NCBI RefSeq assembly: GCF_002224365.1
Contig: NZ_CP022437.1
Location: 3,472,001-3,536,000, forward strand
Source of the DNA: Virgibacillus necropolis
Lineage (GTDB): Bacteria; Bacillota; Bacilli; Bacillales; Amphibacillaceae
Direction: 5' to 3'
DNA length: 64,000 nucleotides
Positions 1-64,000 of the stretch are shown one piece after another. The notes below the pieces were generated by a model that worked only from the letters and a program-made list of their open reading frames with translations, was not told where the DNA came from and searched no databases. Made by a program: the position numbers and the translations under genes. How positions within the stretch are numbered: the stretch's first letter is position 1; each line of letters begins with the position of its first letter.

Positions 1-712
1 CTGCAATTTCAACAATTTGTCCTGCATACATAACCGCTATTCTGTCTGCAGTCTCCGCAACAACACCTAAATCGTGCGTTATTAGAATAATGCCAGCTTG
101 CATATCCTCTTTCAAATCATTTATCAGATCTAGAATCTGTGATTGAATTGTTACATCAAGTGCAGTCGTAGGTTCATCAGCAATTAATATTTCTGGTTCG
201 TTGGCGATTGCTGTTGCTATCACTACTCGCTGTCTCATCCCGCCAGACAGTTCATGTGGGAACTGGTTATACGTCCGTTTAGGGTTCGGAATTCCCACCT
301 TATCTAACAATTCAATTACCTTTTCTTTTCGTCTATTTTTCGAAAGCTTTTTGTTATGTAATAGCAATGTTTCACTGATTTGATCTCCAATAACCATTAG
401 TGGGTTCAATGCAGTTAGTGGATCTTGGAAAATCATTGCCATTTCATTACCACGTAGTTTATTAAGATCTCCAGGCTTAATAGCGGCAATGTCATGATCC
501 TTATATAATATATTCCCTTCAATTTTAGCTCGATTATGTAATCCCATTATTGAAAAAGCTAAGGCGCTTTTTCCGCATCCTGATTCCCCGACAATAGCCA
601 GTACTTCATTTTTATGTACGGATAATGAAACATCATCTACCGCTGCATAGTAATTATCTTTAATCCGAAACGATGTTTTTAGATTTTTGATTTCTAATAA
701 TGCCTTATTCAA
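1..712 (-). CDS. oppD: Oligopeptide/dipeptide ABC transporter ATPase, OppD-type (3' end outside window)
   Basis: ATP-binding subunit of a peptide-type ABC importer, acting at the inner face of the membrane. About 237 residues are visible. They show Walker A ([12 protein letters not shown]), the Q-loop ([12 protein letters not shown]), the signature ([11 protein letters not shown]), Walker B ([12 protein letters not shown]) and the H-loop (ILITHDLG). The start is a TTG at 710-712 with a GGGGG ribosome site 8 bases upstream. No ATG lies closer to the conserved N-terminus ([21 protein letters not shown]). The C-terminal oligopeptide-transporter extension lies off the left edge. As the gene starts this minus-strand unit, the other subunits should follow beyond the window, as in B. 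subtilis appDFABC. Substrate cannot be told from the sequence. Confidence 0.9.
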
Positions 713-911
713 AATTAATCCCCCTATCTTAGATGTACTTTTAAAAATAATAGTAAGATTGCAAAAACTATCTATAAAAAAATACAGTTAGTATTACATT
801 GTAATCGTTTTGTAATATAACTGGATTTTCTCAAAGTATATATTATTTTCTGCTATATAACAAGCCTTTTTGACTAATTTTCTTATAATTTTTAAATTTG
901 TGTTCAATAAG

Positions 912-2273
912 CTATTTTATCAAAAATCCCATAAACGCCGTTGCCATGCCAAAGTATATTAAAATTGATATGATATCATTTATGGTTGTGATAAATGGTC
1001 CGGATGCAACTGCTGGATCAATATTAAATCGATCCATAATAAGAGGAACAAGCGACCCAGCTAATGTTGCAACAACGAGCGTTGCCATGATTGAGATTCC
1101 GACAAGCAGTCCGAGAAAAATATCGCCTTGCCATAAATAAATAACCAAGGTAATTGCAATCCCGCAAACGGTTCCGGTTATTAATCCCGTTGCGGCCTCC
1201 CGAATGATTAACTTAACTTTTCCTTGTTTGCCATAATCCCCGATTGCTAATCCACGAACAGCAACTGCTAAAGCCTGTGTTCCTGTATTCCCTGCCATAC
1301 CCGCAATCAAAGGAATGAAAATTGCCAGCACGGGTACTACATCAAGCGTATCCTCAAACCGCCCAATTAAACTAGCTGTTAACATACCTAGAAACAATAA
1401 GATAATAAGCCAGGGTAGACGTTTTTTTGCTGAAAGAAATGCATTATCATCTGGTCGATCTACATCAGAGATTGCAGCAAATTTGGAATAATCATCACTC
1501 GCCTCTTCTTCCATTACATCTAAAATATCATCGACTGTAATTATCCCAAGTAAATGGTCTTGAAAATCTACGACTGGTACAGCTAAAAAGTCATAATCCC
1601 GCATCATTTGGGCTACATCTTCTTGATCTTTTGCAACAGATACCGAAACAATTTTCCCACTCATAATGTCCTCAATCAACGTATCTTCTTCTGAAATGAT
1701 TAAGTCCCGTAATGAAAGGACGCCAACCAAACGTTTATCTTCGTCCACTACATATAAATAATAAATGGTCTCTGCTTCAGGGCCTTCTTTTTTCAATTGC
1801 ACCATCGTATCTCTGACGGATTGTGTTTTAAAAATAGCTATAAATTCAGTAGTCATAATACTTCCGGCAGTTTTCTCCTCGTAATGGAGCAGCTGTTTTA
1901 TTTCATCAGAAGCATCATTATCCATAATTGTGAGGAAGCTTGCGACCTTATCCTTACTCAATTCATTTAGAATATCCACTGCGTCATCTGTAGCCATCTC
2001 TGAAAAAACCATCGCAGCATAACGTGGATCCATTTCCGTAAAGAAGGGTTCGATATCTTCTATTTCGATATTTTCCATAATCTCTGCAATTTCCTCAGGA
2101 GATAAATAACTGTAAATTAATAGGCGGATATCTTCTTTCTGTCCTAAGAAAAATTGTGCTTGATCATATGGATGCATATCGATAAATTCTGTTCGAAAGC
2201 TGAAAATATCTTCTTTTTCCAATAGACCGTGTAACATATTCCATTGCTGCTCATTCTTATCTGTATTTTCCAT
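912..2273 (-). CDS. mgtE: Magnesium transporter MgtE
   Basis: MgtE channel/transporter for Mg2+ (453 aa, normal length). The N-terminal helical MgtE_N domain (about 20-130) precedes two CBS domains (about 135-255) that sense Mg2+ in known members. A C-terminal region of five membrane helices follows, with the conserved pore motif around PLIAGMAGNTGTQALAV. The reading frame is open to a GTG at 2282, but the ATG at 2273 is preferred because AAAGGAAG lies 8 bases before it. No M-box riboswitch was recognised in the 90 bases upstream. The gene stands alone between the RodA-type gene and the oppD operon. Confidence 0.95.
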   Translation of the reverse strand: MENTDKNEQQWNMLHGLLEKEDIFSFRTEFIDMHPYDQAQFFLGQKEDIRLLIYSYLSPEEIAEIMENIEIEDIEPFFTEMDPRYAAMVFSEMATDDAVDILNELSKDKVASFLTIMDNDASDEIKQLLHYEEKTAGSIMTTEFIAIFKTQSVRDTMVQLKKEGPEAETIYYLYVVDEDKRLVGVLSLRDLIISEEDTLIEDIMSGKIVSVSVAKDQEDVAQMMRDYDFLAVPVVDFQDHLLGIITVDDILDVMEEEASDDYSKFAAISDVDRPDDNAFLSAKKRLPWLIILLFLGMLTASLIGRFEDTLDVVPVLAIFIPLIAGMAGNTGTQALAVAVRGLAIGDYGKQGKVKLIIREAATGLITGTVCGIAITLVIYLWQGDIFLGLLVGISIMATLVVATLAGSLVPLIMDRFNIDPAVASGPFITTINDIISILIYFGMATAFMGFLIK

Positions 2274-2325
2274 ATGAAACACTTCCTTTCAAAATAAAAC
2301 ACATAGCTTGTAATATAAGAGAAAT

Positions 2326-2360
2326 ATAACCCCATAGCCAAAAAGAAGCTACGAGGTTAT
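2326..2360 (-). terminator. Hairpin after the rodA-type gene
   Basis: Inverted repeat ATAACCTCGTAGC / GCTATGGGGTTAT with one G-T pair and an A-rich loop, immediately after the stop of the upstream minus-strand gene. The following T-run is weak (ATTTCTCTT), so termination efficiency is uncertain. Confidence 0.5.
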
Positions 2361-2363
2361 TCA

Positions 2364-3542
2364 TTATTTCCCAAACATATATCCTTCACTATTCGTAATT
2401 TCTTCGCTTACTCGGTAAATAATCCCGTAGCCAATTAAGGTGGCCAAAACTGAACTACCACCATAGCTTATTAATAGAAGTGGAACCCCTGTTATGGGCA
2501 TTATCCCAATCGACATCCCTATATTTTGGAATGTATGAACAGAAATCAATGCCATATAACCAAAACAAAACATGGAACCGAAAACACTTGTATTATATAT
2601 TTTCAAACCTATACTAACTAGCTTATAGATCAAAAAGAAATAGAGAAATACGACAAAACTACTACCGACAAACCCAAAGCTTTCTGCAATAACTGAGAAG
2701 ATAAAGTCAGTTTCCGCATATGGAACAGGAACTTGAAGATCTCCAATTCCTTTTCCAAATAATTGACCTGAGCCAATTGCTAAAAACGATTTATTGACTT
2801 GGTAACTTCCAGCATCTACTTCCTCTTCAGGGCCAAACCATGTTTCAATTCTTTCAATTTGATAGGGGTCAATGTTTAACAGATCCTCTGATAACTGCGG
2901 ATAGTTAACGATTAGCATTAAAGCCCCACCTCCAATAATAGCCGCTGAAGCAACGATGGTGAAAATTAATTTCCAATTAATTCCTGATACTAGTACCATG
3001 AAGCTTAATATAACTAGATATACCATTGATGTACCAAAGTCTGGCTGCAAAAGAATTAGAAACACAGGTATAGCGGCAATAATCACCAGTTTTAGCAAAA
3101 GTATAAAATCAGTTTTAAAATCTTTGTTCACATACTTTTCCTTATGTTTGGAAATGGTAATAGCTAACCCCAATATCGTGGTAATTTTTGTAAACTCCGC
3201 AGGCTGTATTGTACCAATTCCAGGGAAAGCAAACCAACTATATGTACCATTTATTTCAGGTACTAAAGATTCAGGGCTTACTAATAATACACCTAATATA
3301 AGTACACCAAATAAATATGCATAAAAACTTAATTGGTAAAGTTGATTTAGGTCGAGCATTCTAATCAAGAAAATAAATAATGCCCCAGCAGAGTACCAAA
3401 TAAATTGTTTAAACAAAAAGTCTGCCTCGTCCCCTGGCAGTAATTCTTGCAAATTATAAAGAGCAGTTAAACTAGTAGCCATAAACAACAAGAATATAAT
3501 GATTAAATCAAACTGTAATCCTCCTGTGTTTTCCTTTTCCAT
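2364..3542 (-). CDS. rodA: RodA/FtsW/SpoVE-family cell-wall polymerase
   Basis: Integral membrane SEDS-family peptidoglycan glycosyltransferase (392 aa, typical). It shows about ten hydrophobic segments and the family signatures QPAEFTKI and LLQPDFGTSMV in the central region, plus GVPLLLISYGGSSVLATL near the C-terminus. SEDS proteins polymerise lipid II and work with a class B PBP. The sequence is closer to RodA (elongation) than to FtsW or SpoVE, but the assignment among paralogues is an inference. Start ATG is preceded by AAAGGTGA. It is monocistronic, divergent from prpE. Confidence 0.85.
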   Translation of the reverse strand: MEKENTGGLQFDLIIIFLLFMATSLTALYNLQELLPGDEADFLFKQFIWYSAGALFIFLIRMLDLNQLYQLSFYAYLFGVLILGVLLVSPESLVPEINGTYSWFAFPGIGTIQPAEFTKITTILGLAITISKHKEKYVNKDFKTDFILLLKLVIIAAIPVFLILLQPDFGTSMVYLVILSFMVLVSGINWKLIFTIVASAAIIGGGALMLIVNYPQLSEDLLNIDPYQIERIETWFGPEEEVDAGSYQVNKSFLAIGSGQLFGKGIGDLQVPVPYAETDFIFSVIAESFGFVGSSFVVFLYFFLIYKLVSIGLKIYNTSVFGSMFCFGYMALISVHTFQNIGMSIGIMPITGVPLLLISYGGSSVLATLIGYGIIYRVSEEITNSEGYMFGK

Positions 3543-3815
3543 TAAAAATCACCTTTGTCCTTTGGTTGTTTATCATTCTTGCTGTCACGAGCTGAATTAG
3601 TTAATAAGTAAGTTTAACGTGTTAATGTATGATTTGTTATAAAAGCACATAAATAACAACGACACAATTTGTCGAAGTATTAGATTATCTATCAACTAGT
3701 AGTGGTATTTATTCTTCGTTACCATTAAACAATTTTACCACAAATTATTTTGTGCTACCATATTAAATATCCTTTAGGTTTTTGGTTAAATTAAACGATC
3801 AAGGTGGAAAATAAT

Positions 3816-4553
3816 ATGAAAATAGATGTAATTGGTGACGTTCATGGTTGTATAGATGAGTTAGTTGAGCTACTTCATCTACTTGGCTATCAAAAAAATA
3901 AGGAAACATTCGTTCATCCCCATAATCGTATCCCAGTTTTTGTTGGAGATATTACGGACCGTGGGCCAAATTCACTTGCGGTTATTGAGCTTGTATATAA
4001 TATGGTTGTAAAGCATCAAGTGGCTCGATATGTACCAGGTAATCATTGTAATAAGCTTTACCGATATTTTTTAGGGAATAATATACAAGTTCGCTATGGA
4101 CTTGAAACAACGGTGGAGGAGTATCAAGCACTACGTCAACGGGAACAGATAAAAATCAGGCATCAATTTATGACCCTGTATGAGGAAGCACCATTATACT
4201 TACATTTACCAGATAGTAATATGATTGTAGCTCATGCAGGAATCAAAGAAGAATATATTGGACGTACAGATAAAAAGGTTCGGACATTTGTACTGTATGG
4301 GGATATCACTGGTGCCACGCACGAGGACGGCCGTCCAATACGTCGTGATTGGGCGCAGGATTATCACGGCGAGCCATGGATCGTGTATGGTCATACGCCA
4401 GTGTTAGAACCGCGTATGATTAACAATACAGTGAACATTGATACCGGCTGTGTTTTCGGCAATAAATTAACTGCCTTTCGCATGCCAGAAAAAGAAATAG
4501 TTTCTGTTCAGTCAAGACAGCCTTTTACCTCTGAAAAGTTTAGGACCTTTTAA
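3816..4553 (+). CDS. prpE: Bis(5'-nucleosyl)-tetraphosphatase PrpE
   Basis: PPP-family metallophosphatase (245 aa) that in Bacillus cleaves Ap4A-type dinucleotides and can dephosphorylate proteins. The metal-binding motifs are present in order: GDVHGC near the start, GDITDRGP about 60 residues in, PGNHCNKL near residue 90, and C-terminal YGHTPV. The frame opens at a GTG at 3804, but the ATG at 3816 has AAGGTGG eight bases before it, so it is preferred. It sits at the same end of the yjbM-nadK-yjbO block as in B. subtilis, here separated from rluD by 800 bases of repeats and convergent with it. Confidence 0.93.
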
Positions 4554-4640
4554 TTAAATGCAGTTTTAGCAAAGTCTATTGCTATTGATAAAAAATGCGA
4601 GTAACTTGCATCTCTGGAAATACAATGCCAAGTGACTGCT

Positions 4641-4828
4641 GGTTGTTTTCCGCTGCGGACCGTTCCTTTCCGCGGGCACGGCTTCAGCCTCCTTGCCCCG
4701 GCAAGTGGTATGCCGATGTTGTCCGCAAAGGACGGTTTTAGTCGGCCCTCATCATCTCCCACTCTGCGGGGTCTTCAGACTCGTGCTGTTCTAAGCAGGA
4801 GTCAACGGTCCTCCGCTCCAAACAACTG
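4641..4828. repeat. GC-rich interspersed palindromic repeat
   Basis: Starts GGTTGTTTTCCGCTGCGGAC and ends with CGGTCCTCCGCTCCAAACAACT, which is an imperfect inverted repeat of the start. The internal CTGCGGGGTCTTCAGACTCGTGC and GAGTCAACGG segments resemble a palindromic repeat that I recall from many Bacillaceae intergenic regions. Its base composition is far more GC-rich than the neighbouring genes. The open frames across it are shadows of the repeat. Confidence 0.75.
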
Positions 4829-4897
4829 CCATAATTTGCTGGCTACCTGCGTAATATAAACAACCATATAAAATTGTTAAGCCTAACCCTAGTGAAA

Positions 4898-5297
4898 GAA
4901 ATCCACGTAGTCTCCTGCGGGAAAGCGAAGAGTCCACTGAAAAAGGATGAATTTGAAAAATTTAATTTCTCACTTTAACCTAGCATCCTCGAATATACGG
5001 AGACTCCTCGAAAAAGAAAAACACTTTTTCTTCGTGCGATGCCTTTTCGGGGAAGCATTCCTTATCCTACGGGAAGTAAGAGATCGGCGAGAACCCGGAG
5101 GACGGCAGTCCGAGGAGGCTCGCCACTCGCCCGTGGAAAGCGGAGTATATTCGAGGATGCGGCCGTCGATCCACTATTTTGTATTACACTTAACTTTTTC
5201 AGTGGCCTCGAAAGCGAAGAAGATGAGACCCCGCAGTGAGCGATTTTTGCGATCGAGGAGGCTCATCGCGAGCCCTAAGGTGCGCGTAGTGGATTTC
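4898..5297. repeat. Second palindromic repeat, split by a MITE-like insertion
   Basis: Left half 4898-4929 (GAAATCCACGTAGTCTCCTG...) and right half 5210-5297 (...GTAGTGGATTTC). The ends form a 9-bp inverted repeat GAAATCCAC. Removing 4930-5209 and one copy of GAAAGCGAA restores a continuous palindromic repeat of the common Bacillaceae type (CTCCTGCGGGAAAGCGAAG-AAGATGAGACCCCGCAG). This is the target of the insertion listed next. Confidence 0.75.
4930..5209. mobile_element. MITE-like element, copy 1 (280 bp)
   Basis: Terminal inverted repeat GAG-T-CCACTGAAAAAG at the left against CTTTTTCAGTGGCCTC at the right (16 bp, one mismatch). It is flanked by a 9-bp direct repeat GAAAGCGAA (4921-4929 and 5210-5218). 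An inner perfect 16-bp inverted repeat GCATCCTCGAATATAC lies at 4983-4998 and 5145-5160. Relative to copy 2 (7759-7980) it carries about 58 extra bases near 5009-5068, themselves containing a small hairpin. No transposase is encoded, so any movement would need one in trans. Confidence 0.75.
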
Positions 5298-5367
5298 CGG
5301 AACGGTTGTCCAACCACCAAACACAGTACTTACGTCGCATTTTATATCCATTCTCTCAAAAGCACCA

Positions 5368-6255
5368 TCATTTAGAAAACAGCCTAATTAAATGAAGTAG
5401 TTCAGATGGTGGTGAAGATTGAAAATGCATCACCTTTTTTGTAAAGGGATGACAAAACGTTAATTCCGTACAGTGTAATGCTTGACGATTGAAATCCTTA
5501 GTTGAACCACCATACAAATCGTCCCCAGCTAAAGGATGTCCAACATGAGCAAAATGGACTCTAATTTGATGGGTCCTCCCTGTTTCAAGCCTGATATCTA
5601 CTAAAGAATAATTAGTAGACTGCTCCACTACTTGGTAATGCGTAATTGCCTTTTTACCAGATTCCGTTACCATCCGCTCGATGATAGAACCTTCTTTACG
5701 TCCAATATTCGCATCAATCGTACCTTCCAACTGTGAAAGGCTTCCCTCTACCACTGCAGAGTAGTTTCGATTCACCTTCCCAGCTTTTTGTTCTCCGGAA
5801 AGCAATGAATGGCTGTATTGATGCTTGGCAATTAACATGAGACCTGATGTATCACGGTCCAACCTCGTCACAACATGTACAGTATAAGGAATTTGATGCT
5901 TCCGGTAATGTCCGAGAACCGCATTCGCAATCGTTCCTTTTAAATGTTTAAACGAAGGAATGGTCGCGATTCCTGCTGGTTTATCGATTACCAATACAGC
6001 CTCGTCTTCATAAACTATCGTTAATGGAAGGTCTTCTGGGAAAAGGCCTTTACCGACAATCTCTGGTGGAAAACCGACCTCAAGTTCATCTCCAGAAGAC
6101 AAGCGATATCTCACTGTTTGACATGTTCCATTTACCTGTATTTTCCCTTTACTATCTTTCACATTTTTTACTAATCGTCTTGAGAAGGATTGAACAGAAC
6201 GAAGATAATCATGAATTGACATACCGTCCTGTTCCCGTTCAATAATCCATTTCAA
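5368..6255 (-). CDS. RluA/RluD-family pseudouridine synthase (YjbO type)
   Basis: RNA pseudouridine synthase of about 295 aa. An S4-like N-terminal domain (about 10-75) is followed by the catalytic domain with the RluA signature VVTRLDRDTSGLMLIA, whose first D after RL is the catalytic aspartate, then GRTHQIRVHFAHVGHPLAGD. The open frame runs back to 6321 inside nadK, but a TTG at 6255 has AAGGTGA at good spacing 14 bases after the nadK stop. That start gives MKWIIEREQDG, the usual family start. It is third in the yjbM-nadK-rluD operon. The RNA target is not predictable here. Confidence 0.88.
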   Translation of the reverse strand: MKWIIEREQDGMSIHDYLRSVQSFSRRLVKNVKDSKGKIQVNGTCQTVRYRLSSGDELEVGFPPEIVGKGLFPEDLPLTIVYEDEAVLVIDKPAGIATIPSFKHLKGTIANAVLGHYRKHQIPYTVHVVTRLDRDTSGLMLIAKHQYSHSLLSGEQKAGKVNRNYSAVVEGSLSQLEGTIDANIGRKEGSIIERMVTESGKKAITHYQVVEQSTNYSLVDIRLETGRTHQIRVHFAHVGHPLAGDDLYGGSTKDFNRQALHCTELTFCHPFTKKVMHFQSSPPSELLHLIRLFSK

Positions 6256-6269
6256 TACGTTCACCTTCC

Positions 6270-7079
6270 CTAAACTTTTTTCTCGCCTTCTGAAACAAAT
6301 GAATCCCGTACTCGATTCCAAAATGGGAATGGTCTAAACCGTGCAAATCGTACTTTTTCTTTGGCTACTCTGCATTGAATCGATTTTACATTTGTATAGG
6401 TTTCAGTAAAATGATCAATTGTAATCAAAAAGCTACGCTCAGCAAGAGGCTTTAATAGGCAAGTATGATGTTTCGGTAAAATCAATGGAGATCCAATCGT
6501 ACGGAAAACCCGATTGTTGATCGATGCCATTTCAGTTAGTTGAAACGCTTCAAGAGATGGGTGCAAAATCCCGCCGCCAAGTGCTTTGTTATAAGCTGTA
6601 CTACCTGAAGGAGTTGATAAACACAATCCATCACCACGGAATGTTTCAAAATGCTCCCCTTTTATTTCTACATCAAACACAACCGATCCGTCTGCTGTTT
6701 TAATGGTTGCTTCATTTAGGGCTAGAAATGTATCTTCCTTCCCCCCGGATTTCGCGCGTATATTTACTTCTAGTAGCGGATATTCCACAACTTGAAATGG
6801 TGTTTTAGCAATCTCGATGATCAGCTTTTCAACTTCTTCTGGGACCCAGTCTGCATAGAAACCGAGATGTCCAGTGTGTACGCCAATAAAAGCTGTTTCA
6901 TTTAGTCGATGAATATAACGATGAAATGCTTCGAGTAGCGTTCCATCCCCACCAACGGAGATGACAAGCTCGGGATTTTCCTTATCATATTCTAAATCAA
7001 ATTCAGTTAAGTATTGCCTCATCGTTGCCATAATATTGTTTGAACGGTCGTCGCCTTTTGACACTATTGCAAATTTCAT
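6270..7079 (-). CDS. nadK: NAD kinase
   Basis: ATP-NAD kinase making NADP (269 aa; B. subtilis NadF/PpnKA is of similar size). The GGDGT motif ([16 protein letters not shown], about residue 45) and the second motif [24 protein letters not shown] are present, with GHLGFYADW between. Start ATG is preceded by GAGGGAGATGA. It lies 20 bases after the alarmone synthetase and 14 before the pseudouridine synthase, so it is translated from one transcript with them. Confidence 0.95.
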
Positions 7080-7099
7080 TAGTCGTCATCTCCCTCGAT

Positions 7100-7708
7100 T
7101 TATTTTCGATGAAAAATACGTTGTGCTTCTTGTACTTCATTCTTTATTTTAGACATTTCTTCATCTAATTTAAATGCAGCTTCTGCAGCTCCTTGTAGTC
7201 TGGTTTTAATATCACTTGGTATACTTCCTTTATATTTATAATTTAATGAGTGCTCATTGGTCGCCCAAAAGTTCATGGCAAGTGTACGAATTTGAATTTC
7301 GGCAATTATTTTTTTCTCACCGTGAATGGTTTCAACTGGATATTCAATTATGATATGGAACGAACGATATCCGCTATCCTTCTTTTTCGATATATAATCC
7401 TTTTCCTCAATAATCGTAAAATCATTACGCGAACGCAACATGGTTACAATCTTATAAATGTCATCGACAAACTGACATACAACACGTACACCAGCAATAT
7501 CCTGCATTTCTTGTTCAACCCGTTCAAGCGAAATCTGTCTTGTTTCTGCTTTATCCAAAATACTTGTAACAGGTTTAACTCGCCCAGTAATAAATTCAAT
7601 CGGTGAATGTCTAGACTCATATTCAAATTGCGTTCGCATTCCTTTAAGTTTCACCTTTAATTCCTCGACCACCTGTGAATACGGGGCGAGTAATGCTTTC
7701 CAATTCAT
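7100..7708 (-). CDS. yjbM: Small alarmone synthetase (YjbM/RelQ/SasB)
   Basis: GTP pyrophosphokinase of the small single-domain class (202 aa) that makes (p)ppGpp. Synthetase motifs are visible: ITGRVKPVTSILDK, DIAGVRVVCQFVDDIY, KDSGYRSFHIIIEYPV and EIQIRTLAMNFWATNEHSL. No hydrolase, TGS or ACT domain is present. In B. subtilis the homologue is a tetramer activated by pppGpp. It is the first gene of the operon, with AAAGGTGG ten bases before the ATG. A MITE-like repeat is inserted about 45 bases upstream of its start, so the promoter must lie very close or within the repeat. Confidence 0.93.
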   Translation of the reverse strand: MNWKALLAPYSQVVEELKVKLKGMRTQFEYESRHSPIEFITGRVKPVTSILDKAETRQISLERVEQEMQDIAGVRVVCQFVDDIYKIVTMLRSRNDFTIIEEKDYISKKKDSGYRSFHIIIEYPVETIHGEKKIIAEIQIRTLAMNFWATNEHSLNYKYKGSIPSDIKTRLQGAAEAAFKLDEEMSKIKNEVQEAQRIFHRK

Positions 7709-7733
7709 CGTATATGTACCACCTTTAAGAGTA

Positions 7734-8006
7734 TGTTCAAAAAGCCATCACATAATAAGAGCCCACTGAAAAAGTGGTGGATTTTAAGAAACTATCTTTT
7801 CACCTTAACTTAGCATCCTCGAATATACGGAGACTCCTGCGGGAAGTAAGAGATCGGCGAGCCCCCACAGGACGGCAGTCCGAGGAGGCTCGACACTCGC
7901 CCGCGGAAAGCGTAGTATATTCGAGGATGCGACGGTAGATCCACATATTTTGTACTATACTTAACTTTTTCAGTGGCCTCCATAATAAACGGTGGCTTTT
8001 TGAACA
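7734..8006. repeat. Short palindrome TGTTCAAAAAGCC...GGCTTTTTGAACA, split by MITE copy 2
   Basis: Left arm 7734-7747 and right arm about 7993-8006 are inverted repeats. Without the insertion they would form a compact hairpin of about 45 bases around CATCACATAATAAACGG. A related sequence (TTCAAAAAGTCATCAAATGATAAACGG...) occurs at 37533-37593. It lies between two divergent genes, so it is not an ordinary gene-end terminator. Confidence 0.65.
7759..7980. mobile_element. MITE-like element, copy 2 (222 bp)
   Basis: Same element as 4930-5209. The ends are GAGCCCACTGAAAAAG and CTTTTTCAGTGGCCTC (16-bp terminal inverted repeat, one mismatch). It is flanked by the 8-bp direct repeat CATAATAA (7751-7758, 7981-7988). 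The inner 16-bp inverted repeat lies at 7813-7828 and 7915-7930. There is no coding capacity beyond shadow frames. Confidence 0.78.
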
Positions 8007-8140
8007 CACATTTAAATACTAAATAGATAATTAACCTTTTCCATCCTATCATAACACAACCCAATGGGAAATCTTTGCATTACTATTGATAATTGGCGAT
8101 AATCAATGATAAACCATCCTATTTAAATGGGGGTCAACAA

Positions 8141-8716
8141 ATGACACAGGAAATTGAAATTGAATATAAAAATTTGTTAACAGCGGATGAGTTCAACCAA
8201 CTATTGCATCGTTTACCTTTCCCTGATTCAGGAACATGGCAAACCAACTATTATTTTGAAACGAAAGATTTTTCATTAAAAGCAAAAGGTGCCGCTCTAC
8301 GAATTCGCGAAAAAACTGGAAAGCATGTCTTAACATTAAAAGAACCGCATATAGATGGATTACTGGAGTCACATGATAACCTGACAAAAAACGAGGTAAC
8401 AAGCTGGATTAATGGAAATCCAATTAAAAAAAGCCAGGTGAGCAAACAGCTTGAATCACTTGGTGTCTGCCTAAATGATCTGGTTTATTATGGGAAATTA
8501 GAAACAAAAAGATACGAAACAAACTATCGGGGAACACTATTAGTGTTAGATTATAGTACTTATAATGGGATGTCCGATTATGAATTGGAAATTGAAGCAC
8601 AATCAAAGGAAGCTGGAATAAACATGCTCCAATCAATTATTGATAGGTATGGGATAACCAAAAAAGAAACACCAAATAAAATTAAACGATTTTTCACATC
8701 ATTGACGTTTGATTAA
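8141..8716 (+). CDS. yjbK: CYTH-domain protein YjbK
   Basis: CYTH/triphosphate-tunnel family protein (191 aa). It starts with the family EXEXK motif (EIEIEYK, residues 4-10), then shows alternating charged beta-strand motifs such as AALRIREK, HVLTLKEP and YELEIEA, which line the tunnel in known members. These enzymes bind triphosphates with divalent metal; the exact substrate of YjbK is unsettled. The frame is open from 8093, but the ATG at 8141 follows a GGGGG ribosome site and gives the normal N-terminus. In B. subtilis it also lies next to yjbM and yjbI. Confidence 0.9.
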   Translation: MTQEIEIEYKNLLTADEFNQLLHRLPFPDSGTWQTNYYFETKDFSLKAKGAALRIREKTGKHVLTLKEPHIDGLLESHDNLTKNEVTSWINGNPIKKSQVSKQLESLGVCLNDLVYYGKLETKRYETNYRGTLLVLDYSTYNGMSDYELEIEAQSKEAGINMLQSIIDRYGITKKETPNKIKRFFTSLTFD

Positions 8717-8784
8717 ATCAGATAATTTGCCGAAGGATTATTACGTTGCTACAATATAGACAAACATTATTAGGAGAGAAAGCA

Positions 8785-9165
8785 ATGACAAGACCCGGCA
8801 CAATGTTCGAGGCGATTGGTGGCTTCGATTCCATAGATAGATTAGTAACTGCTTTCTACAAGCGAGTTGGAGAGCATCCAGAACTCACTCCAATTTTTCC
8901 AGATGATTTAACGGAAACCGCTAGAAAACAACGATTATTTCTTACACAATTTTTTGGTGGTCCCATGATTTATTCTGAAGAACGTGGTAACCCGATGCTT
9001 AGGCGCCGTCATCTTCCTTTTAAGATAACACCGACGAGAAAAGATGCATGGCTTGAATGCATGGAAAAAGCACTTGTTGAAGCAGAAATCGAAGAACCCT
9101 ATCGCAGTGTAATAGTTGAAAAACTTACCATGACAGCAAATCATATGATGAACACACTAGAGTAG
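8785..9165 (+). CDS. yjbI: Group II truncated hemoglobin YjbI
   Basis: Truncated 2-on-2 hemoglobin (126 aa; B. subtilis YjbI is 132 aa). The proximal histidine is in LRRRHLPFKI, and a tryptophan at the G8-like position (DAWLECM) and the F-F-G-G-P turn fit group II (TrHbO). The ATG at 8785 is preceded by AGGAGAG. It is followed by yjbH, as in other Bacillaceae, where the two genes are often co-transcribed. The pairing with the redox-sensing Spx adaptor suggests a role under oxidative or disulfide stress, which is inference. Confidence 0.92.
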   Translation: MTRPGTMFEAIGGFDSIDRLVTAFYKRVGEHPELTPIFPDDLTETARKQRLFLTQFFGGPMIYSEERGNPMLRRRHLPFKITPTRKDAWLECMEKALVEAEIEEPYRSVIVEKLTMTANHMMNTLE

Positions 9166-9168
9166 TAG

Positions 9169-9228
9169 GAAAACTTGGCTTATCGCCAAGCTTTAATGGC
9201 GAAAGCCCTAGTTGCACTTAACTGATAT
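9169..9228. repeat. 60-bp stem-loop repeat, copy 1
   Basis: Begins GAAAACTTGGCTTATCGCC and runs through GGCGAAAGCCCTAGTTGCAC. It contains nested hairpins (TTGGC/GCCAA and GGCTT.../...AAGCC). A near-identical copy is at 12889-12949 in the same orientation. Confidence 0.75.
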
Positions 9229-9307
9229 TTACAAACTATTTATTTTCTTATCAGTGGAACAAAAGCTTCAGCTTCTGTAACTAGACGCAATAGAAAGGAG
9301 AATCGAT

Positions 9308-10201
9308 GTGAGTTGGCAAAATGCTGAGCTTGAAAGCTTTAATCAAACTAACACATCGGCGAAATCTGGCTCTGTTGATTTTGTACAAAAACCGATAGAA
9401 ATTTATGTTTTTGTAGATCCTCTTTGTCCTGAGTGTTGGTCTTTAGAGCCCTACCTCAAAAAGCTTTCCATTGAGTATGGCCGCCTTTTAACTATCCGAC
9501 CTATTATTAGTGGACACTTAAATACGTTAAATAAAGATAAATTCGATAAACCAAGAAAACTCAAAGACATTTGGGATAAAACAGCGAAACGAACAGGTAT
9601 GAGCTGTGATGGAGATTTATGGATTGATAACCCAGTAACAGCCCCGTGGATTGCATCTCTTGCAATAAAAGCAGCTGAACTACAAGGCAAAAAAGCCGGT
9701 AAAATCTTTTTACGTAAAGTACAGGAAAACCTGTTTTTACAAAAACGCAATATATCAGATGAAGAAGTACTATTTGATATTGCAAAAGAGGCAAATGTAG
9801 ACCTGCAAGAATTTAAAAATGACCTATATTCCCCATCAGCAAAAAAGGCATTTCAATGCGATTTAAAGCTGACACAGGAGATGGAAGTTGATTATATTCC
9901 AACTATTGTCTTTTTCAATCAAGTTGCAGAAGAACAAGGTATTAAAATTTCTGGCCTTTATCCATATGATATTTATGTAAAAGTACTAAAACAAATGCTC
10001 CAACAAGATCCAACGCCAGCTGAAACACCAGAACTAGACGAATTTATGGCTTATTATGGCATCGTTGGTAATAAAGAAATAGCTGTTGTCTATGACTGGA
10101 CACTTGCTCAAACAGATAAAGAAATGAAAAAGTTACAGTTAAAACAAATCGTTGAAAAGATCCCTGTTAAATATGGATCCTTTTGGAAATATATAAAATG
10201 A
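9308..10201 (+). CDS. yjbH: ClpXP adaptor SpxH (YjbH), DsbA-like
   Basis: DsbA/thioredoxin-like adaptor (297 aa; B. subtilis YjbH 299 aa) that delivers the regulator Spx to ClpXP. The N-terminal thioredoxin-like region has the C-P-E-C motif at residues 40-43 ([12 protein letters not shown]); a cis-proline segment VDYIPTIVF lies near 200. Start is GTG at 9308, seven bases after AAAGGAG; an ATG two bases earlier (9306) is out of frame and followed at once by TGA. Its target spx lies 5 kb away on the other strand. Confidence 0.93.
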
Positions 10202-10252
10202 AACTTCATACAGTGGGGTATATTTGGTTGTCAAACTGTGAAAAAGACTTTG

Positions 10253-10280
10253 AGCGGCTGCCTGGGGTGGCCGTTTTTGT
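10253..10280 (+). terminator. Probable terminator of yjbI-yjbH
   Basis: GCGGC ... GCCG stem followed by TTTTTGTG, 50 bases after the yjbH stop. The stem is short (4-5 pairs) with a G-rich loop. An outer inverted repeat CAAACTGT / ACAGTTTG flanks it. Confidence 0.5.
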
Positions 10281-10327
10281 GTTTCTTGAGTACAGTTTGG
10301 AATGGCGATATAAATTTGGATACTAAA

Positions 10328-10357
10328 GAAGGATATACGGGGCAGCGTATATCCTTC
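10328..10357. repeat. Perfect 11-bp stem hairpin
   Basis: GAAGGATATAC (10328-10338), eight-base loop, GTATATCCTTC (10347-10357), followed by TGGTCTTTT. It is terminator-like but lies 70 bases after another terminator-like hairpin, with no gene between. Confidence 0.6.
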
Positions 10358-10400
10358 TGGTCTTTTGTATCAAACAAAGGGGATGGAGAAAGTTTAAGTT

Positions 10401-10427
10401 CAAACAAAGGGGTTTGTTTGCTTTTTC
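10401..10427 (+). terminator. Third hairpin with T-run
   Basis: CAAACAA / TTGTTTG followed by CTTTTTC. It is the third stem-loop in a row within 180 bases without any supported gene. Confidence 0.4.
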
Positions 10428-10536
10428 TATCTCACAAATTAACTATACCAAGTTATTTACTGGTGTTCAATACGTATGTGCATTATTTCACAAAAATGTC
10501 ATACTTCTAATTTTTATTTATAAATCATATACTTAA

Positions 10537-10714
10537 GAAAAGCGCAAGTGCCTTCGTTAGCCTCAGCCAAGTTTAAGATGAATCTTTTAGTGATGGTTTT
10601 TATCTAAGAGCGATTGTCTTAACGTTCGATCTAGATATCAACGTTCAACCCAGAATATCAACGCTTCTTCAGAATATCTAAAACATCAGCCGGACTAATC
10701 GCTGGAGCTAGACA
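10537..10714. repeat. Interspersed repeat with internal ATATCAACG tandem units
   Basis: Ends AAAAGCGCAAGTGCC and GCTGGAGCTAGACA resemble a repeat family I recall from Bacillaceae. Inside, ATATCAACG occurs at 10635 and 10655, with a decayed ATATCTA at 10674 (period 19-20). Similar units occur near 26752-26790 and 40446-40494. Confidence 0.6.
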
Positions 10715-10740
10715 AAAAAAACTTTCAGGAGGTTTTGTAC

Positions 10741-10917
10741 ATGCAGGGGATTATGCCATATTTGTTTTTAATCCTAACGATTTTTGCGTTCTTTTTAAAT
10801 ATTTTAGGGTTCATGCAACTAATTCCGCTTTATATTACACTTCCACTACTATTTATATCGATTTATTTGACCATTTTCTCCTTTACACATAGGAAAGTTT
10901 TTCGAAGGTTACGGTAG
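10741..10917 (+). CDS. Small membrane protein, 58 aa
   Basis: Not recognised by family. It has two strongly hydrophobic segments (about residues 6-24 and 28-49) and a basic tail HRKVFRRLR, predicting two membrane helices with an internal positive C-terminus. The start ATG at 10741 has AGGAGG seven bases before it, which is the main reason to believe it. It is alone, between repeats and the convergent pepF gene. A bidirectional terminator follows. Confidence 0.6.
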   Translation: MQGIMPYLFLILTIFAFFLNILGFMQLIPLYITLPLLFISIYLTIFSFTHRKVFRRLR

Positions 10918-10971
10918 TGAATGCTAGCAGTTGTTTTTCCACCCTTCATCTCATCTCCCCCTCCCAATTAC

Positions 10972-11002
10972 AAGAGGATGTTCCATAATGGAACATCCTC
11001 TT
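10972..11002. terminator. Bidirectional terminator between the 58-aa gene and pepF
   Basis: Perfect 14-bp stem AAGAGGATGTTCCA / TGGAACATCCTCTT with a TAA loop, located nine bases after the pepF stop and 55 after the convergent small gene. T-runs are modest on both sides. Confidence 0.75.
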
Positions 11003-11010
11003 TCAAAAAT

Positions 11011-12825
11011 TTATTTCAACAACAGTTTTTCCATTTCTTCTAACTTTTCTTCAAAAACATCCAACGCCTCAAGTATTGGTTGTTTTGACGTCATGTCGAC
11101 ACCAGCTTTTTTCAACACTTCTATTGGAAAATCACTACTTCCCGCTTTCAAGAAGTTTAAATAGCGTTCAACCGCCGTGCCATCTTCATCGGTTAAGATT
11201 TGACTAGCTAAAGCAGTTGCCGCCGAATAGCCGGTAGCATATTGGAATACATAATAATTCATGTAAAAGTGTGGGATGCGTGACCATTCAAGCCCGATTT
11301 CCTCATCTGAAACAACTTCATCACCGAAATATTTTTTGTTCAACGCATAATAAATTTCCGTCAATTTATCAGCAGTTAGTGCCTCGCCATCTTGCATTCG
11401 CTTATGAATATCATGTTCAAATTCTGCGAACATCGTTTGGCGGAAAACCGTTCCACGGAAACCTTCTAAGAAATGATTCAACAAGTATAGTTTTTCTTTT
11501 TCATCTTCCAAATGGTTTAACATGTATTCGTTTAACAGTGCTTCATTACAGGTTGACGCAACCTCAGCCACAAAAATAGAATAGTTTCCATAACGGAATG
11601 GTTGCGACTTTCTTGTATAATAGCTGTGAACGGAATGGCCAAGTTCATGTGCGAGTGTGAATAAATCATTCACATTATCCTGCCAGTTCAGTAAGATATA
11701 TGGATTTGTACCATATGCTCCTGATGAATAAGCTCCACTGCGCTTTCCTTTGTTTTCCTCCACATCAATCCAGCGATTTTTGTAGCCTTCTTTGACGATG
11801 TTGACATACTCTTCCCCAAGTGGTGCAAGGCTTTCCACTACATGTTCCTGTGCCTTCTGATACGGAATTTTCATTTCAACATTTTTCACGAGTGGTGTGT
11901 ACATGTCATACATATGCAGTTCATCTAGTTCCAATACCTTTTTACGCAACGCAGAGTATCGGTGGAGTAAATGAATTTTGTCATTCACCGCTTCAACCAA
12001 ATTTTCATATACCTGCTCAGGAATATTGTTTCCATCCAATGCAGCGTGTCTTGCTGAATCATAATTACGTACCTTCGCATTAAAGTTATCCTTCTTAATA
12101 GTTCCGGTTAAAGTGGAAGAGAACGTATTTTTAAAGCTACCATATGTGCTGTACATTGCCTTGAATGCATCCTCGCGTACTCTACGGTCTTTTGATTCTA
12201 AAAATCCGAGATAACGTCCATGTGTTAAGTCTATTTCTTCTCCGTCCTCATTTTTAATCGCTGGGAAAGTAAGATCGGCATTGTTTAACATACCAAATGT
12301 TTGCGATGCGTTTTCAATCGGTTCTGAAGCCTCTGCAAGTAATGCTTCTTCTTTTTGGCTCAATACATGTGCACGTTGACGCGTAATTTCATCTAATGTT
12401 TGCTTATATAAAGCTAATTCCTCTTTTTCTGATTGAAATTGCTTCAGCTTCGATTCCTCAATTGTTAAAATTTCAGGGACCAGGAAACTCATTGAACTTG
12501 ATGCAAGTGTTAGCACATTTTCGGCCTTTGCATTCATCTCCTGGTAAAATGAATTAGTCGTATCTTCATCATTACGCATATGCGCATATGTAAAAAGCTT
12601 GCCCAAACGCTGTGATAAATCGTCTTGGAGCTTTAACACGTCATATAATGCTTGCGCAGAATCAGATAATTTCCCAGCGTATTCTTCAATCTGAGGGATA
12701 TCTTGCTTCAAGCTTTTTAGTTCTTGTTCCCATTTCTCATCAGTTGCAAAAATATCTTCAAGATCCCATGTTAGTTCTTTAGGTAACTCACTTCTTTTTG
12801 GTAATTCCTTTGTTGCTTTAGCCAA
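11011..12825 (-). CDS. pepF: Oligoendopeptidase F (M3B)
   Basis: Cytoplasmic zinc metallopeptidase of family M3B (604 aa), cutting short peptides. The HEXXH zinc motif lies near residue 395 (LAHELGHSVHSYY), with the third ligand Glu in the following helix (FVAEVASTCNEAL). The chosen start is TTG at 12825, because AAAGGAGGAT lies eight bases before it; the longer frame from GTG 12849 has no ribosome site. In B. subtilis the homologue (yjbG) sits between coiA and yjbH, as here. Confidence 0.93.
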   Translation of the reverse strand: MAKATKELPKRSELPKELTWDLEDIFATDEKWEQELKSLKQDIPQIEEYAGKLSDSAQALYDVLKLQDDLSQRLGKLFTYAHMRNDEDTTNSFYQEMNAKAENVLTLASSSMSFLVPEILTIEESKLKQFQSEKEELALYKQTLDEITRQRAHVLSQKEEALLAEASEPIENASQTFGMLNNADLTFPAIKNEDGEEIDLTHGRYLGFLESKDRRVREDAFKAMYSTYGSFKNTFSSTLTGTIKKDNFNAKVRNYDSARHAALDGNNIPEQVYENLVEAVNDKIHLLHRYSALRKKVLELDELHMYDMYTPLVKNVEMKIPYQKAQEHVVESLAPLGEEYVNIVKEGYKNRWIDVEENKGKRSGAYSSGAYGTNPYILLNWQDNVNDLFTLAHELGHSVHSYYTRKSQPFRYGNYSIFVAEVASTCNEALLNEYMLNHLEDEKEKLYLLNHFLEGFRGTVFRQTMFAEFEHDIHKRMQDGEALTADKLTEIYYALNKKYFGDEVVSDEEIGLEWSRIPHFYMNYYVFQYATGYSAATALASQILTDEDGTAVERYLNFLKAGSSDFPIEVLKKAGVDMTSKQPILEALDVFEEKLEEMEKLLLK

Positions 12826-12888
12826 TTGAATATCCTCCTTTTTTTCCACTCTTATACTTATTCGGCAAAATTTACAAAATTCCTGTTA

Positions 12889-12949
12889 GAAAACTTGGCT
12901 TATCGCCAAGCTTAATGGCGAAAGCCTTAGTTGCACTTATACTGATATC
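12889..12949. repeat. 60-bp stem-loop repeat, copy 2
   Basis: Matches 9169-9228 almost base for base (GAAAACTTGGCTTATCGCC ... GTTGCACTTA), with one base missing in the AAGCTTTAAT stretch. It lies upstream of pepF and downstream of coiA. Confidence 0.75.
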
Positions 12950-13027
12950 CATTTAAAATTAATACATTCTTATCCGTGTAAAAAGTAATGACTACTTTAG
13001 TATGCTAATTCCCACTATAATCATGCA

Positions 13028-14200
13028 CTATACTATCGTACTACAATGTATCAACTGATTCATTAATCGTGCATCTTCACTAAGGGAACTTTCTATATTT
13101 TTGTGAAAATGGATTTCTTTTATTTTTTTAAATAGATGGGAGTCAATTTGATCGATTACTTGAAGTTTTTTCAATAAAATTAAATATTCATAGATAGGGT
13201 TATCCATCCCTCTGTCTAAGGAAAAATGCTGTCGTGGTTGATAACGAAGTATACGATGGGATCTTTCTAAGGTAAAACTGGCTCCAATCGGTAAGGGGTC
13301 TAACAAATCCAGGCATAACCTACTTTGCCAATTACCAAGTGTTGTTTTCATAAGGTGCTGTCCACGAACAGGTAAATGTACAATAGACGGCAGTTTTTCT
13401 TTATGTGTTCCTTTTTCATATAACCAGTTAAACCATGCTAATTCTGAACCATGCAATCGATTATTCTGACGTAATCGAAATGCCATTTTTTCTTTCTTCC
13501 ACAGTTCAAATAGCCACTTATCGTGTAACTCTTGCTGAAAAAACATATTGGAAAAAGTCATATCTTTTAGTGAGATAAACCTAAATAGCCCTAAAGCGAG
13601 ACGCGCTGATATTAAATGAACATGTTGGATGATAATAAATTGAAAGGTTTGTGGACAAAAGAAGTAAAACGTTAAGGGGAAATCGGCTGAAAATCGATGC
13701 ATAAACGAAAGAGTGAATGGATCCACTTTAAAGTGGTGCTGACGCAATCGATGAAAATGTTTGGCTCCAAGAATCCATATCGGTGTAATTCCTGCTTCCA
13801 TGTATCCTGTATTTCGTCGGTTTATTATTTCTATTGGAACCCGTGCACATTGATATTCAATTGCAACCTTACGACTCTTAATTGTGACAAAAAGATCTGG
13901 ACGTTGTTTAATTTCAGGTAAATACTTTTCTAACTCAACATCAATTCCTTGTTGCTTTAACCAATTATACAATAAAAGTTTTCCCTGCTCATGATAAGGA
14001 CCTTCACCGTGGTCATTTGAAGCGCATTCGAGTTTTGACCGATGTGCAAAATGTGCTACCGTCCTCTCACCAGCCTTCACTAAAACAGGTTCATTACAAA
14101 CCGGGCAAACAAATTCACCTCGCCGCGCCTTTCGAATTTCATCTTTTGAGAGGCTAACAAGTGTAGTGATCTTACCAGTTTTTGATTTTGCTTGAAGCAT
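13028..14200 (-). CDS. coiA: Competence protein CoiA
   Basis: Competence-induced CoiA (390 aa). The N-terminus has a zinc-finger-like FVCPVCNEPV and FAHRSKLEC pair, followed by a nuclease-like core (KQRPDLFVTI ... VAIEYQCAR, a D-ExQ arrangement as in restriction-type folds). The homologue is needed for efficient transformation or recombination of incoming DNA in Streptococcus. Start ATG 14200 has a strong GGAGGTGAT site seven bases upstream; the longer frame from 14245 lacks one. It is next to mecA, which controls competence in B. subtilis. Confidence 0.9.
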   Translation of the reverse strand: MLQAKSKTGKITTLVSLSKDEIRKARRGEFVCPVCNEPVLVKAGERTVAHFAHRSKLECASNDHGEGPYHEQGKLLLYNWLKQQGIDVELEKYLPEIKQRPDLFVTIKSRKVAIEYQCARVPIEIINRRNTGYMEAGITPIWILGAKHFHRLRQHHFKVDPFTLSFMHRFSADFPLTFYFFCPQTFQFIIIQHVHLISARLALGLFRFISLKDMTFSNMFFQQELHDKWLFELWKKEKMAFRLRQNNRLHGSELAWFNWLYEKGTHKEKLPSIVHLPVRGQHLMKTTLGNWQSRLCLDLLDPLPIGASFTLERSHRILRYQPRQHFSLDRGMDNPIYEYLILLKKLQVIDQIDSHLFKKIKEIHFHKNIESSLSEDARLMNQLIHCSTIV

Positions 14201-14262
14201 AGATGGTATCACCTCCGTTATTAATAATTCGACAAAAGCGGACAAGTTCCTGCTTTTTTCAT

Positions 14263-14290
14263 AAAAAAAAAAACACCCATAGTTGGATGC
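14263..14290 (-). terminator. Terminator of mecA
   Basis: Directly after the mecA stop on the minus strand: CATCC, six-base loop, GGGTG (one T-G pair), then an uninterrupted run of 11 T. Confidence 0.8.
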
Positions 14291-14291
14291 C

Positions 14292-14981
14292 TTATAGCTG
14301 TGCAGGGAAATAGTTTCTTACTTGTTCGAATGTGTCATCGGTGAATACCTTTTTCCCATATTCTTCTAAATAATGAATGGTCATATCTGTATCCCTGCCA
14401 AATTCAAAAATTTTACTAATGATATCTTCTTGCTGGTCATCATCTAATGATTCATCAATAAATTCTAGATAAAAATAATAGTTGTTATTATAGTTGTATA
14501 GACTGTCTTGGAATGAATCCGTTTCATCCTGGTAATAATGACTTAACTGAATGACATCTTCAAAATCACTAAAACTTACAACAAGTGATAAATTACCGTC
14601 TTCTTCTATATTTTCTTCCGTGTCTTTGTCGCTTGATTTACCAAATTTATCTTCTAGCATATTTTCAATATCCTCATCCACAGATAAATCTATCGTTTTC
14701 CCATTCTCAGTGGACAGCTCAATATTCTCACCATTTTTAGAAACTTGTGCTTTTGTCACGATGATTTCTAACCCTTTTTCTAATGCTTGCACTTGTATCC
14801 AAAGTGGTCCTTCTACATTAAAATCTTCTTTATAGTTCACTTCATCCATCATTTGCCAGAATAGCTGTTCACTACGTTCGCGGTTGTACCAAATTTCCTC
14901 GCGTTCAAATCCACGATCCTCAATATCTACGTAGGTTATATAAAATTTAACGGTATTATCATTAATTCGTTCTATTTCCAT
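14292..14981 (-). CDS. mecA: Adaptor protein MecA
   Basis: Adaptor that links substrates such as ComK to ClpC/ClpP (229 aa, typical). The N-terminal substrate-binding part (MEIERINDNTVKFYITYVDI) and the C-terminal ClpC-binding part (FEFGRDTDMTIHYLEEYGK) are joined by an acidic linker (about 110-140). GAAGGGAGAG precedes the ATG. It has its own terminator, so it is probably monocistronic. Confidence 0.95.
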   Translation of the reverse strand: MEIERINDNTVKFYITYVDIEDRGFEREEIWYNRERSEQLFWQMMDEVNYKEDFNVEGPLWIQVQALEKGLEIIVTKAQVSKNGENIELSTENGKTIDLSVDEDIENMLEDKFGKSSDKDTEENIEEDGNLSLVVSFSDFEDVIQLSHYYQDETDSFQDSLYNYNNNYYFYLEFIDESLDDDQQEDIISKIFEFGRDTDMTIHYLEEYGKKVFTDDTFEQVRNYFPAQL

Positions 14982-15249
14982 GGTATTTCTCTCCCTTCTA
15001 TTAAATAGTTAGGTGGAAGAGACTATCTCACCCGTATCTACCTATGCTAAAAATAAGGCTTCTTTACTATTTAATTACCCGTTTTTCTGCTTTTTTAACC
15101 ATTCATTTTGGTGTATTAACTTCTATATTTTCATTGTATGCTACAACGATGGCTTTTGAAAATTAAAATGCCTATATATATGCAATTTAATATTATATTT
15201 TAGATGATTACTAAGCATTTGTCACGAATCTTTTTGAGAAATACAACAA
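14982..15249. other. AT-rich gap upstream of mecA
   Basis: About 270 bases with no supported gene or repeat. It must contain the mecA promoter on the minus strand, but no clear -35/-10 pair stood out. Confidence 0.4.
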
Positions 15250-15288
15250 AAACGCAGAACCTTCTTAAATAGGTCTGCGTTTTTTTTT
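15250..15288. terminator. Terminator of spx
   Basis: AAACGCAGA-CCT ... AGG-TCTGCGTTT stem with T-rich ends in both directions, about 30 bases after the spx stop. Confidence 0.8.
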
Positions 15289-15316
15289 ATCATTTTCCTA
15301 CTAATTTCAAATGAAA

Positions 15317-15712
15317 TTAGTTTACCATCCGTTGAGCCTCGCGTAGTTGAAATGTACGTACCGTTCTAGGTAAAAATCGTCTTATTTCATCTTCATTATA
15401 ACCAACCTGTAGACGTTTTTCATCAAGTATTATTGGTCTTCTTAATAATCCTGGGTTTTTTTGAATCAAGTGAAATAAATCCTTTAAGGGTAATTGATCT
15501 ATATTCACGTCTAATTTTTGAAAAACCTTAGAACGAGTTGAAATTATCTCATCCGTTCCATCTTCTGTCATGCGTAAAATTTCCTTGATTTCGTCTAATG
15601 ATAATGGTTCGGAAAATATATTTCGTTCAGTGAACGGTATATCATGTTCTTCTAACCATGCTTTTGCTTTTCTGCACGAAGTACAACTTGGTGAGGTATA
15701 AAGTGTTACCAT
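15317..15712 (-). CDS. spx: Transcriptional regulator Spx
   Basis: ArsC-family regulator (131 aa) that binds the RNA polymerase alpha C-terminal domain and controls the disulfide-stress response. The redox switch C10-T-S-C13 is intact, and the family residues SRSKVFQKL (as [10 protein letters not shown]) and [22 protein letters not shown] follow. Its degradation is controlled by ClpXP plus YjbH, also encoded here. The gene lies downstream of the yjbC acetyltransferase, as in B. subtilis, though with nearly 300 bases between that could hold its own promoters. Confidence 0.96.
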
Positions 15713-15954
15713 AAAACTTCACTCCTCAATCTAATATATTGGTTATTCCATGAACTTTTTATAACTTATTAGATTAAAATAAGTTTAAATAACCTATATG
15801 TATAGTATACTACATTTGTCAAGCGAAAGGTAGAGTATATGTAAAAAAATTAGGTTTTTAATCAATGTTCATGAAATGTTGTCGATTATATATAACATAC
15901 CCTAATCATTTTTAATTAAACCATTTTATCAAAATTATTTAGGATAATACTATA

Positions 15955-15982
15955 GCAACCCCAGGAAATAAGATGGGGCTGC
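15955..15982 (-). terminator. Weak hairpin after yjbC
   Basis: GCAGCCCCA ... TGGGGTTGC stem just after the yjbC stop, followed by TATAGTATT rather than a clean T-run. Confidence 0.4.
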
Positions 15983-15994
15983 GTAATTAATAAC

Positions 15995-16588
15995 TTAAGC
16001 TTTCTCGGGCTTTTTTAGATTCTTAAAAATGTCTTCATTTTCACGGTCCGTATCATAGCTCAATACTTCATCAACAGGCTGATACGACCTTCCATATATT
16101 TCTTCATCTTTATACGTATGAATATGGTCATACGTATGTTTCATCTTTTCATAAATTACATCTTCGGAATCGTCATTTGGAGACCAATATAAAATTTCCA
16201 TTGTAGTCTCTTCATTTGTAGCAAGTGAACGGCGATTATATCCAATGGATTGTGCGTGGGTAAATCCTTCTCTTTGGTAAAAACGAAGTCGCTTCTCGGT
16301 ATCTGTATCATCATAATCAACAGGCTCTACTTCCAAAATAATTGGTTTCCCTTTTTCTTTTAGCTTCTCCATTATCTTGTGACCGGTTCCTTGCCCCCTT
16401 GTCTCAGTAGACACCCATACATAGTCGATAAAAATAAATGTATCGAACTCAGCGAACATTAAAACATGATTTGGGCTTTCGTCTTTATAATATACGTCCC
16501 CTTTTTCTTTCAAAAGCATGTCCATATGTTCCTTCGATTTCATTTCCTCTACTGGGAAATATTTGTTTAACTTTTCATACCAATTCAT
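15995..16588 (-). CDS. yjbC: GNAT-family acetyltransferase YjbC
   Basis: Putative N-acetyltransferase (197 aa). The acetyl-CoA loop is TRGQGTGHKIM (R/Q-x-x-G-x-G/A), preceded by the FIFIDYVWVS strand. The N-terminal NWYEKLNKYFPVEEMKSKEHM and the segment TEKRLRFYQREGFTHAQSIGY agree with the YjbC family, which lies upstream of spx in many Bacillaceae. The acyl acceptor is unknown. AAAGGAG lies before the ATG. Confidence 0.88.
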   Translation of the reverse strand: MNWYEKLNKYFPVEEMKSKEHMDMLLKEKGDVYYKDESPNHVLMFAEFDTFIFIDYVWVSTETRGQGTGHKIMEKLKEKGKPIILEVEPVDYDDTDTEKRLRFYQREGFTHAQSIGYNRRSLATNEETTMEILYWSPNDDSEDVIYEKMKHTYDHIHTYKDEEIYGRSYQPVDEVLSYDTDRENEDIFKNLKKPEKA

Positions 16589-16730
16589 TCATCTACTCCT
16601 TTACCATTTTATAGTAGTCTCTTATAGTATAACGAATTAATCACGTTTTGTTAAATGCCTTTTTACGTTAAGCACTATTATTTGTTTGCCCTAATAACAA
16701 TAATTTAAACAAAAATTGCTCTGAAGTTGA

Positions 16731-16761
16731 AAAAGCAGACCCCCAAAAGGGATCTGCTTTT
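16731..16761 (-). terminator. Terminator of the DUF4015 gene
   Basis: AGCAGATCCC ... GGGGGTCTGCTTTTT on the minus strand, directly after the stop codon. Confidence 0.75.
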
Positions 16762-16765
16762 ATTC

Positions 16766-17980
16766 TTAATTAAGCGGTGTATAGTCCACATTATCTGTAT
16801 AATCATTGCCAGCATTCCAAAGTAAAAATTCATTTATCCCCTGCTCGTTCAATGCTTTAATTTGTGCTTCCACTTCCGCTTTTCCATATTGCTTTGTTGG
16901 TCCACTGTATAACCAAGGAGCTTCAAAATCTTGAATCCACGGCCTTGAAGTTGGTGGATCTTCTAATTTACCTAATACTTCATTTTCAACTTTTGCATAC
17001 TTACTAACTAATTTATATGGTTCGGTATCAGGCTTTTCTATACCAAAATAAGATGTCCAATGACTTGGATAAATCATAGAAGATATGACATCAACGTTTT
17101 TGGATATCTTCGTGAAATTTTGTCCAATACCAGGTGCTGCAGGAATTGTTGCTGCATACCCGAAAATGTCTACTGCAACGTCTACCCCATAATAATCTAA
17201 CTCATCGTTTGCATAAGATACAAAATCAGTTACTGCATTAACTCGTCGTTCTACATTTCCTTCAGAATCAGTATAATCGCCTAAATCATAGTCGAGAACT
17301 TCATCGTAATCTTCAAAGCCCTCTGGGAAGCGGACATAGTCGAATTGTATCTCTTGGAAACCAAGCTCAGCTGCCATTTTTGCAATTTCTACATTGTATT
17401 CCCAGACTTCTTTTTGAAATGGATTTACAAATGCTTCTCCATTGCCATTAGTCCATACTTCTCCGTTTTGCTTAAATGACCATTCTGGATGTTTTTCTGC
17501 AAGAACAGTATCTTTAAATACCACAATTCTTGCAATCGGGTAAATCCCTTTCTTTTCAAGTACTTCAAGCATTTTACGTGGTTCATTGATAAAGTTCTTA
17601 GCGATATCTTCATAAGGGGAGCCTTCTTTTGGTTTAAATGTTAAGTTTCCATGATCCTCTTTAATGTCAATAACCATTGCATTCAATTCTGTTGAATCCA
17701 CTAAGTTTAGCAACGTCTCAAAACGTTTTCCCCCTGCTGAAGGACCAGTTACATAAATTCCTCGAACAGCATCTGGATATTCAAAATCGAGCCCCGAATC
17801 ATATGTAAATCGCTGCATTTGTTTACTTACATCTATTGGCTTTAGACTTATTTGTTTTTTCATATGACTGTGTGCGGTATGTACTTCTTTTTCACCACTT
17901 GCAGATACGTTAAGTGGCAATACGATAGCAAACAGGAGAATCCCTACAATCGCCATTATTCCAATACCCATTTTCCCCAT
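16766..17980 (-). CDS. Secreted putative glycoside hydrolase, DUF4015 (COG1306)
   Basis: Secreted protein (404 aa) with the TIM-barrel-like domain PF13200. An N-terminal signal peptide (MGKMGIG..., hydrophobic core about 7-25, SAS-G cut region) is followed by RGIYVTGPSAGG, AMVIDIKEDHG, YPIARIVVFKD, EIQFDYVRFPEG and EFLLWNAGNDY, the conserved acidic strand-end motifs of the family. Activity is unproven. The frame starts at 18004, but AGGAGA lies before the ATG at 17980 and none before the first ATG, so the shorter form is preferred. Confidence 0.85.
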   Translation of the reverse strand: MGKMGIGIMAIVGILLFAIVLPLNVSASGEKEVHTAHSHMKKQISLKPIDVSKQMQRFTYDSGLDFEYPDAVRGIYVTGPSAGGKRFETLLNLVDSTELNAMVIDIKEDHGNLTFKPKEGSPYEDIAKNFINEPRKMLEVLEKKGIYPIARIVVFKDTVLAEKHPEWSFKQNGEVWTNGNGEAFVNPFQKEVWEYNVEIAKMAAELGFQEIQFDYVRFPEGFEDYDEVLDYDLGDYTDSEGNVERRVNAVTDFVSYANDELDYYGVDVAVDIFGYAATIPAAPGIGQNFTKISKNVDVISSMIYPSHWTSYFGIEKPDTEPYKLVSKYAKVENEVLGKLEDPPTSRPWIQDFEAPWLYSGPTKQYGKAEVEAQIKALNEQGINEFLLWNAGNDYTDNVDYTPLN

Positions 17981-18195
17981 TAATATCAATCTCCTAATCT
18001 TCATTTCATTCTATTATATAGGAAAAAAACAAAAAAATGAACGTAAATTTGGTAATTAATGTCGAAATATAGGACATTTTTATTTGTGTTTTCTGTTTCT
18101 TTTTGAACTAGAATGTATTATGAAGAAATCACTGCATATAGTCACCTATTTTCAGACTCTAGCTTTCGCTTCGCTTCCAGATACGAATGTATCAA

Positions 18196-18963
18196 TTAAT
18201 TTACAGAAAGCGGAGCAATTTTAACACCTATGCCTTCAAGCCTTTCTTTAATAATTCTAATCATGTCTAACGCGGTTGGTGTGTCACCATGCACACAAAT
18301 TGACTCTCCATCAACCTCTATTTCCTCTCCATTAATTGTAGTGATCTTTTTTTCCGTCACCATTTTTATAACTCTTTTCGCGACTTTTTCGGGATCACTA
18401 ATAACAGCACCTTCGTACTTTCTAGACACTAAGGAAATGTCATCATTATATGCCCTGTCAGCAAACAACTCTAAAACAAACGGTAAGCCCTTGTCTTTTG
18501 CAACAAGATGTAATTGTGAATTAGGCTTAACTAAAATAGGTAAATTTTTATCAACTGCACGTATAGCATCTACTATGTTTACCGCCATTTCTTTATTTTT
18601 GTCTGCCATATTATTCATATTACCATGTGGTTTCACATGTCGTAATTCAACATCGTGTTTCTGACAAAACATGTAAAGAGCTCCAATTTGATAGATAATA
18701 GAATTCATCAAATCTTCCCTACCTACATCGATATTACGACGTCCGAATCCATGCAGGTCAAGGAAACCCGGGTGTGCTCCAACACCTACACCATATTTTT
18801 TTGCCATGGCCACTGTATGGTTCATTATATTATGATCTCCTCCGTGAAACCCGCACGCAATATTCACTGAGGAAATTAATTTAATAACGTCATCGTCATA
18901 TCCAAGCTTGTAAACCCCAAAACTTTCACCCATATCGCAATTCAAATCAATTGTTGTTCTCAA
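18196..18963 (-). CDS. pxpA: 5-oxoprolinase subunit A (LamB/YcsF family)
   Basis: PxpA (255 aa), part of the ATP-dependent 5-oxoprolinase PxpABC that converts 5-oxoproline to glutamate. Family motifs: IDLNCDMGESFG at the N-terminus, NIACGFHGGDHNIM, GAHPGFLDLHGFGRR, and VCVHGD-like SICVHGDTPTAL near the C-terminus. Start is TTG at 18963 with AAGGAGGGTG. It is the last gene of the pxpB-pxpC-pxpA operon, 17 bases after pxpC. Confidence 0.93.
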   Translation of the reverse strand: MRTTIDLNCDMGESFGVYKLGYDDDVIKLISSVNIACGFHGGDHNIMNHTVAMAKKYGVGVGAHPGFLDLHGFGRRNIDVGREDLMNSIIYQIGALYMFCQKHDVELRHVKPHGNMNNMADKNKEMAVNIVDAIRAVDKNLPILVKPNSQLHLVAKDKGLPFVLELFADRAYNDDISLVSRKYEGAVISDPEKVAKRVIKMVTEKKITTINGEEIEVDGESICVHGDTPTALDMIRIIKERLEGIGVKIAPLSVN

Positions 18964-18980
18964 TCTTCACCCTCCTTGTT

Positions 18981-19976
18981 TTAACTATAGGAATGCATTT
19001 TTAGTACAGAAAATTTTCTTTCTCTTTCCTTTAATAATCTATGTGCTTCTTCCACTGTGACTTTTTCAAACGTTATATGATCACCCGGCTTAACCTGTGC
19101 CGTTTTTGGTAGATCTACGCTAATTACCCCCCCTATTTTTGTATACCCCCCTATGCTTTGCCTTCCTACTAAAAAGATAATTGGTTGACCATTTTTAGGA
19201 ACTTGAATTGCTCCAAAAAAAATCCCTTCAGATACAATATCAGCTCCCTTAGTATGGTTTAGTATTGGTCCTTCAAGACGACAACCCATTCGATCTAGAT
19301 CCTTTGTCACCTTATATTTTGAAGAAAAAAAGGTGTCTATCGCTTCCTGTTCAAATGCTTCTTCTTGAGGGCCAAGTATAACTCTTAGATTTACTGAATT
19401 GGTGTAAGAAGGAATTAATTCCTTAGGAAGACGACGTTTAATTATTCGGAAATTATTTGTTGGTTGCTTCCCTACTTGAATTACATCTCCCTTTTTTAAG
19501 GGTCTCCCATCTATTCCACCTATTTTGCCGACTGTATCGGTGGATCTGCTTCCCAATACTTTTGGAACATAAATTCCACCAGCAACCCCTAAATATGCCC
19601 GGCAACCAGAATTACATCCAGTAAACCGGATTATATCCCCCTCGTTTACCTTTATAGTCTTCCACGACTGAACGGGTGAACCATTTATTGTAAAATTCAA
19701 ATCGCCCCCTGTGACTACAATAAATCCATTTTTTAGTGTTAATAATTTCAATCCCATTAATGTCACTTCTAATACCGCGGAAGATTCGGGGTTCCCAACT
19801 AAAATATTTGCTAATCTATGGGAATAATGATCAGCTGACCCAGACACGGCCAACCCATATTTTTGGTAACCTGATCTTCCAAGATCCTGAATAGTTGTAA
19901 ATAATCCGGGATTTAATACTTCAAAAATAGTAACCCCCCCTTTTTCTAGAAGAACTTTACTTAATTTTAATTTCAT
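18981..19976 (-). CDS. pxpC: 5-oxoprolinase subunit C (biotin-dependent carboxyltransferase-like)
   Basis: PxpC/KipA-type subunit (up to 331 aa). It shows FEVLNPGLFTTIQDLGRSGYQKYG near the N-terminus, then SGSADHYSHRLAN, AYLGVAGGIYVPKVLGSRST and QSIGGYTKIG. The ATG at 19976 overlaps the end of pxpB by 20 bases without a clear ribosome site. The conserved domain only begins about 17 codons later, right after an AAAGGGGGGG stretch where no normal start codon exists. Translation is therefore probably coupled to pxpB, and the exact start is uncertain. Confidence 0.9.
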   Translation of the reverse strand: MKLKLSKVLLEKGGVTIFEVLNPGLFTTIQDLGRSGYQKYGLAVSGSADHYSHRLANILVGNPESSAVLEVTLMGLKLLTLKNGFIVVTGGDLNFTINGSPVQSWKTIKVNEGDIIRFTGCNSGCRAYLGVAGGIYVPKVLGSRSTDTVGKIGGIDGRPLKKGDVIQVGKQPTNNFRIIKRRLPKELIPSYTNSVNLRVILGPQEEAFEQEAIDTFFSSKYKVTKDLDRMGCRLEGPILNHTKGADIVSEGIFFGAIQVPKNGQPIIFLVGRQSIGGYTKIGGVISVDLPKTAQVKPGDHITFEKVTVEEAHRLLKERERKFSVLKMHSYS

Positions 19977-20694
19977 TTATCGTTGGCTTATAGGTCCCCT
20001 TCATCACCTGTTCTTTAATCCCATTAAATTCATTAATATCAATATTGTTAAACCTAACATTGTCCCCAGATTTAAACAGAAATGGTTGATCCGATTTAGC
20101 ATCGTACAGTTGGATCGGTGTTTGACCTATTAATCTCCATCCACCAGGACTCTCAACCGGATAAATTCCAGTTTGATTATTTGCTATTCCTACACTTCCC
20201 GGTGGAATTGAAATACGGGGACTTTCCAAACGGGGTGTTGCAATTTCAGGTGACATTCCACCAAGAAATGGGTAGCCTGGTGTAAATCCTATAAAATATA
20301 CTAAATAATTAGCACTGGAATGAATATCAATCACTTCTTCTATTGATAAATTGTTATAACTTGACACACTTTCTATATCAGGACCATGTTCCCCCCCGTA
20401 AAGAACAGGTATCTCTATGTGCCTGCTAGTGTGGTTTTCACCATTCTCAGCTTCTCCTTTTAATCCTTCAAGCTTTGTTATAGCTTCTTTAAAAGATAAC
20501 TCCAAAGGATTGTATTCTATGAGTATAGACCGATATCCAATAATAGTTTCATTAAAGTGTTTTTCAGAATCAGATTCAATTAAATTAGACAAATTTGTTA
20601 GAATAGCATTTGTTTCTTTATTAATTTCAAGATCAAATTCCATTAGTATTGATGAGTCACCTGCACTCCTATATTTGATGTTCGTTTTAATCAC
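19957..20694 (-). CDS. pxpB: 5-oxoprolinase subunit B (KipI family)
   Basis: PxpB/KipI-type subunit (about 245 aa), carrying the cyclophilin-like domain. Motifs: YRSAGDSSILMEF at the N-terminus, VYFIGFTPGYPFLGGM, and SVGIANNQTGIYPVESPGGWRLIGQTP. In B. subtilis KipI also inhibits kinase KinA. The only usual start in frame is a GTG at 20694 lying within the AAGGGGTGATT ribosome-site-like sequence, so initiation is unusual. It is first in the operon. Confidence 0.9.
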   Translation of the reverse strand: MIKTNIKYRSAGDSSILMEFDLEINKETNAILTNLSNLIESDSEKHFNETIIGYRSILIEYNPLELSFKEAITKLEGLKGEAENGENHTSRHIEIPVLYGGEHGPDIESVSSYNNLSIEEVIDIHSSANYLVYFIGFTPGYPFLGGMSPEIATPRLESPRISIPPGSVGIANNQTGIYPVESPGGWRLIGQTPIQLYDAKSDQPFLFKSGDNVRFNNIDINEFNGIKEQVMKGTYKPTINEIKIK

Positions 20695-20966
20695 CCCTTA
20701 AATCATGAATAGTGGATTGGTGTATGAAGTGCCTATCTTCGCTTGTTTAAAAAATGAGTCACCCGTGTTAGTTTTTCATTTGATTAGAATTTGGTTCAAT
20801 AGAAGAATAGAAAACATCCTTTCCTTGGTTGGTATAGTTACGCATAGATGTTTTTTAATACGTTTAAATACAGCCTTGATAGTTTACTAGGTATTTAAAA
20901 AATCGTAGTTTCAATGACTAGAATGTTTTCCTCAACTAGTCAAACCAAGCTCAACTTAAAACAAAT
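20695..20966. other. AT-rich gap upstream of pxpB
   Basis: About 270 bases with no supported gene; it should hold the promoter of the minus-strand pxpBCA operon. The short plus-strand open frames have no ribosome site. Confidence 0.4.
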
Positions 20967-20995
20967 ATGGATTATATTTTTGTAATATAATCCAT
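20967..20995. terminator. Terminator of the SDR gene
   Basis: Stem ATGGATTATAT / ATATAATCCAT around a short T-rich loop, 32 bases after the SDR stop, with ATTTGTTTT following on the minus strand. Confidence 0.65.
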
Positions 20996-21027
20996 GTTTA
21001 TTACCGAGAGAGTCCATCTTTAAGAAA

Positions 21028-21816
21028 TCAATCAAACATTAACGGGCGTGCTATCTTATTGATAGCGGCACCGTCAACCACTAATGACTGACCACTGACA
21101 TACACTGACTCATCAGAGGCAAAGAATAAACAAGCATTTGCGATATCTTCCACTGTTCCAATTCGACCCATTGGCTGAAAATCGAGCGCCTGTTCATATG
21201 CTTTATCGGGATCAGGCAAGCTGGAAAATGTCTGGCGTTCAAGCGGTGTATCAACCATGCTTGGGCAAACTGCATTCACTCTTATTTTATGCGGACCTTC
21301 GTCCAAAGCCATCTGTCTTGTTAAGGCAAGCAGACCTCCTTTGGCAGCTGGATATGACGCAAAGCGAGTAATTGTTTTATCCGCATGCCACGAACCGATA
21401 TTGATAACCGAGCCGCCACCGCGCTTGGTGATTTCTGGCAGTGTATATTTTGAACAAAGAAACGGACCTGTTAAATTAACACCGATGACCTTTTGCCATT
21501 CTTCAAGCGATGTATCTACTACAGATTTACGAACAGCAATCGCAGCATTATTTACCAAAATATCAATACCATCAAAATGTTTTACCGCTACTTGAACCAT
21601 TTCTTTTACACTTTGTTCGTCGCTAACATCCGTTTTTACAAAGACCGCCTCGACTCCAGAAGACATTAAATCATCTGAAACCTTTGATCCGGTTTCTTCA
21701 TTAATTTCGGCAATAACAATTTTTGCGCCTTCCCGGCCAAATGTTTTTGCAATTTCTTCACCAATACCCTGACCTGATCCGGTCACAATCGCTACTTTGT
21801 CTTTTAATCTCATCAT
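21028..21816 (-). CDS. Short-chain dehydrogenase/reductase
   Basis: Classical SDR (262 aa) of the 3-oxoacyl-ACP reductase/glucose dehydrogenase-like type, using NAD(P)H. Rossmann motif TGSGQGIG (residues about 11-18), NNAA, catalytic Ser in INIGSWHADK, and YPAAKGG (catalytic Tyr and Lys). The end VSGQSLVVDGA is typical. The substrate is not predictable. The neighbouring pxp genes have their own direction and gap, so a functional link is only a guess. Confidence 0.88.
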   Translation of the reverse strand: MMRLKDKVAIVTGSGQGIGEEIAKTFGREGAKIVIAEINEETGSKVSDDLMSSGVEAVFVKTDVSDEQSVKEMVQVAVKHFDGIDILVNNAAIAVRKSVVDTSLEEWQKVIGVNLTGPFLCSKYTLPEITKRGGGSVINIGSWHADKTITRFASYPAAKGGLLALTRQMALDEGPHKIRVNAVCPSMVDTPLERQTFSSLPDPDKAYEQALDFQPMGRIGTVEDIANACLFFASDESVYVSGQSLVVDGAAINKIARPLMFD

Positions 21817-21889
21817 TTCCTCAACCTTTCTTAAAATTTTTATGTTTGTATGTAATAGGGGTATTCAAAAGTAATAAAAGAATTCAGAG

Positions 21890-22443
21890 TCAATCTTTAA
21901 AAATATTCGTTAAGTCAACACGAAAACCATTAAGGAATTTGGAAGTAATTTCTCCTATATCTGTTTTCATGTCATGCTGTTCAAACATTGTTTCATCATT
22001 TAATGCGTATACCGTTATCGTGTTTAGCATTGGATTCACAATCCAATACTCCTTGACACCATAATTCATATAAAGATTTAGCTTCGTAATCAAATCATGC
22101 GATTGGTTAGAGGGGCTTAAAATTTCTACAACTAGATTTGGAACGCATCTGTAAAACCGCTTTCATCACAAATGATGCTAATATCTGGTATAACAATTTT
22201 TGTACCTTCTATCATCTCGTCTTTCAATTCAATGTCATATGGCGCTGGTAATACCTCACAAGACTTTCCATCAAGGAAATTTCCAAATTTAATCTGCAAT
22301 TTGCTGGATATACGTTGATGCTTTGTCGATGGTGATGGTGACATGTAAACAGTCCCGTCGATATATTCCAGTAATGCATCGCTATTTTCACGAATTTGAA
22401 AGTACTCATCAATTGAAATAGAATCATTACGATAGTGATTCAT
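21890..22443 (-). pseudogene. Uma2-family (DUF820) nuclease-like gene, frameshifted
   Basis: The first part (22443 to about 22136) gives MNHYRNDSISIDEYFQIREN...YDIEL...IVIPDISIICDESGFTDA, typical of Uma2 proteins. It then shifts frame into a premature TAG. The second frame continues without a gap: VPNLVVEILSPSNQSHDL, then KLNLYMNYGVKEYWIV, the catalytic E-xn-K part of the PD-(D/E)xK fold, ending at 21890. A one-base loss (or two-base gain) near 22135-22145 explains it. Good ribosome site GAGGGGG before the ATG. Likely decayed unless the shift is a sequencing error. Confidence 0.8.
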
Positions 22444-22736
22444 TTCATTACCCCCTCTCTAAAATCGTTAGCCTTATATTACCATGCTTTCCACAAAAAA
22501 GGAGGAAATGATACTAAACCAACCATAAATTCCACTGTCTTGAGTAAGAATTATTTTATGAATGGTTCTTTAGCGTGGACATATCTGAAGTCAACTTTGA
22601 AGCAAAGTTCCTTACAATTGTTGTATTACTCTTTATTGATTTCAATCTTCATTGCCTTGATGTAGCGCTTTTCCCTTTCTCCTAGATCATAAACTAGCAT
22701 TCATACTCTAGCGTATTCAACAATATTAAAATTTTC
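22444..22736. other. Gap upstream of orphan T-box copy
   Basis: No supported gene. The part near 22645-22675 (TCTTCATTGCCTTGATG...CTTTTCCCTTTCTCC) resembles 25310-25345 upstream of the trpS leader, so the duplication may extend beyond the leader itself. Confidence 0.4.
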
Positions 22737-22765
22737 TTGCATTTAAACCAAAGAATTTATATAAT
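22737..22765 (+). promoter_or_regulatory. Sigma-A-type promoter of the orphan T-box copy
   Basis: TTGCAT (22737-22742), 17-base spacer, TATAAT (22760-22765). It is nearly identical to the trpS promoter at 25391-25419, and points into the 3' end of the minus-strand M20 gene. Confidence 0.6.
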
Positions 22766-22769
22766 AATA

Positions 22770-22912
22770 AAAAGTCAATATCGTAGCAATGAAAAAGGCG
22801 GAGTACAATTGTCCAGAGAGCTTGGGGTTGATATGAACAAATATCAACGTTAATTGGAACTGGACTTTGGGGCTAGTCGAGAATTTAAAGTGATCTGACT
22901 GTCTAACAGTAA
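22770..22912 (+). ncRNA. Orphan, truncated tryptophan T-box leader
   Basis: Aligns along its length with the trpS leader: AAGTCAATA, GCAATGAAAAAGGCGgAGTACAATT, AGAGAGCTTG, a loop TTGG-A with the UGG specifier (22855-22857), TGGACTTTGGGGC, and AAAGTGATCTGACTGTCTAACAGTA. The GGTTGGTG element has changed to GGTTGATA. The similarity stops before the T-box proper (no AGGGTGGCACCGCGG), and no terminator/antiterminator pair follows. It ends about 40 bases before the M20 stop, antisense to it. Confidence 0.75.
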
Positions 22913-22953
22913 AATCACTAATAAAACTAGCCCGGACCAATGCTTTCATAATA

Positions 22954-24159
22954 CTAAGCTTCCTTATCATCAAGATCCATTGCTAGATAACTACAAGCAA
23001 CATGCCCCACTGATTTTGCTGCAACTAAAATCGCATCCTCGTCAATATCGAATTTTGGGTGGTGATTAAAATAAGGCTCTTCTACACCTTTGGGAGTGCA
23101 GCCAATAAAGAAATAAGAACCAGGAATTTTCTCCAGATAGTATGCAAAATCATCTGATGGTGCCATCCTAGGAAATTCTTTAACCTCCGTAATGTCTTTA
23201 TCCTTAACCCCTTTCAACACATCTGCGACAAATGCAGTCAATTCAGGATCATTATATAACGTTGGATAATCAGGTGTATATGTAAGTTCGCAGGTTACAC
23301 CAAATAATTCTTCTAATCCGTTTACCAACCGGTGAAACTCTTTATCGATAACCGCTTGCGTTTCATCATTTGAGTAACGTATATCACCTTCAAGTTCAAT
23401 ACTGTCTTTAATAACGTTAAAACTACCTTTTCCATCAAATGAACCGACCGTTACTACACCAGCAGCAAGCGGGTCTACCCTACGACTAATAACCGTTTGC
23501 ACTGTGGTAACAAAATAGGAACCTGCAACAATAGCGTCATTCGCTTTATGAGGGGATGATCCATGCCCACCACTTGCCTGAATCCGCAATTTAAAATAGG
23601 TACGTCCATTAAAAGAATACCCACTGTGATAACCTACTGTTCCTGTTTGCGCCATTGGCAAAACATGAATACCAAAAATTGCTTCTAAGTCATCAAGTTT
23701 CCCTGAATCCACAATGCTTTTTGCACCACCAGGAGGTTGCTCCTCTGCATGTTGGTGAATAACTTTAATGGTTCCTGTGATTTTATCCTTTAATTGAATG
23801 AGACAGTCGGCCAAAATTAACAAATATGCTGTATGGGCATCATGTCCACAGGCATGCATCACACCTTCATTGCTTGATTTAAACGAAACATTCGCTTCTT
23901 CTTTGATTGGCAAAGCATCAAAATCAGCACGTAGACCAATTGTTTTACCTGGTGATGCCCCTTTTATCGTTACAATAATTCCATGTCCGTTTCCTACGTT
24001 CGTTTCTACGTCAACATCTTTCCCTTTGTAAAAATCGGCAATATATGCTGCTGTTTTTTCCTCTTTAAAAGAAAGCTCGGGATGTTCATGTAAGTAGCGG
24101 CGAATTTCAATCATTTCATCTTCCCGTTCTTCTAGCATTTGCATTAGTTCGTTTCTCAT
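22954..24159 (-). CDS. M20-family amidohydrolase / N-acyl-amino acid deacylase
   Basis: Metallopeptidase-family M20D amidohydrolase (401 aa). Metal-binding motifs: MHACGHDAHT (Cys and His ligands), IHQHAEEQPPGGAK (the Glu-Glu pair), and the late ligand in NHHPKFD. A dimerisation insert lies between about residues 185 and 300 (ASGGHGSSPHKANDAI). Such enzymes remove acyl groups from amino acids or peptides; the substrate here is not predictable. AAAAGGAG precedes the ATG. Confidence 0.9.
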   Translation of the reverse strand: MRNELMQMLEEREDEMIEIRRYLHEHPELSFKEEKTAAYIADFYKGKDVDVETNVGNGHGIIVTIKGASPGKTIGLRADFDALPIKEEANVSFKSSNEGVMHACGHDAHTAYLLILADCLIQLKDKITGTIKVIHQHAEEQPPGGAKSIVDSGKLDDLEAIFGIHVLPMAQTGTVGYHSGYSFNGRTYFKLRIQASGGHGSSPHKANDAIVAGSYFVTTVQTVISRRVDPLAAGVVTVGSFDGKGSFNVIKDSIELEGDIRYSNDETQAVIDKEFHRLVNGLEELFGVTCELTYTPDYPTLYNDPELTAFVADVLKGVKDKDITEVKEFPRMAPSDDFAYYLEKIPGSYFFIGCTPKGVEEPYFNHHPKFDIDEDAILVAAKSVGHVACSYLAMDLDDKEA

Positions 24160-24389
24160 TAAAAAAGACTCCTTTTAGTTTGAACAGTCACTGTAGATAT
24201 TTTTTAATAAATTCACCTATAACCTAATGATAGCATTCCCGATTGAAATGCAGTGTAACCTATATTAACAAACAAAAGCGGTTACTTATAAATCGGTTAA
24301 AATGACGTATTCTTACAATACTAGTGATTTGGGTTAGCTCCTCGGAGCGGTTTTTCTTACTTTAACGACCGTCTTATTTCACTATTTAA

Positions 24390-25256
24390 ATTCTGGAATT
24401 ATTAAACAAGCGAAAGGAATTTTCTCGCAAGGAAAGGTATCACTATTTTAATCTGAAAAAGGGCTATGAAGGAGAGGTTCTATTTGATGAATTAACAGAA
24501 AAACTTCAATGTGAATGTCTCATATTAAATGATTTGTTACTAGAAGTAAATAATACTTACTTCCAAATTGATTCCCTCATTATTATGCAGAGAAAATTTC
24601 ACCTTTATGAAGTAAAAAACTATGAAGGTGACTTTTATTACGAATCTGATAAGCTGTACAAGAAACCTAAAATGGAAGTTATTAATCCACTGCACCAATT
24701 AAGCAGATGCGAATCCTTACTACGTCAATTACTCCACAGTCATGGATTCAACCCTCAAATTGTTGCTTCGGTTGTTTTTATTAACCCCCAATTCACCTTA
24801 TACCAAGCCCCTATAGATAAACCAATTATTTTTCCAACCCAATTAATTCAGCACATGGAAAACGTAAATGAAATAACTTCAAAATTAACGGAAAAACATA
24901 AAAAAGTCGCGGATCAATTATTATCGTTGAATATCACCGATTCACCACATAAAAAAATACCTCCCTATTATTATGACAAGCTGCAAAAGGGGGTTACCTG
25001 TCCACAATGCCATTCATTTGCAATAACTGTTGCAAAAAGAATATGTATTTGTAACGATTGCGGGTCTAAAGAATCGGTTACAAACGCTGTATTAAGAACT
25101 GTTAATGAATTTCAGATCCTATTCCCTAACGAAAAAATTACGACCAACATCATTCATGATTGGTGCCAAGTAGTACAGTCCATACAAAGGATTAGAAAGA
25201 TTCTAGTCAGTAATTTTAAAATTGTAGGTGCTCATCAGTGGGCATACTATATATAA
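24390..25256 (+). pseudogene. NERD-domain protein with zinc ribbon, broken 5' end
   Basis: NERD (nuclease-related) domain: LKKGYEGEVLFDELTEKL, LLEVNNTYFQIDSLII, YEVKNYEGDFYYES, then a C-terminal zinc ribbon CPQC...CICNDCG. The domain begins in frame upstream of the first usable start (TTG 24534), which would remove the GYEGE segment. Upstream the same frame still reads like a family N-terminus (RPSYFTI-stop-ILELLNKRKEF), but TAA codons stand at 24363-24365 and 24387-24389 and there is no ATG. Either the gene is dead or it starts at a rare codon. Sequencing error cannot be excluded. Confidence 0.7.
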
Positions 25257-25390
25257 ATCGTATCCTTTAGTCCTTCACAATTTTGTTGAAGGGCTATTTT
25301 TCATTTCGACCTTCATTACCTTGATGAAGCTCTCTTCCCTTGCTTCTCAATCCTATTTTAATCTTCATTGCCTAAATTCAAGTTTTCTTC

Positions 25391-25419
25391 TTGCATTTCA
25401 ACCAAAGGATTTATATAAT
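25391..25419 (+). promoter_or_regulatory. trpS promoter
   Basis: TTGCAT, 17-base spacer, TATAAT, directly upstream of the T-box leader. Confidence 0.75.
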
Positions 25420-25426
25420 AATAAAA

Positions 25427-26674
<1,248 letters not shown>

Positions 26675-26678
26675 AAGA

Positions 26679-26713
26679 AGCCAGTACGGAATTTTATCTA
26701 TTCCGTACTGGCT
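26679..26713 (+). terminator. trpS terminator
   Basis: GCCAGTACGGAA / TTCCGTACTGGC, 12-bp perfect stem, followed by TCTTTGATTG, five bases after the stop codon. Confidence 0.85.
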
Positions 26714-26811
26714 CTTTGATTGTTTTGAGATTCTGAAATAAAGAATTGTAGATATCAGCGCGCACCCACAATATCAACACTCTTCCCAAGATCAACTATC
26801 ACAACACAATG

Positions 26812-27573
26812 CTAATTCTGTTTTGATGGTTTTCCTTCTTGTACTTGTTCAAGTTCCCATAATCTTTCGAGAAATGGCTGACCTTTGATTAACTTTCTGC
26901 ATAAATTCTCATGTTCTGTGCTCCAGCCTTGTTTCACACCGTCATAGAGAACCTGCCATACTTTTCTTGGATCCATAAAACGAATATACCCGTATTTTTT
27001 TGGGTCCCATTCTGTCAGCCAATAGCGTAACTCTTCATGGTTATTGGTGGTCTGTAATTGATCAAGTGCCATCATTAACAAATGCTTTAGCTGGCGTTCT
27101 CTTCGAGTCAATCCATAAATTAAATCTGGTTCCATAGAAAGAATGTGATACTCTTTTTCTTTCATTTTTTCATCTAACTTAAAGTTTTGTGGCTTTATAC
27201 CTGCAATCATGTCAAATACTTGTTGTTCCTGTCTTGGGATTAATCTACTTTTTCGAATTGGGATTTCATAGCCGACTGTATCAAAAGCAATGATATCATT
27301 TCCATCTGTTACGACACATGCATAATCTAACACGATACGTTCTTGTCCTTTTCGAATATACGCACGTTTACATATAAGGTCTAGTAAAGCTTTCGGGAGG
27401 TCATGCATATTATTCTCAATGTACCTGAATAGATCTGTATTTATGTATAGTAATGGCACTTGGTCTAACAATTCAATTCCGTCCTCTTTACGCCATTCAT
27501 GGAAAAAACAAACACTGTAACCATTCTCTTCGCCTTCGAACCAGTTAACCCAAACATCATGTAAATATAACAT
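26812..27573 (-). CDS. yjbA: YjbA-family protein (UPF0736, DUF3603)
   Basis: Conserved Bacillaceae protein of unknown function (253 aa). Recognised from [19 protein letters not shown], the FHEWRK segment and the [17 protein letters not shown] region, plus its position beside trpS as in B. subtilis. It has no membrane segment or known catalytic motif, and is probably cytoplasmic. GTGAGG precedes the ATG. Confidence 0.85.
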
Positions 27574-27659
27574 TGAAAAACCTCACTTTGTATGCTACCT
27601 TTTAAAATACATTATGACCAGGATGCTTGAAAAGTATTCGATTGTTTCGTACATTTTTC

Positions 27660-27866
27660 CTATTTGTAAGGATAGCTATATAAAGCAATTATCATTAAAA
27701 TAAAACCAATTGGTAAAAAGTAACACTCCGGTCTTCCCTTAATATAACTAAAGAAATCCGTCCAGGCTAACCCTGCCGGTATAAAATTCATATAGGTAAT
27801 AACAACAACCCCACCCGCAACAGCTAGTCCAAATCCCAGTAAAAATAAAAAGATTCTAAACATCAT
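27660..27866 (-). CDS. Small two-helix membrane protein, 68 aa
   Basis: Not recognised. MMFRIFLFLLGFGLAVAGGVVVI forms one membrane helix, and a second runs through YFLPIGFILMIIALYSY; a polar loop GRPECY lies between. Start at the ATG pair following AGGTGGGG; the longer GTG start at 27878 lies inside the ribosome site. It sits between fabF and yjbA. Length and context suggest a genuine conserved small protein. Confidence 0.7.
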   Translation of the reverse strand: MMFRIFLFLLGFGLAVAGGVVVITYMNFIPAGLAWTDFFSYIKGRPECYFLPIGFILMIIALYSYPYK

Positions 27867-27979
27867 CTTTTTCCCCACCTATACTTGTCCATTTTTTCTA
27901 TACTATATGTGAAACTACTATAAAAAATGAATAATAGAACAAGATAGAGTTAATTTATCGCAGTTTGATTTATGGACGT

Positions 27980-28012
27980 AAAAAAAGGCCACCCATTCGA
28001 GGTTAGCCTTTT
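27980..28012 (-). terminator. fabH-fabF terminator
   Basis: AAAAGGCTAACC ... GGGTGGCCTT followed by seven T on the minus strand, directly after the fabF stop. Confidence 0.85.
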
Positions 28013-28020
28013 ACTAGTTT

Positions 28021-29259
28021 CTATTCGTATTTTTTAAAGATTAATGATGCATTGTGGCCGCCAAATCCAAGTGAATTACTCATTACAACATTTACTTTTT
28101 GTCTTCTTGCTTCATTTGGAACATAATCCAAGTCACATTCTTCATCGGGTGTTTCATAGTTTATTGTTGGTGGGATTATGTCATCTGTAATTGATTTAAC
28201 GGCTATTACAGATTCTATTCCCCCTGCTGCTCCTAGTAGATGGCCTGTCATTGATTTTGTTGATGAGATAGCAAGCTTAGTTGCGTGATTTCCAAACACA
28301 TCTTTAATTGCCATCGTTTCAAACTTATCGTTTAAATCTGTACTCGTACCATGAGCATTAATATAATCTACATCTGTCGGCTCCATACCAGCATCATTAA
28401 TTGCTTGTTGCATCGCACGTGCTGCTCCGTCACCGGCTGGTGCTGGTGCAGTGATATGATGGGCGTCCCCAGTAGAACCATACCCAACAATTTCGCCGTA
28501 TATATGTGCACCGCGTTCTAATGCAGATTCTAAAGATTCAAGAATTAATATTCCAGCTCCTTCACCCATGACAAATCCATCACGGTTTTTGTCAAATGGA
28601 CGGCTTGCTGTTTTAGGATCTGGATTTGATGATAATGCTTTCATGGAAGAAAATCCTGCAAACGCCATATTCGTAATTGGCGCTTCTGTACCGCCCGTAA
28701 TCATGTAGTCAGCGCCACCACGCTGAATAACCATGAACGCGTCACCAATCGAGTTTGCCCCTGATGCACATGCCGTTACCGTACAAGAATTAATTCCTTT
28801 TGCACCCAATTGAATCGAAACTTGACCAGCAGCCATGTCAGGGATTAACATAGGAACAAAAAATGGACTTACACGCTTATAGCCGCGTTCCAAAAATTTA
28901 TTATGCTGTTCTTCGTAGGTATCCATTCCACCAATACCTGAACCAATCCATACTCCTACTCGTTCGGCAATCGAATCGGTTATTTCAAGTTTTGCATCTT
29001 CAACAGCCATTCGCGATGCTGCAACTGCATATTGCGTGAACCGATCCATTTTACGTGCATCTTTTTTATCCATATATAAAGTTGGATCATAGTCTTTTAG
29101 TTCCCCTGCTACTTTGGCTGGGAAGTCATCCTTATTTACTCTAGTAACTGTATCAATACCTGATTTACCTTCTACAATACTATTCCACATGCTAGATACA
29201 TCATTACCAACTGGGCTAATAGCACCTAATCCGGTTATTACTACTCTTCTTTCTTCCAT
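28021..29259 (-). CDS. fabF: 3-oxoacyl-ACP synthase II
   Basis: Elongating beta-ketoacyl-ACP synthase of fatty acid synthesis type II (412 aa). The catalytic triad is visible: Cys in [15 protein letters not shown], His in [11 protein letters not shown], and His in [21 protein letters not shown] precedes the ATG. It lies 33 bases after fabH in the same operon, so it falls under the same FapR-type control. Confidence 0.97.
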
Positions 29260-29292
29260 TACATACTCCTCCTATTACACGTACATTCTAAG

Positions 29293-30231
29293 TTATTTTC
29301 CAAAGCGTAATGCAACTGCACCCCATGTTAGACCGCCACCGAATCCAACCATTACGATTAAATCATCATCTTTTATCTTACCAGCTTTAACTTCTTCTGA
29401 TAACGCAATTGGTATTGAAGCTGAAGATGTATTACCATATTTTTTTATTGAAGTTGCCATTTTATCCTCTGAGATACCTAACCGTTCACGGGCAGCATTC
29501 ATAATACGAATGTTGGCCTGATGCGGAATCAAGTAATCAACGTCCTCTTTAGTATAACCTATTTTCTCTATCACATTTATAGACGATTCTGGCATTTGCC
29601 TTACAGCAAACTTGAATACTTCACGACCATTCATAACAAGGTGATCATTTTCATCTTGATATAAATGTTTTCCACCAGATCCGTCAGATCCGAGTTCAAA
29701 CGATAAAATCCCCTTGCCTTCTGAAACCTCTCCGATAATTGCTGCTCCTGCCCCATCACCAAATAGGACACATGTATTCCTGTCTTCCCAATTGGTAATT
29801 TTGGATAACTTCTCTACACCAACAACCAGTGCATTTTTGTATGTTTTTGTTTCAAGAAATTGTTTTGCAGTTATTAATCCATACATAAAACCAGAACAAG
29901 CTGCACCAATATCCATTGAAGCGGCAGTTCCTACACCTAGCCTATCCTGCAAAAGATTCGCTACAGAAGGAAAAGGGGAATCTGGCGTCACAGTTGCTAC
30001 TACTATTAAATCGATTTCCTCAGGATTAATATTTGCTTCTTCAATAGCTTGTTGTGCCGCAAAAAAAGCCATATCAGAAGTATCTATATCGTCTCCGGCA
30101 ATACGTCTTTCTTCAATTCCTGTTCTCGTTCTAATCCATTCATCACTTGTATCGACTATCTTTTCCATATCTTTATTTGTAACAACATTAGTTGGAACAT
30201 AATGACCTGTACCTAATATGCCAACATTCAT
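29293..30231 (-). CDS. fabH: 3-oxoacyl-ACP synthase III
   Basis: Initiating ketoacyl-ACP synthase (312 aa) that condenses acyl-CoA with malonyl-ACP. Catalytic residues: Cys in [13 protein letters not shown], His in [11 protein letters not shown], Asn in [10 protein letters not shown]. The start ATG follows AAGGGGATGG. First gene of the fabH-fabF operon, with a FapR-like operator upstream. Confidence 0.97.
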
Positions 30232-30267
30232 CTTGCCATCCCCTTATTAAAGTTTTATTATCAATTA

Positions 30268-30284
30268 TTATGACTTGGTACTAA
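30268..30284 (-). promoter_or_regulatory. FapR-type operator upstream of fabH
   Basis: TTAGTACCAAGTCATAA on the minus strand, close to the FapR consensus as I recall it (TTAGTACC half plus diverged inverted half), 37 bases before the fabH start. FapR represses fab genes until malonyl-CoA rises. Confidence 0.7.
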
Positions 30285-30380
30285 TTTTAATGCATAAATG
30301 GTTGAGTTGCAAGCACGAAAACCCAGGTGTTTCCATTGCCAGACAAGTGTGGACCCTTGAAAAGTCCCCTACCCTAACAA

Positions 30381-31340
30381 CTATTCATTCGGCAATAGCG
30401 CTGTTTTCTTATATTTTTTAATGATTTCTTCTATTTTATCTTGATAGTCTTCTGGTACGACTGGACTAAATGTACCAAGTGAAATTACATCATCTTGAAA
30501 ATCAAAAACCAAAATACCACCATCAAGTTCGTCTTTATTAAATTTTTTTGCAGCTAATGTATAGAGCTTGTCTACTTGTTGAACAGTACTAGTTAAAACA
30601 GTTTCTTCATCAATATAAGATTGATCAGAAACATATCCGATTGCATATAATCCATCTTTCCTTGCTTGTTTAATAACGTCGATACTGTACGAATCACCTG
30701 TTGGGTAAAAAACATCAACATTCTGCTCTTTCATTCTTTTATACATACTAATTGCGGTATCCTTGTCCGCCCAATCCTTTACATAATCTATATGTACCTT
30801 AACCTCAGGGTTCTCATATTTTGCACCTTCATAGAAGCCCTCTATTTCGGGTTGCCATTCATATGCTGCAACAATTCCAATCTGATCTGTTTCGGTCATT
30901 TTTCCAGCTACCATACCGCCGAAGAAACCCATAGCATGAGAATTGAAATTTAAACTTGTAACATTTTTAGCATGATAACCACCATTAAAATAGATGAACT
31001 GTACATCAGGATAGGACTTGGAAATGTTTACAAAATATTTACCATAAATGTTACTATGTCCAAAAATTAAATTAACGCCATTACTTACTAATTCATCTAC
31101 AGATTCTGTAACTTCTTGCTGGGTCTTAATACCCTCTTTATAATAAACATTGACATCATATTTTTTCTCTATTGCCTGCAAGCCTTCATAGCCCTTTTGT
31201 CCCCAAACCTGATCATCAATCGTGCCTTCTGTCAACATGCCTACATTTTGAATTTGTCCAGTGTCGATGTACTCGTTACACCCTGAAAGTACTAGAAAGA
31301 TTGATATAAGAAAGATTATGGCGTATAATTTCTTCAACAT
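30381..31340 (-). CDS. med: BMP-family lipoprotein Med
   Basis: Substrate-binding-type lipoprotein of the basic-membrane-protein family (319 aa), like B. subtilis Med, which stimulates comK expression. The signal peptide ends in a lipobox LVLSGC (Cys about residue 20). GTIDDQVWGQKGYEG is followed by GHSNIYGKYF, MGFFGGMVAGKM and VFYPTGDSYS, typical of PnrA/BMP proteins. The ATG at 31340 has GGAG before it. No comZ was found on its usual downstream side, before fabH. Confidence 0.85.
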   Translation of the reverse strand: MLKKLYAIIFLISIFLVLSGCNEYIDTGQIQNVGMLTEGTIDDQVWGQKGYEGLQAIEKKYDVNVYYKEGIKTQQEVTESVDELVSNGVNLIFGHSNIYGKYFVNISKSYPDVQFIYFNGGYHAKNVTSLNFNSHAMGFFGGMVAGKMTETDQIGIVAAYEWQPEIEGFYEGAKYENPEVKVHIDYVKDWADKDTAISMYKRMKEQNVDVFYPTGDSYSIDVIKQARKDGLYAIGYVSDQSYIDEETVLTSTVQQVDKLYTLAAKKFNKDELDGGILVFDFQDDVISLGTFSPVVPEDYQDKIEEIIKKYKKTALLPNE

Positions 31341-31443
31341 TTGCACTCCAATCCATATAAATCATTTCTACAAAAGTTTACTGATACGCTAATTGTATCG
31401 CTTAAATAGCTAGCAGTAAACGAATTCTATTTTTACGTTTTTA

Positions 31444-32064
31444 TTACATTTTATATTTTTTTATTTTTTCGTAGTGTTTAATAAGATTAGATATCTGTTT
31501 ATCTATAGGTCTATTTCCCCTTATGAACAACTGTTTTTCAGGTCCCTCCTCTGTTACTTCCACATTTTTCTTTTTTGTTAACGAAATTAGATTAGGTAAA
31601 TCGGATACCTTCATCCACTGCATAAAACATTCCATAAAATCATCAATGTATATTGCCTCATCTTTGAATCGGGCAGAATCAAATGGTATATACTGATTAT
31701 CAACATATACGCCCTTTTGATCCATAGGCATCCATTCACCAAAGAGTAATGGTAATTGGATATTAATGAAATTAGGCTTATCTATATCTTTTCCAAAATT
31801 ATATGTTTTTACTGTTTGAATAGAATAAGTTTTATTTTCAGATAGCAGGACGGTATCTGTATATTCCTTATCCTTGATCTGATCCTCATTCTTGTATAAA
31901 GAAAACGAACTGTTTCTTCCTAGCATGAAGGATAATTCTTCTTCCCTTTCTGAAGTTAGCTCTGCTAAACCATCAACTATATAGTCATTTTCGATTAATC
32001 GATTAACAATATGAAACCCAATCCAATGGAAACAATTTGTTACACATATTGTCATATATACCAT
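31444..32064 (-). CDS. yjaV: YjaV-like protein (epimerase-like N-terminus)
   Basis: About 206 aa. The N-terminus (TICVTNCFHWIGFHIVNRLIENDYIVDGL) resembles the Rossmann fold of NAD-dependent epimerases but lacks a full GxxGxxG, reading TNCFHWIG. I base the name on position between med and yjzD and on this fold. ATG 32064 follows AAGGTGAG. The frame is open for another 34 codons upstream without a ribosome site. Function unknown. Confidence 0.6.
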   Translation of the reverse strand: MVYMTICVTNCFHWIGFHIVNRLIENDYIVDGLAELTSEREEELSFMLGRNSSFSLYKNEDQIKDKEYTDTVLLSENKTYSIQTVKTYNFGKDIDKPNFINIQLPLLFGEWMPMDQKGVYVDNQYIPFDSARFKDEAIYIDDFMECFMQWMKVSDLPNLISLTKKKNVEVTEEGPEKQLFIRGNRPIDKQISNLIKHYEKIKKYKM

Positions 32065-32155
32065 CCTTCTCACCTTATTTTTAGTAATAACACTTTTCAT
32101 CTGATCTAGTATTTGATAAACTATATAGAGAATGTAAAAAAATGAGGTGTTATCT

Positions 32156-32335
32156 ATGCGGTTCATCTGGACATTTATTTGGTCGTTATTTATAAGCGGT
32201 GTTCTTTCTTATATTTTAACTAGTATGGGTGGAACTACATTTAATCTTATGCACACACTAGTGCTTGCTATTATCGTTTCAGTAGCAGTATTCATTTTGT
32301 CTGAAGGAGTACTTAAAGGCGATAGCGAAGCATAA
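32156..32335 (+). CDS. yjzD: Small membrane protein YjzD (DUF2929)
   Basis: 59 aa with two membrane helices (FIWTFIWSLFISGVLSYIL and LVLAIIVSVAVFILS) separated by a short loop TSMGGTTFN; belongs by pattern to DUF2929. ATG 32156 follows GAGGTG. Divergent from the yjaV-like gene, as in B. subtilis. Confidence 0.8.
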   Translation: MRFIWTFIWSLFISGVLSYILTSMGGTTFNLMHTLVLAIIVSVAVFILSEGVLKGDSEA

Positions 32336-32373
32336 GTGCTATATTACCCCAAATATAAACTTATTCTTACATA

Positions 32374-32407
32374 AACCCTTGCCTATATAAAATTGGCAAG
32401 GGTTTTG
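32374..32407 (+). terminator. yjzD terminator
   Basis: ACCCTTGCC / GGCAAGGGT followed by TTTGTTG, 40 bases after the stop. Confidence 0.85.
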
Positions 32408-32416
32408 TTGTTTAGT

Positions 32417-32475
32417 TACTTGTCTGTCAAGCGAAGGCTTCCTGAGCTTTGTACGTCGAACAGTCGCCTCCGCTT
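32417..32475. repeat. Fragment of interspersed repeat
   Basis: GTCTGTCAAGCGAAGGC...GTCGCCTCCGCTTTTCTT looks like one side of a palindromic repeat I recall from this group of genera; no gene. Confidence 0.45.
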
Positions 32476-32481
32476 TTCTTA

Positions 32482-32793
32482 TTAATACCAAGGTAAAATG
32501 CTTAGTGCTGTTAGTGCAGCTAGTGGTAGGATAAGTCTGTTGAACCTTCTTGGCCTGCCATATCCATACCCGTATCCGTAGCCAGGGTATCCATAACCAA
32601 ATTGACGTTCTTCATCACGTGACGGCTTATGATTGGGTTGATCGTTTGGAACTGCAATATATACATATTCATCATCAAGCCCAGTAATAATACCATCATG
32701 CTTTTTTCCGTCGCTTGTTTCAGCAAGCACATAAGCATGCATATGTTTTTTGCATAAATCGTATATATGTTGGTGATCGTAATGTCTATTCAT
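32482..32793 (-). CDS. Hypothetical protein with GYGYG-rich segment
   Basis: 103 aa. The N-terminal half (CKKHMHAYVLAETSDGKKHDGIITGLDDEYVYIAVP) looks like a small SH3- or Sm-like beta barrel. It is followed by a Gly-Tyr-rich stretch FGYGYPGYGYGYGYGRPRR and a hydrophobic end LILPLAALTALSILPW. Related Bacillaceae proteins with this layout exist to my knowledge, without function. ATG 32793 has GAGGAGG six bases before it. Surface or coat association is only a guess. Confidence 0.65.
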   Translation of the reverse strand: MNRHYDHQHIYDLCKKHMHAYVLAETSDGKKHDGIITGLDDEYVYIAVPNDQPNHKPSRDEERQFGYGYPGYGYGYGYGRPRRFNRLILPLAALTALSILPWY

Positions 32794-32887
32794 TTTCATC
32801 CTCCTCACCATCTAGACTATTCAATTAGTTACTTATACGTGATAAAAGTTTAGTAATAAATATACATATAATATGGAGGGATTCATC

Positions 32888-33709
32888 TTGGAAGGCATTA
32901 CAGAATTTTGGCTATTGATAAAATACCTACTATTAGGTTTAGTACAAGGATTTACAGAACCAATTCCGATTTCTTCAAGTGGTCATTTAGTAATTTTACA
33001 GGAGCTATTTGGAATAGAAATTGAGGGATTATCTTTTGAGATTTTAGTTAACTTCGGTTCATTAATTGCGGTCTTGGTCATTTATTGGAAAGACATTATA
33101 CGGTTAATTCGAAACGGTTTAAATTATATGATGACAAAGGATCCCGATTCAAAAGGTGATTTTCAATTCATCCTTTATCTAATTATTGCAACGATACCAA
33201 CTGGAATTCTGGGACTTTTATTTGAGGATTATATTAGTTCGAAGCTAAGCACAGTAGCAGTTGTCGGGGTAACCTTATTACTAACTGGTCTTGCACTTTG
33301 GATTATTCGAAACATAAGAGGTAGAAAGAATGATGGGGATCTAAAGGTAAAAGACGCGATAATTGTTGGACTAGCACAATCGGTTGCTTTGATTCCAGGT
33401 ATTAGCCGCTCTGGAGCTACGATTGTCGCAGCTATGCTTGTTGGAATGAAAGCAGAAACAGCACTACGTTTTTCTTTCTTACTTTACATTCCGGTAAGTC
33501 TCGGTATTACCATGTTATCTATTGGTGATATTTTAGGTGATGAAAATATTAATGCTTTAGCTATCCCCTATGTATTGGCATTTGCAGCTTCTATCATTGC
33601 CACTTATTTTTCCTTGAAGTGGTTCATGAACATAATGGCACACGGAAACTTAAAGTACTTTTCATTTTACTGTTTTATCGTAGGTATCCTTGTCATTCTT
33701 TTTTTATAG
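32888..33709 (+). CDS. uppP: Undecaprenyl-diphosphatase UppP (BacA)
   Basis: Integral membrane phosphatase (273 aa from TTG 32888) that recycles the lipid carrier for cell wall synthesis and gives low-level bacitracin resistance. Motif 1 [19 protein letters not shown] and motif 2 [12 protein letters not shown] are both present, with about eight hydrophobic helices. GGAGGG lies seven bases before the TTG and overlaps the in-frame ATG at 32873, so the TTG start is favoured. The E-P-I-P-I variant in motif 1 is a recognised subgroup. Confidence 0.9.
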
Positions 33710-33790
33710 ATGCATATAGAACCTCCATTATGTTTAATTTTAGACAATAGATGGGAAAAGGAATAATAGCTTATCAGTGGAGGTATTCAA

Positions 33791-34087
33791 ATGCCAACTA
33801 TTAAAGATGAAAAGAATTTCCTTGATATACAGATGGGGACATACGAGGTCTCCTTCAATAAAAAATATCGGTTCATTGCGTTGATGAATGACTTTACTCT
33901 AGGATTAGAATTTTTAATCGGAAGTGTGTTATTTTTATTTGAATCAACCCAAACGGCTGGTACCATTCTGTTTATCATCGGAAGTGCACAATTAGTTGCA
34001 CGACCGATCATAAAAATTATGCACGCCTTTTTCTTTTCTCGAATTTCTAATAAAACAATGGATAAAAAAATTTCTAGCGAAGATTAA
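33791..34087 (+). CDS. yrhK: YrhK-family membrane protein
   Basis: 98 aa; a polar N-terminus (DIQMGTYEVSFNKKYR) is followed by two membrane helices (DFTLGLEFLIGSVLFLF and TAGTILFIIGSAQLVARPI). This matches the YrhK-like family of unknown function. GGAGG precedes the ATG; a terminator overlaps its stop codon. Confidence 0.8.
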   Translation: MPTIKDEKNFLDIQMGTYEVSFNKKYRFIALMNDFTLGLEFLIGSVLFLFESTQTAGTILFIIGSAQLVARPIIKIMHAFFFSRISNKTMDKKISSED

Positions 34088-34101
34088 CGCTAGAATTTTT
34101 T
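34072..34101 (+). terminator. yrhK terminator overlapping the stop codon
   Basis: TTCTAGCG / CGCTAGAA with the TAA stop in the loop, followed by TTTTTT. Confidence 0.8.
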
Positions 34102-34134
34102 CATCTCATTAATGCGAGTTCAAAAAGTCGCCAG

Positions 34135-34368
34135 TTACCCCCCACTAACTGGTGGAATAAAAGCAACAGTATCTCCACTTTTAATGATGGTTTCTTCTTC
34201 TGCATATTCTTCATTGACCGCAGTCATTGCATGGTCGATGTTTTCTAAATTATAGTCGCTTAAAAAATTTGTTTTCAAACTCTTCACTGTGATCCCATCC
34301 GCCTCGATCGTTATTTTTCCCTTACCTACCGCTTCTTGTAACTCCGCAAAAAACAACACATCAATCAT
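34135..34368 (-). CDS. moaD: Molybdopterin synthase small subunit MoaD
   Basis: Ubiquitin-like sulfur carrier (77 aa) ending in the essential Gly-Gly (FIPPVSGG). N-terminus MIDVLFFAELQEAVG is typical. AAAGGAGG stands upstream; the start overlaps the moaE stop by 8 bases, so the two subunits are translationally coupled. Confidence 0.92.
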   Translation of the reverse strand: MIDVLFFAELQEAVGKGKITIEADGITVKSLKTNFLSDYNLENIDHAMTAVNEEYAEEETIIKSGDTVAFIPPVSGG

Positions 34369-34834
34369 TCTGCATATCCTCCTTTTTCGGCATGCTTTTT
34401 TCATACGAGATGTTTTCTTTTTGGTCACCAATCCAAAGAGTACCGTTTTCCCAATGTTCCTTTTTCCAAATAGGAACAATTTCTTTAATTCGTTCGATCG
34501 CATATCTGCTTGCTTCAAATGCATCATTTCGATGGGGAGTTGAAACAGCAATTACTACCGCGATATCTGATATTTCTAAGCGACCAATCCTGTGAGCGAT
34601 CGATGTCTCGGTATTTTCCCATTTGCTTGCGATTTCCTCACCAATTTGGGCTAGTTTTTTTTCTGCCATTGAAGCATAGGCCTGATATTCTAAATATACT
34701 GTACGTTTTCCTTTTGTAAACTCACGTACTGTACCGATGAACGTATTGATAGCACCTGCTTCAGCACGGGTTACCTTTGATATACATTCATTCACATCGA
34801 TTATTTGGTCAGTAATCCAAAACTGTTTGTCCAT
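34361..34834 (-). CDS. moaE: Molybdopterin synthase large subunit MoaE
   Basis: Catalytic subunit (157 aa) that transfers sulfur from MoaD to precursor Z. Motifs: GAINTFIGTVREFTKGKRTVYLEYQAY at 28-54, IAHRIGRLEISDIAVVIAVSTPHR, and the active-site Lys region PIWKKEHWENGTLWI. GAAGGTG precedes the ATG. Confidence 0.95.
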   Translation of the reverse strand: MDKQFWITDQIIDVNECISKVTRAEAGAINTFIGTVREFTKGKRTVYLEYQAYASMAEKKLAQIGEEIASKWENTETSIAHRIGRLEISDIAVVIAVSTPHRNDAFEASRYAIERIKEIVPIWKKEHWENGTLWIGDQKENISYEKSMPKKEDMQND

Positions 34835-34844
34835 TCTAACACCT

Positions 34845-35342
34845 TCACTTGTCTGTTATGTATGATGCTAATTTGGTGATATTTTGATCTAAATTATTTA
34901 GATCAAAAGTTGGGTAACCTATATCAATCATAAGTGCACTATCTAAAGTTCCTACCGCAATTATATTGGAAAGTTCATCTAAAAGCGATAGGTCTTCGCG
35001 ATTTTTCACTAATACAATCTTCGGGTAATCCGCTCGTTTGTAGCCTTCTACAAGCAATAAATCAATTGGAAGCATTGTGTACATTTTGATTAGCTCATCA
35101 ATTTCGAGATTATGAAACGTAAGCTGGGTTATTGACTCTCCTTGCACCCCACTAATTAATGAGCCTGCTTCAAATTGTGACGCACTGTCTGTACCTTTAG
35201 GTAAATTAACATCCCCACCATGCCCATGATGTTTCAACGTTCCAACCTTTACCTTTGTTTCTGAAAAATATTGAATTAGTTGCTTCATAAGCGTTGTTTT
35301 ACCTGAATTTTTATAGCCCACGACTTGAACAATATTTAGCAT
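34845..35342 (-). CDS. mobB: Molybdopterin-guanine dinucleotide biosynthesis protein MobB
   Basis: P-loop GTP-binding protein (165 aa). Walker A GYKNSGKTTLMKQL is near the N-terminus, then GTLKHHGHGGD and LLLVEGYK. ATG 35342 gives the usual MLNIVQVVG start; the longer frame from 35405 overlaps the terminator of the previous gene. First of mobB-moaE-moaD; moeA, moaA and others must lie elsewhere in the genome. Confidence 0.9.
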   Translation of the reverse strand: MLNIVQVVGYKNSGKTTLMKQLIQYFSETKVKVGTLKHHGHGGDVNLPKGTDSASQFEAGSLISGVQGESITQLTFHNLEIDELIKMYTMLPIDLLLVEGYKRADYPKIVLVKNREDLSLLDELSNIIAVGTLDSALMIDIGYPTFDLNNLDQNITKLASYITDK

Positions 35343-35376
35343 ATCTATTGATTCCCTCATTTTTCTAGAAATAAGA

Positions 35377-35411
35377 AAAGGGTCGATCCACATTATATGA
35401 ATCAACCCTTA
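35377..35411 (-). terminator. Terminator after the YitW-type gene
   Basis: AAGGGTTGATTCA ... TGGATCGACCCTT with TTC following on the minus strand; two mismatches in the stem. Confidence 0.65.
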
Positions 35412-35423
35412 TTTAACAACCGA

Positions 35424-35735
35424 TCAATCAGGAATTCCAAGTGCAATTTTTGCATAACGAGACATTTTATCTTTGCCCCATGGTGGATCCCAGACAATCT
35501 CAACATTGAGTTCTTTTATTTCTGGAATGTCCTCAAGCGCATGACGTATATCCTGTTCGATATGTGCAGCAAGTGGACAACCCATTGATGTTAGTGTCAT
35601 CTGAACAGTGCATAGACCGTTATCGTCCATATCTACATTATATATTAAGCCAAGATTCACGATGTCAATTCCAAGCTCAGGGTCAATTACGTTTTCAAGT
35701 GCACCAATCATATTGTCTTTTAAAGCTTCTTCCAT
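35424..35735 (-). CDS. yitW: MIP18/PaaD-like Fe-S assembly protein (YitW type)
   Basis: 103 aa, DUF59/MIP18 family, involved in Fe-S cluster assembly. N-terminus GALENVIDPELGIDIVNLGLIY, central MTLTSMGCPLA with the conserved Cys, and the C-terminal DPPWGKDKMS. GGGAGG lies before the ATG. Next to yitV, as in B. subtilis. Confidence 0.9.
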   Translation of the reverse strand: MEEALKDNMIGALENVIDPELGIDIVNLGLIYNVDMDDNGLCTVQMTLTSMGCPLAAHIEQDIRHALEDIPEIKELNVEIVWDPPWGKDKMSRYAKIALGIPD

Positions 35736-35805
35736 GACTCAAACCTCCCTCACTATTCCTATGTATTATTTAAACATATTTTAACCTTTTTTTAAATGGA
35801 ATAGC

Positions 35806-36567
35806 TTATAAATAATGATCAAACCATTCTACTGTTTTTAAAATAGCGGTTCTACTTACTTTGTGGCCTTGATTAGGTTGATTTAAAAATTGAATGTCAT
35901 CTTTATTTTGATAAAGTTCACGCGCTTTTTCATAAAATGTAAATGAATGATCGAATGGTACAACAGCGTCATCTTCGCCATGCCAGAAAAACAATGGTCT
36001 GTTATTCAATTTATCCACTTGCTCCGACAAATCGTATTGTTTTAGCGATTCAAATAAATAATTGATCATTTCATCGGTAACAGGTAAATCCCCCATCTTT
36101 TTAAAACTGCTTACTAGGGTTTTTGCATAGGTTGTAATTTTTGGTGAACCCATCAGGACGCAAGCTACCTTAATCCATGGATATTGTGTTAGCGCTGCTG
36201 ATGTTGTTATTCCTCCCATGCTAGTTCCAGCAATCCCAAAGCGATCATCTAATATCAATTTCTCTTGTTGTAAGCTTTCATAAATTTCCTTTGTTTCATG
36301 AACATTTTGCATGACGATATCCCAAAACGAAATTTGTTTTTTCTTTGCTGGCGTATCAAGTTCACGCTCACCATGATATTCACTATCCGGTAATACAACA
36401 CGAAACCCTTTTTCTGCCAACAAATATGCTAGTGGTAAATTATGTTCTTTTGCACTTGTAAAGCCGTGATGGTATAAAACAACAGGTAATGCCTGATTTT
36501 CTTTACTTGCTTCTACTATAACTAATGCTGGAATATTGTTAAATTTTCTATTACTGACCCCAATCAT
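35806..36567 (-). CDS. yitV: Alpha/beta hydrolase, YitV-type esterase
   Basis: Serine hydrolase of prolyl-oligopeptidase-like fold (253 aa). Oxyanion region YHHGFTSAKEH, nucleophile GTSMGG, acid in FFWHGEDDAVVPF, and the final His in QPNQGHKVSR. No signal peptide, so cytoplasmic. Natural substrate unknown. GAGGAG precedes the ATG. Confidence 0.88.
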   Translation of the reverse strand: MIGVSNRKFNNIPALVIVEASKENQALPVVLYHHGFTSAKEHNLPLAYLLAEKGFRVVLPDSEYHGERELDTPAKKKQISFWDIVMQNVHETKEIYESLQQEKLILDDRFGIAGTSMGGITTSAALTQYPWIKVACVLMGSPKITTYAKTLVSSFKKMGDLPVTDEMINYLFESLKQYDLSEQVDKLNNRPLFFWHGEDDAVVPFDHSFTFYEKARELYQNKDDIQFLNQPNQGHKVSRTAILKTVEWFDHYL

Positions 36568-36710
36568 CGTACAATTCTCCTCATTTTGTGTATTTATTTC
36601 AATTTATCTCATCATAGTCCTGATATAGTATAATTTGCAAGTATCATACAATATAATGCTTTACATAACCTCGCATCCCTTATAAACTAAGGTAATACGA
36701 GGTGAAGCTT

Positions 36711-37529
36711 ATGGAAACTAAACGGCATTTAATAGCATTAGACCTAGATGGAACGCTATTAACGGACAAAAAGGAAATAAGTGAACGAACAAAGAAAACA
36801 GTTCACAAAGCGATAGAGGCTGGACATGTTGTTGTAATTGCGACCGGGCGACCACACCGCGCAAGTATTAATTACTATCATAACTTAGGTTTAGATACAC
36901 CAATGGTAAACTTTAACGGCGCGTTAATCCATCATCCAACAGATGATAAGTGGGATGCACTACATAACCCTATGCCTATTCGTACCGCACATAAAATTAT
37001 TGATGCTTGTTACGAGCTTAATGTACACAACATCTTAGCTGAAGTAAAAGATGAAGTATTCCTTGATCAGTACAGTGAAAAAATCATCGACATCTTTCAA
37101 TCAACACAAAATGACCCGCCATTTACCATTGGCAGTCTGAAAAATGAATTAAAGGAAGACCCAACATCATTACTTATCCATCCAAAAGAAGAAAACATAA
37201 AAGAAATTCGTGCCCATCTAGATGATTTTCATGCTGAGTTAATCGAGCATCGTAAATGGGGCGCACCATGGAATATCATTGAAATCGTAAAAAAAGGCAT
37301 GAACAAAGCTGTTGGGCTGCAAAAGTTGTCTCATTATTATGACATACCCGAAGAACGAATTATTGCATTTGGGGATGAAGATAATGATTTGGAAATGATT
37401 GATTATGCTGGAGTTGGTGTAGCGATGGGAAATGCAATTGAGGAATTGAAAGCTGTTGCTAAGCATGTTACAGAATCAAATGAAGAAGATGGTATTGGTA
37501 TTTTTCTCGAAAGTTATTTAAAATTATAG
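36711..37529 (+). CDS. yitU: HAD-superfamily phosphatase, Cof type (YitU)
   Basis: HAD IIB phosphatase (272 aa). Motif I LDLDGTLL, motif II ATGRP, and motif III-IV GFGDEDNDLEM-like IAFGDEDNDLEMI, with a Cof cap domain between about 85 and 190. Such enzymes dephosphorylate sugar or flavin-precursor phosphates. ATG 36711 follows GAGGTG; the GTG in frame at 36702 lies inside the ribosome site. Confidence 0.9.
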   Translation: METKRHLIALDLDGTLLTDKKEISERTKKTVHKAIEAGHVVVIATGRPHRASINYYHNLGLDTPMVNFNGALIHHPTDDKWDALHNPMPIRTAHKIIDACYELNVHNILAEVKDEVFLDQYSEKIIDIFQSTQNDPPFTIGSLKNELKEDPTSLLIHPKEENIKEIRAHLDDFHAELIEHRKWGAPWNIIEIVKKGMNKAVGLQKLSHYYDIPEERIIAFGDEDNDLEMIDYAGVGVAMGNAIEELKAVAKHVTESNEEDGIGIFLESYLKL

Positions 37530-37532
37530 AGG

Positions 37533-37593
37533 TTTTTCAAAAAGTCATCAAATGATAAACGGCGAATTTCTTCGTTGCGAAGTTTTGAACACG
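37533..37593. repeat. Palindromic repeat related to 7734-8006
   Basis: TTCAAAAAGTCATCAAATGATAAACGGCG ... GCGAAGTTTTGAACAC. It shares the arms and the ATAATAAACGG-like core of the palindrome that is split at 7734-8006; it follows yitU and may end its transcript. Confidence 0.55.
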
Positions 37594-37718
37594 TATTAAA
37601 GGTTAAATCATGCTAATTTTTTCTGTTATTTTCCATCAATATAAAAATGAAAACGGTCCATACTAGTTAGTGAGCGCAACGAAGCGTTCACTTTCTTATT
37701 TTGTTGGGGGGATTTACT

Positions 37719-37868
37719 TTGAGCAAACAAAGCAAATCAAAACGTTTTACTCATCAAGGTGCAACTTCTGTCAAACAGCACGCCGAACGTTTTCCTTATA
37801 AATCACGCTTTAGTGATGCAGAACGAAAAAAAGAGGAAGCGGACGACCACACAGTAGGAGGGTTTTAG
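37719..37868 (+). CDS. Very small basic protein, 49 aa, coupled to the DUF3813 gene
   Basis: TTG start at 37719 after GGGGGGA, stop TAG at 37866-37868 directly followed by the ATG of the next gene. The protein is hydrophilic and rich in Lys/Arg/Glu (SKQSKSKRFTHQGATSVKQ at the N-terminus, FPYKSRFSDAERKKEE in the middle). The good ribosome site and exact junction with the next gene support it. Not recognised; no domain seen. Confidence 0.7.
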   Translation: MSKQSKSKRFTHQGATSVKQHAERFPYKSRFSDAERKKEEADDHTVGGF

Positions 37869-38063
37869 ATGCAAAACAATTTATTTCAACAAGCCAAACA
37901 AGCCGTCTCAAGCTTAACTAATATGCAAGGTACTGCTAGCACTCAAGAAAAGCAAGCAGCACACAATGCTATTCAATCTGCATATGCTGATTGTTCTCCT
38001 GAAGAAAAACAACAGCTGCAACAATTAGAACAGCAGCTTAAGACGAAAAACCAATCAAGCTAA
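37869..38063 (+). CDS. DUF3813-family small protein
   Basis: 64 aa, Gln-rich and predicted helical (FQQAKQAVSSLTNM, EEKQQLQQLEQQLK), matching the DUF3813 pattern found beside yitT/yitU in Bacillaceae. The ribosome site AGGAGG lies inside the last codons of the preceding small gene. Function unknown. Confidence 0.75.
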   Translation: MQNNLFQQAKQAVSSLTNMQGTASTQEKQAAHNAIQSAYADCSPEEKQQLQQLEQQLKTKNQSS

Positions 38064-38154
38064 TCACCAGGATTTTGAGATCCAATCCGTTTAAACGGTT
38101 GTATACGATTTCTCCTTAATTGTTTATATTATTTCAGAAATTAATGCAGACGTA

Positions 38155-38183
38155 CCTCCACCTTTTCCGGGTGGGGGTTTTTA
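38155..38183 (+). terminator. Terminator of the small-gene operon
   Basis: CCTCCACC, short loop, GGGTGGGGG followed by TTTTT. Confidence 0.8.
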
Positions 38184-38226
38184 TGATAAAATAAACCTAA
38201 GTAACGATTTCTAGGAGGGCTAATGA

Positions 38227-38490
38227 ATGGGAGTAAGGGCTGAAGCTACACCGAATCCAAATGCAATGAAATTTACTACAGACAAGCTGATTTTTGAGGG
38301 AACGAGTAGTGTCTCCGTTAAGCCAGGTGACACAAGTGAACACGAAATATTAAATGATTTAATGCAACTCGAAGGTGTCGATAATGTTTTTGGTTATCAG
38401 AATTTCATTACTGTGAATAAACAGTTTGACGCAGAATGGGACAGCCTATCCCCTCGCGTTCAAGAAGTATTTGAAAAACGCGGGTACTAG
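38227..38490 (+). CDS. Nfu N-terminal-domain protein
   Basis: 87 aa made of only the Nfu_N domain: EATPNPNAMKF at the N-terminus is the signature. It lacks the CxxC cluster-binding domain of full Nfu scaffolds, so it may serve as an accessory in Fe-S handling. AGGAGGG precedes the ATG. Fits with the nearby YitW. Confidence 0.85.
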   Translation: MGVRAEATPNPNAMKFTTDKLIFEGTSSVSVKPGDTSEHEILNDLMQLEGVDNVFGYQNFITVNKQFDAEWDSLSPRVQEVFEKRGY

Positions 38491-38540
38491 GTACATATTT
38501 TTGTTTGCATAAACAGTATGTAGGATTAAAAAGTGTCATG

Positions 38541-38570
38541 AAAAAACCGCTCCAATTGGAAGCGGTTTTT
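38541..38570. terminator. Shared terminator between Nfu_N gene and yitT
   Basis: AAAAACCGCTTCC / GGAAGCGGTTTTT-type stem, with the A/T runs on both sides serving both convergent genes. Confidence 0.85.
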
Positions 38571-39419
38571 CTAATTGCTATCTCTTCTAAAGAAACCGAA
38601 TATGCCTGTTGTTTGAACAATGTTGGTAAAGGCATTTGGATCAATTTCACTAATAATTTTTTCTAAATCATACAATTCATATCTTGTTATGACAAGATAC
38701 ATCATGTTTTTATCCTCTTTTGTGTAAGCACCTTTTGCGGGAATTATTGTTATACCGCGTACCATTTTATTATGAATAGCACGTTGCAATTCATCCGCCT
38801 TGTGCGTAATAATCATGGCTGTAACTTTTTCATGACGTGTATGAATAGCATCAATCACATATGTTGTAACATACAAGGTTAACATGGTATAAAGTGCATT
38901 TTCAGGCTCATAAAGGATACCAGCCATTGCAATGATCACTGCATTTAATAGTAGAAAATAAGTTCCAATTGGTTTATCCTTCATTCGTGATAGCACCATT
39001 GCTACGATGTCCATACCGCCTGTAGATGCACCAAGCTTTAGTGTAATACCTACACCTATCCCACCGATAACACCACCAAATACAGCGTTCAGTATAATGT
39101 CTTGGGACAATTCAATAACTGGTAGAATGGTTAGAAATAGTGTAGTAAAAATAACGGATATAATACTATAGACAGTAAAGCCTTTTCCAACTTTAAACCA
39201 CCCGAAAACAGCAACTGGGATATTAAGAATAAATAATAGTACACCAGTACCTATCCCAATTCCGAGCACATCACGAAACACACTTGACATGAGCTGTGCC
39301 GCACCTGTAAATCCACTTGCATATACATTAGCTCCAATTAGAAAAAAGTTTAATGAAATAGCATTTAATAATGAACCAAATATAACGATTAGTATACGTT
39401 TTGCTTCGAATAAAAACAT
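38571..39419 (-). CDS. yitT: YitT-family membrane protein (DUF161/DUF2179)
   Basis: 282 aa. Five to six membrane helices (about 10-175) with ASGFTGAAQL and the repeated GASTGGMDIVAM motif, then a soluble DUF2179 domain (about 195-275) with HTRHEKVTAMIIT and GITIIPAKGAYTKEDKNMMY. Transport substrate unknown. Divergent from degV, as yitT/yitS in B. subtilis. Confidence 0.9.
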   Translation of the reverse strand: MFLFEAKRILIVIFGSLLNAISLNFFLIGANVYASGFTGAAQLMSSVFRDVLGIGIGTGVLLFILNIPVAVFGWFKVGKGFTVYSIISVIFTTLFLTILPVIELSQDIILNAVFGGVIGGIGVGITLKLGASTGGMDIVAMVLSRMKDKPIGTYFLLLNAVIIAMAGILYEPENALYTMLTLYVTTYVIDAIHTRHEKVTAMIITHKADELQRAIHNKMVRGITIIPAKGAYTKEDKNMMYLVITRYELYDLEKIISEIDPNAFTNIVQTTGIFGFFRRDSN

Positions 39420-39536
39420 GGGTTACCTCCTAATCCAGTTGTTGTTGCGATAATATTAGTAGAAATATTTTGACTATCTTTCACGCTAGGCTTAAACTAA
39501 AAGAAATAACAGATTATAGGAATGAAGGTGAATCAA

Positions 39537-40397
39537 ATGACTGTAAAAATACTTGCTGATTCAGCATGTGATTTGTCAAAGACTCATTATAACGAATTTA
39601 ACATCGAAATGGTACCATTAACTGTTCAATTAGATGAAAAAGAATATGAAGATGGGAAGACTATAACACCAAAAGCAATTTATGATGCCATGCGGGATGG
39701 AAAAGGTCCGAAAACGTCACAGGCTTCTCAACAAACTTTTAAAACCATTTTTACATCTTATGCAGAGGCAAATCAGCCTTTAATTTACATTGGCTTTTCG
39801 TCCGAACTATCAGGGACATTTCAAGCGGCAAAAATCGCGGAACAAGAGGTTAAGGAAGAATACCCCAATGCCCCTGTCTATTTACTTGATACGAAATGTG
39901 CATCACTTGGCATTGGTCTTGTCGTGATTCGCGCCGCACAACTCGCGCAAAGTGGTGCATCTGCTGAAGATATACTTGAGACCGCTCAGTACCATGCTGA
40001 ACATATGGAACATATATTTACCGTAGATGATTTGGAGTATTTATATCGTGGTGGGAGAGTTAGTAAAACAGCTGCTTTCGTTGGTACATTATTGAAAATT
40101 AAACCGATTTTACATGTAGATGGTGGTAAGTTAATTCCCTTGGAAAAAATTCGCGGGTCCAAAAAGCTGTTAAATCGCATTATTGAAATCGCGGAAGAAC
40201 GCGGAACTGACCTTTCTGAACAAGTTATCGGGATAAGTCATGGTGATGATTTGGAAACAGCCGAGAAACTTGCAGAATTGTTAAAAGAAAAATTTAATCC
40301 AAAAGAAATCCAAATTGAAATGGTTGGTTCTGTAATAGGTTCCCATGCTGGACCAGGAACAATCGCCCTATTCTTTTTAAATAGTAAAACAAAATAA
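39537..40397 (+). CDS. yitS: DegV family fatty-acid-binding protein (YitS)
   Basis: DegV/FakB-like protein (286 aa) that binds a fatty acid for phosphorylation by FakA in related species. Motifs: ILADSACDLS at the N-terminus, GPKTSQASQQTF, YIGFSSELSGTFQAA, DTKCASLGIG, and YLYRGGRVSKTAAFVGTLLKIKPIL. GAAGGTG lies before ATG 39537; five earlier codons are open from 39522. Confidence 0.9.
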   Translation: MTVKILADSACDLSKTHYNEFNIEMVPLTVQLDEKEYEDGKTITPKAIYDAMRDGKGPKTSQASQQTFKTIFTSYAEANQPLIYIGFSSELSGTFQAAKIAEQEVKEEYPNAPVYLLDTKCASLGIGLVVIRAAQLAQSGASAEDILETAQYHAEHMEHIFTVDDLEYLYRGGRVSKTAAFVGTLLKIKPILHVDGGKLIPLEKIRGSKKLLNRIIEIAEERGTDLSEQVIGISHGDDLETAEKLAELLKEKFNPKEIQIEMVGSVIGSHAGPGTIALFFLNSKTK

Positions 40398-40401
40398 GTT
40401 G

Positions 40402-40436
40402 TAAAGCTGAATCATCTGTGGTGGTCCAGCTTTTTT
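40402..40436 (+). terminator. yitS terminator
   Basis: AAAGCTG ... CAGCTTTTTT hairpin shortly after the stop codon. Confidence 0.7.
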
Positions 40437-40512
40437 AAATGATTTAGCAACGTTTGTACTAGGGAAATCAACACTCGTTCTGATTTTATCAACGTTCAAT
40501 CCGGTCACACCA

Positions 40513-40560
40513 AAAAAAGAGAGAAGTAGCCCATTTATAGGCTCTTCCTCTCTCTTTTTC
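40513..40560 (-). terminator. Terminator of the GH13-like gene
   Basis: AAGAGAGAGGAAGAGCC ... GGGCTACTTCTCTCTTTTTTT on the minus strand; the stem begins inside the last codons of the gene. Confidence 0.8.
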
Positions 40561-42025
40561 GTTGTTTATAGCTTAAGATCATGATTGCAGTTATAAAAAT
40601 CACAAATATACCAACTACCATACCAATAAATAGCCAATTAAGCCCCTGATCTTCCTCTAAAATATAAACTTCGACTGTTTCACGATCCAACGCAATTTTA
40701 TATTCATCCTGCTCATTTTCACGAACGATATTATCACCAAGTAATCCGCTTAATTGCATGCCTTCTGGTACGTCTTTTACAGAAACTGTTTTTGTTTCTG
40801 TATCATTATTATAGGCAATAAACATCGTCTCATCTTTATACGTACGTTTAAACACACTCAGAGCGCCATTCGTGTCTACTAGATTAAAATCTCCGTATGA
40901 AAGCACTGGAAATTGTGTGCGAATTGCTGAAATTTTTTCTAGAAAGTCCCTTATTTTTTCGTTTCCACTATTAAATTGAACCATTTCTAAAACTTCTTCT
41001 GTTGTATCGCCATCCATCGGCACTTCTGAACCTTGAAAAATGAGTGGAACACCAGGGCTTGTATAAAGATAAGCTAAAGCAAGCTTCCATGTAGTTTCCG
41101 GATTCAAACTTCCTTCCACAATTTTACGTGTGAATCGCTCGGTATAAACATTATCCACATATATGAGTCCCTCACGTTTTCCGGTTTCTTCCCACGTATT
41201 ATAAATATTGGTTACAGGAGTACCAACATTCGTAAAGACATTTACAATAGATTCCTGAATTGGTGCATACTCAATTAATGGTATACCTATATCCAGATAG
41301 TCTTCACTTAATGGAGTTTCACTTAAAACATCGCCTAACAGAAAAATGTCAGGCTTAACTGATTTAACATGATCAACAAAATCCGTTAAAAACGCTGGTG
41401 ACGTTTGATCGATAGCATGTAGCTTGTACCCATCAATATTAGCTTCCTCCAGCCAAAACGTAGCTGCCTCAAACAGCATTTCTTTTACTTCTGCGTTAGA
41501 TTGATTAAGCGTAATCGCATCATCCAACCAAAGCGTATCATTTACAGTAGTTTGCTTTGTCCATTCAGCTTTAGCCGGATCATCTACCAATGGATGAGTT
41601 GGAGCAACATAGTTTGTTACAAACTCTAGCACAACTTTCATATTCCGATCGTGCGCTTCTTTTACCAATTTTTGCAAGTCTTCTAATGTACCGAATTGCT
41701 CCTCTACTTTGAAAAGATCTTCTATCCGATAACCATGAAAACTACCTGGTGCATTCGCCATAATTGGCGACAAGGAGATTGTCGTAAAACCATATGCCTT
41801 GATTTCATCTAATTTCTTCGTTATTCCTTCTATATCCCCACCATGATAGGCAGTCTGATCCTTTAAATCAACTTGATCATCAATTGCTTGATTTCCGTTA
41901 TTAAATCGATCTACTACGATTGAATAGATAATTTCTTCTTTAATAGGCTTTTCCACTGCATGAACAGGAAAAGCCCCAATCATGACAAACAAGATAAAAA
42001 AAGAAGAAAGTATTGCCTTTTTCAT
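40535..42025 (-). CDS. Membrane-anchored GH13 alpha-amylase-like protein, probably inactive
   Basis: 496 aa: signal peptide (1-23, MKKAILSSFFILFVMIGAF), GH13 barrel with the usual start IYSIVVDRFNNGN, beta-sheet domain, then one C-terminal membrane helix (WLFIGMVVGIFVIFITAIMIL) and a basic tail. The fold is clear, but the catalytic residues are altered. The nucleophile region reads DGYKLHAID (His about 203 where Asp is normal), the acid/base region LLGDVLSE has Asp about 232 in place of Glu, and region I reads TNYVAPTHP instead of NH. Only the third Asp remains (YVDNVYTERF, about 291). GGAGGACG precedes ATG 42025. A carbohydrate-binding or scaffolding role is inferred. Confidence 0.8.
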   Translation of the reverse strand: MKKAILSSFFILFVMIGAFPVHAVEKPIKEEIIYSIVVDRFNNGNQAIDDQVDLKDQTAYHGGDIEGITKKLDEIKAYGFTTISLSPIMANAPGSFHGYRIEDLFKVEEQFGTLEDLQKLVKEAHDRNMKVVLEFVTNYVAPTHPLVDDPAKAEWTKQTTVNDTLWLDDAITLNQSNAEVKEMLFEAATFWLEEANIDGYKLHAIDQTSPAFLTDFVDHVKSVKPDIFLLGDVLSETPLSEDYLDIGIPLIEYAPIQESIVNVFTNVGTPVTNIYNTWEETGKREGLIYVDNVYTERFTRKIVEGSLNPETTWKLALAYLYTSPGVPLIFQGSEVPMDGDTTEEVLEMVQFNSGNEKIRDFLEKISAIRTQFPVLSYGDFNLVDTNGALSVFKRTYKDETMFIAYNNDTETKTVSVKDVPEGMQLSGLLGDNIVRENEQDEYKIALDRETVEVYILEEDQGLNWLFIGMVVGIFVIFITAIMILSYKQRKRERKSL

Positions 42026-42121
42026 AAAAACGTCCTCCAGCCATTTATTTACCACTGTTAATTATTACGCTTTTCACTTAATAGTCAATGGGGATTTATG
42101 GATTGTTAAAAATTCTTCATA

Positions 42122-43129
42122 CTATTTATCAAACGTATCCATATTTGTAGAAAATAGTTTTTCCAGTTCCTTGTTTGGGGCTATGTACTGTTTCGCATTA
42201 TTAATTGCAATCGGTCCTTCATTAAAACCACCTGCAATTAATGGAAGTTTTGTAGCAAAGTTTGCAATATCTCCTACCGCAAAAATACCAGGAATACTCG
42301 TCTGCATGTTCCCATCGACTTGTATAGTTCCATCTTTCATGGTCATTCCCCAAGCAGATATTGCTCCAAGATCTATTACAAATCCATGATTAACGATTAG
42401 ATCATCCAGCTTCAGGGATTGGTATTCTCCCGATTCTGTATGTTTTACAGTAACAGATGATATACGTTGTTCGTCCCCTTTCAACTGATCGATGACATAA
42501 GGTGTTTGAATGGTAATGGAGGAATTTTTCATTTTGGTAATATTACTCTCATGACCAACAAAATCTTGTTTACGGTATAAGAGTGTTACACTTTGTGCAA
42601 TTGGTTCCAGCTCATTAGCCCAATCAATGGCAGAGTTCCCACCACCTGAAATTACGATGCGCTTATCTCGAAATTTCTCCACTTCCCGAATAAAATAATG
42701 TAAATTACTATCTGTATATCTGGGCGCATTCGGTAAGTCTAGTTCAACAGATTTTAACGTCCCAAATCCTGTAGCAATAATCACCGTTTTCGTGTAATGC
42801 TCATTCCCTTTATTGTCAGTAAGAATAAAGTATCCATTTGACAGGCGCTCTAACCCCTCCACTTGTCTTTCAACTATGATGGTTGGGTCAAACGTTTTAG
42901 CCTGTTCAATCAGTTGCTCCGTTAGTTTATCTCCGGTTACTGCATGAATCCCACCAATATCGCGAATAACTTTATCTGGATAAAAATAAGGAACCTTTCC
43001 ACCTAAAAACGGGAGGAACTCTATTATTTTTGTTTTCATTTCACGCATTCCACTATAGAAAGCAGAAAATAAGCCAACTGGTCCTCCGCCAATAATAGTC
43101 ACATCAAATAACTCTAACTCTTTATCCAT
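42122..43129 (-). CDS. Ferredoxin/flavodoxin-NADP+ reductase, type 2 (TrxB-like, YcgT/YumC family)
   Basis: FAD- and NADPH-binding oxidoreductase (335 aa). FAD site IIGGGPVGLFSAFYSGM at the N-terminus, NADPH site ISGGGNSAIDWANEL, and FAVGDIANF near the C-terminus. It lacks the CxxC of thioredoxin reductase, as FNR2 proteins do. It lies 21 bases after yfhA in a Fur-controlled unit, so it could supply electrons to release iron from the imported siderophore (inference). Confidence 0.88.
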   Translation of the reverse strand: MDKELELFDVTIIGGGPVGLFSAFYSGMREMKTKIIEFLPFLGGKVPYFYPDKVIRDIGGIHAVTGDKLTEQLIEQAKTFDPTIIVERQVEGLERLSNGYFILTDNKGNEHYTKTVIIATGFGTLKSVELDLPNAPRYTDSNLHYFIREVEKFRDKRIVISGGGNSAIDWANELEPIAQSVTLLYRKQDFVGHESNITKMKNSSITIQTPYVIDQLKGDEQRISSVTVKHTESGEYQSLKLDDLIVNHGFVIDLGAISAWGMTMKDGTIQVDGNMQTSIPGIFAVGDIANFATKLPLIAGGFNEGPIAINNAKQYIAPNKELEKLFSTNMDTFDK

Positions 43130-43150
43130 GTTACTCCCACCTTCTACTTT

Positions 43151-44173
43151 CTACTTTGTTTTCATTAATAAATAGACGAAATAGGGTGTACTTAAAATAG
43201 CAACGATTATGCCAACTGGAATCTCTGTTGGCGCTAAGATAGTTTTCCCGATTGCATCCGAAACCATCAACAACAAAGCTCCAATTAGCGTTGAAATCGG
43301 AATAATTCGTTGATGTGTAGGTCCAACAATTCTCCGGGCAATATGTGGAACGACTAGCCCAAGGAAAGCAATACCACCACCAGCGGCTACACAAGCGCCA
43401 GCTAATGCAACAGCAATTAATAATAAAAGACGGCGCTCCCGTTCTACACTTGTTCCTAATCCAGCAGCGATATCGTCACCTAAATTCAATACATTTAAGC
43501 TATTTGCCTTATGTAATGCAATTGGTATTAGAACTAGAATCCATGGTAAAAGTGCTAACACAAAGCTCCAATTAGCGCTCCATATATCACCAGCAAGCCA
43601 TACCGTTGCTTGACGAAAGTCCTGTGGATCCATTTTCAACTGAAAAATAATCAATGCTGCACTAAATCCGGCATTCACGCCAATTCCTACTAAAATTAAT
43701 CGAATTGGATTTACTCCGTCTTTCCATGCTAAAAAGTAAATCAAAAACGCTGCGAAAACTGCTCCAACAAGTGCAAACAGTGGCATAACAAAAGCTGAAA
43801 TGGTACTTGTCATGGAAAACGTATCCTGAAAGAAAAAAATAAACAATACGACAGCAAGACCTGCACCGGTATTAATCCCCAAAATTCCAGGATCAGCAAG
43901 GTCATTTTGTGTAACACCCTGCAGTATCGCACCAGAAACCGCTAGACCCGTACCAATTAAGAGTGCTAGTACAATACCAGGTAACCTGAAGTCAAACAGC
44001 ACTAACTCCTGCTTATCTGTTCCTTGACCAACCAACGTCTTAATCACTTCGAGTGGAGAAAGTTGAATGACTCCAGTACTTAAACTTACAAAAAACATTC
44101 CAATTATTAATACAATCAGTCCGACTATGCTGATATAAAATTTTCTACGCTTAATCCCTTGTTCTGGCGTCAT
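43151..44173 (-). CDS. yfhA: Ferric siderophore ABC permease YfhA (FecCD)
   Basis: FecCD/BtuC-type permease (340 aa, nine to ten helices). Motifs: GTGLAVSGAILQGVTQNDLADPGILGI and GGGIAFLGLVVPHIARRIVGPTHQRIIP. It overlaps yfiZ by one base (TAATG) with GGAGGTGG as ribosome site. It forms the heterodimeric channel with YfiZ. The ATPase is not encoded here; in B. subtilis a shared ATPase serves this system. Confidence 0.92.
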   Translation of the reverse strand: MTPEQGIKRRKFYISIVGLIVLIIGMFFVSLSTGVIQLSPLEVIKTLVGQGTDKQELVLFDFRLPGIVLALLIGTGLAVSGAILQGVTQNDLADPGILGINTGAGLAVVLFIFFFQDTFSMTSTISAFVMPLFALVGAVFAAFLIYFLAWKDGVNPIRLILVGIGVNAGFSAALIIFQLKMDPQDFRQATVWLAGDIWSANWSFVLALLPWILVLIPIALHKANSLNVLNLGDDIAAGLGTSVERERRLLLLIAVALAGACVAAGGGIAFLGLVVPHIARRIVGPTHQRIIPISTLIGALLLMVSDAIGKTILAPTEIPVGIIVAILSTPYFVYLLMKTK

Positions 44174-45186
44174 TATTTTCCACCTCCACTACCACGTGCT
44201 AAATAAAGGAAGAACGGCACACCAATTAGCGAGGTAATAGCTCCTACTGGCGTTTCAAATGGGGCATTAATTAATCGTGCTACAACGTCTGCCAGCACTA
44301 ATAAAAGCGCACCAAAAATTGCCGATGACGGGATGATCCAACGGTAATCTGTTCCCATCATAAATCGGGTAATATGGGGAATAATAAGCCCAATAAATCC
44401 TACTGTTCCTGCAATGGATACAGCTGCACCAGTTAAAACCAATACAGCTATAATACCTAAAACTTTTATTAACAAATTGTTTTGCCCTAAACCAGAGGCA
44501 ATATCTTCACCTAAGCTAAGAATGGTGATAGACTTTGCAATAACCAGAGCTAAAAATAATCCAATACCACCTGAAATAAGAAGGATTTGAATCGATGTCC
44601 AATTCGTTCCAGCTAACCCACCGGCAAACCAAAAGCTCATTTGCTTTTCAAGTTGAAAATGTAGTGAAATGATCGACGAAATAGAACTTAATAACGTTCC
44701 AATCGCAACCCCAGCTAAAGCGAGCTTCACAGGTGTTAAGCCACTTGAGGAATATGAACCTACTAGGAACACGAGAACAACTGCGATACCGGCTCCTGCA
44801 AATGATGCCAATGTTAGAACAATGTTAGATACATTCGGAAAAAAAGCTAGCATAATCACGAGTGTGAATGCGGCACCATTTGTTACACCCATTATTGATG
44901 GAGATGCCAATGGATTTCGTGTCATCCCTTGCATGATTGCACCAGATACAGCTAAAAACGCACCGACCAAAGCCGCACCAAATGCACGAGGTAACCGTAA
45001 TTCTTGGATGACCTGATGGCTTGTTAAACTTGAATCAAACTGGAAGATTGCCTGCCAAACCGTTGAGAGATTTATGTCAACAGCCCCGTACGAAACGGAA
45101 ATACCAATTGAAAAAATCAACGCAACGATGGCAACTATATTTATAATCGTTTTTAATAAACGTGAATGTGTAATTGCAGCTATCAT
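44173..45186 (-). CDS. yfiZ: Ferric siderophore ABC permease YfiZ (FecCD)
   Basis: FecCD-type permease (337 aa). Motifs: LPRAFGAALVGAFLAVSGAIMQGMTRNPLASPSIMGV and GTVGFIGLIIPHITRFMMG. First gene of the minus-strand unit yfiZ-yfhA-FNR, starting downstream of a Fur-like box. Confidence 0.92.
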   Translation of the reverse strand: MIAAITHSRLLKTIINIVAIVALIFSIGISVSYGAVDINLSTVWQAIFQFDSSLTSHQVIQELRLPRAFGAALVGAFLAVSGAIMQGMTRNPLASPSIMGVTNGAAFTLVIMLAFFPNVSNIVLTLASFAGAGIAVVLVFLVGSYSSSGLTPVKLALAGVAIGTLLSSISSIISLHFQLEKQMSFWFAGGLAGTNWTSIQILLISGGIGLFLALVIAKSITILSLGEDIASGLGQNNLLIKVLGIIAVLVLTGAAVSIAGTVGFIGLIIPHITRFMMGTDYRWIIPSSAIFGALLLVLADVVARLINAPFETPVGAITSLIGVPFFLYLARGSGGGK

Positions 45187-45230
45187 GATGGTCCCCTAAC
45201 TTCAACATGTTTAGGTAGTATTCTTCCGAT

Positions 45231-45249
45231 TAAGAATCATTATCAATTA
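45231..45249 (-). promoter_or_regulatory. Fur box upstream of yfiZ
   Basis: On the minus strand TTGATAATGATTCTTAA, a good match to TGATAATNATTATCA, 45 bases upstream of the yfiZ start. Confidence 0.75.
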
Positions 45250-45330
45250 AATTATAGACGTTATTCGCTCGCTCTGCAATGTTTCGTTTGTCCTTATTTT
45301 TGTCACTGTTGATGTATTGACTTTTTAATT

Positions 45331-45349
45331 GAAAATGATTATCATTTAC
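45331..45349 (+). promoter_or_regulatory. Fur box upstream of yfiY
   Basis: GAAAATGATTATCATTTAC, nearly identical to the 19-bp Fur consensus GATAATGATTATCATTATC, 34 bases upstream of the yfiY start. Confidence 0.88.
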
Positions 45350-45382
45350 ACTAGATATTATTAATCAAAAGGAGAATTACAC

Positions 45383-46342
45383 ATGCGATTTTTTTCAAAA
45401 AAACAACTATTATTGGTTTGTTCACTAGCCTTCTTACTAATTGTGATTTCAGCCTGTGGCAATGATAGCAATGATACATCCTCAGAGAATTCTGATGAAA
45501 CAAAGGGGTCAGAGGTAACCATTGAAGGTAAAAAAGGAGAAGTTACTATTCCAGCCGATGTGGAAAGAATCATTGCTCCCTATCATGAAGATGCGCTACT
45601 TGCACTCGGTGTAACCCCTGTCGCAAAGTGGTCAATTGGTAAAAGTGTCCAGGATTATTTAGAGCCACAACTTAAAGATGTACCACGGATTGAATGGAAC
45701 CTCCCACAAGAACAAGTACTTGAGCACAATCCAGATTTACTCGTATTAGGTAGTGACCTTGCAAGCTACGAGGGCTCGTATGAAGATTATCAAAAAATCG
45801 CTCCAACCTATGTGATGCCTGAAGATGTTAGTAATAACTGGCGTAAACAAATTGAAGTCTTCGGCAAAATGCTTGGAAAAGAAGATAAAGCAGACGAAGT
45901 GTTAGCAGCTTATGAAGAAAAGGTTGCTAAAGCAAAAGAAAAATTATCTAACTCAATTGGCGATGAATCCATTGCTATGATTTGGGTAGCTGGAGATCAA
46001 TTTTATTTACTAGAAAAAGATCGTCACAGTGCTGAAGTTGTATATTCCGAGTTAGGTATTAACGTACCACCTTTTGTTGAGAGCTTAGGCAAATCTAAAG
46101 TAGCGTGGAATCCAATTTCGATGGAAAAGCTTTCTGAATTAAAAGCAGATCACGTCTTCCTTTTAGCGCTTGAAGGTGAACAAGGTCTTGAAACATTAGA
46201 AAAAAGTGCTGTATGGCAAAGCATCCCAGCAGCTGAAAAGGATCAAGTATATGTGATGAACGATCCAAGCTTCTGGACTAATAAAGGTTTAATTGCATCA
46301 CAAAAGACAATTGATGCATTGGTTGATACGTTGGTAAAGTAA
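45383..46342 (+). CDS. yfiY: Ferric siderophore-binding lipoprotein YfiY
   Basis: Periplasmic-binding-protein-like lipoprotein (319 aa). Signal peptide with lipobox VISAC (Cys about residue 22), a Ser/Asp/Glu-rich linker, then the two-lobe Peripla_BP_2 domain (VERIIAPYHEDALLALGV ... EHNPDLLVLGSD, ... DHVFLLALEGEQG). Divergent from yfiZ-yfhA with a Fur box on each side. Confidence 0.92.
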   Translation: MRFFSKKQLLLVCSLAFLLIVISACGNDSNDTSSENSDETKGSEVTIEGKKGEVTIPADVERIIAPYHEDALLALGVTPVAKWSIGKSVQDYLEPQLKDVPRIEWNLPQEQVLEHNPDLLVLGSDLASYEGSYEDYQKIAPTYVMPEDVSNNWRKQIEVFGKMLGKEDKADEVLAAYEEKVAKAKEKLSNSIGDESIAMIWVAGDQFYLLEKDRHSAEVVYSELGINVPPFVESLGKSKVAWNPISMEKLSELKADHVFLLALEGEQGLETLEKSAVWQSIPAAEKDQVYVMNDPSFWTNKGLIASQKTIDALVDTLVK

Positions 46343-46352
46343 ACTGTTAGCA

Positions 46353-46386
46353 AAACCCGAATGAGGCGTTATCTTGTTCGGGTTTA
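46353..46386 (+). terminator. yfiY terminator
   Basis: AACCCGAA ... TTCGGGTT followed by TATATAAAAAA. Confidence 0.7.
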
Positions 46387-46399
46387 TATAAAAAACAAG

Positions 46400-46428
46400 A
46401 CCGCGCATCCCGAAGATACGCGGTCTCC
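46400..46428 (-). terminator. yisL terminator
   Basis: GACCGCG ... CGCGGTC followed by TTGTTTTTTA on the minus strand, shortly after the yisL stop. Confidence 0.8.
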
Positions 46429-46435
46429 TTTATTT

Positions 46436-46801
46436 TTATGCAAATCCACCTGGTAAACGCCCAAAGCCTAGTATCAATGTAAGTAATACTGCAATTACTA
46501 GTTGAATCCAAAAGCTTTTTGTGGCTTCATGCCTTGTCATTTTAACAGCAATCATTTCCATTGCAAAGATTGCCCAAATTCCAGCCAAACCTTTAAAGAT
46601 TGCCTCACCCATCATTGGGCTTCCACCGAAATAGTGTGCTAGCAACGTTCCACCAGAATACAATAGTAATAAATAATCTAGTCTTAGAATCATATGTACA
46701 ATTTTTGCGCCTTTTGCTTTTCCTGATTTATTCAATACGACAACAACGATAAACAAGATAAATGCAAGGGCCCACGCTGTTACATGTAAGTGTGTAGTCA
46801 T
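46436..46801 (-). CDS. yisL: YisL-family membrane protein (DUF1516)
   Basis: 121 aa with four membrane helices; TTHLHVTAWALAFILF at the N-terminus and LRLDYLLLLYSGG are characteristic of the DUF1516/UPF0344 family. AAAGGAATGG lies before ATG 46801; the longer frame to 46888 has no ribosome site. Function unknown. Confidence 0.88.
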   Translation of the reverse strand: MTTHLHVTAWALAFILFIVVVVLNKSGKAKGAKIVHMILRLDYLLLLYSGGTLLAHYFGGSPMMGEAIFKGLAGIWAIFAMEMIAVKMTRHEATKSFWIQLVIAVLLTLILGFGRLPGGFA

Positions 46802-46956
46802 GTATTTTCCATTCCTTTCTATTTCCCTGTATATAATATAACAGATTAAATATGGAAATTCATATGAAATCTTTTTGAACATTATCATGAAGAAATTATT
46901 AGAAAAAACTGTTATACTAATAAAGTATTGTATTTTTTTCTAATCGGAGGGATATT

Positions 46957-48159
46957 ATGGCACATTCTAGTCAAGAAATCATCGATCAAACGCAGGAATT
47001 TGGAGCAAAGAACTATCATCCCCTTCCTGTTGTAATATCAAAAGCTGAGGGTGTATGGGTAGAAGACCCTGAAGGTAACCGCTACATGGATATGTTAAGT
47101 GCATATTCTGCTGTTAATCAAGGGCATCGTCACCCTAAAATCATTGATGCGTTAAAAAAACAAGCTGATGCTGTTACATTAACATCTCGCGCATTCCATA
47201 ATGATCAACTTGGTCCATGGTATGAAAAAGTTTGTAAACTAACGAACAAGGAAGCAGTATTGCCAATGAACACTGGTGCTGAAGCTGTTGAAACGGCTAT
47301 CAAAACAGCTAGACGTTGGGCTTACGATGTAAAAGGTGTTGCAGAAAACAAAGCTGAAATTATCGCATGTGAAGATAACTTCCATGGCCGCACGATGGCA
47401 GCTGTTTCTCTATCATCAGATCCGGAAAATCAACGCGGGTTTGGTCCATTACTTCCTGGAATTAAATTAATTCCGTATGGGGATGTTGATGCACTAAAGG
47501 CAGCAATCAATGAAAATACAGCTGGTTTCTTATTTGAACCAATTCAGGGTGAAGCTGGAATCAATATCCCACCTGAAGGATTTTTAAAAAAGGCGCTAGA
47601 CGTTTGTAAGGAAAATAATGTATTGTACATTGCTGATGAAATTCAAGCTGGTCTTGGCCGAAGCGGTAAAATGTTTGCATGTGACTGGGAAGATGTGACA
47701 CCAGACATTCTTATTCTAGGTAAAGCACTTGGTGGCGGAGTATTCCCTATTTCATGTATCGTAGCTAATAAAGATATCCTTGGTGTTTTTAACCCTGGAT
47801 CACATGGTTCAACATTCGGTGGAAATCCATTAGCTTGTGCTGTTTCTGTCGCTTCACTGGAAGTTTTAGAGGAAGAGCAACTAGCCGAACGTTCACTCGA
47901 ACTTGGTAATTACATGATGGATGAATTAAGAAAAATTGATAATCCACTGATAAAAGAAGTTCGCGGTAAAGGATTATTTGTTGGTGTAGAACTTACAGAA
48001 GCAGCACGTTCCTATTGTGTCGAGCTAAAAGAAAGAGGATTACTGTGTAAAGAAACACATGAAAATGTCATTCGTTTCGCCCCACCACTAGTAATCAAGA
48101 AAGATGATTTGGATTGGGCAATTGGACATATTAAAGAAGTTTTAAAAGGAATCGAGTAG
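46957..48159 (+). CDS. rocD: Ornithine aminotransferase
   Basis: PLP-dependent class III aminotransferase (400 aa) that converts ornithine and 2-oxoglutarate to glutamate semialdehyde and glutamate. [13 protein letters not shown] (PLP phosphate), [29 protein letters not shown], and the Schiff-base lysine in [18 protein letters not shown] precedes the ATG. The last two codons and the TAG stop (ATC GAG TAG, 48151-48159) are intron bases: joining the flanks gives AAA GGA TAA, so the ancestral protein ended ...EVLKG. Confidence 0.95.
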
Positions 48160-48188
48160 GAGGGAGTGATTAACTCCCGACCTCTCAC

Positions 48189-48220
48189 ACCACCGTACGT
48201 ACCGTTCGGTATACGGCGGT
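48189..48220 (-). ncRNA. Group II intron domain V, copy 1
   Basis: ACCGCCGTATACCGAACGG...TACGGTGGT hairpin with the AGC-like catalytic stem and GAAC-type tetraloop region, 6 bases after the stop of the reverse transcriptase. Domain VI (CGGGAGTTAATCACTCCC) follows. Confidence 0.88.
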
Positions 48221-48225
48221 TTCAT

Positions 48226-49485
48226 TTAAGTCCAACGCATTGTTTGATATCTAGAAGATAGGCTCTTAAGCCCTTGGCTCAACCAGTATTGGTCGCCAAG
48301 GGCTTTATTCAAGATTGGGCTTTTGGCTATTCGCCAAAATGCCTTTCTTGTATTTGCCCACTCCCAAGCTTTCCCTGGTTTGATTCCTTGTTTCATTAAG
48401 TTCTTATATTTCGTTTTGACTTTCTTCCATTCCTTCCAACGAACCATGCGGAGTCGTCTCCTAATCCAGCTATCTAGCCTTTGAAATATGGAGGGTGTAT
48501 CTGCGAGTTGGTAATAACCAAGCCACCCGACCAAGTATCGATTTAACTTTACGATTCTTTCCTCCATGGCAATTGATTTCTTTCTAGAAGTTAACGCTCT
48601 AACACGCTGTTTAAAACGTTTGATACTCTCCTTTGAAACCCGTACTTTCGGGTGCATCTTGTTGACTGTAAAAGAAAATCCAAGAAACTTACGTTTCCAA
48701 GGTCGGTCTACTGCACTTTTCTGTTCATTCACTTTCAATTTGAGCTTTCTTTCAATAAATGTAATAATGCTTTCCATTAAGCGTAAACCCGCTCTTTTAG
48801 ATTGAACATAGACATTACAATCGTCCGCGTAACGGACGAAATGAAGTCCTCTATCTTCTAATTCTTTATCCAATTCATCGAGGACAATATTAGAGAGTAA
48901 AGGACTTAATGGTCCACCTTGCGGAGTTCCTTCTGTATTAGGTCGAACAAGACCATCATCCATGATTCCTGCTTGGAGGTATCTACGGATGAGCTTTAAC
49001 ACCCTTGGGTCTTCAATTCTTTTACTAAGTGTACGCATCAGTCTATCATGGTTTACTTTATCGAAGAATTTCTCCAAATCCATATCAATAACCCAGCGGT
49101 ATCCTTGCTTGATGTAACTTCTAGCTTGTCTCACCGCATCATGTCCTCGCTTGTTAGGGCGGAAGCCATAACTCTGTTTCGAGAATGTTGGGTCATATAG
49201 TTCTGTGAGAACCTGTGCAATTGCTTGTTGGATAAATCGATCTGTCACAGTAGGGATACCTAGTTTCCTCTTCCCACCGTTTGGTTTCGGGATTTCGACA
49301 CGACGGACAGGTTGAGGATAGTAGAAACCTTCTTCCACTTGTTCGCGTAGGGTAGACCAGTGTTCCATGATATGCGCTCGTAGATTTTGTACGGGCATTT
49401 CATCTACACCATGGCTCCCTTTATTACGTTCCACACGTTCTAATGCGCGGATTAAGTTTTCTCGGGACAGGATTCGTTCCAACAT
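48226..49485 (-). CDS. ltrA: Group II intron reverse transcriptase/maturase, copy 1
   Basis: Intron-encoded protein (419 aa). RT domain with TDRFIQQAIAQVL, FSKQSYGFRPNKRGHDAV, WVIDMDLEKFFDKVNHDRL, GTPQGGPLSPLLSNI and the active site YADD (FVRYADDCNVYV). The C-terminal maturase (GIIM) region holds LNRYLVGWLGYYQLAD. No HNH endonuclease domain follows, as expected for class C. ATG 49485 has AGGAG nine bases before it. Confidence 0.96.
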   Translation of the reverse strand: MLERILSRENLIRALERVERNKGSHGVDEMPVQNLRAHIMEHWSTLREQVEEGFYYPQPVRRVEIPKPNGGKRKLGIPTVTDRFIQQAIAQVLTELYDPTFSKQSYGFRPNKRGHDAVRQARSYIKQGYRWVIDMDLEKFFDKVNHDRLMRTLSKRIEDPRVLKLIRRYLQAGIMDDGLVRPNTEGTPQGGPLSPLLSNIVLDELDKELEDRGLHFVRYADDCNVYVQSKRAGLRLMESIITFIERKLKLKVNEQKSAVDRPWKRKFLGFSFTVNKMHPKVRVSKESIKRFKQRVRALTSRKKSIAMEERIVKLNRYLVGWLGYYQLADTPSIFQRLDSWIRRRLRMVRWKEWKKVKTKYKNLMKQGIKPGKAWEWANTRKAFWRIAKSPILNKALGDQYWLSQGLKSLSSRYQTMRWT

Positions 49486-50040
49486 GATATTCAACTCCTA
49501 CGTGAATCGCCCGTTCTTCTTGTGTGGCAACAGCTTTCAGCCCTTCTAATGTCCCCCACGGGCTTCACCGTTTCCTTCATTAGGAAGGTTACCTTGTTTC
49601 TGCTTCATTAAGTGTTGCGTACGCAAAGTGGCGATTCTTCTTAAATGATTCAGCCCTTCCTAGATATTCTAGAATTATCTAGTACTATGGCTTCGGCTGA
49701 CTTCTGATAGTTCAGCGAACATTTCCATGCTCGGTTACGCAAAGAGTTGCGCATACCTATCAGACCTCCCCAGGTAAGAACGTAATCTTTCCCTCCATCT
49801 ATCTGCTTCATTTACTTTGTGCAACCTTTGGTAGAAAGGACTTCGTTTTGTTTAGCAAACTCATCCAATTGCACCTAGCCTTCTATGAAGTTCGTGTTCC
49901 TCAGACCGGAGGTTTGCCGCTCGCTTCCTTCAGATTCCACGTCACCATGGACACCCTTGCGTTAAGCTAACTGTTACTTCCACCTTCACAGTTCGGGACT
50001 TGCACCCTATAGATTACGCCCATGCTGGGCGCACTAACAA

Positions 50041-50073
50041 AAAGCGAAACTAGCTAAATGCTAGTTTCGCTTT
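50041..50073. terminator. Ancestral shared terminator of rocD and the DUF418 gene; intron target
   Basis: Perfect 14-bp stem AAAGCGAAACTAGC / GCTAGTTTCGCTTT, loop TAAAT. On the minus strand it ends the DUF418 gene; on the plus strand it followed the original rocD stop (TAA at 50035-50037) by three bases before the intron separated them. Confidence 0.9.
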
Positions 50074-50081
50074 TCTTCATT

Positions 50082-51269
50082 TTACAAAGACTCTTCCCTA
50101 TTTACTCTTTTCCGAAATGCTTGCTTTTTATTATAGGTAAGCCCCCTCCAAATCCATTCCAATGGTCCAAACTGATAATGATTAAACCACCATCTACTTG
50201 CAAATACCTGTAACGTATAAACAATCACAACGATGATGACGCCTTCTAAAGGGCTAACCGTTCCATATAGGGCGAACCCGACACCATAAAATAAGATGAA
50301 CATAATAACCGATTGAGAAATGTAATTGGTCAAAGACATACGTCCAACATGAACAAAAGGTCTAATTACTTTCATCCCCAGGTCTGTTTTTGCTAGTAAA
50401 CCAATAGAAAAAATGTAAAATAGTGCTGATGCTGATCCACCAATATTATCCTGAATAAAGGAAAACCAAATAGGGTTTCCGTATGCATACGGACCTAACT
50501 TTAAGACCAAGAAAAACACGAGACTAATAAACCAGCCGAATTTCAATACCTTTTGGAATCGGTCTAAATCATGTAGCCACCTTTTCCGTGCAATAAACAT
50601 TCCCACTAAAAATAACGGTAATAACGTACTAGTTAAAAATAGAAAAGAGATTCCACCATTAGCATACTGCCAGTCCGCATAATTCTGAGACCATATTTCA
50701 GTAAAACTATTACTTTGATAGCTTACTATGGCCTGTTTAATTGCCTCTTGATCAACAAAACCAAGATACTGACGGAACTCATATAAGTACATGGTGTAAT
50801 AGGTAACGCTTGCTCCCATTAATAAAACGGCCCATGTTACCAACGTTTTATTTTTCACCTTTACAAAAAGTAATAAAAGCAATCCTATAGTTGCATAGGA
50901 TAACAGAATATCACCATACCAAATCAAAAATGCATGTACTAGGCCAAAGCCTATCAAGATGAGCATTCTACGGAATAATATCCTGTATACCGGGCCGCCT
51001 TTTTTAACTAGACTATCAATCATGATCTGAAATCCAAAACCAAATAAAAGCGAAAATAATGTATAAAAGCTGGCTTGGAAAAAGACATCAATAATCCCTT
51101 GCAATAGATGATTAATTGGCCCAGGCCAGGCTTCTCCTTCTCCACCATGCATAAAATATGGTGCTGAAAAAGCACCTACGTTGACCATAAATATACCAAA
51201 GATAGCAAATCCTCTTGCTGCATCTATCCAAAGCAGTCGCTTGCTTTCCCTTATTGGTTCTGCGTTCAT
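50082..51269 (-). CDS. DUF418-family membrane protein
   Basis: 395 aa, about ten membrane helices. The N-terminal RLLWIDAARGFAIFGIFMVN and the C-terminal FVHVGRMSLTNYISQS ... FGPLEWIWRGLTY are diagnostic for the DUF418/YxaH-like acyltransferase-related family. Substrate unknown. It is the gene whose terminator was targeted by intron copy 1. Confidence 0.88.
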   Translation of the reverse strand: MNAEPIRESKRLLWIDAARGFAIFGIFMVNVGAFSAPYFMHGGEGEAWPGPINHLLQGIIDVFFQASFYTLFSLLFGFGFQIMIDSLVKKGGPVYRILFRRMLILIGFGLVHAFLIWYGDILLSYATIGLLLLLFVKVKNKTLVTWAVLLMGASVTYYTMYLYEFRQYLGFVDQEAIKQAIVSYQSNSFTEIWSQNYADWQYANGGISFLFLTSTLLPLFLVGMFIARKRWLHDLDRFQKVLKFGWFISLVFFLVLKLGPYAYGNPIWFSFIQDNIGGSASALFYIFSIGLLAKTDLGMKVIRPFVHVGRMSLTNYISQSVIMFILFYGVGFALYGTVSPLEGVIIVVIVYTLQVFASRWWFNHYQFGPLEWIWRGLTYNKKQAFRKRVNREESL

Positions 51270-51338
51270 TCTTTACCCTACTTCCTTTGAACTATAAGTC
51301 TATTATACTAGTATTCGATAAACATGGTAAAACCTCCT

Positions 51339-52379
51339 TTATCTGTCTGGTAATTTTTTAAACAATAAAAACACAAGAAAAAACAGACCTATGTAGCCAA
51401 ATAGTGGATATAATACCGAAAGCAGTTTTCCGTAACCAGCCTGACTTATCAAAAAGATTACAAGCAGGATTACTAAAACAGCATGTTGGTAACGAAGATT
51501 GAATGTTGCTTTTAATTGGCGGGTAATCCCAAAAACATTCCCAACAACTGAATTAAAGATTTCTCCGTAAATAACGAATAAAAATAAGACATGAATAAGG
51601 GTTCCAAAATGCTTGACAATTTCAGCCATCGGTATTTCGTGTAAAAAGGTTTCTGGAAAGACAGACAGCGAAAAATGACTTGCCAACAATATAAAAAATA
51701 AAACTAGTCCACCCCAAAATCCTCCCCACCTAATAATATGTTCATCACGAATTTCTTTCCCAAGTGGAACTAATACGACCTGTGCGGTCATCAAATTAAA
51801 GGCAGAATATGCAAAAGGAGAAACTGCCCATGATAAATGTTCTGGGAATCGGTCTGGAATGACTTGTTCCAAAAGTTCATGCGGATAGTAATTAAAAATC
51901 GAACCTGCCACAAACAGGCTGAAAATAATCATCAACGGCACGATGTAGGAATTAATCGCATAGATTCCTTTTAAACCTTTCAATAGTACGATATACGAGA
52001 GAAGTAGCGTTGCAATAACTCCCAATTGATACGGAAGTCCAAGTTGTTCATGAAAAATAGCACCTGCCCCTGACAATATGACGGAAGTGACGCAAACAAC
52101 AACTAAAAAAATGAAGATATTTACTACTTTTCCAATCGTACTACCGAATAAATATTCGTTTAATTCTTGATAGGAATAAGCTTGAATACGAGCGGAAATG
52201 ACCATTATTTTCGTTCCTACTACAATAAACAAAAGACCACTTATAGCAATACCTATCGCTCCTAAAGCACCATTTATACTAAAAAAAGTAACGATTTCTT
52301 TTCCTGTTGCAAAACCAGCCCCAACAACAGTTCCGACATATGTTGCAGCTAAAAGCAATATAGAAACCCGTCGATTCAT
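51339..52379 (-). CDS. ykvI: YkvI-family membrane carrier
   Basis: 346 aa, about ten helices; belongs to the LeuT/APC-like YkvI family (COG3949). Recognised by AATYVGTVVGAGFATGKEIVTFF at the start. No substrate is known. GAGGTGAG precedes the ATG. Might be transcribed with the DUF418 gene 69 bases downstream. Confidence 0.8.
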   Translation of the reverse strand: MNRRVSILLLAATYVGTVVGAGFATGKEIVTFFSINGALGAIGIAISGLLFIVVGTKIMVISARIQAYSYQELNEYLFGSTIGKVVNIFIFLVVVCVTSVILSGAGAIFHEQLGLPYQLGVIATLLLSYIVLLKGLKGIYAINSYIVPLMIIFSLFVAGSIFNYYPHELLEQVIPDRFPEHLSWAVSPFAYSAFNLMTAQVVLVPLGKEIRDEHIIRWGGFWGGLVLFFILLASHFSLSVFPETFLHEIPMAEIVKHFGTLIHVLFLFVIYGEIFNSVVGNVFGITRQLKATFNLRYQHAVLVILLVIFLISQAGYGKLLSVLYPLFGYIGLFFLVFLLFKKLPDR

Positions 52380-52598
52380 TCGTAACTCACCTCATCATTA
52401 TTTTTATGATGACTGAACTGATAAAAGACGAGCTTTTCCGAATTTAGAACCATATATCAATACTATAGCTTGGTCAAAAACCCTTTTTGGACCCTTGTAC
52501 ATTAAATGCAGTCAACTGGTAAAAGATTATAGCTTGTTTTTTGTTCCATTAATAATTAATATTGTAATGGTAACACAACAGAGAGGAAGCTTTTTACT

Positions 52599-53771
52599 AT
52601 GGACAAACGAGTTTATTTTTTAATGATCATCTCATTTGTTGTCGGGATGGTCGAATTAATTATTGGTGGGATATTGGATTTAATCGCAACAGATTTGCAT
52701 GTCAGCCTTAGTCAGGCAGGCTTTTTAATTACCATTTTTTCTTTGATATTTGCAATTGCAGCACCGATTTTATTACTTTTAACTGCAAAAGTTGAACGTA
52801 AACGACTAACAATACTATCATTAATCATATTTTTACTAGGAAATATCGTAACAGTTTTCAGTCCAACATATAGCATGCTATTTATTGGCCGCATCATTTC
52901 CGCTACAAGTGGTTCATTGCTAATCATATTATGTTTAACAATGGCACCAAGTATTGTCGATCCCAAATATCGCGGACGAGCAATCGGAATTGTTTCCATG
53001 GGAGTAAGTGCTTCACTCGTATTAGGTATTCCAATCGGTTTAATGCTGGGTAATGCATTTAGCTGGCGAGCTCCGTTTGTGCTGATTAGCTTTTTAACTG
53101 TACTTTCCATAATCACGATCTATTTATTTATGGACAAAGTTGAACCAAAGCCATCTTTCCCGATAGGAAAACAGCTTTCAACATTAAAAAATCGAAAAAT
53201 ATTTTTTGCACAAAGCACAACATTTTTATTTATGGCAGGACATACAACCTTGTATGCTTATTTAACCCCCTTTGTAAAAGAAACCATGGGGATTGAAGGA
53301 TCTTGGGTAAGTATTATCTATTTAATCTTCGGGATAGCAGCCGTAAGTGGCGGAGGATTTGGCGGTACACTTTCAGATCAAATGGGCACAAAACGCACCA
53401 TTCTAACAGCTATTATTGCGTTTGGATTAGCGATTTTTGCAATTCCATATACAACCTTTTTCCTGCCGTTATTTCTTGTTGTTATGATCGTTTGGGGCAT
53501 AATGAGTTGGGCTATTTCACCAGCAATGCAAAGCTATTTAATTGAAGCTTCCCCTGAAACATCAGACATTCAGCAAAGCTTGAATAATTCCGCATTACAT
53601 CTTGGTATCGCAGCTGGTTCATTAGTTGGCGGTGTTGTCATTGAACAAGCTTCGATTGAACTCACCGCAACTGTCGGTGGAGTGTTAATTATTATCTCGC
53701 TTGGTACTGCTTTATTTTCCATGTACGAAGAACGTCCTATTTCCCATAAAGCCAATAAGACACGAGTGTGA
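52599..53771 (+). CDS. MFS transporter, DHA1 drug-efflux-like
   Basis: 390 aa with 12 helices. The helix 2-3 loop is degenerate (TAKVERKRLTIL), and motif C-like GVSASLVLGIPIGLMLG of proton antiporters is in helix 5. GGTLSDQMGTKRTI marks the loop of the second half. Resembles sugar-efflux/AraJ-like or multidrug exporters; substrate unknown. AGAGGAAG stands before the ATG; the terminator overlaps the stop. Confidence 0.85.
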   Translation: MDKRVYFLMIISFVVGMVELIIGGILDLIATDLHVSLSQAGFLITIFSLIFAIAAPILLLLTAKVERKRLTILSLIIFLLGNIVTVFSPTYSMLFIGRIISATSGSLLIILCLTMAPSIVDPKYRGRAIGIVSMGVSASLVLGIPIGLMLGNAFSWRAPFVLISFLTVLSIITIYLFMDKVEPKPSFPIGKQLSTLKNRKIFFAQSTTFLFMAGHTTLYAYLTPFVKETMGIEGSWVSIIYLIFGIAAVSGGGFGGTLSDQMGTKRTILTAIIAFGLAIFAIPYTTFFLPLFLVVMIVWGIMSWAISPAMQSYLIEASPETSDIQQSLNNSALHLGIAAGSLVGGVVIEQASIELTATVGGVLIIISLGTALFSMYEERPISHKANKTRV

Positions 53772-53783
53772 TGCTCGTGTCTT
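53757..53783 (+). terminator. MFS gene terminator
   Basis: AAGACACGAG ... CTCGTGTCTTTTG, with the stop codon TGA in the loop. Confidence 0.85.
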
Positions 53784-53926
53784 TTGAATTCTTCTTCTTT
53801 TTTATTGTAGTATTAAGAAGGTAGCTGACAAGTATTTCCTGCCTGTTTCCCATAGCCGCTGATCTAGTTTCCTGATCATATCTGGTGACTTCGGTTCTGC
53901 AGGTGCTTTGACGCGTGATAAAAGCA
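53784..53926. other. Unexplained gap before intron copy 2
   Basis: About 140 bases, more GC-rich in its right half (CTGATCTAGTTTCCTGATC, GGTTCTGCAGGTGCTTTGACGCG). No ribosome site or convincing frame; a minus-strand frame through it only exists by running out of the intron. Possibly a repeat fragment or gene remnant. Confidence 0.4.
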
Positions 53927-55810
53927 ATCGAGTAGGAGGGAGTGATTAACTCCCGACCTCTCACACCACCGTACGTACCGTTCGGTATACGGCGGTTTCA
54001 TTTAAGTCCAACGCATTGTTTGATATCTAGAAGATAGGCTCTTAAGCCCTTGGCTCAACCAGTATTGGTCGCCAAGGGCTTTATTCAAGATTGGGCTTTT
54101 GGCTATTCGCCAAAATGCCTTTCTTGTATTTGCCCACTCCCAAGCTTTCCCTGGTTTGATTCCTTGTTTCATTAAGTTCTTATATTTCGTTTTGACTTTC
54201 TTCCATTCCTTCCAACGAACCATGCGGAGTCGTCTCCTAATCCAGCTATCTAGCCTTTGAAATATGGAGGGTGTATCTGCGAGTTGGTAATAACCAAGCC
54301 ACCCGACCAAGTATCGATTTAACTTTACGATTCTTTCCTCCATGGCAATTGATTTCTTTCTAGAAGTTAACGCTCTAACACGCTGTTTAAAACGTTTGAT
54401 ACTCTCCTTTGAAACCCGTACTTTCGGGTGCATCTTGTTGACTGTAAAAGAAAATCCAAGAAACTTACGTTTCCAAGGTCGGTCTACTGCACTTTTCTGT
54501 TCATTCACTTTCAATTTGAGCTTTCTTTCAATAAATGTAATAATGCTTTCCATTAAGCGTAAACCCGCTCTTTTAGATTGAACATAGACATTACAATCGT
54601 CCGCGTAACGGACGAAATGAAGTCCTCTATCTTCTAATTCTTTATCCAATTCATCGAGGACAATATTAGAGAGTAAAGGACTTAATGGTCCACCTTGCGG
54701 AGTTCCTTCTGTATTAGGTCGAACAAGACCATCATCCATGATTCCTGCTTGGAGGTATCTACGGATGAGCTTTAACACCCTTGGGTCTTCAATTCTTTTA
54801 CTAAGTGTACGCATCAGTCTATCATGGTTTACTTTATCGAAGAATTTCTCCAAATCCATATCAATAACCCAGCGGTATCCTTGCTTGATGTAACTTCTAG
54901 CTTGTCTCACCGCATCATGTCCTCGCTTGTTAGGGCGGAAGCCATAACTCTGTTTCGAGAATGTTGGGTCATATAGTTCTGTGAGAACCTGTGCAATTGC
55001 TTGTTGGATAAATCGATCTGTCACAGTAGGGATACCTAGTTTCCTCTTCCCACCGTTTGGTTTCGGGATTTCGACACGACGGACAGGTTGAGGATAGTAG
55101 AAACCTTCTTCCACTTGTTCGCGTAGGGTAGACCAGTGTTCCATGATATGCGCTCGTAGATTTTGTACGGGCATTTCATCTACACCATGGCTCCCTTTAT
55201 TACGTTCCACACGTTCTAATGCGCGGATTAAGTTTTCTCGGGACAGGATTCGTTCCAACATGATATTCAACTCCTACGTGAATCGCCCGTTCTTCTTGTG
55301 TGGCAACAGCTTTCAGCCCTTCTAATGTCCCCCACGGGCTTCACCGTTTCCTTCATTAGGAAGGTTACCTTGTTTCTGCTTCATTAAGTGTTGCGTACGC
55401 AAAGTGGCGATTCTTCTTAAATGATTCAGCCCTTCCTAGATATTCTAGAATTATCTAGTACTATGGCTTCGGCTGACTTCTGATAGTTCAGCGAACATTT
55501 CCATGCTCGGTTACGCAAAGAGTTGCGCATACCTATCAGACCTCCCCAGGTAAGAACGTAATCTTTCCCTCCATCTATCTGCTTCATTTACTTTGTGCAA
55601 CCTTTGGTAGAAAGGACTTCGTTTTGTTTAGCAAACTCATCCAATTGCACCTAGCCTTCTATGAAGTTCGTGTTCCTCAGACCGGAGGTTTGCCGCTCGC
55701 TTCCTTCAGATTCCACGTCACCATGGACACCCTTGCGTTAAGCTAACTGTTACTTCCACCTTCACAGTTCGGGACTTGCACCCTATAGATTACGCCCATG
55801 CTGGGCGCAC
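53927..55810 (-). mobile_element. Group IIC intron, copy 2 (1884 bp)
   Basis: Same length, orientation and, as far as I can see, same sequence as copy 1. It is inserted directly after the yjzC terminator (GGCCATCC/GGATGGTC then TTTTTATTA). Both insertion sites share T-run-RTTA on the 5' side and T-C/G-CTTTTA on the 3' side. Confidence 0.93.
54002..55261 (-). CDS. ltrA: Group II intron reverse transcriptase/maturase, copy 2
   Basis: 419 aa, identical in sequence to the copy at 48226-49485, with RT and maturase domains intact (YADD present) and no endonuclease domain. Both copies could therefore support mobility. Confidence 0.96.
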   Translation of the reverse strand: MLERILSRENLIRALERVERNKGSHGVDEMPVQNLRAHIMEHWSTLREQVEEGFYYPQPVRRVEIPKPNGGKRKLGIPTVTDRFIQQAIAQVLTELYDPTFSKQSYGFRPNKRGHDAVRQARSYIKQGYRWVIDMDLEKFFDKVNHDRLMRTLSKRIEDPRVLKLIRRYLQAGIMDDGLVRPNTEGTPQGGPLSPLLSNIVLDELDKELEDRGLHFVRYADDCNVYVQSKRAGLRLMESIITFIERKLKLKVNEQKSAVDRPWKRKFLGFSFTVNKMHPKVRVSKESIKRFKQRVRALTSRKKSIAMEERIVKLNRYLVGWLGYYQLADTPSIFQRLDSWIRRRLRMVRWKEWKKVKTKYKNLMKQGIKPGKAWEWANTRKAFWRIAKSPILNKALGDQYWLSQGLKSLSSRYQTMRWT

Positions 55811-55816
55811 TAATAA

Positions 55817-55843
55817 AAAGACCATCCGATTTTGGATGGCCTT
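55817..55843 (-). terminator. yjzC terminator and intron target
   Basis: AGGCCATCC, AAAATC loop, GGATGGTCTTTTT on the minus strand, seven bases after the yjzC stop and immediately before the intron 5' end. Confidence 0.88.
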
Positions 55844-55849
55844 CTTAAA

Positions 55850-56026
55850 TTAGTTCTTATCATATGTCCATACGCGATCATGATTCGAATTCTGCGGGAA
55901 CTTTTCTCCCGCCTTAAGCTTAACTATTTTTGGATCATTTACCATACTTCCTGTTTCACCAATTTCCATATATACACCGTTATTCGGTGCTTTTTGTCCA
56001 AAACGAAAATGACTGTATTCACCCAT
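55850..56026 (-). CDS. yjzC: YjzC-family small protein
   Basis: 58 aa, hydrophilic. FGQKAPNNGVYMEIGETGSM and LKAGEKFPQNSNHDRVWTY are characteristic of the YjzC family in Bacillus (unknown function). ATG 56026 follows AAGGAGTG. Too short for ordinary open-frame cut-offs, but the family match and its own terminator make it secure. Confidence 0.88.
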   Translation of the reverse strand: MGEYSHFRFGQKAPNNGVYMEIGETGSMVNDPKIVKLKAGEKFPQNSNHDRVWTYDKN

Positions 56027-56085
56027 GTTATCACTCCTTGTTCTGTTATTTTTTTCTACTTTTAAGTAATTATGCGAAAAAAAGT

Positions 56086-56850
56086 TTATAAATACTTTAA
56101 AAAAATTGATAGCGCATGATTAAATGAATGATATTTTTTGATTGGTACTTGGTGAAGAGATTTGCTAACCAGTACACTTTTCATTTGTGGGACATGCTGT
56201 TTGTAAAGCTCTAGATAAGGGCGGATGTGGCTGAATTGACCATACAATAAGAACAATGGACAGTGAAGACTTTGCAGACGTTCCGTACACGTATATTGCA
56301 TACTTTTTTCATAAAAGTCGTATGCGCTTGCTGGATGTGCTTTTAAACACTCATGAAAAAGCTCACGCTTATCCTCTTTCGTGACCTTATGAGACACCGC
56401 TAAAAGTTTACTCAAAAGTTCAATTTGCCCACTTCGTAGGAGCGCCATACCGAATTGAAATTGACGCTTTAAAGTAAATGTGGTTACTTCTGGAAATCCC
56501 CCTGAAAGAACGAGTGCTTTGACACGCTCAGGGTGACTAAGTGCAAATTCTTGAGCAATCGATCCACTTGATGAATAACCGACAATGACCGCCTGATCAA
56601 TCTTCAACGCATCTAGAAAAGCCAACAAATCGTTAGCAAGACGAGGAATAGTCATCAATTCATCACTAACTCCACTTCTTCCATGGCCTCTAATATCGTA
56701 TGTAATTACTTGAAAGCGATCTGAGAGTTCATGCTGGTACTTGAAGACGGTATGTCCCATATGTGGCGGATGGATGAATACAACAGGGGGTCCTGTTCCT
56801 GATGACTCGTAATACGTAGGCAAAGATGGTGATATCTCGACAATTGGCAT
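56086..56850 (-). CDS. Alpha/beta hydrolase
   Basis: 254 aa serine hydrolase fold. Oxyanion FIHPPHMGH, DIRGHGRSG, nucleophile elbow VGYSSSGSIAQEFA, acid likely in the LLYGQFSHIRPY region, and the final His in KSLHQVPIKKYHSFN. No signal peptide. The aspartate usually found after LLYG is not obvious (GQFSHIR), so the triad is less certain. Substrate unknown. Confidence 0.85.
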   Translation of the reverse strand: MPIVEISPSLPTYYESSGTGPPVVFIHPPHMGHTVFKYQHELSDRFQVITYDIRGHGRSGVSDELMTIPRLANDLLAFLDALKIDQAVIVGYSSSGSIAQEFALSHPERVKALVLSGGFPEVTTFTLKRQFQFGMALLRSGQIELLSKLLAVSHKVTKEDKRELFHECLKAHPASAYDFYEKSMQYTCTERLQSLHCPLFLLYGQFSHIRPYLELYKQHVPQMKSVLVSKSLHQVPIKKYHSFNHALSIFLKYL

Positions 56851-57028
56851 AGTACCCTTCCCTTTCCGTTGTTAATAGGTTGAGCTTGTACTCTATAGAC
56901 CAGCTATACTGTACTGCTTTTCAACATATTATTTAACAATGTCCGGAAAGTATTCTCAGAAAAAATAAACAATCTAAAAATATCCAGCTATTTTCAACAG
57001 ATAGGATTGGCTTTACTTTAATAAAAAA

Positions 57029-57062
57029 AGAACACATATTAGTTATCTTAGTATGTGTTCTT
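57029..57062 (-). terminator. addBA terminator
   Basis: AAGAACACATA ... TATGTGTTCTT followed by seven T on the minus strand, 42 bases after the addA stop. Confidence 0.85.
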
Positions 57063-57103
57063 CCGTATTATCATGTAGGTCATAATAGTTATTCTTCTAC
57101 TAT

Positions 57104-60100
57104 TTATTTCGGTACCTCAACCAACAACTCTTTCGAAAAATAATACAAATAAACATTTGTTACCGGTTTCTTCCAAATTCGTTCAATTGCCTGACGATAG
57201 AGTTCCATTTGTGTTTTATAACGATTTGTTAATTGTTCTTTAACCTTATCTGTCACTTCTCTCTCAATCGCATCTGTCTTATAATCGAGGATCATGACAC
57301 CATCTTCTACTGGAATTACACAATCTATCACACCTTGAACAAGAACCTGTTCGTCAACATCACTAGTCCACGATGCATAAACCTCCTTGGCTGACAAGGA
57401 AAGGCTGAACGGTACCTCGCGGTGAACATTTGGTTCCTGGAGCATCTTCTGTCCTATTTCGTTCTTGAAAAACTTTTCGATTACTTTTGCATCAATGATT
57501 TCGGCTTCATCTGCAGTTAAGATTTCTTTATCCACTAATCTATCGGCAAACTTTTTTACCTCTAATGCTGTCCATTCCTTTGTTAGTGGTAAATGTTGCA
57601 TAACCGTATGCATAGCCGTTCCCTTTTCAGCCGCCGTAATGGTTTTCCCTTTTTGCATAAATAACGGTCGTTTCACAATTGGCGCTCTTGATGTTTGCAC
57701 TAATTGATCTGCACTGTATTCGTCCTTTAGCTCACGCTGCCGTTTAATTTCTGTCACGGTTTGTTTCGCTCGTGACGTTGCCGCTTGTGTAAATGGATAC
57801 TCATAGGAAAGTTTTTCATCTATTTGATTATCGAGATCTGCATTTCTAAGGTCCATTGGTTCCCATTTTTGGATATTTTCCTTTAAATTAATATCTTCTT
57901 CTGTTGCGACATCCTCAAGATTAGCTAATTCACTACCATGCACAATGGATATATCCCATTTTGAGGGATCCATTTTAACTTCATTATTTGTAACTTCATT
58001 TACATCCTCTACCCGTAAAATTTCGCTAGAATGATGACGAATTAATGCTGGACCGACCCAATCCAGGTATGATTTTGCTTCGATTCGAAAATGTGTGGGC
58101 ATTACCCATTCCGGGTGGTCGAGTATTTTTTCCCATTTCTTTTGCTTTTTCTCAAAAGAGGCTACATTGCCAACCATGACAAGTTTTTCCTTTGCACGGG
58201 TTAAGGCTACATATAGGACGCGCATTTCTTCTGCAAGTAATTCTCGTTGCTTTTCTTTCTGGAATGCATAGTATAGAAGCGTTGGATAGGTAATCCGCTT
58301 CACTGGATCAATATATTTACTTGCAAGTCCTAAATCTTTATGCAGTAAATAGCGTTGCTTCAAATCCTGCATGTTAAACTGCTTATCCATCCCACCTAAA
58401 ATCACAACTGGGAATTCGAGTCCTTTACTTTTATGAATGGTCATAATCCGGATGACGTCTTCTTGTTCACTTAAGGCCCGCGCTGCACCAAGGTCTTCCC
58501 CGCGTTCTTCCATCCGTTCAATGAAGCGTAAAAATCGGAATAGACCTCTAAAAGAAGTTGTTTCATATCCTCTAGCTCGATCATATAGGGCCCGTAAATT
58601 AGCTTGGCGCTGACGTCCTCCTGGCATCCCCCCAACAAAATCATAGTAACCAGTTTCACGATAAATTTGCCAGATTAACTCAGACAAGGCTCCTTGTTTG
58701 GAAGCAATTCGAAACATTTTTAATAGATGTAAAAAATTTGTTGCTTTGTCCGCCAATTTGTTTGTATGTTGCTTACTGTATGCTAATAATGCATCATAAT
58801 AGCCACTTTTTTTATCGGCCAAGCGGATACTCGCTAGTTCTTCTTCATTCAATCCTACAATTGGCGAATGTAAAATGGATGCAAGCGGAATATCCTGTCT
58901 TGGATTATCGATGACCTTAAGAAAGCTAAGCATGATCTTAATTTCAATTGCTTCAAAGTAGCCCGTTGATAACTCTGCATACACAGGGATTCCTTGCTTC
59001 TTCAACTCATCGACAATCGTTGGAGTCCACGTCATGGAACGCATTAGTATAACGACATCACGATACTGAAAATTACGTTGCATCCCCGTTCCTTTATCAA
59101 AAACCTGGAGAGGTTTTCTTTTATCTTGACCTGTCCATTCCTTAATTTTCTTCGCGTATGCACGTGCTTCTAATTGCGCCTTCTCCAAATCCTGATAATT
59201 TTCATCCTCTGTTTCTTCATCCTTTTCCTCGTCTGTTTCGCGGTCAATTAGTAAAAGCTCAGGTTCAGGTGACTCAAATGGAAATGAATCATAGGATTTA
59301 TTTGCATAAATCAATTCAGCATCATTGTCATAATTAATTTCGCCTAAGGTTTCATCTAATAGTTGCCTAAAAAGATAATTAGCTCCGATTAAGACTTTTT
59401 CTCTACTTCTAAAATTACTCGATAAGTCAATTCGTTGCCCCGGATTATCTGCGTCCTGGAATTGCTTATATTTATTGATAAACAAGGTTGGTTCGGCGTG
59501 ACGGAACCTGTAAATACTTTGCTTCACATCACCAACCATAAACATATTTCCATTACCAGTTCGATCACTAATTGCTCTCAGAATCGTTTCTTGAACTAAG
59601 TTTGTATCCTGGTATTCATCAACAAGCACTTCGGTAAATTTTTGTTGAAAATGGATTGCTACGTTTGATGGTAAAGGATTTTCAGCAGTCGATGTCGCGT
59701 CGACTAATAGTGCCAAGCAATGATGCTCTAGGTCAGAAAAGTCGACGATTGCTTTTTCCTTTTTTTGTTCCGAAAAACGCTCCTTGAATTCTTTTACAAT
59801 TTCAGTTAGTTGCTTAATCACTGGAGCAAGCTCTCGCATATCATCAATATGGCTAGCGAGGTTACGCGTAAACCAGCCATCCTTCATATCTTTCCAGCGT
59901 TTTTTATAGCTATCACGAAAGCTTTTTACCCTGTCTTTTACATCGTCCGAACAATCTACTTTTTTCCTGGACAATGCCTTAAATGAGCTACCAGTCATGA
60001 AGACTTGAAGCTGATCCCATGTGTCACTATTCGTAATTGCTTCCTGAATCATCGCAAGGTCAGTTTCAATAGCTTCACGATAATGATAGGGACCTTCGGG

Positions 60101-60826
60101 ATGCTCGGTAAGTTCTAGTGCCGCGTTTGCTTCTTGTTCAATTGCGGTTAATTGACTTTTCACTTCCCGTTTAATAATGGATAACCATGTTAGATCCTCT
60201 TCTACAAACGTTTCTGGAACGTCATATACGTCTGCTAGTTGGTCGAGCCATTTGATAGGCCATGGATTTTGCATAGCAAACGTATATAAATCAAGAACTA
60301 GATTTTCAACTTCAACATCACTTCGATCACTTGAAAATCGATCAACTACAGCAAAGAATTGTACCTGTTCATCTCCCTCTTTGCCATACCATTCCTCAAA
60401 TAAATCGGCAATAACATCTTGTTTGATTAAGTCAATTTCCATATTATTGGCAATGCGGAAAGCTGGGTCGATATCCAACAAGTATGCATATTGCTTCACT
60501 ACATCTAAACAAAATGAATGAAGCGTGGAAATTGATGCACGTTGCAGCAAGGATAACTGTTTTTTCAAATGTGTGGATGCTGGGTCCTCAGCAAGTGCTT
60601 TTTCTAGAGCCAATCCAACACGATTTCGCATTTCTTGTGCTGCGGCATTAGTAAACGTCACAACAAGGAGGGTATCAATATCAACTGGACTCTCTTTGTT
60701 GATTAGCTTTTGGATAATACGCTCGACAAGTACAGCCGTCTTTCCCGAACCAGCAGCTGCTGCTACAAGCATGTCACTTCCAGCCGTATAAATGGCTTGT
60801 TCCTGTTCTTTCGTCCAATTAACCAT
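57104..60826 (-). CDS. addA: ATP-dependent helicase/nuclease subunit A
   Basis: AddA (1240 aa), helicase-nuclease subunit of the AddAB complex that processes double-strand breaks and recognises Chi in Firmicutes. UvrD-type helicase motifs in order: AAAGSGKTAVLVERI (Walker A), EVLVDEYQDTNLVQE (Walker B), VGDVKQSIYRFRHAEP, TIHKSKGLEFPVVI, VLYVALTRAKEKLV. The C-terminal RecB-like nuclease has VMILDYKTDAIE. Overlaps addB by one base (TAATG), so it is coupled to it. Confidence 0.97.
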   Translation of the reverse strand: MVNWTKEQEQAIYTAGSDMLVAAAAGSGKTAVLVERIIQKLINKESPVDIDTLLVVTFTNAAAQEMRNRVGLALEKALAEDPASTHLKKQLSLLQRASISTLHSFCLDVVKQYAYLLDIDPAFRIANNMEIDLIKQDVIADLFEEWYGKEGDEQVQFFAVVDRFSSDRSDVEVENLVLDLYTFAMQNPWPIKWLDQLADVYDVPETFVEEDLTWLSIIKREVKSQLTAIEQEANAALELTEHPEGPYHYREAIETDLAMIQEAITNSDTWDQLQVFMTGSSFKALSRKKVDCSDDVKDRVKSFRDSYKKRWKDMKDGWFTRNLASHIDDMRELAPVIKQLTEIVKEFKERFSEQKKEKAIVDFSDLEHHCLALLVDATSTAENPLPSNVAIHFQQKFTEVLVDEYQDTNLVQETILRAISDRTGNGNMFMVGDVKQSIYRFRHAEPTLFINKYKQFQDADNPGQRIDLSSNFRSREKVLIGANYLFRQLLDETLGEINYDNDAELIYANKSYDSFPFESPEPELLLIDRETDEEKDEETEDENYQDLEKAQLEARAYAKKIKEWTGQDKRKPLQVFDKGTGMQRNFQYRDVVILMRSMTWTPTIVDELKKQGIPVYAELSTGYFEAIEIKIMLSFLKVIDNPRQDIPLASILHSPIVGLNEEELASIRLADKKSGYYDALLAYSKQHTNKLADKATNFLHLLKMFRIASKQGALSELIWQIYRETGYYDFVGGMPGGRQRQANLRALYDRARGYETTSFRGLFRFLRFIERMEERGEDLGAARALSEQEDVIRIMTIHKSKGLEFPVVILGGMDKQFNMQDLKQRYLLHKDLGLASKYIDPVKRITYPTLLYYAFQKEKQRELLAEEMRVLYVALTRAKEKLVMVGNVASFEKKQKKWEKILDHPEWVMPTHFRIEAKSYLDWVGPALIRHHSSEILRVEDVNEVTNNEVKMDPSKWDISIVHGSELANLEDVATEEDINLKENIQKWEPMDLRNADLDNQIDEKLSYEYPFTQAATSRAKQTVTEIKRQRELKDEYSADQLVQTSRAPIVKRPLFMQKGKTITAAEKGTAMHTVMQHLPLTKEWTALEVKKFADRLVDKEILTADEAEIIDAKVIEKFFKNEIGQKMLQEPNVHREVPFSLSLSAKEVYASWTSDVDEQVLVQGVIDCVIPVEDGVMILDYKTDAIEREVTDKVKEQLTNRYKTQMELYRQAIERIWKKPVTNVYLYYFSKELLVEVPK

Positions 60827-63800
60827 TACTTCCCCTCCCCTTTGCGAAGTCTTTCTAATATCTCATCATCGTTCATATCTGGTAACTTGCGATAATTATT
60901 TTCTTCTAGAATCGGATCAAACTGACAAACCGATCGAAACGAGCAAAATGTGCAAGCCACTTTTTGATTATGCTGATACGGATTCAAGTGCACACCACCA
61001 CTCGTCATATCGATGCCAGCCTTCCCCATCAGTTGATGGACATGATCCTGTAGTCCGGCAAAGGTTTCATTGTCGGCGATTTTTGAATGATTGTAAAAGC
61101 CACCATTCTTTTTAACACCTGCTGGCACAATTTGACTTGAACCTGATTCAAGCGTTCGATCCATTAGCTTAACAATTTCTTCGCTCGATAATAATAACCC
61201 CTGCATTTTATATTTCTTTAAAATTTCCTTCTCAATCTCATCATCTTGCATTTTCTGTTTCCCAGAAATCATTGGATTATGGACATGGAAATAAAGCACT
61301 CCCGCTGGTGTTGCCTTTTTTCCTAACCATTGTTCAGATTGCGTGAGAACAACATCAAGATACGTCAACATTTGTAATGCTAGCCCGTGATATACTTCGA
61401 CTAGATTCAACCCTCTTGCACTAGATTTATAGTCTATAATTCTCAGGAATAAATCATCTTGATTTAGCGCCTGGTCCACACGGTCTATTCGGCCGCGAAG
61501 CATTAATTCAAATCCATTTGCTAGTGGGAGGGTAATCGGTGATAACGTTTGATTTGGGCCAAATCCAAGTTCTAGTCCTATTGGTGAAAAATCACTTTGA
61601 CGTGCTTGTTCACTTAATATGAAAGCCGCTCGTGCAATAACTTCCTGCAACTTTTGTTGAATATATTTATACCGATTTGAGCTATGCAAAATTTGATGCT
61701 GCAAGATTGGTGCAAGATTAGTAACTGCTTTTTGAGCATAGCCATCTGTATCAATCTTATTTAGCTGGGCAAAGTTCTTGCCTTCATCTTGTACCCATTC
61801 GGTAATTCGTTTTAAAGCCTCATGGAACAGCTGACCAATATCCGGTGCATCCAGCTTGTATGTTTTTCGCTCATTAAGTCCAAGACTATAGCTTGCAAAA
61901 TGTTGATACGAACACCGATAATACATTTCCAGTCTTGAAACGCTAGCTTTCACCTGCTTTGGATATAATTCATTTACCGTTTCAGCAGACAGATCTGTTG
62001 GTTTGTTTTGATAATACAAGCTTTGTAACGTTCGGTAGCTTGTACTGTATTTCGCGTGGTTTTTAATATACCAATTCAATACATGCCACCATACTGGCTT
62101 AAGAGGATAGCCTTTTCGATTCCGTGCCAGTTGCGCAGTTAATGCTGCCCGCGTTTTCGTCTCTGTTGTGATAAATCGCTCTGCATGGAATAGCTCATCT
62201 GGATCCTGCAATAACACATGTGTACAGCAGTAAGGGAACAAATCCTCAACTCGTTTAATCATTTGAGAAGGCATTTTTGCTTTCCCCTCATCATCGCTTA
62301 ATGGGTAGCTGATCCATAATTTATCTGTTGATGATGTAAAGGCTATATACATGTAAAACCAGTCATCTAGTAATGTGCGTTTACTACTTTCAGCCAATCG
62401 CAGGCCCTGTACCGCCAGTATTTCACGTTCTTGTTCATTAATCATCCCATCAGATGGTGGCTTCATTGGCCAAACTCCATCGTTTACCCCTAATAAAAAT
62501 GTACATTTGATTCCACTAATTCTAGATCGATCAATCGTACCAACTGTAACATGGTCCATGCTAGGTGGAACATGTGCAAATTTTAATGAATCAAACCCGG
62601 CGTCTAATGTAGAGCGGAATATTGGTAATGAAAGGCTTTCTGTGCCAGCTATCTCAACCATTTCTTCTAATAATTGAATGATTGCATTCCATACCTGCTC
62701 TTGCTCACGGCCCTTTTCTAGTTGGCCATTTTCATCAAAATAAGTACGCATTTGCTCTAGTCTTTGTGGGATATTTAGTTCTTCAATCCATATAAAAATT
62801 ACAGTGCAACGATCACGGATGGTTTCGCATCCTCGTATGTCTTTATCAAATATCTTTATTGCTTGAACTACTTGTTTCCGATAAGCATTTATGCGTGTTT
62901 GCACTTCTTTTTCTTTATCGGTTTGTGCTGCATCTTCAAATCCGCGAAACCGTTGAAAAACCCACTCTTTTTCACTAAACCAACGCTCACGCGACCTTAT
63001 TCCATACTCCAATACGTAATTTTCGAGTTCATCAATCGCGTCATTCGTTAGTGGATAATCTTGATCTGTGGCTGGGATAAATCCCGTTTTTAACATACGA
63101 AAAATAGCATCATAGCGCCAATTACCATCGACAATTTCTAGTGCTGAACGAATAAACTCAATGAGTGAATGGTTCAGCATCGTACGTTTTTCATCAATAA
63201 AAACTGGGATATCGTAATCGCCAAATATGGTAGCAATTAAATCATGGTATACATCAGTTTGTCTAATGTAGACGGCCAAATCATTGAATCGATAGCCTTC
63301 CTCACGTACTAATCGAACAATTTCCTGTGCAGCGCCTTCTACCTCTGCACGTGGATGAACTGCTTCTGCAATTGTTAACGGAACTTCTCCCCTATATACT
63401 GGCGCTGGCCGCTTGTCAAAATTTTTCTCGAGGTGTGCAAAATAAGGCCTGCCTTTAAACTTTCCATTGGCAGGGTCTAGTAGAATTGGCTCTTCTATTG
63501 CTACATAATTTTCATTTGCGAGCGCTGTGATTATATGATAAGATTCCGTTGTTTGATAAAATAAATCTAGTTCAGAAAGTTCCTTTTCCCTGTCCAACTC
63601 ATCAGCAGTCAATGTAATTGTCACGTTCGCACACTTTTTCATTAATTCCTCTAACACCTGCAGTTCTTTCGGTGTGAAACGGTGAAACCCATCTAAATAC
63701 ACTTCTGCATTTTCCAGAAAAGATGCTTCTTTAATTTTTTCTGCAAGTAACTGTAGCTGATCCTCGCTATCTACGTATTTCCCTTGTAATGCATAAGCTA

Positions 63801-64000
63801 GCTCTTCATATATATAGGATAAATCCTGAAGTTTTTTCGTTAATGCTTCCTCACCTTGTTCCTTATGTACGAACTGATTCAATTGATCAATTTGCATTTG
63901 TAAAACTTCGGGAGTTACTTGGTATCGTTTAAATTCGGTAATCATTTTTTCTAATTGGTCAAGAAACCCTTGTTTTTCTAATGCTTTCTGAAAAATGTTC
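60826..64000 (-). CDS. addB: ATP-dependent nuclease subunit B (5' end outside window)
   Basis: AddB, about 1058 residues visible; the frame is still open at the right edge (QKALEKQGFLDQLEKMITEF precedes the first internal Met), and the N-terminal P-loop region lies outside. The RecB-type nuclease motif is LRIIDYKSSARGLN. Cysteines for the 4Fe-4S staple are visible: YYRCSYQHF and the late VACTFCSFRSVC cluster. Works with AddA in recombination. Confidence 0.96.
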   Translation of the reverse strand, partial: NIFQKALEKQGFLDQLEKMITEFKRYQVTPEVLQMQIDQLNQFVHKEQGEEALTKKLQDLSYIYEELAYALQGKYVDSEDQLQLLAEKIKEASFLENAEVYLDGFHRFTPKELQVLEELMKKCANVTITLTADELDREKELSELDLFYQTTESYHIITALANENYVAIEEPILLDPANGKFKGRPYFAHLEKNFDKRPAPVYRGEVPLTIAEAVHPRAEVEGAAQEIVRLVREEGYRFNDLAVYIRQTDVYHDLIATIFGDYDIPVFIDEKRTMLNHSLIEFIRSALEIVDGNWRYDAIFRMLKTGFIPATDQDYPLTNDAIDELENYVLEYGIRSRERWFSEKEWVFQRFRGFEDAAQTDKEKEVQTRINAYRKQVVQAIKIFDKDIRGCETIRDRCTVIFIWIEELNIPQRLEQMRTYFDENGQLEKGREQEQVWNAIIQLLEEMVEIAGTESLSLPIFRSTLDAGFDSLKFAHVPPSMDHVTVGTIDRSRISGIKCTFLLGVNDGVWPMKPPSDGMINEQEREILAVQGLRLAESSKRTLLDDWFYMYIAFTSSTDKLWISYPLSDDEGKAKMPSQMIKRVEDLFPYCCTHVLLQDPDELFHAERFITTETKTRAALTAQLARNRKGYPLKPVWWHVLNWYIKNHAKYSTSYRTLQSLYYQNKPTDLSAETVNELYPKQVKASVSRLEMYYRCSYQHFASYSLGLNERKTYKLDAPDIGQLFHEALKRITEWVQDEGKNFAQLNKIDTDGYAQKAVTNLAPILQHQILHSSNRYKYIQQKLQEVIARAAFILSEQARQSDFSPIGLELGFGPNQTLSPITLPLANGFELMLRGRIDRVDQALNQDDLFLRIIDYKSSARGLNLVEVYHGLALQMLTYLDVVLTQSEQWLGKKATPAGVLYFHVHNPMISGKQKMQDDEIEKEILKKYKMQGLLLSSEEIVKLMDRTLESGSSQIVPAGVKKNGGFYNHSKIADNETFAGLQDHVHQLMGKAGIDMTSGGVHLNPYQHNQKVACTFCSFRSVCQFDPILEENNYRKLPDMNDDEILERLRKGEGK

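Follow-up and report, generated by a model that had tools for sequence, protein, structure and literature searches.

A class C group II intron inserted antisense at the rocD stop codon of Virgibacillus necropolis, and a candidate antisense terminator in its maturase gene

Results

Structure of the rocD locus

We analysed a window of 64,000 nucleotides of the Virgibacillus necropolis genome (contig NZ_CP022437.1, positions 3,472,001 to 3,536,000), in which the ornithine aminotransferase gene rocD and a convergent gene for a DUF418 membrane protein flank a group II intron that lies antisense to rocD. The following features (window coordinates) are referred to throughout:

46957..48159, + strand: rocD, ornithine aminotransferase (TIGR01885, NF003145); original coding part 46957-48150
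48151..48159, + strand: new last codons of rocD, ATC GAG TAG, the complement of the intron 3' end
48151..50034, - strand: group II intron copy 1, class C (IIC), 1884 nt (identical copy 2, Rfam domain V/VI and domain I models, GTGCG 5' end)
48151..48221, - strand: intron domains V and VI (Rfam RF00029, 45.8 bits; gathering score 40)
48226..49494, - strand: intron-encoded protein (IEP; reverse transcriptase/maturase), 422 aa (ORF, RVT_1, GIIM, TIGR04416)
48268..48305, + strand (that of the rocD transcript): conserved hairpin, candidate antisense terminator, within the C-terminal codons of the IEP, followed by UAUUCAAG
48321..48339, + strand: second, weaker terminator-like hairpin, 7 pairs
49851..49854, - strand: EBS1, 5'-UAAA-3' (alignment and covariation over 93 sites)
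50035..50037, + strand: original rocD stop codon TAA, now past the intron; its complement TTA is the end of IBS1
50040..50074, both strands: bidirectional terminator-like hairpin of the rocD/DUF418 interval, the intron's insertion signal (-22.5 and -23.0 kcal/mol)
50082..51269, - strand: DUF418 membrane protein, convergent with rocD
53927..55810, - strand: group II intron copy 2, identical, 3' of another terminator-like hairpin

Both intron ends are set by the two identical copies of 1884 nt (48151-50034 and 53927-55810), beyond which the flanks share just 1 nt in the 3' exon and 3 nt in the 5' exon; the second copy thus fixes the ends to the base. The 5' end, GTGCG, conforms to the group II GUGYG, two Rfam domain-I models match within the intron beside the domain V/VI match, and RVT_1 and GIIM are the sole Pfam families found in the IEP at E 0.001, an endonuclease domain being absent at that threshold. 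The class C assignment, made earlier in a sequence-only reading of this stretch, agrees with the Rfam matches, the 5' end and the two protein domains. Both copies are inserted directly behind a terminator hairpin and T-run, as are most of the relatives' copies (judged by eye, uncounted). When the whole genome (a single contig of 4.34 Mb) was searched at the DNA level, two full copies and one 3'-end remnant were found, and the identity of the two full copies suggests recent movement. The remnant (L169, genome positions 2439397-2439575) comes from a related intron, is 5'-truncated and comprises about 180 nt of the 3' end, with domain V and a decayed hairpin region, 77% identical to the window's intron over 182 columns. 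The full copies lie in direct orientation, 5776 bp apart, and homologous recombination between them would remove DUF418, a 346-aa ORF and an MFS transporter. Head-to-tail tandem arrays of one class C intron, with many junctions N-masked, were seen at several of the Bacillus massiliglaciei loci L113-L119 and L124-L127. Elsewhere in the window there is a T-box leader at 25433-25613 (Rfam, 109.7 bits).

The intron is lodged exactly between the GGA and TAA codons of rocD. Joining the flanks (...TTA AAA GGA and TAA CAAAAAG) gives an intron-free rocD that ends in ...EVLKG-TAA, and the flanks together with the identical copy confirm the earlier claim that the rocD stop was the TAA at 50035-50037, read as AAA GGA TAA on joining. 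RocD is complete and carries two additional residues, Ile-Glu, followed by TAG. As had been proposed, these are lent by intron domain VI: the present ORF (46957-48159) ends in ATC GAG TAG, in which TAG is the complement of 5'-CUA in the intron 3' end CCTCCTACTCGAT. We take the A of this 5'-CUA to be the branch-point adenosine, following the usual geometry of domain VI. On the + strand, the complement of the intron 3' end (48151-48173) contains stops in all three frames within 23 nt, so that a convergent gene cut by such an intron would be stopped at once; a second type of intron 3' end (CCTATCTCAA) likewise yields TAG in frame 0. The bidirectional hairpin at 50040-50074, which lies 3' of the TAA and folds on both strands, is now 1.9 kb from the end of rocD, also as read earlier.

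A search for rocD over 61 genomes gave 30 loci: that of the window and 29 others, the best matches. Relatives had been expected to end in EVLKG followed by TAA. Gly-TAA occurs at the same column in 6 of the 29, three of them with ...KG-TAA; the same-genus genome ends in KAK-TGA. A RocD naturally ending in GIE without an intron, which would have spoken against a gain of residues, was found in none of these 29, and the intron ends had no match in the 29 loci. In the same-genus genome KAK-TGA is followed by a hairpin and then by a convergent DUF418 gene (77% identical), and a convergent DUF418 adjoins rocD in 11 of the 29 relatives, whose loci reach only 1.5 kb past rocD. The empty site is thus a conserved convergent gene pair.

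Target choice of the intron

EBS1 was taken as the four nucleotides that directly follow TGC in a domain-I loop. Its sequence, UAAA, pairs with the IBS1 sequences GUUA (copy 1) and AUUA (copy 2) at positions -1 to -3, position -4 being unpaired in both. To build the site table, 122 intron copies with both ends were reduced to 93 sites by dropping 29 (7 duplicates, 2 with a short 5' exon, 20 tandem or N-containing). EBS1 and IBS1 are paired at -1, -2, -3 and -4 in 91, 92, 92 and 75 of these 93 sites, which include several copies of single introns, against 42, 67, 45 and 73 with shuffled exons; counted once per distinct intron, the pairing holds in 63, 64, 64 and 53 of 65. The excess at -1 to -3 indicates that three positions are specified, here UUA, the complement of the TAA stop codon. 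The proposal that the T-run plus TTA was the target therefore finds its basis in the pairing of EBS1 UAAA with TTA and in the covariation of EBS1 and IBS1 over the 93 sites.

TTA stands at the end of the site in 22 of the 93, and rocD alone among all 93 sites has an ORF of at least 80 aa that stops exactly there. This count of one reflects what the loci show, since ORFs below 80 aa were unlisted and some loci have little 3' flank, and it leaves aside three ORFs of 80-99 aa past the junction (L071, L103, L134). A convergent ORF of at least 100 aa stops within 25 nt of the junction at 14 of the 93 sites, rocD included; 12 of the 13 others have Pfam families, and none of the 13 has lost its stop to the far side of the intron, the stop directly abutting the junction in four. 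A special rule of stop-codon targeting is unsupported in view of these 13 intact stops, and the rocD insertion belongs to the rare extreme of what class C introns are known to do and calls for no new rule of targeting. Other sites with a lost convergent stop were also considered and rejected: at L142, L105 and L121 ORFs of at least 100 aa cross the junction, which have no Pfam match, look like antisense noise and are left uncounted. Copy 2 was dismissed as a stop replacement, as no ORF of at least 80 aa ends at its TAA and the MFS stop lies 158 nt before the junction; the TTA at this copy is explained by EBS1.

A conserved hairpin in the maturase gene

On the strand of the rocD transcript, the hairpin at 48268-48305 starts 118 nt inside the rocD/intron junction. 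The region 48260-48325 folds at -28.3 kcal/mol, a value equalled by none of 200 shuffles, and has a stable GC-rich stem. In the window's copy the helix is interrupted and the U-tract weak (GGGCUUUAUUCAAG; CUUUAUUC), and a strict scan for terminator-like hairpins did not pick up this intron and 19 others of 58 on the antisense strand.

The stem at 48268 recurs in relatives with compensating changes, despite coding for the C-terminus of the IEP. After 7 of the 122 copies with a short or N-containing IEP were set aside, the remaining 115 were clustered to 58 distinct IEPs: a core set of 47 at least 64% identical to that of the window and a mid set of 11 at 42-47%. In the core set (n=47) none of the other windows, of 102 along the IEP, folds on average as strongly on the antisense strand as codons 395-411, with a mean of -22.8 kcal/mol against -17.1 in synonymous column shuffles (z -10.3); the sense mean is -20.5 kcal/mol (z -9.8). 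These and the following hairpin tests count related sequences as independent, so that the p-values are indicative only. Of the 752 cells that make up the 16 pairs, 566 are Watson-Crick; the shuffles give 505 (sd 6; highest 529 in 3000 shuffles), and sliding the partner by 1-3 nt lowers the number of Watson-Crick cells to 115-305. One Leu codon varies together with the codon eight further on (n=47): CTT occurs with Gln CAA in 18 IEPs, CTC with Arg CGA in 12, CTA or TTA with Leu CTN in 6 and CTC with CAA in 8 (others 3), and in the combination CTC/CAA the antisense strand alone can form a G-U pair. Up to 24 changes of pair state were counted on a tree from which the hairpin codons had been left out; independent-contrast tests of single pairs on this tree gave no significance, too few pairs being supported. 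The Gly codon is GGG in 41 of the 47 core IEPs, against 17% use across these IEPs.

We compared each IEP with a null in which codons were redrawn from its own usage, all of 20 draws having to be beaten. This was the case for 42 of 47 core, 10 of 11 mid and 11 of 27 phylum-level IEPs (27 of 29 phylum-level loci had a full-length frame), and the hairpin in the tail is the strongest of the whole IEP in 43/47, 10/11 and 23/27, respectively. Its sequence differs between clades and its place is nearly the same: the distance from the end of the hairpin window to the IEP stop is 34-44 nt in 41 of 47 core IEPs and 16-26 nt in 9 of 11 mid IEPs, and at the phylum level 32-44 nt in 14 of 27 and 70-94 nt (a second hairpin) in 12 of 27. 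Some phylum-level relatives (e.g. L171, L176, L197) have a strong hairpin at the place of 48321-48339. Among other group II IEPs, used as controls and assigned to other classes by 27-45% identity rather than by typing, 5 of 38 beat the null and the tail hairpin was the strongest in 5 of 38; these come from 40 loci in 100 genomes (38 with a full-length frame) without de-duplication, and two that passed, L061 and L233, look like copies of one element. We further chose by hand 10 plasmid introns, class C by similarity only, from 60 of 861 records. All three from Lactobacillales beat the null, one of them with GGCCTAGTTTTTGTTT, and under the same null the hairpin was not detected in the seven IEPs from Gram-negative plasmids (6 Pseudomonadota, 1 Bacteroidota). 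Among the Lactobacillales plasmid loci, L244 has an antisense hairpin that resembles a textbook terminator (GGCCUAGUUUUUGUUU), and the antisense hairpin of L242 is 9 kcal/mol stronger than its sense hairpin. What can be said most safely is that the class C introns of Bacillota maintain a hairpin in their IEP gene.

Strand preference of the hairpin

In the core set 72 G-U pairs were counted on the antisense strand (expected 87, ratio 0.83) and 26 on the sense strand (expected 44, ratio 0.59), and the log ratio of the two is lower than in any of the 3000 shuffles. Other mismatches number 88 against an expected 116 (0.76), so that antisense G-U is barely better tolerated; as sense G-U is the most strongly depleted, the strand signal is chiefly an avoidance of sense G-U. 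The antisense fold is the stronger one by 3.0 kcal/mol in the core set (p 4e-6; for the strongest hairpin in other parts of these IEPs the difference is 0.9), by 2.0 kcal/mol in the mid set (p 0.02) and by 1.4 in the phylum set (p 0.2, not significant). In the 9 nt past the helix, U averages 3.5, 4.9 and 3.4 on the antisense strand in the core, mid and phylum sets (background 3.05, 3.32 and 2.54) and 1.9, 2.9 and 2.1 on the sense strand, and at least five U in the nine positions past the full helix are found in 7 of 47 core, 8 of 11 mid and 8 of 26 phylum-level IEPs. The strict scan accepted 38 of 58 introns on the antisense strand and 2 of 58 on the sense strand. The hairpin has so far been detected only in Bacillota, a host group said to rely chiefly on intrinsic termination (available part of PMC8919778). 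An antisense intrinsic terminator is the best fit to the strand asymmetry, the U-leaning flank, this host group and a class of introns that inserts behind terminators.

Discussion

The sequence and the comparison of sites support a course of events in which a class C intron reverse-spliced into the T-run behind the bidirectional terminator between the convergent genes rocD and DUF418, guided by the pairing of EBS1 UAAA with UUA, the complement of rocD's TAA. The insertion put 1.9 kb between rocD and its old stop, in whose place ATC GAG TAG, contributed by the complement of domain VI, now ends the gene. A polymerase leaving rocD would now enter the intron antisense and meet the stable hairpin of the maturase gene about 110 nt past the new stop. 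This hairpin may act as an antisense intrinsic terminator that the class C introns of Bacillota maintain, in which case convergent transcripts would end near the 3' end of the intron, and rocD RNA would perhaps end 150-190 nt past its new stop rather than 1.9 kb on. Termination there could save the host gene from a long tail of no use and keep RNA complementary to the ribozyme from being made. Judged from sequence evidence, this whole account, from EBS1-guided insertion and the replaced stop to the internal hairpin as antisense terminator, is in our opinion slightly on the probable side.

A hairpin at this place might instead act in the sense RNA, where it could have a structural or regulatory role at the 3' end of domain IV, e.g. 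in shielding domain V/VI from ribosomes or from the ORF loop. Sense folding is nearly equal (z -9.8 vs -10.3), the hairpin window ends close to domain V, 34-44 nt before the IEP stop (41/47 core), and the hairpin is undetected in most other group II IEPs, all of which would suit such a role. However, sense G-U pairs (26 of 44 expected) are more depleted than antisense ones (72 of 87), U past the helix is commoner on the antisense than on the sense strand in all three groups, and the antisense fold is the stronger one in the core and mid groups, the difference being non-significant in the phylum set. Furthermore, the hairpin was not detected in 7/7 Gram-negative relatives, which should need the same ribozyme plan, and we regard a sense role as rather unlikely, though it is the most serious of the alternatives. 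That the hairpin is simply a by-product of the maturase sequence, nucleic acid being unselected, appears very improbable. The motif ALGxxYWxxxGLK is nearly palindromic, and synonymous shuffles still fold at -17.1 kcal/mol, which shows that residues and column codon usage give much; yet codon choice adds to it (Gly GGG in 41/47 vs 17%), pairs of codons or residues covary, and other clades have hairpins of different sequence at nearly the same place.

The sequence-only reading had suggested that rocD transcripts may run antisense through the whole intron to 50040-50074 and could pair with the ribozyme. The old bidirectional hairpin is indeed 1.9 kb away and the internal U-tract is weak in this copy, but on rocD's strand the first 190 nt of the intron hold the antisense of domain V, the strong conserved hairpin and a second one, and Rho could perhaps also act, as the new mRNA tail is untranslated. 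Since the intron carries a candidate built-in antisense terminator, a read-through of 1.9 kb becomes less likely; the conserved hairpin 118 nt inside the junction may end rocD RNA, and transcription across the whole intron, which we consider improbable, is not the likeliest outcome.

An antisense intrinsic terminator at the end of the maturase gene might, on the comparison of IEP genes, be a more general feature of class C introns in Bacillota: a guard, rebuilt with a different sequence in each of several lineages, against transcripts arriving from the far side, that would replace the terminator taken from a convergent gene and keep antisense RNA off the ribozyme. We put this forward tentatively, the chances for and against it being nearly balanced. 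Class C introns are thought to spread by doing little harm. If the generalization is true, restored termination for the convergent neighbour would help to explain how these introns occupy sites only a few bases from the stops of other genes (14/93) without obvious cost, and a protein-coding sequence would be constrained in its codons by a terminator on the opposite strand.

Class C introns were reportedly found inserted after intrinsic terminators by Robart et al. in 2007. Insertion of this kind is cited in the available parts of PMC8919778 and PMC4424553, in which an antisense hairpin in the IEP gene is not mentioned, and the titles and abstract openings of the literature matches listed do not describe an antisense terminator within a group II intron. 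The intron at rocD resembles known class C introns in its hairpin and T-run target, its short EBS1/IBS1, its 422-aa IEP and in that no endonuclease domain was found, and differs from them in that its 3' exon begins inside a convergent coding region, by which the stop was displaced. Azotobacter groEL is reported to carry in its termination codon a sense-oriented group II intron whose splicing restores the stop; both introns are inserted at the stop codon of a housekeeping gene, but the one in rocD is antisense and cannot be spliced from rocD RNA. Insertion sequences, e.g. IS10 and IS200, have terminators that keep out impinging transcription, and the intron described here may be another mobile element that limits transcription from its neighbours. 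Unlike in those elements, however, its candidate terminator would stop transcripts that enter from the 3' end, and it is encoded on the other strand of the C-terminal codons of the element's own protein.
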